Positions 1-37,563 of a DNA stretch of 37,563 nucleotides are shown here, piece by piece. Below the pieces are notes generated by a model that did not search any database, was not told the origin of the DNA, and saw only the letters and a list, made by a program, of their open reading frames with translations. Each line of letters opens with the position of its first letter. Position 1 is the stretch's first letter. The DNA lies in assembly GCA_015661395.1 (NCBI GenBank), contig JACWML010000017.1, positions 1-37,563 on the forward strand, read 5' to 3'. Source of the stretch: Methanomicrobia archaeon. GTDB taxonomy: Archaea > Halobacteriota > Bog-38 > Methanoflorentales > Methanoflorentaceae. Both the position numbers and the translations under genes were made by a program.

Positions 1-455
1 GTGTCAAGGAAGTCGCCAATTTCGGCAAATTCAACGATGTCGTCAAACTTCTCGTTGACTTCAGCTTTTGTCATCCCCAAGATAGCGCCATTCAAATAGA
101 CGTTCTCTCTCCCCGTGAGCATGGGATGAAACCCCGCGCCGACTTCTATCAGTGCGCCGACTTTGCCCCTTACCGCCACTTTGCCGATGTCTGGCCAAAA
201 TATGCCATTAAGCAGCTTCAGCACGGTCGACTTGCCGGAACCGTTGGCGCCAATCAGTCCCAGCGCCTCGCCTTGTGTGACCTCGAAGGAGACGTCTTTC
301 AACGCCCAGAATTCGTCTTTTCGTAACAAGTGACTTCTCGAGCTTAAACCGCAGGTATTTCTGCAGATGTCTGTTACGCCATATCGCATGGATCGCTTCA
401 ACGACTTGCAGTATTTCTTAGACACGTGACTTAGGGCAATCTCGACATCCTGCAT
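1..455 (-). CDS. Polysaccharide ABC transporter, ATP-binding subunit (Wzt/TagH-like), partial
   Basis: The reverse strand reads 151 residues from an ATG at 455 and runs off the window, so the C-terminal part is missing. Visible are a Walker A motif GANGSGKST near residue 69 and the segment VGALIEVGAGFHPMLTGREN, typical of ATPases that export O-antigen, teichoic acid or S-layer glycans. The signature motif, Walker B and any glycan-binding tail lie outside. The start codon directly follows the TAG of the permease (stop 456-458), so the two are one operon and should form one complex at the cytoplasmic membrane. The plus-strand ORF at 126-326 is only a shadow of this gene. Confidence 0.9.
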   Translation of the reverse strand, partial: MQDVEIALSHVSKKYCKSLKRSMRYGVTDICRNTCGLSSRSHLLRKDEFWALKDVSFEVTQGEALGLIGANGSGKSTVLKLLNGIFWPDIGKVAVRGKVGALIEVGAGFHPMLTGRENVYLNGAILGMTKAEVNEKFDDIVEFAEIGDFLD

Positions 456-1300
456 CTAGACCCTCTCTGCAACTCGCGTTTCTGTGAGATGGAACACAGC
501 CAAAAACAGCAGGAAGACAAAGAATGCTACTACGCTCGAAAGAAAAAAGCCCTTGAAAAAGCTAGATGTTCCAAACAAAACGAGATCCCGCGGCACTGAA
601 ACCAGGTAATACAGCACGTTATAGCGTGAAAGTGTAGCAAGAACGCCTGTCATTGGCTTCGCATATAAGACCTGTGTGAGGAACAGCAAAAATGTCACGA
701 GTAATGGCAGCACGTTGGCAACATCTCGAACGACACCGTTCAGAATCGACAATACGAAGCCGAGCCCTAGCGTTAACAACATAAGGGGCACGATTAGTAG
801 CGGGAGCATAAGAATGGCAGGACTTGGCGTCACGCGATAATACAAAAATAGGACGAGCAGTAGGCACAGTTGAATGATAAATGCGAGCAACGCCTGTCCC
901 ATCGAGGCGATTACAAGAGACTTTTTTGAAAAGTTTATTTTCGTAATCATTGGTCCAGCTGCCACAAGCGAATTCGAACTTGCGACGACACCCGTTGCGA
1001 ACGGTCCCCACAACGCCGTACCGAGAATTGCGTAAAGGGGGTAGGGAACGCTCATTGCGCCGACGTTCAATACCCCTGCCCCGTTTAGCACGAACATTGT
1101 CCCACGGTTACGAGTGGCAATACAGGCGCCCAAAAAACACCTATAAACGATTGCTTTAGTGCGACAAACTCCTTTTTAAACAGCTGAAAGATCAACCATC
1201 TGTTTTTGCTGAATTCGCTGAATATCTCGCTAAACAGCGATCGGTACCCTTTCTTCAGGGAGTTGTCGGGTTCATAGAATGTGAAGTCATCCTCAATCAT
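456..1300 (-). pseudogene. Polysaccharide ABC transporter permease (Wzm-like), frameshifted
   Basis: Two overlapping reverse ORFs belong to one ABC-2 type permease. The first (from ATG at 1300) gives the cytoplasmic N-terminus with KKEFVALKQSFIGVFWAPVLPL, cut here to its typical pattern of Wzm proteins before membrane span 1. The second (stop 456) gives the remaining spans, including SVPYPLYAILGTALW. They join as VTV-GTMFVLNG if one base is restored in the C run at 1101-1103 (GTGGGACA where GTGGGGACA would keep frame). Repaired length is about 280 residues, normal for the family. It is either a real inactivating deletion or a homopolymer sequencing error. The partner ATPase follows without a gap. 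Confidence 0.85.
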
Positions 1301-1489
1301 GGCTGGACAGCTTTCTATGGATCAGGGCTTGCTTACACTGCGAAGAGCTCATGTCCTTGTCCGCTCCAATTTAGACACATCTACTGTTTTCATCTCTCTC
1401 CATTTATGACTTACTTTTTTGCATATTTAGCTCCGAGCCCTAGTCATAACCGTTGCTCGCCCCCCTGCTAGATAAGCTCCCGACTCTAG

Positions 1490-1499
1490 TTTATAAAAG
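1490..1499 (+). promoter_or_regulatory. TATA box of the GT2 gene in a divergent intergenic region
   Basis: TTTATAAAAG lies 41 bp before the ATG at 1541 in an AT-rich stretch, fitting an archaeal TATA box with a short leader. The 240-bp gap 1301-1540 separates this gene from the divergent ABC transporter; nothing else is recognisable in it. Confidence 0.55.
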
Positions 1500-1540
1500 T
1501 ATAAATCGCAGTCACTTCTAAAATTTAACGGGTGCAAAAG

Positions 1541-2591
1541 ATGAGCATGCAAGTTTGCGCAGCTACAGTCGCCTATAACGATCCAAAAGAACTCGCGCGC
1601 CTGCTCTCGTCGCTTACGAATCAAGGGCCTGCACTAAACGGGCTCATCATCATTGATAACTCTACTGACTGGCATGCAGCAGAAAATAGAAAAATATTCA
1701 ACGCTCATTTTGAACAATACCCATTTGCGCACTATCATAAAAATAAAACCAACATAGGTTCAGCAGGCGGCTTTTGTCACGCAATGAGGATTGCGCACGA
1801 GAATAGTTTCGACTGGGTATGGCTTTTAGATCAGGACGGGGTTGTAACTGACTTCTGTCTGGCAGAACTGGTTAAGAACTTCAACAACGGCGATATTCTG
1901 TGTCCAAAAGTTGTCGATATAGACCAACCTTGGTTAACGTTAACATACAAGCGATGCAAGAAAAACTTTTTTGGACGCCTTTGGAACGCACGGTACGCTA
2001 GTTTCAAAGAGAGTCATGGACTCGATCGGGTACTATGACGCATGCAACTTCTTTGTCGGTTTAGAAGACTATGATTATGCTCACAGGGCACAGCAAGCGA
2101 ACTTCGTCATCACGCTTGTCGGCGCAGCTGAGGCCATGCATCCAAACTTTCCGAGAAAAAAAGCGACAAGAGATGCGCGGTTTAGACGAGGCGCACCAAG
2201 CACACAAACGCCAGAGCAAAACGCAGCAAGTGTGAAGAGCTCGCACGAAGGTGCAATCAGGGATGACTCGATGCCTACAAATCTCAAAAAGCATCGTCCA
2301 GCAAGTTTAGGCTGTATTACCAATGCCAAACGCGTTAAGAATTGTCACGAGCGGGATATGGCCTTGTTCTTTTCAAATTTCTATTTTCTCACCGAAAGCT
2401 TAGCACGCTGGCAATTTGCACTAGCATTTGCTTACTCGCTGTTCAACGGGTTGGTTGCCAAACTCGTAAAAGGAAACGAAATATGCTTGACTAGGACGGT
2501 AAATACGTACGTTAGATGCTTCATATCAAACCTAAGAAGGGACTGGCCGTACGGTTGCGTTTGCCAATTCTGTCAGCACATCCTTGAATAG
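1541..2591 (+). pseudogene. Family 2 glycosyltransferase (rhamnosyltransferase-like), frameshifted
   Basis: The N-terminal frame has the GT2 fold start QVCAATVAYND, the nucleotide-binding IIIDNSTD and the DxD-like WVWLLDQDGVV. The second frame (to TAG-terminated 2591) continues with FGTHGTLVSKRVMDSIGYYD and FFVGLEDYDYAHR, which is the usual acceptor-side half of these enzymes. The frames meet in the T6 run at 1967-1972; removing one T joins them. The ATG at 1541 is preferred over the GTG at 1532 because GGTG at 1531-1534 then sits as a ribosome-binding site 6 bases upstream. The protein would add one sugar to a membrane-linked glycan. It may be an expressed gene with a sequencing error or a fresh pseudogene. 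Confidence 0.8.
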
Positions 2592-2786
2592 GATTAGACT
2601 TTGCCACGCCACGAAAACGTTAAAAAAGATTACTGTGTCTCTTGGAAACGAGCAGAAAACTAAAACGGTATTGTCGTGCCTATCAATGTTTTTTCAAAGA
2701 CAAATTTGTCCCAAGGGGCGACAAAAGCAAGATTGAGGATTGCCGAAGTTTAGCGTTGCGTACTTAGCATGCGGGGATGACATTGG

Positions 2787-3719
2787 ATGTCAAGAGTTCT
2801 GGTTACAGGCTGTGCGGGATTTATTGGTTCGCATCTCGTCGAAAGGTTGCTGGCGAGGGGCGACGATGTGGTGGGCGTCGATTGTCTTACCGACTATTAC
2901 TCTGAGGATCGAAAACTGGCGAATTTATCACAGGCTCTAATACACAAGCGGTTTACGTTTATCAATCGAAATATCCTTGAAATAACCGATTTCCCTCCAG
3001 TAAATAACGTTTTTCATTTAGCCGGGCAGCCAGGGGTCAGGGATTCCTGGGGCGTAAATTTCGCGACTTACCTCAAGAACAACGTACAAACAACACAGCG
3101 ACTGCTCGAGTATTATCGAGGCAAAGAACTCAATAGTTTTGTCTATGCATCGTCTTCTTCTGTGTATGGGGATGCGCCGCTACCAATGAAGGAAGACTCT
3201 TATCTGAGGCCAGTTTCTCCATATGGCGTTTCAAAACTCGCTGCGGAGAACTTGTGCTACCTCTACTGGAGAGACTATGATATCCCAACCGTCTCCTTGC
3301 GCTGCTTCTCTGTTTACGGGCCACGGCAGCGTCCTGACATGGCAATACACCGCTTTGTCGATGCTATATTACACGATAGCGAAATTCATATGTATGGAGA
3401 TGGAGAGCAGTTGAGAGACTTTACCTATATCGGTGATGTTATCGAAGCATTCACACTCGCAGCTCTGAGTGAGTGCGGAGGCGAGGTTTTCAATATTGCA
3501 GGTGGGCAAACAATGAGCGTAAATGAACTCATAAAGAACTTAGAGAACCTAATAGGAACGAAGGCACGCGTGCGAAATTCAGATCCGCAGAGAGGGGAGG
3601 CCCGTAGCACGTGGGCTGACATTACAAAGGCGCAGCGTTTACTTGGGTGGAAGCCAGAAATTGAAATGACAAACGCTCTGCAAACATACTTGTCGTGGCA
3701 TACTAGTGGTTCCATATAA
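2787..3719 (+). CDS. NAD-dependent sugar-nucleotide epimerase (UDP-glucose/UDP-glucuronate 4-epimerase type)
   Basis: A complete 310-residue extended SDR. The NAD-binding motif is GCAGFIGSH (residues 8-16), the active site has SSSSVYGD and YGVSK (the YxxxK pair), and RCFSVYGPRQRPDMAI matches the substrate loop of UDP-glucose and UDP-glucuronate 4-epimerases. It would supply a UDP-galactose or UDP-galacturonate type donor to neighbouring glycosyltransferases. The ATG at 2787 is preceded by GGGGATGA with about 6 bases of spacing. The exact substrate cannot be settled by eye. It is one of the few unbroken genes at this end of the window. Confidence 0.9.
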   Translation: MSRVLVTGCAGFIGSHLVERLLARGDDVVGVDCLTDYYSEDRKLANLSQALIHKRFTFINRNILEITDFPPVNNVFHLAGQPGVRDSWGVNFATYLKNNVQTTQRLLEYYRGKELNSFVYASSSSVYGDAPLPMKEDSYLRPVSPYGVSKLAAENLCYLYWRDYDIPTVSLRCFSVYGPRQRPDMAIHRFVDAILHDSEIHMYGDGEQLRDFTYIGDVIEAFTLAALSECGGEVFNIAGGQTMSVNELIKNLENLIGTKARVRNSDPQRGEARSTWADITKAQRLLGWKPEIEMTNALQTYLSWHTSGSI

Positions 3720-3955
3720 CGAGTGTGGCTAACCAGTCTGGCCAATAAAGTGAGATTAAACTACTTCAGTTGAGCTAACGTTGAGGCGAGAGAAAGCGAG
3801 CAACAACCAAAGACAGAGTGCCAGCTGTAAGTCAAACATCAAGTGGATGGAAGCCGCTATGCCAGAGATCCCTTGCGTGTGCAGTGCGATTGTTTATGCG
3901 AAGAGCGTCGAGCACGACAAAACAGACTATACCTCGAAATTCCGCCCAATTTGTC

Positions 3956-3967
3956 AAATATTTAAGC
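3956..3967 (+). promoter_or_regulatory. Probable TATA box of the DUF616 gene
   Basis: AAATATTTAAGC ends 30 bp before the ATG at 3997, the spacing expected of an archaeal promoter with a very short leader. The rest of the gap 3720-3955 shows nothing I recognise; the short ORF at 3781-3975 has no coding character. Confidence 0.45.
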
Positions 3968-3996
3968 TAGCTTAGAAAATGCCCAAGAGAAACTAA

Positions 3997-4773
3997 ATGT
4001 GCAAAGCGGCCAAGCTAGAAGCCCTAAAAAACTGGACGATAGAGCAATTCCTGCCTCTTTACGAAGATCTATTTGAAATGAACGACAAAAAAGATATTTC
4101 TGTCATTACGGCCATTGCTGGCGGGAAAGACAAGCTGTTGCCTCAACCGGAGTACAAGGGCGTTGAATATATCGCCTTTGTGGACGAGAAAGTTAAGCAC
4201 CCACCCTGGAAAACCCGTGATGTATGCGACAAATTCGCCAAGCCCGTAATGAACGCCAAGATACACAAGGTTTTATCCCACACATACGTCGACACGCCTT
4301 ACATAGTTTGGGTGGACGGTAATATCACCCTCAAGCAAGACCCGCACAAACTGGTCAAGCTGATGGGCGATAAGGATTTTGCTTTCTTTACCCACCCGCG
4401 CAGGGATTGCATTTATGAGGAGGCCGACGCCTGCATTCATTTGCAGAAAGGTGACTCCGGAGAAATCACAGAACAGATAACGGAATACAAAAAAAACACC
4501 CACCCCGAACACGGTGGGCTGTGCGAACTCACGGCCTTTATCAGAAAGAACACCCCCGAAGCCAATGAAGCCTTTGAAAAGTGGTGGATTGAAATCACAC
4601 GGTATTCGGAACGCGACCAGCTAAGTTTTCCCGTCGTTTTTAAAGAAAAGAAATGGGCGACCATTCCGGGCACAGTGGAGGAGATTAAATGCGACCCAAT
4701 ATTTAGAGGCAATGAGTTCTTCAGGCTGATAGCACACAAAAAATTAACTGAACGAGACCACGGACGAATTTAA
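3997..4773 (+). CDS. DUF616 (TOD1/MUCI70-like) glycosyltransferase domain protein, C-terminus shifted
   Basis: A 258-residue frame with the DUF616 landmarks in order: ISVITAIAGGKDKL, the W-based motif PPWKTRDVCDKFAKPVM, the metal-site-like YIVWVDGNITL, FFTHPRRDCIYEEADAC, GLCELTAFIRKN and the near-invariant WWIEITRYSERDQLSF. Plant members are glycosyltransferases and bacterial members sit in glycan loci, as here. The family normally begins around the second ATG (4078, MNDKKDIS), so the first 27 residues may not be translated. The frame ends at a TAA at 4771, but coding sequence goes on in another frame (next entry), so this copy seems to have lost its proper tail. Activity is inferred, not proven. 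Confidence 0.8.
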   Translation: MCKAAKLEALKNWTIEQFLPLYEDLFEMNDKKDISVITAIAGGKDKLLPQPEYKGVEYIAFVDEKVKHPPWKTRDVCDKFAKPVMNAKIHKVLSHTYVDTPYIVWVDGNITLKQDPHKLVKLMGDKDFAFFTHPRRDCIYEEADACIHLQKGDSGEITEQITEYKKNTHPEHGGLCELTAFIRKNTPEANEAFEKWWIEITRYSERDQLSFPVVFKEKKWATIPGTVEEIKCDPIFRGNEFFRLIAHKKLTERDHGRI

Positions 4774-4927
4774 CTATAGGTACAAAGAATTTTGTGAGAT
4801 TATCACTCCAAGGTATCCCAAGTTTAGGGAAACAGGGCACGACAACATAGGCAACTGCGATATAAACGGCTTGTTTTTTCCCACTGTTGTCAAAAGCCAC
4901 GCAGGCTACCGGTTCAACTACGCTTGA
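4748..4927 (+). pseudogene. Out-of-frame tail of the DUF616 glycosyltransferase gene
   Basis: A 59-codon stretch in a different frame reads EFNYRYKEFCEIITPRYPKF and then GHDNIGNCDINGLFFPTV, ending in RFNYA and a TGA at 4925-4927. It is rich in aromatic and charged residues and looks like genuine protein. It begins where the upstream gene stops, so the simplest reading is one gene with an indel near 4745-4770. It could also be the end of a second truncated gene. Confidence 0.5.
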
Positions 4928-5068
4928 AGGTCACACAAAGACCTCCATCGGTTGAAAATCTACGTCGGGCGACCCGCCGTGGTGGATGCTCGACGAGTCT
5001 TCGATCCTCAACAATTCCGCGACCGACTGACGTTTATCGCAGCCGGCCTAGGAGACTTCAGCGGCTAG
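4928..5068 (+). pseudogene. C-terminal fragment of UDP-glucose 6-dehydrogenase
   Basis: The reading frame gives RPAVVDARRVFDPQQFRDRL then TFIAAGLGDFSG and TAG (5066-5068). This matches the C-terminal end of the intact UDP-glucose dehydrogenase in this window (PAVVDARRIFDPHEFGNRL then TFLAVGVG). Only the last 40 or so residues survive; the NAD domain and active-site cysteine are gone. The nucleotide sequences clearly differ, so this is an old paralogue and not a fresh duplication. It lies directly before the SLOG gene. Confidence 0.8.
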
Positions 5069-5136
5069 CGACAGCGGTTTACTAAGCTTCTCTTACATAC
5101 AGGTGGTGACGAGCTCGGGGTTGTGCGGAAATCACG

Positions 5137-6660
5137 ATGGCTGCGACGGACCTCGACTCTAAGCTGCCCGACGTTTCCCGCAGCTGCGCCCGACCAAGGA
5201 GCAAACTTTTTTATACTCGCGCGAGCAGCTCTCAAATAGAATTGTTTTTCTTCTCCGTGGATCAATTGAGCGACCCGTTCGAAGGGCAGGGGCTTTCGAA
5301 CACACGGGACAAACTCGACGAGTTCGCTCGAACGAAGCTGAAGGAGGGCTGGCGCGAGGCGCACCAGGCTCCCTTCTCTCCCTGGACGTTCTACCGCATG
5401 GCCGTCAGCTACCTCTACCTCTCTAAGCCCTATCCCGCGTTGGCGGCGTGCGCGAAAGCGCTCCAGCTGAGCAACTCGGAGTCCGTCATCAACGCCGCGC
5501 ACGACGCGCTCAGCGTCCTCGACGCGTGTGAGGAGGAACTCGTCGGCTATGAGTGGTTGCGCCGGTTGCTCCTGATCGGCGCTGCGGGGAGGTTTCACGC
5601 GTCCCGCGCGCTGTCGGAGCTGCAGCTGCTCGCATTGCCGGAAGCGCCGATCGCCCCCCCGGTCACGATTCTCGCGGGCGGGTGCAGGGCCGACGACGAC
5701 GCGTGCTTCGTCGTTTTTCGCCCGCTCGTGATTGAAGCGTTTCGCACCTACACGGGCACGATCATCTCGGGGGGGACGCCCATCGGGGTCAGCAGTATGG
5801 CTGGGGACGTGCAAGAGGCGTTTCCCGAGTCTATCCACGCGATCGGCTACGTCCCGCGCGGCGTGACCAACACGCCCCTCGATCACCGCTATAACGAGAT
5901 TCGGCTAACGCCCAATTCCGACTTCAGCGCCATGGAAGTGATCCAGTACTGGTGCGACCTCGTCGCCTCCGGCGTTTCGCCCTCGCAGGTGACGGTATTG
6001 GGCATCGACGGCGGCCCAATATCCGCGAGCGAATACAAGGTGGCCTTGGCCCTCGGCGCGTCCGTCGCCTTGCTCGAAGGAAGCGGCCGCGAGGCGAAAA
6101 AGCTTCGGCACAACCGGCGCTGGCGGGCCTCTCGGGGGCTCGTGTGCATTCCCGTTGACAGCTACATCATCGAGGAGTTCGTCAAGCCCCATCCGCAGCA
6201 GCTCGATACGGCCGAGCGGGAGCGTTTGGCGCGGGTCATTCACGACGCGTACAGGGAACGCGAGCGGGGCGTCACGCCCGCGGATGATCCGTCGATGGCG
6301 CCGTGGGACGAGCTACCGAGTTATCTGAAGCACTCGAATCGCGCCCAGGCGGATCGTATCTTTGAGAAGGTGGAGCGCATCGGGTACACCGTCGAGAGGC
6401 GTACCGGCGGCAGCGCGGCGCCGATCACGGATTTCACGCGTGATGAGCTTACCGTGATGGCGCAGATGGAGCACGGTCGCTGGGTGGTCGAGCGCCTCAA
6501 CGGAGGGTGGATGCCTGGATCCGGACGGGACGTCCGGCACAAGATAAGCCCCTATTTTGTCCCGTGGCGCGCCTTGCCTGAGTACGTGAAGAACAAGGAG
6601 CGCAAAATGGTGCGCACCATACCCACGCTCCTCGACGCGATCGGGCTGCAGGTTGGCTAA
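5137..6660 (+). CDS. TRPM-type SLOG domain protein with C-terminal RyR domain
   Basis: A 507-residue frame. Residues about 80-165 form TPR-like helices (SPWTFYRMAVSYLYLSKPYP). Residues about 175-345 form a SLOG (LOG-Smf/DprA-TRPM) fold with TILAGGCRAD and the nucleotide-loop motif ISGGTPIGVSSMAGDV. Residues about 430-507 match the RyR repeat: MEHGRWVVERLNGGWMPG followed by KISPYFVPWRALPEYVKNKE. Known SLOG domains bind nucleotides; the TRPM2 one binds ADP-ribose. This is therefore probably a cytoplasmic nucleotide sensor. No membrane span is present. The start is uncertain: a TATA-like CTTTTTTATA near 5206-5216 lies inside the frame and a GTG at 5257 could be used instead. Next genes encode SLATT and TIR proteins on the same strand. 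Confidence 0.8.
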   Translation: MAATDLDSKLPDVSRSCARPRSKLFYTRASSSQIELFFFSVDQLSDPFEGQGLSNTRDKLDEFARTKLKEGWREAHQAPFSPWTFYRMAVSYLYLSKPYPALAACAKALQLSNSESVINAAHDALSVLDACEEELVGYEWLRRLLLIGAAGRFHASRALSELQLLALPEAPIAPPVTILAGGCRADDDACFVVFRPLVIEAFRTYTGTIISGGTPIGVSSMAGDVQEAFPESIHAIGYVPRGVTNTPLDHRYNEIRLTPNSDFSAMEVIQYWCDLVASGVSPSQVTVLGIDGGPISASEYKVALALGASVALLEGSGREAKKLRHNRRWRASRGLVCIPVDSYIIEEFVKPHPQQLDTAERERLARVIHDAYRERERGVTPADDPSMAPWDELPSYLKHSNRAQADRIFEKVERIGYTVERRTGGSAAPITDFTRDELTVMAQMEHGRWVVERLNGGWMPGSGRDVRHKISPYFVPWRALPEYVKNKERKMVRTIPTLLDAIGLQVG

Positions 6661-6867
6661 ACGGGCGACGAGTAGGCGCGAGCGCGTCACGTGCAGATCC
6701 GGCGTAAAGGGATCGTTTTTTGTACTTTGAGCGAGCGTACACACGTCAGTAAGCGATGAAGTGCCGAGCGCTCCGCGCGTGGTGCGGACCCGACGGGAAG
6801 CGAACGCGCACCGCGTCGGTCTTTGGGCACCTCGGTCAGCAGAGGTGCTGCGCGTCACCGCTGGGTT

Positions 6868-8046
6868 ATGATCGTCATGGTGCCGTCATACGCTGAGCAG
6901 AGCGCGCTCGTCAGCGACCGTCGCGAACAGGGCGCCGATCAGACGGACGACATGCACGACACCCCTGAAGAAATGGCGCAGTGGAAGCCGCTTGCGGCTG
7001 CCCTTCAGAGCTGTCAAGAAAAGGTCGAGCCGGCGTATCGGGCCGCGGACCGCACCGCGCTGCGATTTCAGAAGCAGCACCAGGCCATCACGATTGCGGC
7101 TGCCATCGCCGGCACCGTCGCCGTGCTGCTTGCGATCCTCCAGCTGCCCTCGATTATAGGCGGATTTCTCGTGCCGATTCCCTTCGTCGAAGGCATGGCG
7201 GCAGCCATCGCGTTTGTCGCCGTCCTGCTCGGCATCTTCACGCTCCGGCACGTGGGGTGGATGTTCCTGCGCCACAAGGCGGAACGGTTCAAGTTTCTCA
7301 AGTTTCGCTTCCTCATCGACCCGCACCTGTGGAGCGACGACGCCGCTCAGCGGGAACGCACGACGCAATGGCTGACGTATGCGACCAACAAGATCGCGGG
7401 GCTGACGAACGAGGAGTTGGAAACGTGGGCAGAGCACGGCATTCTCCCCGAAGAGCCGCCGAGCTTGGCGGGCAGCCGGGCCGACGCCTACACCCTCTAC
7501 AGCCTCGTCGACTACTACCTCACGAAGCGCTGCAGGAATCAGCTCCACTACTTTGAGCGCAAGGCGCAGCAGTTTTCGAGCACGGATCGCTATATCAAGG
7601 CGCTGCCCCGTCTGCTGTTCTTTGGGAGCGTCCTCGCCGCGCTCGCGCACTTCTCTCTCGACCTCTTCGACACGTACCTTCAGCCGCCCGAGGCTGCGGC
7701 GCAGGCAGCCGAAACAACGGCGCGCGTGCCCACTATTACCCTTGCAATCGCCCTTATCCTCGTCGCCGCGTCGCTCCCGGTCATCGGCGCGGGCGTCCGG
7801 ACGTTCCGCTCGGCCTATCAGCTCGCCCGCAATACGAGCCGCTACAAGGCGGCGTTCGAGGCGATTAAGCTTCCTGCGGAACGGCTGGAACACGATGCCG
7901 AGCGCCTATACGGGCTCTACGCCGAGGGGCGTACCACCATCGACGCCCACGACGTCTTCCGCGACCTGTGGCGCTGCGAGCAAATCCTTGAGGCCGAACA
8001 CCGTGAGTGGCTCCGCCTCATGATGGAGGCAGAGTGGTTCGGCTAG
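6868..8046 (+). CDS. Four-helix membrane protein with two SLATT-like 2TM modules
   Basis: About 392 residues from ATG 6868 (407 from the TTG at 6823; ATG 6952 is another option; none has a clear ribosome-binding site). It has two hairpins of paired membrane spans: ITIAAAIAGTVAVLLAIL with MAAAIAFVAVLLGIFTL, and LLFFGSVLAALAHFSLDLF with TITLAIALILVAASLPVIG. Between and after them are charged helical stretches such as RNTSRYKAAFEAIKLPAE. This is the pattern of SLATT (SMODS and SLOG-associating 2TM effector) domains, here apparently two in tandem. SLATT proteins are predicted pore-forming effectors triggered by nucleotide signals. It follows the SLOG-RyR gene by about 200 bp on the same strand. 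Family assignment is by topology and context, not by alignment. Confidence 0.72.
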   Translation: MIVMVPSYAEQSALVSDRREQGADQTDDMHDTPEEMAQWKPLAAALQSCQEKVEPAYRAADRTALRFQKQHQAITIAAAIAGTVAVLLAILQLPSIIGGFLVPIPFVEGMAAAIAFVAVLLGIFTLRHVGWMFLRHKAERFKFLKFRFLIDPHLWSDDAAQRERTTQWLTYATNKIAGLTNEELETWAEHGILPEEPPSLAGSRADAYTLYSLVDYYLTKRCRNQLHYFERKAQQFSSTDRYIKALPRLLFFGSVLAALAHFSLDLFDTYLQPPEAAAQAAETTARVPTITLAIALILVAASLPVIGAGVRTFRSAYQLARNTSRYKAAFEAIKLPAERLEHDAERLYGLYAEGRTTIDAHDVFRDLWRCEQILEAEHREWLRLMMEAEWFG

Positions 8047-8175
8047 GCCGACAGCATACGACGCGCACAGGCGAGACTTGCCCGTGCGACGCGCGCAAAC
8101 TCGAAAAGCTTATGAAGGGGAGCGTTCAAACTGAATTAAAATAATTGGTTGTTAATATTTACCACGGTGAGGCAC

Positions 8176-9210
8176 ATGAGCGACAATATCTTCATCAGCT
8201 ATTCGTCAAAGAACAAGGCCATAGCTGACGCCGTCTGTCATAAACTCGAAGAGCGCAAGATGAAGTGCTGGATAGCGCCACGCGACATCCTGCCGGGGGC
8301 GAACTACGCCGAAGAGCTCATTAACGCGATTGACAACAGCAAACTCTTCGTGCTCATTTTTTCCAAGGATTCCAATCAATCGCAACACGTGCTCCGCGAG
8401 TGCGAGCGAGCCGTCTCTCACGGGATCCCGATCGTCCCATTCCGGATCTCGGACGTGCTCCCGGGCGCGGCGCTGCAGTACTTCATAGGTCCGCAGCACT
8501 GGCTCGATGCGATCACCGAGCCGTGTGCGGCCCACATAAACCGACTCGCCGACACGGTGCAGATCCTCCTGACGCAGGAGGACCTCACGCAAAAGAGCGC
8601 CGGTGAAGCGCTTATCGAAGCCGAAGCGCTTGCAGTGCAGCGACAACAGCAGGTCCTCAGAATGCGGAGGACTTCGATCGTCCTCGCAGCGGTGGTGGTG
8701 GTTCTCGCCGCGGTGGGCGGCGGGTGGTTCTATACGCAGCAGATGAATCAGGCGAGCTTGAACCTAGTGCCCTTCACGGACAAGGCGGCAGGGTTTCAGA
8801 TTCAGGTTCCTCAAGGCTGGACCAAGACTCAACCGAGCCCCCCCGGTGATCCTCCGGTCGCCTTGATCGTCTACCTGCCGACGGGTAATCAGTCAGAAAA
8901 CCTGTTCGTCAATAACGTATCCGCAAAGGGGGCCGACTTTGATAACGTTACCAATGCAAACCTTAACACCGCGCAGAACCTGCTTAGCAGCAACCAGATC
9001 ACCATACAGGAGTCAGGCCTGACAAGCTTGGCGGGACAAAACGCGTACAAGCTCGTGTATACGATCAACAGCTCAGGTCTCCAGTGCATGCAAATCTGGA
9101 CGGTTAACAACAATACGGTGTACCAGCTCACGTACAACGCACAGCCCCAGCACTACACCCAGTACTTGTCAACGGTCCAAAACATGGTCAACTCGTTCCA
9201 GTTCGTCTGA
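8176..9210 (+). CDS. Membrane-anchored TIR domain protein with outer PsbP-like domain
   Basis: A 344-residue protein starting at ATG 8176, where GGTGAGG (8166-8172) gives a good ribosome-binding site; the ORF-track start at 8149 (TTG) is rejected. Residues 1-135 are a TIR_2-type domain: DNIFISYSSKNKAIADAV, CWIAPRDILPGANYAEEL, and RECERAV with Glu75 at the place of the catalytic glutamate of NAD-cleaving TIRs. A basic linker (LRMRR) precedes one membrane span (about 167-186, SIVLAAVVVVLAAVGGGWFY). The remaining 155 residues lie outside and resemble PsbP/LpqN-type domains (KAAGFQIQVPQGWTKTQPS). It may act as NADase or signal generator anchored to the membrane. AT-rich sequence at 8134-8160 probably holds its promoter. 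Confidence 0.85.
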   Translation: MSDNIFISYSSKNKAIADAVCHKLEERKMKCWIAPRDILPGANYAEELINAIDNSKLFVLIFSKDSNQSQHVLRECERAVSHGIPIVPFRISDVLPGAALQYFIGPQHWLDAITEPCAAHINRLADTVQILLTQEDLTQKSAGEALIEAEALAVQRQQQVLRMRRTSIVLAAVVVVLAAVGGGWFYTQQMNQASLNLVPFTDKAAGFQIQVPQGWTKTQPSPPGDPPVALIVYLPTGNQSENLFVNNVSAKGADFDNVTNANLNTAQNLLSSNQITIQESGLTSLAGQNAYKLVYTINSSGLQCMQIWTVNNNTVYQLTYNAQPQHYTQYLSTVQNMVNSFQFV

Positions 9211-9469
9211 CGTAGCGCGGGAGGGCGCGCTGCCTGCACGGACGTCACGCATTCTATGCGATTAACTAGGGAGCTGAGGCGCCGCGTATGCAACGAGTGA
9301 GGACGCAGATCCGCTGCTCGCGGATTAACGTGCTGTTGTAGGTCCACGCGCGAAACGTGTCATGCTGCTTAGTTCAGCGCGATCGCGAACCGATCGTGAG
9401 CTCAGGTCAGATAAATAGAAACGTTTATGATGCTGAACCTTGTCTTTTTTTTATCCTAATTTCACGCTC

Positions 9470-9487
9470 TGTGGCGAAAGCGCCACA
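9470..9487 (+). promoter_or_regulatory. Perfect 7-bp hairpin just before the HEAT-repeat gene
   Basis: TGTGGCG-AAAG-CGCCACA forms a perfect stem with a tetraloop that ends two bases before the ATG at 9490, where a ribosome-binding site would normally be. No GGTGA-like site is present. It could be an operator or an RNA hairpin limiting translation. A weak TATA-like TTTATGATG lies at about 9424-9432. The rest of 9211-9469 shows nothing else. Confidence 0.45.
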
Positions 9488-9489
9488 CT

Positions 9490-10899
9490 ATGGCGGAGTT
9501 GTTTCACAAGGCGATTCAGATGAATAACGACAGCAACGTAGAAAGCCTCATTGCGGACTTAGGAAGTTCGGAATGGAATACGAGGAGCGAGGCCGTACGC
9601 GCGCTCCGCAAGCTCGGCGACAAGCGCGCCGTCGAGCCTGTCATCAGCATGTTGAACGACGAAAATAAGGTGGTGCGCAAATACGCGGCATACACGCTCG
9701 ACAAACTCGGCGACACGCGTGCCGTTGAGCCGCTTATCACCGCGCTGAGCGACGAGAGCACGAGCGTGCGAAGCATGGCCGCCCAGTCGCTCGGCCACCT
9801 GGGCGATACACGCGCCGTGGAGTCGCTTCTCAACGTCTTGCAGCACGACGAGGAATGGCTCGTGCGCGACGCAGCGGCGCACGCGCTCAGCCACCTCGGT
9901 GACAAGCGTGCCGTCGAGCCCCTCATCGCCGCCATCGGCGACGAGCACTGGTTCGTTCGTGAGGCGGCCGTGCGCGCCGTAAGCAAATTGGACGACCAGC
10001 GCGCCCTTGAACCGCTGATTTCCGAAGCCTTTGACGACGAGCACTGGTTCGTTCGTGAGGCGGCAGTGCAATCGCTCGCTTTACTGCACGACCCGCGCGC
10101 GGTTGAAGCGCTCATCACGATCGTTACGAGTCCAAAAAGTGAGGAGGGGCGGGGCAGCCCCGGCGACATATACGTTCGAAAGGCGGCGACGCAGGGCCTG
10201 GGTCAGCTCCATGACAAGCGCGCGATTGAGCCGCTCATCGTCGCGCTCACCGACGAGTACCGCGTGGTTCGCGAGGAGGCGGCCCGTGGCCTCGGTCAGC
10301 TCCGTGATAAGCGCCCCGTTACTCGCCTCACCCGCGCGTTGGATGACGAAGATTGGATCGTGCGCGAGGCTGCCGCCCGCAGTCTCGGCCAAATTGGTGA
10401 CGACCGCGCCGAAGACGCCCTCTATGACACCGTTATGGGTAACCGGCCGTGGATCCGCGACTTAGATGATGAAGACAAGTACGTGCGCAAGGCGGCGACG
10501 CACGCGCTCTGGAAGCTCGGCGACATGCGCGCCCTCGACGGGCTGATCGATAACTTAAAGAACGAGGATCGCTTTGTTCGCAAAGCCGCAGCCGAAACGC
10601 TTGGCCAGCTCGGCGATGAGCGTGCCGTAGATGCACTCATTGATGCTCTCGCCAATTCGGAAAGCGCTGACCGGGCGCACGCCGCAGACGCATTGGGAAA
10701 GATCGGCGATACGCTGGCCGTTGAGTCTCTGATCCGCGCCTTGGGCGACAATAATGCAGTCGTACGCAAGTACGCCGCGTACGCCCTTGGTCAACTCAAC
10801 GATCCGCGGGCGACCCCTCCACTCACCCGGGCTTCAAAGGATGCAGACATGGACGTACGAGATTCCGCTGCTCACGCATTGTGGCGGCTTCAATGTTGA
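9490..10899 (+). CDS. HEAT-repeat (PBS-lyase type) protein, about 14 repeats
   Basis: A 469-residue protein made almost wholly of about 31-residue HEAT/PBS-lyase repeats with the consensus VRxxAAxALGxLGDxRAVEPLI. I count 14 copies, from EWNTRSEAVRALRKLGDKRA to DVRDSAAHALWRLQC. Two copies are slightly longer: one has a Gly/Ser-rich insert (SPKSEEGRGSPGD) and one carries VMGNRPWIRDL. There is no signal peptide, membrane span or enzymatic domain. Such proteins form superhelical scaffolds that hold partner proteins or, in phycobiliprotein lyases, cofactors. Here it may be a scaffold for the preceding TIR/SLATT/SLOG group, but that rests on position alone; a 279-bp gap separates it from the TIR gene. 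Confidence 0.9.
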   Translation: MAELFHKAIQMNNDSNVESLIADLGSSEWNTRSEAVRALRKLGDKRAVEPVISMLNDENKVVRKYAAYTLDKLGDTRAVEPLITALSDESTSVRSMAAQSLGHLGDTRAVESLLNVLQHDEEWLVRDAAAHALSHLGDKRAVEPLIAAIGDEHWFVREAAVRAVSKLDDQRALEPLISEAFDDEHWFVREAAVQSLALLHDPRAVEALITIVTSPKSEEGRGSPGDIYVRKAATQGLGQLHDKRAIEPLIVALTDEYRVVREEAARGLGQLRDKRPVTRLTRALDDEDWIVREAAARSLGQIGDDRAEDALYDTVMGNRPWIRDLDDEDKYVRKAATHALWKLGDMRALDGLIDNLKNEDRFVRKAAAETLGQLGDERAVDALIDALANSESADRAHAADALGKIGDTLAVESLIRALGDNNAVVRKYAAYALGQLNDPRATPPLTRASKDADMDVRDSAAHALWRLQC

Positions 10900-11158
10900 G
10901 CCTATCTGCCAGCGCTCTTGATTCGTAAACGACCACGCACCGAACAACGCGGCCTCTCGCAATGGCCCAGTCAGACCGTCGAGGCAGATGCCAGCGCACG
11001 TTTGGCATGAGGCTCGCCTTCGGTGCGAGCGAGCGCGGAGCGGAAGTGGCGCGCAAGGACTCACCTAAAAAATAAGGTTACGCAAAATCGTGGTGGTGAA
11101 GCGTGACTAACCGTTGTCGAGACCGTGCTCGATACAGCTGCATGTCCGTTCGTTTCTC

Positions 11159-11668
11159 TCAGCTCGCGACCGCGCGCATCCCCTGATCGAGGGCAGCCAC
11201 AAAATTCTGGACCGTTTGGATGTGTTTTCCCTTCACAACCTCTTTGGTTGTCGTATAGAACGTCGCAATCGGGGCTTTCCCAGTGAGCTCCTGCATATCC
11301 TGCAGCGTGGTCTTGTTCCCTGAAAAGTCGTAGGTGCAGAAGAACGCCGCGTTTTTAACTTTGCCAGCGTTTTTCGCCACATACGTCCTGAGGGCACTGG
11401 CCATCGTATACGCCCACACGGGACCCCCGAGTATCACTAGGTCGTACGACGAGGGATCATACATCGTCGGCTTGATCTGAACCTGTTTCTTCTCTGCCGC
11501 CTCTAGGTGGGAGAGCTTGTAGCCTGCAGTGCCAGCACGATTGGTGGGATCAACGAGTTCCTCCAAGTCACATTTGAACGACGTTTGTTGTCCAATGGTG
11601 CTCATAACCGTTCTCGCAACCTTTCTTGCCGTTCCGGTTCTTGAATAGAATGCGATTAGGCACTTCAT
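11159..11668 (-). CDS. Flavodoxin-family protein
   Basis: 169 residues with the flavodoxin fold from the first residues: MKCLIAFYSRTGTARKVA supplies the FMN phosphate loop, SYDLVILGGPVWAYTMASAL and NAAFFCTYDFSGNKT the two isoalloxazine-side loops. Proteins of this compact type carry electrons or act as FMN-dependent reductases in the cytoplasm. A GTP/iron-sulfur or lactamase domain is absent. It is transcribed alone, convergent with the HEAT gene, and has a good TATA element upstream. The exact redox partner cannot be told. Confidence 0.88.
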   Translation of the reverse strand: MKCLIAFYSRTGTARKVARTVMSTIGQQTSFKCDLEELVDPTNRAGTAGYKLSHLEAAEKKQVQIKPTMYDPSSYDLVILGGPVWAYTMASALRTYVAKNAGKVKNAAFFCTYDFSGNKTTLQDMQELTGKAPIATFYTTTKEVVKGKHIQTVQNFVAALDQGMRAVAS

Positions 11669-11690
11669 ATGTCTAGACGGTGCGTGAAAT

Positions 11691-11705
11691 CCTATTTAAC
11701 TTTTT
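11691..11705 (-). promoter_or_regulatory. TATA box of the flavodoxin gene
   Basis: On the reverse strand AAAAAGTTAAATAGG lies 23-37 bp before the ATG at 11668, at the distance expected for an archaeal promoter with a minimal leader. Confidence 0.5.
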
Positions 11706-11923
11706 CGAGAACAAGCTCATTCCTACCACTCACTGCTCCGCCGTCACCAGCAGCCTAACCTGCGATTACGACTGGAACAGCCGCGGCTGGAGCACAACAG
11801 CGACACGTCACGCAAGGCCACACGTCGTGGAGATCCCGCCTTCACCGACCGAGGTGCTAGTTCTTCGCGATCCTTCTCTGTGGTGCCCCCTGTCGCGTTC
11901 TATCGCGGATACGGGGGTCAATG

Positions 11924-12454
11924 CTACACCAACAACGCCTTTCGCACTTCCCGCTCGTTTTCCCTGGTCGTGAGCACTTCCACAAGGTCGAGGGCAAAGT
12001 CCATGGCGGTTCCCGGACCCTGGCTTGTGATGATCTTGCCCTGCCGCACCACACGCTCTTCTTCTACGCGCTGCGCGCCCGGGATTTCGAGCCCTGGATA
12101 ACACGTCGCTGTCGCCCCCTCCATAATACCCGCGACGCCGAGCACGTGCGGCGCAGCACAAATCGCGGCGACGTATTTGCCGGCTTCGTATGCCGCGCGT
12201 ATGAGCCTGAGAACGCGTTGATCGCGTTCGAGGTTGAGGTAACCGGGGTTCCCTCCAGGAAGGACAAGGGCGTCGTACGCCTTGACGTCGTCGATAGAGA
12301 TGTCAGACATTAGTTTGATCCCGTGCCCACCCACGATGGGCGGATCCGCAATGCCGGCAAGGAGAACTGAGATGCCAGCGCGTCGGAGCACGTCAACGAT
12401 GGTGACCGCCTCGAGTTCCTCAAACCCGGGGGCAAGGAGGACAACTACGTTCAT
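11924..12454 (-). CDS. DJ-1/PfpI-family protein
   Basis: 176 residues from ATG 12454 (the ORF track starts 7 codons earlier at a TTG). Class I glutamine amidotransferase-like fold with the family landmarks: APGFEELEAV (conserved glutamate), ALVLPGGNPG, and the nucleophile elbow VAAICAAPHVLG with the cysteine and a following histidine. The C-terminus ITSQGPGTAMDFALDLVEVL is also characteristic. Members act as deglycase/glyoxalase, chaperone or protease-like enzymes in stress responses; which applies here is unknown. A reverse-strand CTTAAGAGC about 25 bp upstream may be the TATA element. Confidence 0.9.
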   Translation of the reverse strand: MNVVVLLAPGFEELEAVTIVDVLRRAGISVLLAGIADPPIVGGHGIKLMSDISIDDVKAYDALVLPGGNPGYLNLERDQRVLRLIRAAYEAGKYVAAICAAPHVLGVAGIMEGATATCYPGLEIPGAQRVEEERVVRQGKIITSQGPGTAMDFALDLVEVLTTRENEREVRKALLV

Positions 12455-12706
12455 ACGTCTAGCTGAGGCCTCCAAGCTCTTAAGCGTTTTCGACGCTTGT
12501 ACGGCTCTCGCACAGCCTCGTTACGCCTGGCGCGGGTCAACGGCGATAGCTGCCAAGCGCAATCAAATTGAAAAGGGGCGAGCGGCTAACGGGTCAAGCA
12601 TGCGCGCCGTTTCACGGCGATTTCTTTCGTGCACATGAAGATAGCTCGTGACGATATGGTGCTTTACCCGCTTGCGTTGCTCGCACGCATACGGGTATTT
12701 CGTGCC

Positions 12707-12748
12707 GACCAAATGATATAAAGGACTGACCAAATGATATAAAGGACT
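12707..12748 (+). repeat. Perfect 21-bp tandem duplication carrying a TATA-like element
   Basis: Two identical 21-bp units lie back to back, each with the core ATGATATAAAGG. The second core ends about 33 bp before the ATG at 12776, so it fits as the TATA box; the first would be an identical upstream copy two helical turns away. The duplication could create two start sites or two factor-binding sites. Confidence 0.8.
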
Positions 12749-12775
12749 GGTGCGATTCTCTCTTGAGGTAATGCG

Positions 12776-13075
12776 ATGCTCGAACTTACCGTGCACGAGA
12801 TTCGAGGGATATGCCCGGTACATTCCACTGGGGACCGTATCATGGTTGACGGGCCCAGCATTGTGGTGGCAGAAAGCGACGCACTCTGTACCCACGCGCT
12901 CTCGACCCTCCTCCATTATACGACGATCCTCGAACACACGTGGTGCCCCGTTGCGCTCGGCTTGACGACGCCTAAAGACCCCGCGCACGCCTACATGCAG
13001 TGCGTCGATCCCGGGCCGCCGTACACGGAAGGGGGCACGGTTATCTTCCGGTGCCGTAAAATAGTGCGAGAGTAG
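12776..13075 (+). CDS. TIGR04076-family small protein
   Basis: 99 residues matching the conserved pattern of the TIGR04076 family: VHEIRGICPVHSTGDRIMV, then SDALCTHALSTLLHYTTIL and YMQCVDPGPPYTEGGTVIF. Conserved cysteines at the CPV, LCTHAL and QCVDPG positions suggest metal or thiol chemistry, but the family has no established function; it is common in anaerobic archaea and bacteria. The ATG at 12776 has a GAGGT site (12765-12769) six bases upstream. It stands alone between the divergent DJ-1 gene and a decayed CorA gene. Confidence 0.88.
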   Translation: MLELTVHEIRGICPVHSTGDRIMVDGPSIVVAESDALCTHALSTLLHYTTILEHTWCPVALGLTTPKDPAHAYMQCVDPGPPYTEGGTVIFRCRKIVRE

Positions 13076-13105
13076 AGCGGCCGAACACAGCGATAACCGC
13101 CGGTG

Positions 13106-13306
13106 TCACTTTTCCTTAACGTTTCGCGCTGTCGACTGCAAGATCCACTGTTTGCGCCAGAAGTACACCAGCATCGCGATGACGGTTACCACGCTAACAA
13201 GCCAGAACGCGCTAACAAGCCAGAACGCAGGATACCCCCACGGGGAAGTCACCTCTGGCTCCCTGAAGTTCATGCCATAGAGGCCCGCAAAAAACGCGGC
13301 AAGGGC
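13106..13306 (-). pseudogene. C-terminal remnant of a CorA-type magnesium transporter
   Basis: The reverse strand reads AAFFAGLYGMNFREPEV and then two hydrophobic stretches up to FWRKQWILQ and TGA (stop at 13106-13108). YGMNF is the signature of CorA channels, followed by the last membrane span and a basic tail. A stop (13307-13309) interrupts the frame just before, and no large N-terminal domain is found up to acs. The last span contains an exact 18-bp tandem duplication (13193-13228) that doubles the residues AFWLVS. This is a decayed 3' end, not a working channel. Confidence 0.8.
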
Positions 13307-13387
13307 CTATGTAGAAAGGCGAACGTATACAGTGCGTGTGAATGATGATGTAAACGTCATCCAACTCATCAAACGGTCAAACAGGTG

Positions 13388-15304
13388 ATGGTTATCGAAG
13401 AGGAGGAGACAACCTCAGTCCTTCTGCACGAGAGACGGGTGTTTCGCCCGAGCGCAGCGGTCGTCGAGGCGGCGCGCGTGAAAGACTGGGAAGCGGAACT
13501 GACGGCAGGGCAGGACATCGAGGCGTACTGGGCGGCGAAGGCGGGGCAGTTTGAGTGGTTCGCGCCGTGGACACAGGTCCTTGACTCACGCGACGCGCCG
13601 TTTTACAAGTGGTTCGTTGGCGGCAGGACAAATATCACGCACAACGCAGTGGATCGGCACCTTTCCACCGAACGTCGCGACCGCGTCGCGCTCCTCTACG
13701 TTAACGAACGGGGAGAGGAATACAGGGTCACCTATGCCGAGCTCGCCAGCGAGGTGAACAAGATGGCGAACGCGCTTATGAAGCTCGGCGTGCGAAAAGG
13801 AGACCGTGTGGCGATGTACCTCCCGCCGTGCGTCGAGGCTGCCGTATCGATGCTTGCGTGCGCGAAGATCGGAGCCGTGCACAGCGTCGTGTATGCTGGC
13901 TTTAGCGTGCGAGCGTTGGCTGACCGGATTCACGACGCGAATGCCAAGGTCCTTATTACCGCTGACGGTACGTTCCGCCGAGGAAAGGTAATCGACCTAA
14001 AAAGCGTGGCAGATGAAGCTGTGGGCGCCAGCCCAAGCATCAAAACGACGGTGGTAGTGCGACACGCGGGCAACCCGGTGGTCTCTGGAACCATTGGGAG
14101 AGAGATGCTTTACGACGAGCTCATCGAAGGAGCAAACAGCGAATGTGCTGCTGAACCTATGGACGCGGAAGATGCGCTCTTTATCCTCTACACGTCCGGG
14201 AGCACGGGGATGCCAAAAGGCGTCGTTCACACGACCGGAGGCTATATGGTTGCGACGGCTACCACGTTACAAACCGTATTTGACATACACGACGATGATG
14301 TGTGGTGGTGCACTGCTGACGTCGGATGGATAACGGGTCATAGCTACTGCGTCTACGCGCCGTTGCTCGCCGGCACCACGAGCCTCATCTACGAGGGCGC
14401 GCCTGACTATCCCGAACCAGACGCGCTGTGGCGAGTGGTAGAACGCAACGCTGTGACGAAGTTTTATACGGCACCGACGACCATCCGCCACCTCATGCGT
14501 TTCGGGGAGAAATGGCCGCAGGGTTGCGACCTAAGCTCTCTCAAGATTCTCGGCTCGGTCGGAGAGCCGATCAACCCAGAGGCCTGGGTCTGGTACTACG
14601 AACACGTCGGAGGGTTGCGCTGTCCGATCATGGATACGTGGTGGCAGACGGAAACCGGCTGCTTCATGATTTCACCGCTCCCTGTATCGGCGCTCAAACC
14701 AGGGTCGGCGACGAAGCCTCTCCCCGGCATCGAAGCGGATGTCATGGACTTGGACGGGAAGCCCGTGCCGCCCGGGCGCGGCGGGCTGCTCGTTATAAAG
14801 ACGCCGTGGCCGTCCATGCTGCGGACGCTGTACAACAACCCTGACCGGTACAAGAAGACCTACTGGGAGCAGATCCCAGGGGGGATCTACGTGTCCGGGG
14901 ACATCGCACGCAAAGACGAAGACGGCTACTTCTGGATACAAGGGCGGGCCGACGACGTCCTGAAGATCGCCGGGCACCGCATCGGCACCAGCGAGATCGA
15001 ATCAGCGTTTGTGAGCCACCCTGCGGTGTCGGAGGCAGCCGTGATCGGCACACCCGACCCGATCAGAGGGGAGGTCATAAAGGCGTTTATCATCCTCAAA
15101 GAGGGATACGCGGAGACCCCAGAGCTCGTCAAGGAGCTTAGAAAGCACGTACGGCACGAGCTCGGGCCCATTGCCGTTATAGGAGCGATCGTCTTTACCG
15201 CCACGCTCCCGAAGACGCGCAGCGGGAAGATCATGCGAAGGGTGCTCAAGGCGCGAGAACTCGGGATCGACGTAGGCGACGTGTCGACGCTCATTGAAAC
15301 GTGA
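13388..15304 (+). CDS. acs: Acetyl-CoA synthetase (AMP-forming)
   Basis: 638 residues, the full length of the family. It converts acetate, ATP and CoA to acetyl-CoA, AMP and pyrophosphate in the cytoplasm. Landmarks in order: [10 protein letters not shown], the ATP loop [70 protein letters not shown], and [11 protein letters not shown] with the catalytic and acetylatable lysine. The W of DTWWQTE together with the V/T pocket residues favours acetate or another short acid. GTG 13385 and ATG 13388 are adjacent possible starts; no convincing ribosome-binding site is seen. The pyrophosphatase gene downstream in the window would remove its product. Confidence 0.95.
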
Positions 15305-15502
15305 TGCATCCACGCTGCGGCGGCGAGCAGGGCTCCATCGCAGCCTCGTGGAGGCCAACGGATGGAGTATTTTTTCTAAAGACGGGCTTTCTTTAACCAC
15401 ACAGAAGCTCACGCGCCCTCGTCGCATCTGCAGCTGGAACCAAACACGTTTGTCGGTCTCGCGCGCAAGTATACCCGCCTTGAGAACGCCAGGAAACTTG
15501 AC

Positions 15503-15822
15503 ATGAAGGCCCATACGTTGGGAGCGGTGCTCACTGCGGCCATAGCAGCTGCGGTGCTAGTAAGTGGCTGCACGTCTTCCTTGCCGTTCAGCGCTACCCC
15601 CACCCCTAAGCCGCCAGACTTAAGCGCAGAGTATGGTGCCGCCTTCGGTCAGAGCGCTCGCGTGCCGCCGATAGGTTCACGCAAGTTAAGCCTAACATGT
15701 ATTCTGGCACCTATACGGCTGAGGAGTTGCTACGAAATGGCGCGGGCGTAGATACCTACGATATTAAGCAGTGTAGCACGCTTGCGAGGAGTGCTATGAA
15801 GGAGGCGAACACTTGCACGTAA
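15503..15822 (+). pseudogene. Small lipoprotein gene, frameshifted
   Basis: The ATG at 15503 opens a secretion signal (MKAHTLGAVLTAAIAAAVLV) with a lipobox LVSGC and a Thr/Pro linker (TPTPKPP), as in archaeal anchored proteins. Its own frame ends at 15751 in unconvincing sequence. A second frame takes over near 15665 with RFTQVKPNMYSGTYTAEELL and ends with KEANTCT and TAA at 15822. One lost base joins the two. Repaired, it would be a surface protein of about 105 residues with unknown role. Confidence 0.65.
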
Positions 15823-15830
15823 CGTCGTAT

Positions 15831-17219
15831 TCATTCTTCGTTATCACGCACAGACGTGCGGCAGACATCTAACTCGCGTCCTACGCCGACTGCGAGAAAC
15901 GTGAGGCGATTCCCAAACTCGTGGGGATCAAAAATACGCCGAGCGTCGACCACCGCTGGTGTCGCCATGAATTGAATGAAGTCGTCCGGTGTCAGCCGCT
16001 TGAACTGCTCCCACTCGGTCAAAATGATACAACAGTGTGCTCCTGCAAGGCACGCTGAAGTTGAGGGTGGATAATCAAGCTCTTCAAAGCCGGGTAAACT
16101 CACCTGCTTGACCACGGGATCGAACGCGCTGACGTGCGCGCCCGCCTTCAAGAGTGTGCGGGCAACTGTGAGAGATTGGGCCTCGCGCAGGTCATCGGTA
16201 TCGGGCTTGAAAGCGAGGCCGAGGAGGGCCACTTTCTTGTCCCGTGGTTCCCCGAGCGTTGAGAGGGCAAGCTGGGCGACGTGGAAGGCTTGCGCTTTAT
16301 TTACCGCCAGCGTGGCCCTCAGCAAAGGCGCTGAATAGCCCTGTTCCTCAGCGAACTTGCATAACGCTTTTGTATCCTTGGGCAGGCACGAGCCGCCAAA
16401 CCCCGCCCCGGCGTTGAGGAATCTGGGGTTGATCCTCTCGTCCAGTCCCACGCCTGCCATCACCTTGGATACATCGACGCCTGGAACCCCCTCACAAATA
16501 CGTGCCATTTCATTTGCATAGGAAATCTTCATCGCAAGAAAGGTGTTGCTCGCATATTTGACCATCTCTGCCGATTCGAGACTCATCGTGAGTATGGGAA
16601 TAGCCGGGTCATAAAAACCCTCAAACAGATTTGCCAGCTGTTGGCCTGACCGCGTATCGTATTCTCCAATTATCACACGATCGGGGTGCAACGTATCCCG
16701 AATTGCCGACCCCTGCCGGAGAAATTCCGGATTCGTGCACAGGCCAAAATCACTCCCTGCAACGAGTCCCGAGGCTTCTTCGAGAGCGACCTTGACAGGG
16801 CCTCGCACCGTCCCGGGCGTTACGGTGCTCTTGACCACAACGAGGTGGTAGGCGTTCTTCCGTTTTAACGCGCGCCCGATGTCCTCGCTCGCACTGATGA
16901 CGTAACGCAGGTCGATCGTTCCGTCAGCTCTCTCTGGCGTACCCACGGTGAGAAACGTGACCTCGGTTTGACGCACTGCTTCAGAACGACTAATCTCAGC
17001 GCGCAAGTGTCCCGATTCGATGCTTGTTCGTACCGCTTCATCGAGTCCTGGTTCGTGAAAGGGGGCTCGCTTGGCATTGATGGAGTGCACCTTATCTTCG
17101 CTGCGCGTGGAGGCGATAACATCGTAGCCCCTCGACGCAAAGCAAACGGCCGTGCTTAGGCCAACGTACCCGGTTCCGACGATCGATATGCGCTGCACTG
17201 CGTTTTCGTGTGCAGTCAT
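15831..17219 (-). CDS. UDP-glucose 6-dehydrogenase (UDP-glucose/GDP-mannose dehydrogenase family)
   Basis: A complete 462-residue enzyme. The NAD-binding start is ISIVGTGYVGLSTAVCFASR; the substrate and catalytic segment is NAGAGFGGSCLPKDTKAL with the nucleophilic cysteine; the C-terminal domain has ALLGLAFKPDTDDLREAQS and PAVVDARRIFDP. It oxidises UDP-glucose twice with NAD to UDP-glucuronate. Together with GalU and the UDP-glucuronate decarboxylase elsewhere in the window it forms a route to UDP-xylose. GDP-mannose or UDP-ManNAc as substrate cannot be excluded by eye, though FKPDTDDLR and the VVDARRIFDP tail favour UDP-glucose. Its stop lies 8 bp from that of the convergent lipoprotein gene. 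Confidence 0.92.
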   Translation of the reverse strand: MTAHENAVQRISIVGTGYVGLSTAVCFASRGYDVIASTRSEDKVHSINAKRAPFHEPGLDEAVRTSIESGHLRAEISRSEAVRQTEVTFLTVGTPERADGTIDLRYVISASEDIGRALKRKNAYHLVVVKSTVTPGTVRGPVKVALEEASGLVAGSDFGLCTNPEFLRQGSAIRDTLHPDRVIIGEYDTRSGQQLANLFEGFYDPAIPILTMSLESAEMVKYASNTFLAMKISYANEMARICEGVPGVDVSKVMAGVGLDERINPRFLNAGAGFGGSCLPKDTKALCKFAEEQGYSAPLLRATLAVNKAQAFHVAQLALSTLGEPRDKKVALLGLAFKPDTDDLREAQSLTVARTLLKAGAHVSAFDPVVKQVSLPGFEELDYPPSTSACLAGAHCCIILTEWEQFKRLTPDDFIQFMATPAVVDARRIFDPHEFGNRLTFLAVGVGRELDVCRTSVRDNEE

Positions 17220-17835
17220 TCATTAAAAAGTTACGTTTGGCGACGCCAGATTTCCTTTGAAGGCAGGAAAAAAGAGTTATCGTCCGATGCACGCGCGGTA
17301 GGTTTGCTCCTCAAGGTGACATAAGGGGAGTACTGCACGATACGAAGCGTCTCTTTTTTCTGCAGATATAGACTCGTGTTTTGTTCTTTGAGGGGGGCTT
17401 GGCATCCGGCAAGACGATCAGCGCAAGTAATGATGTCGCTCCTCCGAGATAGAGTATCAACCTTTTATCGAAGCCGGTTGCACAACAAGTCAAAAAGTCG
17501 TTAACGGATTCATCCTGAGTAGTTCGCACTGCTGTGCGAAGCCGCAGCCATCACAAGATTTTTTAAAGTCGCTCTTAAAGTGGCCCCTCTAGTGGAATAG
17601 AGACGCTAGCGTTGCAGAACTCGGATTTCGATCACACTGGAGCTCAATTCGCTGATTGCATTGTGGCAAAAAGCATTCGCACCACGCAAGCCAGAAAACA
17701 ATCTATCGAACCGGACACGACGTGGTGCGGTCCATGCGCCCCACCCCACACAACTGCGTTGCACTGCTTATTTCTCGCACGCGTAACCCAGCTGATAAAG
17801 GAAAAAACCGATGACGAGTATATCAAGACGAATGA
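17220..17835. other. Stretch without a supported gene
   Basis: This holds the upstream region of ugd and little else. A reverse GTG ORF (17311-17529) encodes DKRLILYLGGATSLLALIVL, one possible membrane span, but its tail looks random and it has no ribosome-binding site. The plus ORF at 17612-17851 has no recognisable features. I call neither. Confidence 0.5.
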
Positions 17836-18036
17836 ATCAAGATCAATCTAGGGAATGGACAGACGGTCTTTGGCAGAGTTGACGAGAAGTGGTACGGCTA
17901 CAAAGCAAGCGACACGACAAACCCTGCGCTGGCTGCTCTTTTCTACGGCTATGATGAAACCAACGCGAGCTGGATTATAGCAACGGCTGCAAGTGATGGG
18001 GCGGCAACGACGCACACGGGCACGGCGTCATCTTGA
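17836..18036 (+). pseudogene. Orphan C-terminal gene fragment of unknown family
   Basis: After a stop at 17833-17835 the frame runs 66 codons as INLGNGQTVFGRVDEKWYGY, PALAALFYGYDETNASWIIA and a Thr/Ser-rich end, then TGA. The composition is protein-like and unlike the surrounding noise, but there is no start codon or ribosome-binding site, so it looks like the surviving end of a larger gene. I do not recognise the family. Confidence 0.4.
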
Positions 18037-18166
18037 AGCGCGTGCTACGCAAGAAAAGCGCATCGTTCTGACCGAACGCAATTTAGCGACTGCAACTGCT
18101 ATACGGATCCTCGAGGGGTTGCTATCTTACTGCTATTTCAAATCCCACGTGCAGGTCTTGGATCTG

Positions 18167-18547
18167 TTATGAGCTTCCAAACGAGTAGGCATAATTTGAT
18201 TCCGCCCAGCCGTAAGCGTGGTGGAGGCTCATCCATGTCCGAATCTTCGCTATGATTAGATGGATGTGATTCCGCGCCCGCTCGGGTATCGCAACGTCGC
18301 ACGCCCTATCCTGCAGATACTGAAACGCCTCACTGCTGCGAGAGCACGTCTGTATGAGTTTTTCCGCGGCGTTCTCCGCATACGTGGCTTGTATATCGCT
18401 GAGCTCAAAGATGAGCTCATCCACTTCGGCCATATCGTGTAACATCGCACAGAAAGTGGCTAGCCCCTGAAATAACGGTTTGCCGAGAGCAGCGCGAAAG
18501 TAATGCGCGGAGCCTCGTTTCACAGCAGCTGACGCCTCAAATGGCAT
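18167..18547 (-). CDS. Hypothetical helical protein
   Basis: 126 residues from an ATG at 18547, with GGTGA about 9 bases upstream. It is predicted all-helical and soluble: ATFCAMLHDMAEVDELIFEL, then NAAEKLIQTCSRSSEAFQYL and ERARNHIHLIIAKIRTWMSL. No domain is recognised. The gene follows the small Cys/His gene at 18679-18909 on the same strand with a 131-bp gap, so they may be co-transcribed. Existence is supported by clean coding character and the ribosome-binding site; function is unknown. Confidence 0.55.
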   Translation of the reverse strand: MPFEASAAVKRGSAHYFRAALGKPLFQGLATFCAMLHDMAEVDELIFELSDIQATYAENAAEKLIQTCSRSSEAFQYLQDRACDVAIPERARNHIHLIIAKIRTWMSLHHAYGWAESNYAYSFGSS

Positions 18548-18678
18548 CCGTGACGCTCACCGCTTCATTCAAAGGTCGTGACAGCTTGCAGAATCAAGCA
18601 GCGCGACAAGCAGCGCGACAGCATCGCCAACGCGTGTTCGATCGCGTTGCTGCGCAGCTAAACACGCAGACAAAGGCC

Positions 18679-18909
18679 CTATGGCAAATCCATGCCGATG
18701 AGATATCTTTTGGCAAAATGGTCGGCTTCCTCGTCTCGCGGTTCAAAAAGAATTCCCTGATCGCCAGGAAACGGAATGCGGTGGTCGTGTTCCCAAGATA
18801 GGATGGCAGGCGGTATCCCGTTAGGATACGCATCGCACGTCGCGTTCGGGAAGACGACGTCGCGAAAGTGCTTGCACAGCGTGCATATCGGTGTCGCTAA
18901 TAACGTCAT
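18679..18909 (-). CDS. Small CxxC protein of an uncharacterised conserved type
   Basis: 76 residues with the pattern CTLCKHF...CDAYPNGIPPAIL...HDHRIPFPGDQGILFEP. Proteins of this shape (CxxC-KHF, GIP-I, H-PxPGDxGI-FE) recur in bacteria and archaea as short unnamed proteins; the cysteines and histidines suggest metal binding. No named function is known to me. Two-gene arrangement with the helical protein at 18167-18547 is possible. The overlapping plus-strand ORF at 18541-18801 is rejected in favour of this one. Confidence 0.65.
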   Translation of the reverse strand: MTLLATPICTLCKHFRDVVFPNATCDAYPNGIPPAILSWEHDHRIPFPGDQGILFEPRDEEADHFAKRYLIGMDLP

Positions 18910-19068
18910 AGGGCTGTCACGCCATGAAGTCGCTTGGTTGCTTAAGCATATTCATAACGCGTCCATATACGAGGGATAAGGCGCCCTCGTCAGCCCGTGC
19001 GCCAAAAGCACTGATAGGGGTACGAGGTCAGCCAGATGCGAGGCGACGCCAACTCCGCGCTGAGAGGA

Positions 19069-19078
19069 TTTTTTATAG
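19069..19078 (+). promoter_or_regulatory. TATA box of the pyrophosphatase gene
   Basis: TTTTTTATAG lies 31 bp before the GTG start at 19110, leaving room for only a very short leader that still includes the AGGTG ribosome-binding site at 19100-19104. Confidence 0.6.
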
Positions 19079-19109
19079 AGCGGATGAGTATAGGGCAGCA
19101 GGTGTTACC

Positions 19110-19640
19110 GTGACCAATCTATGGAAATCGCTTCCTGTTGGACCTAACCCGCCCGAAGTAGTGTACGCGTTGATCGAAGTCCCAAAAGGGTCCCAGAACA
19201 AGTACGAATATGAGAAGGACCTTGGCATCTTTGCCATTGACCGAGTGCTCTATTCACCGGTGCAGTACCCGACTGATTACGGCCTCATTCCCAAGACCTA
19301 CTACGACGACGGTGATCCCCTGGACGTCATGGTTGTGATAGATGAACCAACCTTTCCAGGATGCCTCATTGCTGTGCGGCCCATCGGCTTGATGCGGATG
19401 ATTGACAGTGGGGACAACGATGATAAGGTCTTGGCCGTACCCGATAAAGACCCGATGTATGCGGAAGTCACCGACATAAGCGATCTGCCCCCACACAAGA
19501 TGCGAGCTATTGGACATTTCTTCACCGTCTACAAGCAGCTTGAGGGCAAAAAAACCGATGTCACTGGTTGGGAAGGAGCTGAAAGCGCTAAAAACGCAAT
19601 AATGCATTCAATTAAACTCTACAAGGACAAATTCGGCTAA
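19110..19640 (+). CDS. ppa: Inorganic pyrophosphatase (family I, soluble)
   Basis: 176 residues starting at GTG 19110 with AGGTG five bases upstream; the 238-residue ORF-track version adds 62 codons of non-coding leader. Family I motifs are complete: EVPKGSQNKYEYEKD, the signature DDGDPLDVMVV with the metal-binding aspartates, and VPDKDPMYAEV. It hydrolyses pyrophosphate to phosphate and so drives forward acetyl-CoA synthetase, GalU and other nucleotidyl reactions. A hexameric magnesium enzyme in known archaea. Confidence 0.95.
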   Translation: MTNLWKSLPVGPNPPEVVYALIEVPKGSQNKYEYEKDLGIFAIDRVLYSPVQYPTDYGLIPKTYYDDGDPLDVMVVIDEPTFPGCLIAVRPIGLMRMIDSGDNDDKVLAVPDKDPMYAEVTDISDLPPHKMRAIGHFFTVYKQLEGKKTDVTGWEGAESAKNAIMHSIKLYKDKFG

Positions 19641-19834
19641 CCAACGCAGCTCGCGCCTCTTGGTTGGTATGCTACGAATGCCGGGCGGATCAACGCTGCA
19701 ATTCAACCCCAACAGCGCTTTAGCGCCTCTTACGGCGGAAAATCTGGTGCTTCATCGGCCGCTGGCCGAACCACCAAAAAGTTCTTAATCGGGCTGCGTC
19801 CTACCTACGGCTGCGCAACAAGACACTGCATCAC

Positions 19835-20671
19835 ATGGACATCTCACAACTCATACAGTCAATCGTCCTCGGCATCATACAGGGCGTAACGGAGTGGCTT
19901 CCGATCAGCAGCAAGGCGATGATGTCCGTGGTGATGGTGAGTTTCTACAATATGAGCCTCACCGAAGCGGTCTACTACGCCATTTGGTTGCATATCGGGT
20001 CGTTGTTCGCCGTCGCGCTGTTTTACCGAAGCGATATCCTCAAACTGTTCGCTAACTTGCCCACGTACGTGCGAGACTTTCGCCACCCGAGCGGGTACAA
20101 CCGACTGACAACGTTTCTCATCATCGCGACATTTGCTACCGCGCTCGTTGGTGCTCCCTTGCTCGTCTTTGGCTTGACAAAGCTGCAGCTGACGGGGAGT
20201 TACGCCATCGCGTTTATCGGCGCGCTCCTCATCGGCACCGGCTTGCTGCAACTGCGCGCGCGGCAGAGAGTCGGCAAACGAAACCGGTCGCTCTCACTAA
20301 CCGACGCAATTATGGTTGGGCTCTTGCAAGGCGTAGCAATACTTCCTGGCTTCAGTCGCTCAGGACTGACCGTGTCAGCGCTCCTCTTGCGTCGTTACTC
20401 GGCAAAGGACGCGCTCAATTTGAGCTTTTTGATGTACATCCCTGCCGTGATCGGAGCTGAAATAGGGCTGACCATTATAAAAAGCGGGTCGTACTTCACC
20501 GTTTACGCTCTTATCGCCATCGTCGTCTCGTTCTTCTTTGCCCTCTTAACCATTAGCACGCTCCTGAGAGTGGCAGAGCGGATAAACTTCGGCTATTTCT
20601 GTATTCTCATCGGGTGCCTGGCGTTGGTGCCGCTTCTTATCACGCTGACCGGCGTCCTGCCCGGCGTCTGA
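19835..20671 (+). CDS. uppP: Undecaprenyl-diphosphatase-like polyprenyl diphosphate phosphatase (UppP/BacA)
   Basis: 278 residues, a multi-span membrane protein of normal family length. Both BacA active-site motifs are present: GVTEWLPISSKAMM near the N-terminus (the family's glutamate-rich EWLPISS loop) and PGFSRSGLTVSALLLRRYS in the second half. Bacterial members dephosphorylate undecaprenyl diphosphate; in archaea the likely substrate is a dolichyl-type diphosphate freed after glycan transfer, fitting the polysaccharide genes around. It is followed directly by a remnant of a second copy. Confidence 0.92.
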   Translation: MDISQLIQSIVLGIIQGVTEWLPISSKAMMSVVMVSFYNMSLTEAVYYAIWLHIGSLFAVALFYRSDILKLFANLPTYVRDFRHPSGYNRLTTFLIIATFATALVGAPLLVFGLTKLQLTGSYAIAFIGALLIGTGLLQLRARQRVGKRNRSLSLTDAIMVGLLQGVAILPGFSRSGLTVSALLLRRYSAKDALNLSFLMYIPAVIGAEIGLTIIKSGSYFTVYALIAIVVSFFFALLTISTLLRVAERINFGYFCILIGCLALVPLLITLTGVLPGV

Positions 20672-20715
20672 GCGACCAACCACCGCTTATCCTTCTTTAT
20701 TTGAGCTCTCCCATC

Positions 20716-21023
20716 CGGGTTGAGGTATCCACGTTGCTCCTCCGCAGGTACGCGCCGACCGATGCACCGAACATCAGCTTTCTTCTCACGTCCCGGCCGT
20801 GATCGAAGCTGAGATTGGGTCGCAGCTTCTGAAAGGGGGGATTTACTACAGCATCTACCCGCTCACCGCTATCGTCGTTGCTTTCGCCTCTGGGCTGTTT
20901 GCGACAAGCGTGCTTCTGAAGATTGCTGAGCGCGTAGATTTCAGCTGCTTCGCTATTTTCATAGCGTTGTGCACGCTTGCGATATTTGTCCTTATTCATC
21001 CGAGTTCGCGGTCCCCCAACTGA
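20716..21023 (+). pseudogene. C-terminal remnant of a second uppP gene
   Basis: The sequence reads RVEVSTLLLRRYAPTDAPNI then, after a one-base slip near 20797, VIEAEIGSQLLKGGIYYSIY and LLKIAERVDFSCFAIFIALC. It aligns along its whole length with the last third of the intact UppP just upstream (LTVSALLLRRYSAKDALNLS, VIGAEIGLTIIKSGSYFTVY, LLRVAERINFGYF). The copies differ at many positions, so the duplication is old. The first active-site motif is missing. Confidence 0.85.
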
Positions 21024-21066
21024 TACGACGAGGCTTTAGCACAAAAAATCGCGGCCGTCGCAAGAT

Positions 21067-21733
21067 CTTCGCGATCACGATGTAATTGATATACTGAGAG
21101 GGCGCCTGCCTCACGACGTTATCGACCATCTCGAGACTGAGGGAAAGACGCTCGTGCTGGTCGGCACCCATACCCACATCATAGGCGTCATCGGCCTCAA
21201 GGACCGAATTCGAGACGCATCGGCAGGGACGCTGCGAGCTCTGACCGCGCGTGGCATCAAAACCGTCATGCTGACAGGTGACAATGAGCGCGCAGGGGCG
21301 GCGATTGCTAGTGAGCTTCCGTTGAGCGAGTGTTACGCGGAGCTGCTGCCTGAGGATAAAGTGCGACATGTTGATGAACTGGCAACGGCCTACAAACACG
21401 TTGCAATGATCGGAGACGGCGTCAACGATGCCCCTGCGATGGCGCGGGCGCACGTGAGTATCGCGATGGGAACTGCCGGCGACGTCGCCATTGAAACAGC
21501 TGATATCGCACTGATGCACGATGATCTCTCGAAAGTGACGTATCTCATCGATCTTAGCAAGAAAACGATGTCTGTGGTCAGAGAGAACGTGATCGCAGCA
21601 ATCCTCATTAAAGGATCTTTTGCGGTGCTCGCCTTTCCGGGATTCATTAGCCTCTGGCTTGCCGTCGGGGTCGGTGACATGGGACTGAGCCTCGCAGTCA
21701 TCCAATGCATTGCGAATCGGCAGCAGGCGATAA
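21067..21733 (+). pseudogene. C-terminal half of a heavy-metal P-type ATPase
   Basis: The frame carries the P-domain end [17 protein letters not shown], the hinge [20 protein letters not shown] and the last membrane spans [20 protein letters not shown], a Zn/Cd/Co-type ATPase pattern. The phosphorylation motif DKTGT, actuator domain and N-terminal spans are absent; sequence similarity fades before 21067. At about 21702 the frame slips: NALRIGSRR and TAA (21731-21733), the normal end of these pumps, are found in the next frame. The ORF track's extra residues after 21705 are therefore spurious. Confidence 0.85.
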
Positions 21734-21873
21734 TGGGCACGCGGTGCTATCGCCGCGCGGGGGGAGTCTCAGTTTGCATTCGCGAGTGCTGCGCCATAGC
21801 AAGCGCTTCCGGACGCCTACTGCGGGTTTACTCGCTCACGGCTCTTAGCGCCAGCAGGGATTTGCTGTTGAGC

Positions 21874-22362
21874 TCAGCGCACGACGACGGTGTAACTTGT
21901 GCTCTGCGTCACCGCTCCCGATGAGCTAACGTAATCAAACGTGATGCTGGTCGTCCCCACTCTCAGTGCTTGGAACGTAAACACCTCAGCCCCTCCTGCA
22001 CCGGGGAGCGGGGTGCTGGTAGCGGTACTAGCGAACGTTTGGCTTTGCAAAGCAAGAGCGCCTGTGTCGAATGTCGGCTGCCAGTGATACCCGGTCGACA
22101 CATTTGCGAGCAGCGCTATCGGGAATTGCTGGCCCTGCTCCACGACGATCTGCTGTCCTGAAGGTGTTGGGATGGGCGTCGCGGTGGGCGTCGGAGTTAC
22201 AGAGAGCTGTGTCGTTGTGACCCCCGTCGCGTTTGTGCTGGCGTTAGATGGCGCATTTGAAGCGGGCGTGGACGTGTTTAGCAACCCTAGTCCAAAAACC
22301 ACCGCAATAACGATTACGATAACAATTATAAGCGCAATTATGGCTGCCACCCAGCTGCGCAC
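21874..22362 (-). CDS. Membrane-anchored chagasin-like (I42) cysteine protease inhibitor
   Basis: About 162 residues if started at the GTG at 22362 (GGGAGG lies some 12 bases upstream); the ORF track extends to a TTG at 22434. A single N-terminal span ([20 protein letters not shown]) is followed by a Thr/Pro-rich linker ([14 protein letters not shown]) and an outer domain with the chagasin loops: [14 protein letters not shown] (NPTTG-type loop) and [20 protein letters not shown]. Chagasins block papain-type cysteine proteases. It would work at the cell surface; its target is unknown. Confidence 0.75.
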
Positions 22363-22421
22363 TTCGATGTGAATCCGCCTCCCGTCCGCACTATGTTCTA
22401 TGTTCGTAATAGCTAAAAGAG

Positions 22422-22610
22422 TCACCAGCACCAATGCGCTTTCTGCAAATAGCTTTTACGGTAATCGTGCGACGCGACTGCGTCTTTCTGCACCTGATCC
22501 GGGGAGGCTTGCAAAAGCAATCGGTTACAGATGTTTGGCGTCAGTGCCATGGCCTTGAGTGGCACCTCCCGTGAAGGCACTGCGAAGCTGTTTTCAGGTT
22601 TAGGCTGAGC
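22422..22610 (-). pseudogene. Possible C-terminal remnant of an unrecognised gene
   Basis: The reverse frame reads SFAVPSREVPLKAMALTPNI, then LLLQASPDQVQKDAVASHDY and ends KSYLQKAHWCW and TGA. It looks like a conserved protein end, but the upstream part of the ORF (to 22727) does not, and I cannot name the family. It could be chance. Confidence 0.3.
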
Positions 22611-22691
22611 ATTCCGGTCGCATCGTTTGCCATCTCCCCAACAGCGCAGCCTCCGCACCCGAAAGCATTTACGAACGTTGACCGTCAAATT

Positions 22692-22701
22692 AAAGTATAG
22701 A
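22692..22701 (+). promoter_or_regulatory. Possible TATA element before the candidate RNA
   Basis: AAAGTATAGA at this position lies about 30 bp before the start of the folded region described next, in a local AT-rich stretch with no open reading frame behind it. Confidence 0.3.
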
Positions 22702-22730
22702 CACCAAGAAAATAAAACACGGATCATAGA

Positions 22731-22831
22731 CAGGGGTTGCAGACCTGTGCTCTGTTGTCACCTTTGCTGCAACAGTGCGCAGATCTGCAGCACAGTCCCC
22801 GAGCCTAAGCCGGCTCGGGCTTCTCTTTTTT
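22731..22831 (+). ncRNA. Candidate structured non-coding RNA
   Basis: No protein is encoded here, but the strand can fold: outer stem CTGTGCT (22745-22751) with AGCACAG (22789-22795), inner stem CTGTTG (22752-22757) with CAACAG (22770-22775), and a small GCA-GATC-TGC hairpin in the remaining arm, i.e. a three-way junction. A GC-rich terminator hairpin with T-tract follows. It matches no RNA family I know. Confidence 0.35.
22798..22831 (+). terminator. Hairpin plus T-tract
   Basis: CCCGAGCC-TAAGCC-GGCTCGGG is a perfect 8-bp GC-rich stem followed by CTTCTCTTTTTT. It resembles an intrinsic terminator; in archaea the T-tract alone would be enough to stop transcription. Confidence 0.55.
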
Positions 22832-23375
22832 GGGTCTAAGAGCGTACAGAACATCGCGCAATACCCACTGTTAAACATTTCTATTTAGTTCGATTGTCGA
22901 AGCCTCTTTTAAGAACGCTTACAGTTGCCAAGATGACAGACGAGGCGATTATCGTAGTACAACCGAGAATCAGGAATGGGCCCACCTCAAAAAGCGCGCT
23001 GTCTGTCCGTGCAGCGTGAGGCATTTAAGCGAGCAGCTGCGATGATCGATCAGCGAGATGTGCGACATCGTAAGCTCTCTAGGCTTTAAATTGCAGCACG
23101 GGTCCTCAGCGCCACGCCTGAGTTTGGCTCCGCAGTTTTGATCGTGGAAGGAGGGGTGCTGTAGATGTCACAGCTTGCAAACAGTGTCATCCCTTTGCTA
23201 CTTGGGACACAACCCACAGAGTTGGCCGTGCGCGACGACGATCGGAACAATAGCTAAGCGCACCTGGTAAGCCCAGTTTTGAGATTATTTTTCGCCGGCA
23301 CTATGCTCCCTGGTCTCAAAAAAAACGCAGGAATACTTATCGACTTGAAACACCACTAAAGATTTGGGAAAAAAC
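22832..23375. other. Gene-poor stretch with two short coding-like pieces
   Basis: A fragment ending at 23164 reads LSATPEFGSAVLIVEGGVL and TAG, like the end of a lost gene. The TAG touches an ATG at 23165 that has a strong GGAGGGGTG site 6 bases before it and opens a 30-codon ORF (MSQLANSVIPLLLGTQPTEL...). Both are too short to call as genes. Nothing else is recognised up to the zinc-ribbon promoter. Confidence 0.35.
23332..23342 (+). promoter_or_regulatory. Probable TATA box of the zinc-ribbon gene
   Basis: AATACTTATCG ends 33 bp before the ATG at 23376, normal archaeal spacing. The match to the TATA consensus is moderate. Confidence 0.4.
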
Positions 23376-23528
23376 ATGTGCTCTGGCGGTGGCCCAGTCA
23401 TTACTATGGAAACGAACTGGTTTGTGAAGTATCACTGCAACAACTGCGGAAAGATGTTCAAAGCGATGGGCAAAACCCCGACGTGTCCGTCCTGTAACTC
23501 GGAAGACGTTGTGAACCATTCAGATTAA
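23376..23528 (+). CDS. Small zinc-ribbon protein (50 residues)
   Basis: Too short for the ORF track. MCSGGGPVITMETNWFVKYH leads into two CxxC knuckles, HCNNCGKMF and TCPSCNS, spaced like a rubredoxin-type zinc ribbon, and ends NHSD. Similar mini-proteins are widespread in euryarchaea and resemble RNA polymerase subunit P or ribosomal zinc ribbons; the role is unknown. It could start at the second methionine (23406). Confidence 0.75.
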   Translation: MCSGGGPVITMETNWFVKYHCNNCGKMFKAMGKTPTCPSCNSEDVVNHSD

Positions 23529-23654
23529 ACGTTGAGACGCAGAAGATTGCAGACTTGCTTAAGCAGCTGCTTCGTTGATAGCTCTGAACGGAAAAAAGCA
23601 CATGCTCTCACCGTGTTTGCGCAGCTGTTGTTGACCCCAGAAATCCACGAATGT

Positions 23655-23664
23655 GTATTTAAGA
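23655..23664 (+). promoter_or_regulatory. Probable TATA box of the galU operon
   Basis: GTATTTAAGA lies 61 bp before the ATG of galU, which would give a leader of about 35 bases for the three-gene operon galU-UXS-glycosyltransferase. Confidence 0.4.
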
Positions 23665-23724
23665 TTGGCCGATATCGGCACTGCATTGGAAGAATGGCTG
23701 GGATAGTGGTTGCAGAGGCAAAAA

Positions 23725-24543
23725 ATGATCGAAAAGGCAGTAATACCGGCAGCGGGCTTAGGAACGAGATTTCTGCCAGCAACGAAAGCGCAGCCAAAGG
23801 AGATGCTGCCTGTCGTTGACAAGCCGGTCATCCAATACGTTGTCGAAGAAGCGCTATCGTGTGGGATAAAGGATATCCTGATAATCACGGGACGAAACAA
23901 ACGAGCGATAGAGGATCACTTCGATAGGGGGACAATTGACAACAGGTACTTGCTTGAAATAGACGAAATGATGGACGAAGTGAGTCTTTTTTATACCCGG
24001 CAAAGGGAGCCAAAAGGGCTCGGGGATGCCGTCTCTTACGCTAAAAGCTTCGTCGCCGACGAGCCATTTGCCCTGCTGTTAGGTGATACTATAACCATCC
24101 CCGGGTGCTCACGAGAACTGATAGCGAAATATGAGGCTTTCAGGACGTGTATCATAGCCGTTGAACAGGTCCCCAGGGAGAAAATAAGCAGCTATGGGGT
24201 AGTTCAAGGCAAGGAAATTAACAAAGACGTGCTGCTCGTTGAAGATCTGGTGGAAAAGCCCGCTCAAGAGGCCGCGCCGTCAAACTTGGCGATCTTGGGC
24301 AGATATGTCCTGACCCCGGCAATATTCGACGCAATTGAAAAGACTCCGCCGGGAAAGGGAGATGAGATTCAGCTTACCGATGCGCTTCGTAACGTGGAAG
24401 AGAAGAAATACGCGTACATTTACCGGGGCAAAAGATACGACATAGGAAACAAGGTCGACTGGATAAAATCGAATATTGAGCTTTTCTTACAAGATGAGCG
24501 ATTTCACGGCGAAATTGAACGTTTTTTGCATATGCTAAGATAG
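23725..24543 (+). CDS. galU: UTP-glucose-1-phosphate uridylyltransferase
   Basis: 272 residues from ATG 23725, chosen because AGAGG sits six bases upstream (the ORF-track TTG at 23710 lacks a site). The nucleotidyltransferase signature is KAVIPAAGLGTRFLPATKAQ, with the uridine and sugar pocket segments KEMLPVVDKPVIQYVVEEAL, FALLLGDTI and the late VDWIKSNIEL. It makes UDP-glucose and pyrophosphate from UTP and glucose-1-phosphate. It heads an operon: UXS begins 4 bp after its stop. The product feeds Ugd and the epimerase. Confidence 0.95.
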   Translation: MIEKAVIPAAGLGTRFLPATKAQPKEMLPVVDKPVIQYVVEEALSCGIKDILIITGRNKRAIEDHFDRGTIDNRYLLEIDEMMDEVSLFYTRQREPKGLGDAVSYAKSFVADEPFALLLGDTITIPGCSRELIAKYEAFRTCIIAVEQVPREKISSYGVVQGKEINKDVLLVEDLVEKPAQEAAPSNLAILGRYVLTPAIFDAIEKTPPGKGDEIQLTDALRNVEEKKYAYIYRGKRYDIGNKVDWIKSNIELFLQDERFHGEIERFLHMLR

Positions 24544-24547
24544 GGAC

Positions 24548-25552
24548 ATGAACGCGAGAGAGGTTAAGGAGATAATTGGTACTCTTGGTGACATAAGAGA
24601 AGACGTTCACGGCAAGACCGTTCTAGTGACGGGAGGTGCCGGCTTTTTAGGCTCGTGGCTGTGCGATGTTCTGGTTGAACTCGATGCAAATGTGCTCTGC
24701 ATAGATAACCTTGCGAGTGGCCTGAAATCCAACATATCCGAGCTTCTTGACAAGGATAATTTCACGTTCATCAGGCACGACATCACGCAGCCCGTGTTTT
24801 TCGATGAAGATTTAGACGTGGTGTTGCATCTGGCGAGCAGGGCTTCTCCGTTTGAGTTTCAGAGATTCCCCATCCAGATTCTTAAGGCAAACACACTGGG
24901 AATCTGGGTAGCACTTGGTCTAGCGAAGAGGCACAAAGCGCGACTTCTCTACACATCGACGTCCGAGATCTACGGAAATGCCACGGAGATACCGACGTCG
25001 GAAGAGTACACGGGAAATGTGAATCCGATCGGAGCGAGAAGTTGCTATGACGAGGCGAAGAGGTGTGGGGAATCCTTTGTCACGGCGTACCGTTTAGAGC
25101 ACGGCATGGATGCGAGGATAGCACGACTATTCAACACGTACGGTCCAAGAATGCGGGCAGATGACATCTATGGAAGGGTCGTGCCGCGCTTTATTGACCA
25201 AGCGCTAAAAAATGCGCCGATAACCGTTTTTGGCGACGGATCACAGACAAGAAGTTTTTGCTACGTCACCGATCAAATAGAAGCGCTATTGAGATTTGCT
25301 TTCCTGGAAGATCTAGATGGAAAAACCGTTAACGTCGGAAGCGACGAAGAGATAACAATCGTTGCGCTTGCGGAAATCATCAAGAAACTAACGAATTCTG
25401 CGTCAAACATCAAGTTTGAAGATCTGCCCAAAGATGATCCTTTGCGGAGAAGGCCAGACATCGGCAAGGCCAAAGATCTTCTGAATTGGAAACCGAAGGT
25501 CGGTTTGGAAAAAGGACTCGAAAGAACAATCCGATGGTTTAGGATGAAATAA
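24548..25552 (+). CDS. UDP-glucuronate decarboxylase (UDP-xylose synthase, UXS-like)
   Basis: 334-residue extended SDR. NAD-binding VLVTGGAGFLGSWLCDVL, then HLASRASPFEFQRFPIQILK, catalytic STSEIYGNA and the UXS-typical NPIGARSCYDEAKRCGESF (YxxxK with the preceding RSCYDE), RIARLFNTYGPRMRADDIYG and GSQTRSFCYVTDQIEALLRF. It oxidises and decarboxylates UDP-glucuronate to UDP-xylose. Ugd for the previous step is encoded at 15831-17219. The N-terminal 22 residues are an extra helix. It sits 4 bp after galU and 2 bp before the next gene. Confidence 0.9.
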   Translation: MNAREVKEIIGTLGDIREDVHGKTVLVTGGAGFLGSWLCDVLVELDANVLCIDNLASGLKSNISELLDKDNFTFIRHDITQPVFFDEDLDVVLHLASRASPFEFQRFPIQILKANTLGIWVALGLAKRHKARLLYTSTSEIYGNATEIPTSEEYTGNVNPIGARSCYDEAKRCGESFVTAYRLEHGMDARIARLFNTYGPRMRADDIYGRVVPRFIDQALKNAPITVFGDGSQTRSFCYVTDQIEALLRFAFLEDLDGKTVNVGSDEEITIVALAEIIKKLTNSASNIKFEDLPKDDPLRRRPDIGKAKDLLNWKPKVGLEKGLERTIRWFRMK

Positions 25553-25554
25553 TC

Positions 25555-26484
25555 GTGCCACCACAGTACGACATAGCCGTCGCGTACAGAATCTATCCGA
25601 ACGTCTCAAGGGTCCCCCCCATCTTCCCCGACGACAAGCTCAAGTTGGCAGAGCTCTGCCTGAAGACCTTTAAGCACTCCCTCGGCTCACTGAAAGCAAA
25701 AATGTTTGTCTTGCTCGATAATTGCCCCCCGAGCTATGAGGACTTGTTTAAACGATTTTTTGATGAGCAGGACTTAGAGCTAATCAGGTTAAATGGGATT
25801 GGAAACCGCGCGACCTTTGTCATGCAAATTGACGTCCTCTTGGATCAGAGTTTCTCAGAAATTGTCTATTTTGCTGAAGATGACTACCTGTACCTCCCCA
25901 ACCAATTCGAACGTATGGTGAAGTTTTTACGAGAAGAAGCACAAGTCGACTTTGTCTCCCCGTACGATCATTTAGATTATTATGTTGATGAGATACACAA
26001 GTACAAGAGTCACATTAGGTTTTTTGGCGACAGGCATTGGAGGACAGTCGCCAGCACTTGCCTGACATTTCTAACCACGAAATCTACGTTGTCAGCCACC
26101 AGAAATGTTTTTAAAACGTATGCCGCAAGAAATTCAGACGGAGGCATTTGGTTGAGTTTGACAAAACATCAAGTGTTTAACCCGTTTACGATTGCTAAAC
26201 ACTTGCAGGACAAGAATGACAGAAAAATGAGGGAGAAACTCATCGATATGATCGGCAATGCTTGGCGGTTTTGTTGGAGACAAATCGTCTTTGGGAGGCG
26301 ATGGAATTTGTGGGTTCCTATTCCCAGCATCGCTACACACATGGAACGCAACTATTTAGCTCCAACTTTTTCCTGGATTGATCTTCCTTCTGCAATGCTA
26401 AGCAAACTCCAATCGGAAGATGCAAAATTTCCATCCCAGCAGATTTTCGACTACAAGTATGTTGATATGAATTCAAGAGTATGA
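25555..26484 (+). CDS. GT-A type glycosyltransferase, family not firmly identified
   Basis: 309 residues starting with GTG at 25555; AGGATGA eight bases upstream overlaps the end of UXS, so translation is probably coupled. The N-terminal half has a nucleotide-sugar fold: AVAYRIYPNVSRV, KMFVLLDNCPP and the metal site FAEDDYLYLPNQFERMVKFL. DGGIWLSLTK in the second half may be the acceptor-side motif. No membrane span. Probably transfers a sugar, perhaps xylose, from the donors made by its two operon partners; that link is inference from position. Confidence 0.7.
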   Translation: MPPQYDIAVAYRIYPNVSRVPPIFPDDKLKLAELCLKTFKHSLGSLKAKMFVLLDNCPPSYEDLFKRFFDEQDLELIRLNGIGNRATFVMQIDVLLDQSFSEIVYFAEDDYLYLPNQFERMVKFLREEAQVDFVSPYDHLDYYVDEIHKYKSHIRFFGDRHWRTVASTCLTFLTTKSTLSATRNVFKTYAARNSDGGIWLSLTKHQVFNPFTIAKHLQDKNDRKMREKLIDMIGNAWRFCWRQIVFGRRWNLWVPIPSIATHMERNYLAPTFSWIDLPSAMLSKLQSEDAKFPSQQIFDYKYVDMNSRV

Positions 26485-26663
26485 GACGTCCTTAGCTAGC
26501 TCGCGAAATATTGCTTAGAATGCCGCCTCGCATCTTGCCGAGTACTTCTGGCTTTTAAGCTTTGTAGCGCAATGGGCGGTGGCGCGACGATGGACTAAGA
26601 TTAAAACTTGTTGACGCTTTAAGCCAATCATAGAATCGCGCATTAGTTCCCGCAAGAGTTTAT

Positions 26664-28118
26664 ATGGACACTGCCAAAACCGTTGGAAAAAATACCCTAG
26701 TCTTGTTCGCGTCCCAAATCGTAAGTATGGGGTTAGGCTTCTTCTACCTCATATTTAGCGCCCGGTATCTTGGTCCGGAGTTGTTTGGACTCCTCACCTT
26801 TGCGTTGGCATTTACGGGGATTTTTGGGCTTCTCCTGGATCTGGGCCTGAATATTCTGACGACACGAGAGGTCGCGCGAGACAACTCACGCGCAAACAAG
26901 TACCTTAGCAATATCACTTTTATTAAGGTATTTTTGGCAGTAATCACTTCTGGCCTCATCGCTGTTTCTGTCTATGGCCTAGGTTATTCAGGAGAGACGA
27001 CTGCAGTCATCTATTTGCTCACGTTGTCCACAATCTTCACCGCTCTCACAGCCTCGTTTTATGCAATATTTCAGTCATTTGAGAGAATGGAATATCAGTC
27101 TTTCGGGGCAATCTTGAGCAGCGTTTTGTTGCTGACAGGCGCCGTTTTTTTGATAACGCGAAGCGCTGGAGTCGTCGCATTTGCTTCGATCTATCTAATT
27201 TCTAATGCAATCGTTTTAGGTTACAGTTTCGTCATATGCGTGCGAAAATTCAATTTGTTCAAAGTGGAAATTGACTGGAATTTTTGGAGGCCGACGATCA
27301 AAGAGGCATTGCCTTTCGGATTGAGCGGCGTCTTTGTAACGATATATTTCTGGATAGACTCATTGATGCTGTCGGTAATTCAGGGAAACCAAGCCGTTGG
27401 CTGGTACAACGCTGCATATAGATTGGTCTTCAGCCTACTGTTTATACCTACAGTTTTCAATACAGCTGTTTTCCCTGCGATGTCAAGATTTTACCTCTCT
27501 TCGCAGAATTCTCTGCAGCTGATGTGGAAAAAATACCTCAGATTCATGTTGATTCTGGGCATCCCCATTGGCGTCGGTACAACGCTTTTAGCTAGAAGAA
27601 TTATCTTACTCATATTTGGCGAAGGTTACGCGCCCTCAGTTGTCGTCTTGCAGTTACTTATATGGTCAATGGTTTTTATTTTTGCCAATGCTCCTTTCTT
27701 TCGTTTGTTTGAATCAACTAACAAACAAATTGTTGTCACTAAAATCACAGGGCTCATGGTGATTGTCAACGTTGCGATCAATCTCATATTGATCCCAAAA
27801 TTCAGTTACGTAGGAGCGAGTATAGCCACACTAATAACGGAATTCGTCGTTGTGACTCTTGCCTTCGTTTTGGCAGAAAGAAATCTGTATGTGGTCAATA
27901 AAGCTGAGCTGGCCGGTATTATGCTCAGAGTTGTCAGCGCGAGTACAATAATGGGGCTTTTTGTTGCATATTTTCAAGCATCCAACTTGTTTTTGCTAGT
28001 AATATCAGCCGGCTTGTTGTATTTCGGCGTGTTGTACATCGTAAAAGGAATTGATAAAGAAGACATCATGCTTGTGAAATCAATATTGTCGTCCAATTCA
28101 TCGATGCGTAAAAAATGA
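26664..28118 (+). CDS. Polysaccharide/oligosaccharide flippase (Wzx/MATE-like)
   Basis: 484 residues with 12-14 predicted membrane spans, the size of Wzx and archaeal AglR-type flippases. N-terminal GKNTLVLFASQIVSMGLGFF, the family hallmark LFGLLTFALAFTGIFGLLLD, and LILIPKFSYVGASIATLITE in the second half are typical. It would flip lipid-linked glycans made by the surrounding glycosyltransferases across the membrane. The ATG at 26664 is preceded by GTTTAT with no ribosome-binding site, so a leaderless message is possible. Confidence 0.93.
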   Translation: MDTAKTVGKNTLVLFASQIVSMGLGFFYLIFSARYLGPELFGLLTFALAFTGIFGLLLDLGLNILTTREVARDNSRANKYLSNITFIKVFLAVITSGLIAVSVYGLGYSGETTAVIYLLTLSTIFTALTASFYAIFQSFERMEYQSFGAILSSVLLLTGAVFLITRSAGVVAFASIYLISNAIVLGYSFVICVRKFNLFKVEIDWNFWRPTIKEALPFGLSGVFVTIYFWIDSLMLSVIQGNQAVGWYNAAYRLVFSLLFIPTVFNTAVFPAMSRFYLSSQNSLQLMWKKYLRFMLILGIPIGVGTTLLARRIILLIFGEGYAPSVVVLQLLIWSMVFIFANAPFFRLFESTNKQIVVTKITGLMVIVNVAINLILIPKFSYVGASIATLITEFVVVTLAFVLAERNLYVVNKAELAGIMLRVVSASTIMGLFVAYFQASNLFLLVISAGLLYFGVLYIVKGIDKEDIMLVKSILSSNSSMRKK

Positions 28119-28462
28119 ATGATGATCCAAGGACCTCTATTGATTTTTTATTCATCTTGTCGTCGTCAGCAACATAACAGTAGACGGTGATCCGACATCT
28201 GAAAATAGCAAATGTGAGATTTTTCTTAAAGCGGAAGAGTAGCGAAGACAGATGGTGAACTATGAGACTATGCCCGGAAGAACCCCGCCTTTAGAGAGCG
28301 CCACCGAGAGTAGACGGAAAGTCAGATACGGGTGCTATGATGCAATCTACGCACTTTGCGCGTCTGCTCGTTCATCCTAATTTGAAAAGGTCATATTTGG
28401 GTAAAATGTGGGCGCCCATTTAGACCAATAGTCGTTTAACTCTCATCTCAAATTGGTCTGTA
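28119..28462. other. Intergenic stretch, nothing recognised
   Basis: I see no gene, repeat or strong hairpin between the flippase and the decayed glycosyltransferase. A 42-codon plus-strand ORF starting at about 28252 has no family features. Confidence 0.4.
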
Positions 28463-29270
28463 TCAAATCGATGACTCGTTTCGACGGCTGCGTTGCCAAT
28501 CTCTCTCTTCTGGCTCGTTTATCAATTGAAGGGTGCACTCTTTTAATGCGGCGAGAGTATCCCACCACAAGCCATCAATATCATGATGGACACTCTCTGG
28601 TTGTCCGCCCTTACGTACGACGAATGGAACACACCCCGCAAATACGGCCTCTGCTATAACTATACCAACATATTCCGTTTTATCGGGATGTTTGTTTTCA
28701 TCTTCATCAAAGCCTCTGGCGTGCCAAAACAGTGTAGATCTGCTTTGTAGTTCTTTCACGTCTCGAATGGTGCGTTGAAATGGAAAAAATGGGGTACCCC
28801 TCAGCCTCGTTTGCACATTTTTGTTTACTGCTGGCTGTTAACGTCCCACACACCACCAACCAAATGATATTCCCAACCTCCTTCATCCAGCGTAGTGCAT
28901 TGCATAGTTGTTTGAAAGTGTGAGCATTTCCAGCTGTTTTTTGCTATGATCGCCAGAAAAATCGTCCCCCTCTCAAAATGATGCGCTCCTTTGACGTAAA
29001 GCTCCCCACATCAATCGGTGGGTATAATACCTCTACGTCCCTCGCATTTTTTTAACAGTTTTTTCACAAAATTCGAATATACAACGATTTTGTCGTAGGT
29101 CGAAAGACTAGCATCAAAAAACAATTTCCAGCCCGCATAACTAAACAAGGCGAATTTCCCCATATTAGTTGCGGGTTCTTAAAGCAGAACGATGTTTTTG
29201 TCTGCGCTGGCAGGTTCAAAAAAAAGCGGATCTCTTGAATGATTTACAAACAGATCACATTGCTTGCTGC
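28463..29270 (-). pseudogene. Family 4 glycosyltransferase (ALG11-like type) broken by many frameshifts
   Basis: Reading the reverse strand across frames restores an ordered GT4 protein: CDLFVNHSRDPLFFEPASAD, AGWKLFFDASLSTYDKIVVY with SNFVKKLLKK, RDVEVLYPPIDVGSFTSKER, SGDHSKKQLEML, GWEYHLVGGVWDVNS, then the longest open piece (to 28463) with STLFWHARGFDEDE, YVGIVIAEAVFAGCVPFVV and KGGQPESVHHD. At least four indels and an in-frame stop separate these pieces. The start of the gene is not found. It cannot make a working enzyme, and the number of lesions argues against simple sequencing error. Confidence 0.85.
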
Positions 29271-29465
29271 ATTTTTTGTTGGGTAAGCGGAGCAACAGCG
29301 ATTTTCGTCTTACACTCGAAAGCAATACAAAAGCGATACGCCATGAGTTTTGACGATCTCTGTTACCATATGCTTAATGAACTATGTCAAAGTGACGCGG
29401 CTACTATCCCCGCAAAGCACATCGCGGGTACGAGTTTACTTCGACAAGTGTTTAGGAGCGGCAAA

Positions 29466-30407
29466 TTAGGCGATTCCACGCTGAGCGAGTCCGTCAAATA
29501 CCGCCTTGAAGGATGTTTTCATTGAGTCAAAATCCCTCTGTCGCAAGAAATCCCGGCATTGCAACCCAAACTCATACAGGAAAAACCGGAGTAAAAACGT
29601 AAAGTATTGCCTCTTTAAAGCATTCTTCCTCATAAACCAAAATCTATTTCTAGTGACGTAGTATGAGTTGGGAGTCGCACCGCTTGATGCGCCATATTTG
29701 TGCCAAATCTTAGCTTGTGGAACATATACCGAAGCATATCCCGCGTTGCAGCCCCGATAGCACCAATCTACATCTTCCCAGTAGGTGAAGAACCTTGAAT
29801 CTAACAGTCCGATTTCAGTCACCACTCGTGTCTTCACTAAGAGACAGGCCCCAATGACGTAATCTACTAGCCGCACCTTATCATATTGTCCGCGGTCAAT
29901 TTCATTCTCTCCGACGTGCCAGACTCTCCCTGTCCACATGGAAAGCTTGGCGCCAGCACTGTTTATTCTACCTTTTCTTCCTCGGCCATCAGTGTTATAG
30001 TAATAGATTTTTGGTCCAGCAAAGCCGACAAGGGGATCCAGCTCCGCTACGTTTGTCAGCTCGTCCAGGAACCATGGGTCCACAATCGTGTCATTGTTGA
30101 GGAGCAGAACATACTCCGTGTCCTCTTGCAGCGCTGCTCGAATCCCGACGTTATTCCCTTCAGCAAATCCGAGGTTATCCTGATTTTCAATGACTGTGAT
30201 TTCCGGATAGCGAGCCTTAAACTGCTCGACTGAACCGTCAGTCGAACCGTTATCTACGACAATGACCTCGTAGTTGGGGTAAGAAATGTGACTCAAGGAT
30301 TCTAAGCATTCAACTGTATCGTGCTTGCCGTTCCAATTCAACACAATAATCGAAACCGTTGGCAGGTCGTTTTGGCGCGGTGCAGACGCCAATTTTGTTT
30401 CACCCAT
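29466..30407 (-). CDS. Family 2 glycosyltransferase (WbbL/rhamnosyltransferase-like)
   Basis: 313 residues from ATG 30407, which has GGAG six bases upstream; the ORF track adds 18 codons from a GTG. Motifs in order: VSIIVLNWNGKHDTVECLES, VIVVDNGSTDGSVEQFK, NLGFAEGNNVGIRAAL, LLLNNDTIVDPWFLDEL (metal site), VIGACLLVKTRVV, and FFTYWEDVDWCYRG. A C-terminal basic amphipathic part may touch the membrane. It would add a sugar to a membrane-linked glycan. It is intact and reads towards the decayed GT4 gene. Confidence 0.92.
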   Translation of the reverse strand: MGETKLASAPRQNDLPTVSIIVLNWNGKHDTVECLESLSHISYPNYEVIVVDNGSTDGSVEQFKARYPEITVIENQDNLGFAEGNNVGIRAALQEDTEYVLLLNNDTIVDPWFLDELTNVAELDPLVGFAGPKIYYYNTDGRGRKGRINSAGAKLSMWTGRVWHVGENEIDRGQYDKVRLVDYVIGACLLVKTRVVTEIGLLDSRFFTYWEDVDWCYRGCNAGYASVYVPQAKIWHKYGASSGATPNSYYVTRNRFWFMRKNALKRQYFTFLLRFFLYEFGLQCRDFLRQRDFDSMKTSFKAVFDGLAQRGIA

Positions 30408-31233
30408 GAACCTCTCCAGCCGGCGGTTCTCTTTGTTTGATGATCTCGCATATTCGATCACTCAGCAACATTCACCGTTGCATTGGGAAGCGCAAGACCA
30501 TAGGGATTATTAAATTGCTGTTATGGAAACGGAGGACGAGTCGTTCATCTTGAGGAGATTCTGAATCTCATCTGAGGTTCCTTGCTGCTCTGACACTCGC
30601 GATGTAGTCCTATTTTTTGACATGTGGAACGGCGCTCAGGGATGCTACAATAAAGTGGCCTCTCTGGCGTTTTTCACCCTCGCAGCTAATCTGCCACAGC
30701 GTTACAATGCATTGTTTAAGTATTTTGTTCTCGTGCCGGCGATGTTCGTTATCTCCAGTTAAATCAACCATAAACTGCTGCTATCTCACGCTGCCCGCTA
30801 ATACGATATTGCGATCGAGAACGCCTCTCGCCTGAATGCGTCGGCTGTGACAACAACGAGATCGCTTTTTCCTCTTAGGCCTTATGTTGCTGCCTCAGAT
30901 TCGAGCGAGACAGTGACGAACTGCTCACAACAAGGTCGGCCCCATTAACTCAATCGTAGGCAGAGCACTTCTAACTCATCGTGGATATGATGTCTAGATC
31001 GACGGACTATCTAGCATAAACTAACAAACTACGGCAGTGCTGGGGAGACGGCGAAGCTCACGCTGCAGTCGGGCAGTCGGGTACGATGCGAAAGGTTGTG
31101 CTTTGAACGCTGATGATTTGCATGTAACTCTGTTGCGGCAAGAACGGATTGGTTATGCGTAATAGTTTTTGACTGCCCGCTGTAAAGGGCAACTCTCCTT
31201 CAAAAGTGAAAGAGTTGATCCCGACAATGTAAA
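30408..31233. other. Gene-free stretch with a faint epimerase trace
   Basis: No intact gene. On the plus strand around 30940-31020 the reading SIVGRALLTHRGYDV (stop) IDGLSS resembles the nucleotide-binding start of an SDR sugar-nucleotide epimerase and may be an eroded copy. The short ORFs at 30325 and 30617 look random. Confidence 0.35.
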
Positions 31234-31353
31234 CTAAGATGTGCTGGTGCTGACATTGCCATTACTACCACAGATCGGTCGGTTCCCCACGCACACGGTC
31301 CCATCCAAGTCGAGGATGAAACATCGCTTGTCGGCCGTCTGTAGTTCGTTCAT
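31234..31353 (-). pseudogene. N-terminal remnant of a HAD-family phosphatase
   Basis: Thirty-nine codons from ATG 31353: MNELQTADKRCFILDLDGTV then CVGNRPICG. ILDLDGTV is HAD motif I with the nucleophilic aspartate, and the V-x-G-N-R-P-I-x-G run is typical of NagD-like phosphatases. It then decays into Ser/Thr-rich sequence and a stop, so motifs II-IV are missing. Just upstream on the same strand (31369-31440) the reading AVALGDLIRRALMTLADIGE and stop looks like the end of another lost gene. Confidence 0.65.
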
Positions 31354-31444
31354 CGTGCGCAGGACGGCCTATTTCGTTTCCCCGATGTCGGCGAGCGTCA
31401 TCAGTGCGCGACGAATCAAATCGCCAAGTGCTACAGCCTTCGCC

Positions 31445-31936
31445 GGATCTCAATTGCACTGCAAATAATCATGTGGTCAGCGGCTGCGATGTATGTAGGC
31501 ATCATACTAGGGTTGCATTTGTGAGCGCCAACATGCAGAAACTGAGCATGAACTCACAATAGGCGCTATGGCATTCAACTTATCCTCAATATAGTCGTCA
31601 TTCCGACGTATGGTTATGGAGCGCACCGGCGATGACCATGGCAACAGAACCGTTCATCGTATGCGTGAGTATTTTCTTTTTGGAGAGATATGGATACTCG
31701 CTCCACATGCGATTGGTGATTGGGTCGCCCTTCTTTGGCTTGGCCGTTATTTCTGCGATATCGTTAGTTCTGAGGACATTTGGAGTTCACTTGGCCTTCG
31801 TCACGGCGATCGCGTTGACGGCCTAGGCGTAGACAAGGTGGATAAACAACTGATGCAAAACCTGGTCAAATACCGTCGGCTTGCAACCCCGGAACGTGAT
31901 CGGATGGCCTCGGCTCAAAAAAAACTGTGCAGTTAA
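31445..31936 (+). pseudogene. C-terminal remnant of a second polysaccharide flippase
   Basis: Across three frames the plus strand restores the end of a Wzx-type flippase: ALQIIMWSAAAMYVGIILG, FVSANMQKLSMN, LILNIVVIPTYGYGA, MATEPFIVCVSIFFLERYGY, LVIGSPFFGLAVISAISLVL and KVDKQLMQNLVKYR. The order and pattern match the second half of the intact flippase (VLQLLIWSMVFIFANAPFF, INLILIPKFSYVGASIATLI) but the residues differ widely, so it is a different flippase. It starts abruptly near 31445, next to the reverse-strand remnants. Confidence 0.75.
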
Positions 31937-32163
31937 TAGCTTTTTATTTTGTCGTGTGGCAAGCTGCCGCCCTTTCCCACCATCAACGGCGCATCTCATA
32001 AGTAACGCGCATTGTGGCTCCTGACGGGATTTGCTTGACGCCGATTCTGCCTATCAAGCTATCATATTCCCAAAAAAACCACGGCTGTAATGGCAGAAGC
32101 AAAGCTTTAATAATCAAATCGTTACTCTTACGACGTTAACCGACTTTGAGAAATGGTGAAGCC

Positions 32164-33318
32164 TTGAAGATTTCCGTATTGGCACCTTTTCCCAAATACA
32201 AAGATGGGATTCCAAGAGCCACAGAGGAGCTGATTTCAAAGCTCTGTGAGGCAGACGATGTAGAATCAGTTTCGGTCATAGCAGCAAAAAAAGAGGAAGA
32301 CTTTGTCAGCTACTCTCTTTTGAGAAACGAAAAAGTCTCTTTGTTCGCTGTGCGTTCATTCCTCCTTCCGTGGACATTGTTAGGAACTATTAAGCTATAC
32401 AAGGAAAGTAATGTTGTAATCCTCTTTGGGCATCCGTGTTATGTCTTCGGTCCTTCGCCTTTATGTCTTCTCCAGCTTCTTGTCAAGCTCGGCATTGTGC
32501 CCAAGGCAAAATGGATGCAAATGCTGTACGACTTCGTTAACTATACTTGTCCTGAGGACTATGTGGGCGCACCGAAGGAAACGACGCTTTACAAGGTTTG
32601 GAAGAACTACTTTGTCCAGACTCCAGTGCATTATATCGCCATATCTGAATGGACCAAGAAGGAAGCGATGCGCTATTGGAGACTAACAGCGGCCCAGATC
32701 ACAGTGATCCATCTCGGCTCCTTCACTATCCCGAAGATTCCTCGCGCTCACTTCGGGAGTAAAAAGATAATAACAGTATCTGATATTTCACCTCGCAAAA
32801 ACCATTTGCGATTGATCAAGGCGTTTGAACTCGTTCACCAAAATAACCTAAACAACGACGCAGAATTGATGATCGTTGGTCAGTTGCGAAAAGATATCCC
32901 AGAGTTTGAATCAACGCTGCGCGACATACAAAGGCGCAATAAGGGCATAAAGATAACGCTAGCCGGCTACTTGACTGACTCTGAGATATTGTCGCTCTAC
33001 GAAGAGGCAGATGTCTTCGTTTATCCCTCGCTCTACGAGGGATTTGGACTCCCCGTACTTGAGGCGATGGCGTGCGGGTGTCCGGTTATTGCCTCGAACG
33101 TCTCCTCATTACCAGAAGTAGTCGGTGAAGCAGGCCTTCTCGTCGACCCATATAACGTCGAAGCTCTCGCACGCGCGATAAGCACTGTGCTCGACGATGA
33201 CGAATTAAAAAGAGAGATGAGCCGAAAAGGTATAGCACAAGCACAGAAATTCTCGTGGGCAAAGGCCGGTGCTGAATTGCTAGCGGTTTGTCAAGAAGTT
33301 GCGGAAAGGCAGAGGTAA
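32164..33318 (+). CDS. Family 4 glycosyltransferase
   Basis: 384 residues if started at TTG 32164, where GGTGA at 32155-32159 is an excellent ribosome-binding site; the ORF-track start six codons earlier would place that site inside the gene. GT-B fold: [20 protein letters not shown] opens the first domain, [15 protein letters not shown] the linker, and the donor domain carries [39 protein letters not shown] (EX7E motif with [13 protein letters not shown]). It transfers a sugar from a nucleotide donor in the cytoplasm during glycan assembly. Specificity is unknown. Confidence 0.92.
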
Positions 33319-33628
33319 CCTAACGGTTACATGAGGAATCTTGGCCCGTTACCTCGAATACAAACTAAAGTCTCTTAATCGGAAAAAAAACCGCCTACGC
33401 TGCAATACAGCTGCTTCCTCTCAAGTCAACGTCGGCGCAACACGCTCCGAACGGCTACGCGAATAGAAGCGATCATCAGGGCCATCGTTAGCGTATCGGC
33501 CATGTTCCGGCAAAATGCTAACCTATTTACCTTACGACAGGAACTCTCTCCTGACAGGACTACGAGTCTGGCGCTCTCAGTCTGTTTTAGTGAATTGAGC
33601 TTAATCCAGCCATCCAGCGGGCCGCCAA
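33319..33628. other. Intergenic stretch, nothing recognised
   Basis: No gene, strong TATA element or hairpin was seen between the two GT4 genes. Confidence 0.4.
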
Positions 33629-34804
33629 ATGATGACTATTAAAGAGCGGCTGCACAAAACACCTCAAGATATCCCCGCTCCAAGGTCAGGAAAGAAATCC
33701 GAAATACCGATGAACTCAGATCTGCAACTATTAATCTTTCACGACTCACTCGACGTGTTAGGTGGTGGAGAAAAAGTAGCGGCGACGATAGCGAAGGCAT
33801 TTGACGCGCAAATCGCGGCAGCGAATGTCGACCCAGAAGTCGTTCGAGAATTAGGCATCGAACAAGATATCATCTATGACTTAGGTCGGATTGATGATCG
33901 GGCCCCGATAGGTCCAATCAAATCAAGCTTGTTGTTCAGAAGAGTGAGTTTTCGGGGATTTGACAAGTACCTTTTAAGTGGATTCTGGTCACTTTACGCG
34001 GCCTACAGGCACAAGCCCAGCATATATTACTGCTATACCCCTCGGAGGGATTTTTATGATTTGAAACGCTTCAACATCGCCCGTCAATCAAATTTGGCAA
34101 AGAAAGCAGTAGCGTGGAGCTGGACGACCGCGCATAGCTATTTTGACAGACGCGCTATCCGACAGGTCAGCAAAATACTGACATTAAGCCGCACCGTTCA
34201 GAAGCGGATAGCATTGTACTACAACAGGGACTCGACAGTAATCTACCCCCCTGTACCTACAGATCACTACTATACTAAAGCGTTCGGTGATTTCTGGTTG
34301 TCCGTAAACAGATTATACCCTGAAAAAAGAGTTGAGCTGCAAATAGAAGCCTTCAAAAGCTTGCCCGATGAAAACCTATTAATTGTGGGTGGATATGCAC
34401 GTCGCGACAAAGGACTGGTCGCGTATCACAAACTGTTCGCGAATCTGCCTCCAAACGTGAAGATTCTCGGAACAACCCCGCAAGAACGCTTATTGGAACT
34501 ATACGCAACCTGCAAAGGGGTTATATATACGCCTATTGACGAGGATTTTGGCTTAGTCCCTGTCGAAGCACAAGCTAGCGGAAAAGCCGTAGTCGGAGTA
34601 AACGAAGGCGCGCTAAGAGAGACTGTTATCGACGGTGTCACAGGCTTCTTGGTGGATCCGCATCCAGAATCCCTAAAGAAAGCGATACAGTGCGTTTCGC
34701 AAGAACCACAACGCTATGAAAAAGCTTGCAAGAAGAATGCGAGCAAATTTGATGAGCATGTATTCATTGAAAACATGCGGCGGCATCTTTGTGAAGAAGA
34801 ATAG
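33629..34804 (+). CDS. Family 4 glycosyltransferase
   Basis: Up to 391 residues; the family probably begins at ATG 33710 (MNSDLQLLIFHDSLDVLGGG), and the first 27 residues are unlike a GT start. GT-B fold with the acceptor-side LGGGEKVAATIAKAF, the linker TLSRTVQKRIALYYNRD, and the donor domain WLSVNRLYPEKRVELQIEAF, YATCKGVIYTPIDEDFGLVP and VEAQASGKAVVGVNEGALRE. It belongs to the polysaccharide locus and shares orientation with the previous gene across a 310-bp gap. Specificity is unknown. Confidence 0.9.
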   Translation: MMTIKERLHKTPQDIPAPRSGKKSEIPMNSDLQLLIFHDSLDVLGGGEKVAATIAKAFDAQIAAANVDPEVVRELGIEQDIIYDLGRIDDRAPIGPIKSSLLFRRVSFRGFDKYLLSGFWSLYAAYRHKPSIYYCYTPRRDFYDLKRFNIARQSNLAKKAVAWSWTTAHSYFDRRAIRQVSKILTLSRTVQKRIALYYNRDSTVIYPPVPTDHYYTKAFGDFWLSVNRLYPEKRVELQIEAFKSLPDENLLIVGGYARRDKGLVAYHKLFANLPPNVKILGTTPQERLLELYATCKGVIYTPIDEDFGLVPVEAQASGKAVVGVNEGALRETVIDGVTGFLVDPHPESLKKAIQCVSQEPQRYEKACKKNASKFDEHVFIENMRRHLCEEE

Positions 34805-35143
34805 CGCGTATGTTGCGGCAAGGCCATTCGAGGTGACGACAGACTTCTTATTCGAGCGCATGAGAGGATCTCAAGCGCAAGAAGCGCCGAGGGATTAGCC
34901 ATTTCGCGAGGCGTCGCGGTGAGTGCTCCAGTTGCTTGAGGGGGGGGCTGAGCATTCGCCGTTGAATGGAAGTCTCAAGATTTACAGAAACAAGCTAAGA
35001 CTGGTATTTCCAACAGCTCTACATTAATATTCACCCGCTAGGTGAGCTTAAACGACGATATCATTTGCTGCGCAGTCACAAGCTGTTCTTCTGCCCCTTT
35101 TTCTGATTCTCGCCTGTCACGAAAAACAAGGAACGAAGGACGC
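34805..35143. other. Intergenic stretch, nothing recognised
   Basis: Convergent spacer between the GT4 and methyltransferase genes. A G7 run occurs near 34940; short ORFs here overlap the neighbouring genes and look random. Confidence 0.4.
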
Positions 35144-35815
35144 TCAGGGCTTTTCAGCTACCATCACGATGCGGTGCCTCGTGTGTTCCGCGCCTTTGTA
35201 CTGTTTATGGCTGACTTTTTCATCTAGCGCCTTCATAACAAACCCTGTCGATTGAAAAAGCTCGCAGAGCTCCCAAGGCGAAAAATAGTGATGTTGGATT
35301 CCCCCTCGAATGAGGGTATCTGCTGTGAACTTCACTCCCTGGCTGCGGCGCAAGTCGCGCCGTCCAAGGACTTCGACAAACGCCAGGCCGCAATCTCTTA
35401 AAACCCGAAAAAACTCCCCCACTGCCTTCTTTCTGCCATTTCCGGTGAGGTGCCCGAGCAACCCATAACACGTGACAGCGTCGAAGCTTCGATCCGAAAA
35501 GGGAAGCTGATGAACGTCTGAAAGGACCCGCGCGTATCGAGGATCGAGCAACACCAGTGCCTCTCTCGAGATATCAACCCCGACTGCCCTAAAACCGTTC
35601 CTATGAAGCGGAACCAGGTACCTCCCCGTGCCACAGCCGACGTCGAGCACATCAGCTCCCGCCGCAACCCTCCGCAGCACAGAAGAGATATCGTACGGGC
35701 CTTTCCACCAGGAGGGGTGTAAAACGTACTTCTCATCCCAGATATTGACGAGTAATTTAGCGTGTGACCGCCGCGCCTCTTCGGACATAGCTATTATGGC
35801 CCCCTTTATTTCCAC
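35144..35815 (-). CDS. SAM-dependent methyltransferase (class I)
   Basis: 223 residues from a GTG at 35815; ATG 35788 (MSEEARRSHAKLL) is an equally good start. The Rossmann fold shows ADVLDVGCGTGRYLVPLHRN (SAM loop), RAVGVDISREAL, LPFSDRSFDAVTCYGLLGHL and REFFRVL-type FFRVLRDCGLAFVEVL. Methylated substrate unknown; the position at the end of a glycan locus suggests a sugar or a lipid-linked intermediate. It is divergent from thiDN. Confidence 0.88.
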   Translation of the reverse strand: MEIKGAIIAMSEEARRSHAKLLVNIWDEKYVLHPSWWKGPYDISSVLRRVAAGADVLDVGCGTGRYLVPLHRNGFRAVGVDISREALVLLDPRYARVLSDVHQLPFSDRSFDAVTCYGLLGHLTGNGRKKAVGEFFRVLRDCGLAFVEVLGRRDLRRSQGVKFTADTLIRGGIQHHYFSPWELCELFQSTGFVMKALDEKVSHKQYKGAEHTRHRIVMVAEKP

Positions 35816-35896
35816 TAGAGACTATCCTCATGCATAAAAAACGCTTTTCCGAGCTCTATTTTTGATTTTTATCGCGACAAAAGCGATTTGGATTAG

Positions 35897-35909
35897 AAAT
35901 ATATAAATG
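35897..35909 (+). promoter_or_regulatory. TATA box of thiDN
   Basis: AAATATATAAATG, close to the archaeal consensus, ends 20 bp before the ATG at 35930. With initiation about 25 bases from the box centre the message would be leaderless or nearly so; no ribosome-binding site is present. Confidence 0.75.
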
Positions 35910-35929
35910 TTAATCCATTACCACTGTAG

Positions 35930-37243
35930 ATGCTCTCGGTTATGACGGTCGCAGGATCGGACTCAGGAGGCGGAGCCGGGGTACAGGCCGACACGCGCAC
36001 CTTTGCTGCTCTCGGCGTGCACGGGACCTCTGTGGTTACAGCCGTTACCTCACAAAACACTCTTGGCGTTCAAGATGTGTACTATCTGCCTGTCGACACC
36101 GTCGTCGCTCAGATGAATGCTGTTTTCACCGACATTGACATCCGAAGCATCAAGACGGGAATGCTCGCGACCGTCGAGATCGCAGAAGCGGTAGCTGATG
36201 TGCTTTCGCAGCACAAAGTTCCGATCGTGGTTGATCCAGTTATGGTCGCTGAAGCGGGCGGGCGGTTGGTGATGGGGGAACCAAAAGAAGTCCTTGCGCG
36301 ACTGCTGCCCGAAACAGCGGTTATAACCCCAAACATACGAGAGGCAGAAGCCATTTCAGGCATCGCCATACACAATATCGATGATATGAAGCGTGCCGCC
36401 TGCGAAATCTATGCTCTCGGCCCTAAATCGGTTATTGTCACTGGAGGCCATTTGAGCGGGACCGACGTGCTGTATGACGGCAGTTTTCAGCTGCTCAGAG
36501 GCAAGCTGATTAAGGGGGGGACGCACGGAGCAGGATGCACCTTCTCGGCAGCTATGGCCGTTTTCATTGCTAAAGGGTACCCCGTTAACCAAAGTGCTCT
36601 AATGGCAAAGACGTTCGTCACCGACGCTATAAGAAACAGCGAACACGTAGGCTCTGGCCCCGGCGCTGTGAATCAGTTTGCGGCGACGCTACACAGGGCC
36701 GAGCGGTACCTGACGTTACTCGACGTCGAGGCGGGGCTGCGCACCATTAAGGCTATAAACATAGACCTTATACCTGAGGTCGGAAGCAACTTAGCGATGG
36801 CTATTTCGGGCGCAAAGAAGCTAGCAGACGTGGCTGCGGTCAAGGGACGAATCGTGAAAGTCGGAGAGACTATCACGCCCGTTGGCTGCGTGACCTTTGG
36901 TGCAAGTCGTCACGTAGGAGGGGCCATATTAGCGGCATTGAACCATGATGCGGATATGAAAAGCGCGATGAACTTGCGGTACTCAGACGAGGTGATTCGC
37001 GCGTGCCAAGAGCTTAACCTCGCAACGAAGAGCTTCGAGAGACGGGAGGAGCCGCAAGCAACGAGCACGATCGAGTGGGACATTGCGCATGCTATCGAGA
37101 GAAGCTTGACACAGGGCACTGGCGTGCCCGACGTCATATGCGACCGCGGGAGTGTCGGCAAGGAAGCTATGGTCCTCATTCTCGGCCACTCAGCGCAACA
37201 GGTGGCTGATACAGTTGTGAAGATTTCATCGGCGCTGAGGTAA
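35930..37243 (+). CDS. thiDN: Bifunctional HMP kinase/HMP-phosphate kinase and thiamine-phosphate synthase (ThiD-ThiN fusion)
   Basis: 437 residues. Residues 1-260 are Thi[21 protein letters not shown] (substrate loop), [17 protein letters not shown] and the anion-hole [20 protein letters not shown]. Residues about 265-437 are the archaeal ThiN domain ([58 protein letters not shown]). It phosphorylates hydroxymethylpyrimidine twice and joins it to the thiazole phosphate to give thiamine phosphate. The fusion is characteristic of euryarchaea and some thermophilic bacteria. No THI-box riboswitch was recognised upstream. Confidence 0.95.
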
Positions 37244-37277
37244 TCAAGTAACGGTCCCTCGGCTAAAAAAGGAACAC

Positions 37278-37284
37278 GGAGGTG
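37278..37284 (+). promoter_or_regulatory. Strong ribosome-binding site that fixes the rps17e start
   Basis: GGAGGTG, a full complement to the end of archaeal 16S rRNA, stands five bases before the ACG at 37290. No ATG, GTG or TTG is available in frame nearby. Confidence 0.75.
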
Positions 37285-37289
37285 GTTTC

Positions 37290-37490
37290 ACGGGAAGCAT
37301 CAGACCTACGTACATCAAAAGCATATCAGCAGAGCTACTCCGAGGACATCGGGAGATATTCAGCTCTGATTATGAGAAGAATAAATTGCTCGTGTCGGAA
37401 TACACGAACATTGAGAGCAAGAACATTAGGAACAGAGTTGCCGGATATATAACGCACAGGGTAGAGATCGGCAACAGGAGAAAGTCATGA
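37290..37490 (+). CDS. rps17e: Ribosomal protein S17e (eS17), apparent ACG start
   Basis: Not in the ORF track because it lacks a standard start. From ACG 37290 the frame reads (M)GSIRPTYIKSISAELLRGH, then SSDYEKNKLLVSEYTNIESK and IRNRVAGYITHRVE, ending at TGA 37488-37490: 66 residues, the normal size of archaeal S17e, with the conserved IRPTYIK, DFE/DYEKNK-type and KNIRNRVAGY segments. It is a small-subunit protein. The family's methionine falls exactly on the ACG. The stop overlaps the ATG of dapA (ATGA), so the two are translationally coupled. Confidence 0.88.
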   Translation, partial: TGSIRPTYIKSISAELLRGHREIFSSDYEKNKLLVSEYTNIESKNIRNRVAGYITHRVEIGNRRKS

Positions 37491-37563
37491 GATTCAAGGG
37501 CGTGTACCCTGCGATGGTCACGCCATTTACGGACGAAGAAGAAATCGACGTAGAGGGGATGCG
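37487..37563 (+). CDS. dapA: 4-hydroxy-tetrahydrodipicolinate synthase (DapA-like), 5' part only
   Basis: The ATG at 37487 overlaps the S17e stop and opens MRFKGVYPAMVTPFTDEEEI before the window ends after 25 codons. The pattern F-x-G-V-x-P-A-M-V-T-P-F is the start of the DapA/NAL aldolase family. S17e followed by dapA (and dapB) is a common arrangement in methanogens, which favours the lysine-pathway enzyme over N-acetylneuraminate lyase. Confidence 0.88.
   Translation, partial: MRFKGVYPAMVTPFTDEEEIDVEGM

What the first reader, a model, noticed from the sequence alone, without database searches (positions are those of the whole stretch)
8176..9210. TIR enzyme inside, PsbP-like domain outside
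The TIR domain is joined through one membrane span to a 155-residue outer domain resembling PsbP/LpqN-like folds. This looks like a receptor in which an outside event could switch the inner NADase, unlike the soluble TIR proteins of known defence systems.
Basis: partly seen in the sequence, partly recalled or inferred. Interest (0 to 1): 0.5.

Follow-up and report, generated by a model that had tools for sequence, protein, structure and literature searches.

The report
TIR receptor beside RyR signal-sensor genes
A methane-producing archaeon carries a one-pass membrane protein with an immune-type NAD-cutting TIR domain inside the cell and a PsbP-like domain outside, and this kind of TIR gene sits next to ryanodine-receptor-type (RyR) domain genes far more often than chance, which points to a membrane receptor that signals through a small molecule made from NAD.

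Summary
The 344-aa protein at 8176-9210 (+) has a TIR domain (residues 5-113, glutamate E75 kept), one hydrophobic span (167-185) and a PsbP-family domain (197-343), all well supported. Most homologues of the outer domain in the same genus are lipoproteins with a signal peptide and lipobox, so an outside location is well founded. The architecture is not rare: 62 of 102 homologous TIR proteins are TIR / one span / outer tail, with swapped outer parts. The PsbP fusion itself was seen only here (394 genomes of the phylum searched).

The neighbourhood is the larger finding. Just upstream on the same strand lie an LSDAT-RyR gene and a SLATT-like membrane protein gene. RyR and TIR genes lie within 5 kb in 10 of 16 archaeal genomes that hold both (expected 0.16). 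RyR genes also flank 20 of 80 named TIR loci in bacteria and archaea, often with gaps under 100 bases. A 2026 preprint shows phage RyR-domain proteins bind or cleave TIR-made cyclic ADP-ribose.

Best reading: an envelope sensor whose TIR makes an NAD-derived signal, read or destroyed by the RyR protein, with SLATT as membrane effector. The signalling steps are inferred. The TIR gene probably has its own promoter.

The parts
8176..9210 (+). TIR-TM-PsbP gene, 344 aa (whole)
8166..8172 (+). Shine-Dalgarno-like GGTGAGG supporting the ATG at 8176
   Evidence: sequence
8188..8514 (+). TIR_2 domain, residues 5-113 (BB-loop motif CWIAPRDILPG)
   Evidence: pLDDT mostly about 97
8398..8400 (+). Codon of E75, position of the catalytic Glu of NADase TIRs; E in 89 of 90 homologues
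8524..8673 (+). Helical linker, residues 117-166, running into the span
8674..8730 (+). Transmembrane span, residues 167-185
8764..9204 (+). PsbP-family domain, residues 197-343, predicted extracytoplasmic
5137..6660 (+). TPR-LSDAT(SLOG of TRPM type)-RyR protein, 507 aa; LSDAT about 5707-6117, RyR 6454-6654; true start may be later than 5137
6823..8046 (+). SLATT-like membrane protein with two 2TM modules, ORF 407 aa (likely ATG start 6868)
9490..10899 (+). HEAT-repeat protein, 469 aa, downstream neighbour; no evidence that it belongs to the system

Best explanation
The gene encodes a one-pass membrane receptor-enzyme. The N-terminal TIR lies in the cytoplasm and the C-terminal PsbP-like domain lies outside. 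An event at the envelope is felt by the PsbP-like domain and passed through the span and helical linker, so that TIR domains assemble and cleave NAD into an ADP-ribose-type signal. The neighbouring LSDAT-RyR protein binds, or possibly degrades, that signal, and the SLATT-like protein acts on the membrane as effector. Shown: domains, the kept glutamate, predicted topology, the homology of the outer domain to lipoproteins, and the gene linkage. Inferred: NAD cleavage, sensing, the identity of the signal, the coupling to RyR and SLATT, and a defence or stress role.
For: Anatomy. E75 is kept in 89 of 90 homologues. PMC7075850 ties this position to NADase activity. Outer location: nearly all PsbP homologues inspected in the phylum lie behind a signal peptide, lipobox or span. 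Architecture: 62 of 102 homologous TIR proteins are TIR / one span / tail of at least 60 aa; the positive-inside rule agrees in 51 of these 62; 9 more are outer part / span / TIR. RyR linkage: in 16 genomes with both domains, 10 have them within 5 kb (expected 0.16; at most 3 in 20,000 simulations) and 8 within 2 kb. RyR genes lie in the held flanks (6 kb or less) of 20 of 80 named TIR loci, 16 on the same strand, many with gaps of 25-80 bases. RyR partners are channel-like 2TM-TrkA_N-RyR, AAA/STAND-RyR, RyR-TPR-S-cyclase and PAS-HisKA-RyR. Gene order RyR, SLATT, TIR recurs in another family (G252), with SLATT homologues at 34-39% identity only in genomes where RyR and TIR are also near. PMC13232231: PF02026 proteins of phages bind or cleave 2'cADPR and 3'cADPR made by TIRs; the binding His and Trp are kept in the window RyR (EHGRW). 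PMC9503650: SLATT is predicted to be an ADPr-regulated membrane effector and is paired with TIR in phages.
Against: The TIR gene is 130 bp from the SLATT gene, with AT-rich promoter-like DNA between, and its composition differs: GC 0.58/0.53 for its two halves against 0.635/0.639 for the RyR and SLATT genes. It may therefore be its own transcription unit. SLATT assignment is just under curated cut-offs (40.7 against 41 bits). The window RyR has Glu where its homologues have Asp in the KDR motif, and LSDAT-RyR could be a neighbour by chance in a defence-rich region. The PsbP fusion has no orthologue, so its role cannot be tested by conservation. One genus member carries a PsbP-like domain with no signal peptide or span before it. 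No biochemical data exist.
Confidence: 0.5

Rival explanations
1. The PsbP-like domain is only an envelope anchor. The TIR is controlled from inside the cell by partners, and the protein is not a receptor for outside events.
For: The outer parts of related TIRs are very different (TPR, propeller-like, PKD, LamG-like, short unknown domains), and some relatives are soluble. The PsbP part was taken from an existing lipoprotein module.
Against: The recurring, large and varied outer parts (median tail 308 aa) are more than an anchor needs.
Confidence: 0.25
2. The TIR protein works alone as an NAD-depleting enzyme, and the RyR and SLATT genes next to it form a separate unit.
For: Different base composition and a likely own promoter; soluble NAD-depleting TIRs are well known.
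Against: Strong RyR-TIR linkage across archaea and bacteria and the same RyR, SLATT, TIR order in G252.
Confidence: 0.17
3. The TIR domain is a non-enzymatic scaffold.
For: NAD cleavage has not been shown for this sub-family here; many TIRs are adaptors (established knowledge).
Against: Glu at position 75 in 89 of 90 homologues; this Glu is frequent in TIR groups with reported NADase activity (PMC7075850).
Confidence: 0.06
4. The span and PsbP part are a signal-peptide-like artefact, or the PsbP domain is cytoplasmic.
For: The span aligns with the signal peptides of lipoprotein homologues; one homologue in G003 has no signal peptide or span before its PsbP-like domain.
Against: The lipobox Cys is replaced by Gly, the span is internal (167-185) behind a folded TIR, and positive charges lie on the TIR side.
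Confidence: 0.02

Closest known systems
Prokaryotic TIR_2 (PF13676) proteins with one span and variable outer domains
   Same: TIR mostly 38-58% identical, BB loop CWIAPRD, Glu 75, single span, outer domain; found in Methanoregula, Methanocella, Chloroflexi, Bacteroidales, Verrucomicrobia and others
   Different: None of those found carries a PsbP-like outer domain
PsbP-like lipoproteins of the same archaeal genus
   Same: Outer domain 23-41% identical, same PsbP profile
   Different: They have a cleavable lipobox signal peptide and no TIR
Thoeris (ThsB TIR plus ThsA effector)
   Same: TIR enzyme expected to make an NAD-derived signal for a partner
   Different: No ThsA; Thoeris models match below cut-off; membrane-anchored instead of soluble
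Phage RyDEP and other RyR-domain (PF02026) proteins (PMC13232231)
   Same: Same RyR domain family with the ligand-binding His/Trp kept in the gene next door
   Different: Here the RyR genes are host genes beside TIR genes, fused to LSDAT, channel-like, kinase-like or NTPase parts
Animal Toll-like receptors
   Same: TIR inside, one span, sensing part outside
   Different: Opposite order (TIR N-terminal here), no leucine-rich repeats, and a TIR likely to be an enzyme instead of an adaptor
SLOG/SLATT nucleotide-signal conflict systems
   Same: LSDAT(SLOG)-RyR and SLATT genes side by side
   Different: A membrane TIR receptor is attached; I recall Burroughs and Aravind 2015/2020 as the source of the SLOG/SLATT idea, but those papers were not readable here

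Membership tests
TIR domain family (PF13676) | Profile match above curated cut-off and TIR fold | tested here: met
   76.2 bits against 28; pLDDT about 97, Foldseek hits to TIR domains
TIR NADase | Catalytic glutamate at position 75 | tested here: met
   E75 kept, 89 of 90 homologues
TIR NADase | NAD cleavage or cyclisation | not testable with these tools
   needs biochemistry
PsbP family (PF01789) | Profile match above curated cut-off | tested here: met
   42.4 bits against 23.5; solved PsbP 2xb3 hit by profile A1
PsbP family (PF01789) | Confident predicted 3D fold of the outer domain | tested here: inconclusive
   pLDDT mostly 33-75, no homologues of this part in the alignment
Photosystem PsbP protein | Equivalog score (NF040946) | tested here: not met
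   20.9 bits against 60
Thoeris | ThsB-type TIR model above cut-off | tested here: not met
   PADLOC ThsB E 8e-4 or weaker; NCBIfam ThcB4 23.5 against 220 bits
Thoeris | Adjacent ThsA (SIR2-SLOG or TM/Macro effector) | tested here: not met
   neighbours are LSDAT-RyR, SLATT and HEAT
SLATT effector | SLATT model above curated cut-off | tested here: inconclusive
   NF033634 40.7 against 41 bits
RyR domain (PF02026) | Profile above cut-off and ligand His/Trp | tested here: met
   47.8 bits against 27.4; EHGRW motif
Toll-like receptor | Leucine-rich-repeat ectodomain, ectodomain N-terminal | tested here: not met
   ectodomain is PsbP and C-terminal

The most novel reading that the evidence does not exclude
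Membrane TIR receptors in archaea and bacteria form a signalling class of their own. An outer sensor switches an inner TIR that makes a cyclic ADP-ribose isomer, and a partner RyR-domain protein (channel-like 2TM-TrkA_N-RyR, LSDAT-RyR with SLATT, or NTPase-RyR) is the receptor for it. This would be a prokaryotic forerunner of the cADPR/ryanodine-receptor link of animals.
Probability: 0.33. Interest if true: 0.85.

Novelty: new variant of a known kind. Interest (0 to 1): 0.6.

Why it matters
Known defence TIRs mostly sense events inside the cell. A TIR class with outer sensors beside RyR-domain genes would show how prokaryotes turn envelope events into NAD-derived signals. Since phage RyR-domain proteins were just shown to bind or cleave TIR-made cyclic ADP-ribose (PMC13232231), host RyR genes linked to TIR genes make a direct test possible: is RyR the natural receiver of a TIR signal, and does it open ion channels? 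That bears on the old and disputed question of cADPR acting on ryanodine receptors.

Tried and rejected
Thoeris membership: rejected, models below cut-off and no ThsA. Virus, phage or plasmid origin: no outer-domain relatives in viral contigs, only weak TIR hits there, one phage hit (TIR only), none in plasmids. Other TIR-PsbP fusions: none among PsbP hits of 394 genomes or in 80 named TIR loci. 8xMP as general partner: found beside TIR only in two sister genomes. Single-sequence AlphaFold run: pLDDT 40.7, not used. First genome-contig scan with the lone protein found nothing. No RNA family or tRNA in the window.

Full report
What is there. The ORF at 8176-9210 (+) encodes 344 aa. Pfam finds TIR_2 at residues 5-113 (76.2 bits) and PsbP at 197-343 (42.4 bits, cut-off 23.5, almost full profile length). 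One hydrophobic span, 167-185, has positive residues on the TIR side. The start ATG has a GGTGAGG ribosome-binding sequence. The genome is an 88% complete MAG of 2.16 Mb in 102 contigs; the window is one whole contig. Only seven genomes of its class are held, all one genus. Five of the seven, this one included, have the methanogenesis gene mcrA. Named matches place the phylum in Halobacteriota (Methanoregula and Methanocella contigs are among the same hits). Genes in the right part of the window are syntenic with a contig of sister genome G005 (76-91% DNA identity), so that part of the contig belongs to this lineage.

The outer domain. Homologues within the genus are mostly short proteins with a signal peptide and a lipobox Cys followed by the same domain, 23-41% identical. 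In 394 genomes of the phylum, 46 have this domain; almost all inspected cases lie behind a signal peptide, lipobox or span. A profile from these finds solved PsbP structures (2xb3, E 1.6e-5). The alignment runs through the signal peptide: the homologues' lipobox ...AAGC matches ...VGGG (ending at residue 183) of the window protein. The simplest reading is that a lipoprotein gene was joined behind a TIR and its signal became a permanent span; this step is inferred. One member of the genus (G003:C11) has a PsbP-like domain with no signal peptide or span before it, so the domain is not outside in every case.

The TIR. It belongs to a very common sub-family with the motif CWIAPRD. Relatives, mostly 38-58% identical, occur in many bacterial and archaeal phyla. 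Glu 75, the position tied to NADase activity in PMC7075850, is kept in 89 of 90 sequences. Modelled with 41 sequences, the TIR has pLDDT about 97 and matches TIR domains of SPARTA, SARM1, AbTir and plant receptors; the linker is one helix, 117-181. Of 102 homologues, 62 are TIR / one span / outer tail of at least 60 aa (median 308 aa), 9 are outer part / span / TIR, and 16 have no span. Outer parts include TPR, zinc-ribbon-linked beta domains, propeller-like repeats, PKD-like and LamG-like domains (some by eye). So the architecture is a common one with swappable outer parts, and the PsbP version appears to be private to this genome so far.

The neighbourhood. Upstream on the same strand are a TPR-LSDAT-RyR gene (5137-6660) and a SLATT-like gene with two 2TM modules (ORF 6823-8046). 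RyR is rare: 20 of 394 genomes of the phylum and none of 14 well-known control genomes. Of the RyR-positive genomes 16 also have TIR_2, and in 10 of these the two lie within 5 kb (8 within 2 kb); uniform random placement gives 0.16, at most 3 in 20,000 runs. In family f11 (Methanoregulaceae by a contig-length match) the pair is often directly adjacent on one strand, overlapping in G182. Among the 80 named TIR loci, 20 have a RyR gene in the held flanks, 16 on the same strand, with gaps often of 25-80 bases; the density seen in archaea would predict 0.03 (the bacterial background was not measured). Partner RyR proteins are 2TM-TrkA_N-RyR (channel-like), PAS-HisKA-RyR, AAA/STAND-RyR, and RyR-TPR-S-nucleotide-cyclase. 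SLATT homologues of the window gene occur in 3 of 24 genomes tested, each time near RyR and TIR, and G252 keeps the order RyR, SLATT, TIR. In sister genomes G003 and G006 the TIR gene is beside a gene for an 8xMP membrane protein instead.

How it probably works. The preprint PMC13232231 shows that PF02026 RyR-domain proteins of phages bind or cleave 2'cADPR and 3'cADPR, products of TIR enzymes, using a His, a Trp, a second His and an Asp. The window RyR keeps the His/Trp motif (EHGRW) and a later His, with Glu in place of the KDR Asp of most homologues (assignment of the last two positions is by my own alignment, without the RyDEP sequence). PMC9503650 treats SLATT as an ADPr-regulated membrane effector and reports TIR-SLATT pairs in phages. 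I therefore favour a chain: outer sensor, TIR, NAD-derived signal, RyR/LSDAT, SLATT. Each arrow is inferred. Rivals are an anchor role of the PsbP part, a TIR acting alone, and a non-enzymatic TIR.

Limits. Composition differs between the TIR gene (GC 0.58/0.53) and the RyR and SLATT genes (0.635/0.639), and the 130-base gap looks like a promoter. SLATT models fall just below their cut-offs. The linkage test assumes uniform placement and does not correct for kinship, though the pairs span several families of archaea and many bacterial phyla. Earlier surveys of SLOG, SLATT and TPR-S systems by Burroughs and Aravind (recalled, not readable here) may already mention RyR-TIR neighbours, which limits the novelty claim.

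Noticed in passing
L196:5812-8397 (own genome contig C46): A second LSDAT-RyR protein in the same genome, 861 aa, with an N-terminal RelA/SpoT synthetase-type domain and TPRs.
   Followed up: partly
window 4969-5306: Two stretches (4969-5129, 5163-5306) recur near the edge of contig C7 at 79% and 94% identity; the second covers the annotated start of the LSDAT-RyR ORF, so the true start may be later.
   Followed up: partly
window 22453-23663: A mostly non-coding stretch of about 1.2 kb that matches two separate copies in sister genome G005 contig C3 (76-80% identity); no Rfam match.
   Followed up: no
L076:8463-8951 and L077:527-1030: In sister genomes G003 and G006 the TIR-span-outer gene is next to a gene of the 8xMP octameric membrane protein family PF24838.
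   Followed up: partly
L069 (G003:C11): A 423-aa protein with a PsbP-like domain at its C-terminus and no signal peptide or span before it.
   Followed up: no
L199:4483-4776 (G005 contig C3): A RyR fragment, 49% identical to the window RyR, lies inside the contig syntenic with the right part of this window.
   Followed up: no
L001 (own genome contig C27): A second TIR protein in the same genome, apparently soluble with a C-terminal TIR.
   Followed up: no
window 9490-10899: HEAT-repeat protein with about a dozen repeats directly downstream of the TIR gene.
   Followed up: no
L111:3597-5939 and L112:3100-5976: RyR-TPR-S-nucleotide-cyclase proteins encoded 25-50 bases before membrane TIR genes in Syntrophobacterales and Chloroflexi.
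   Followed up: partly
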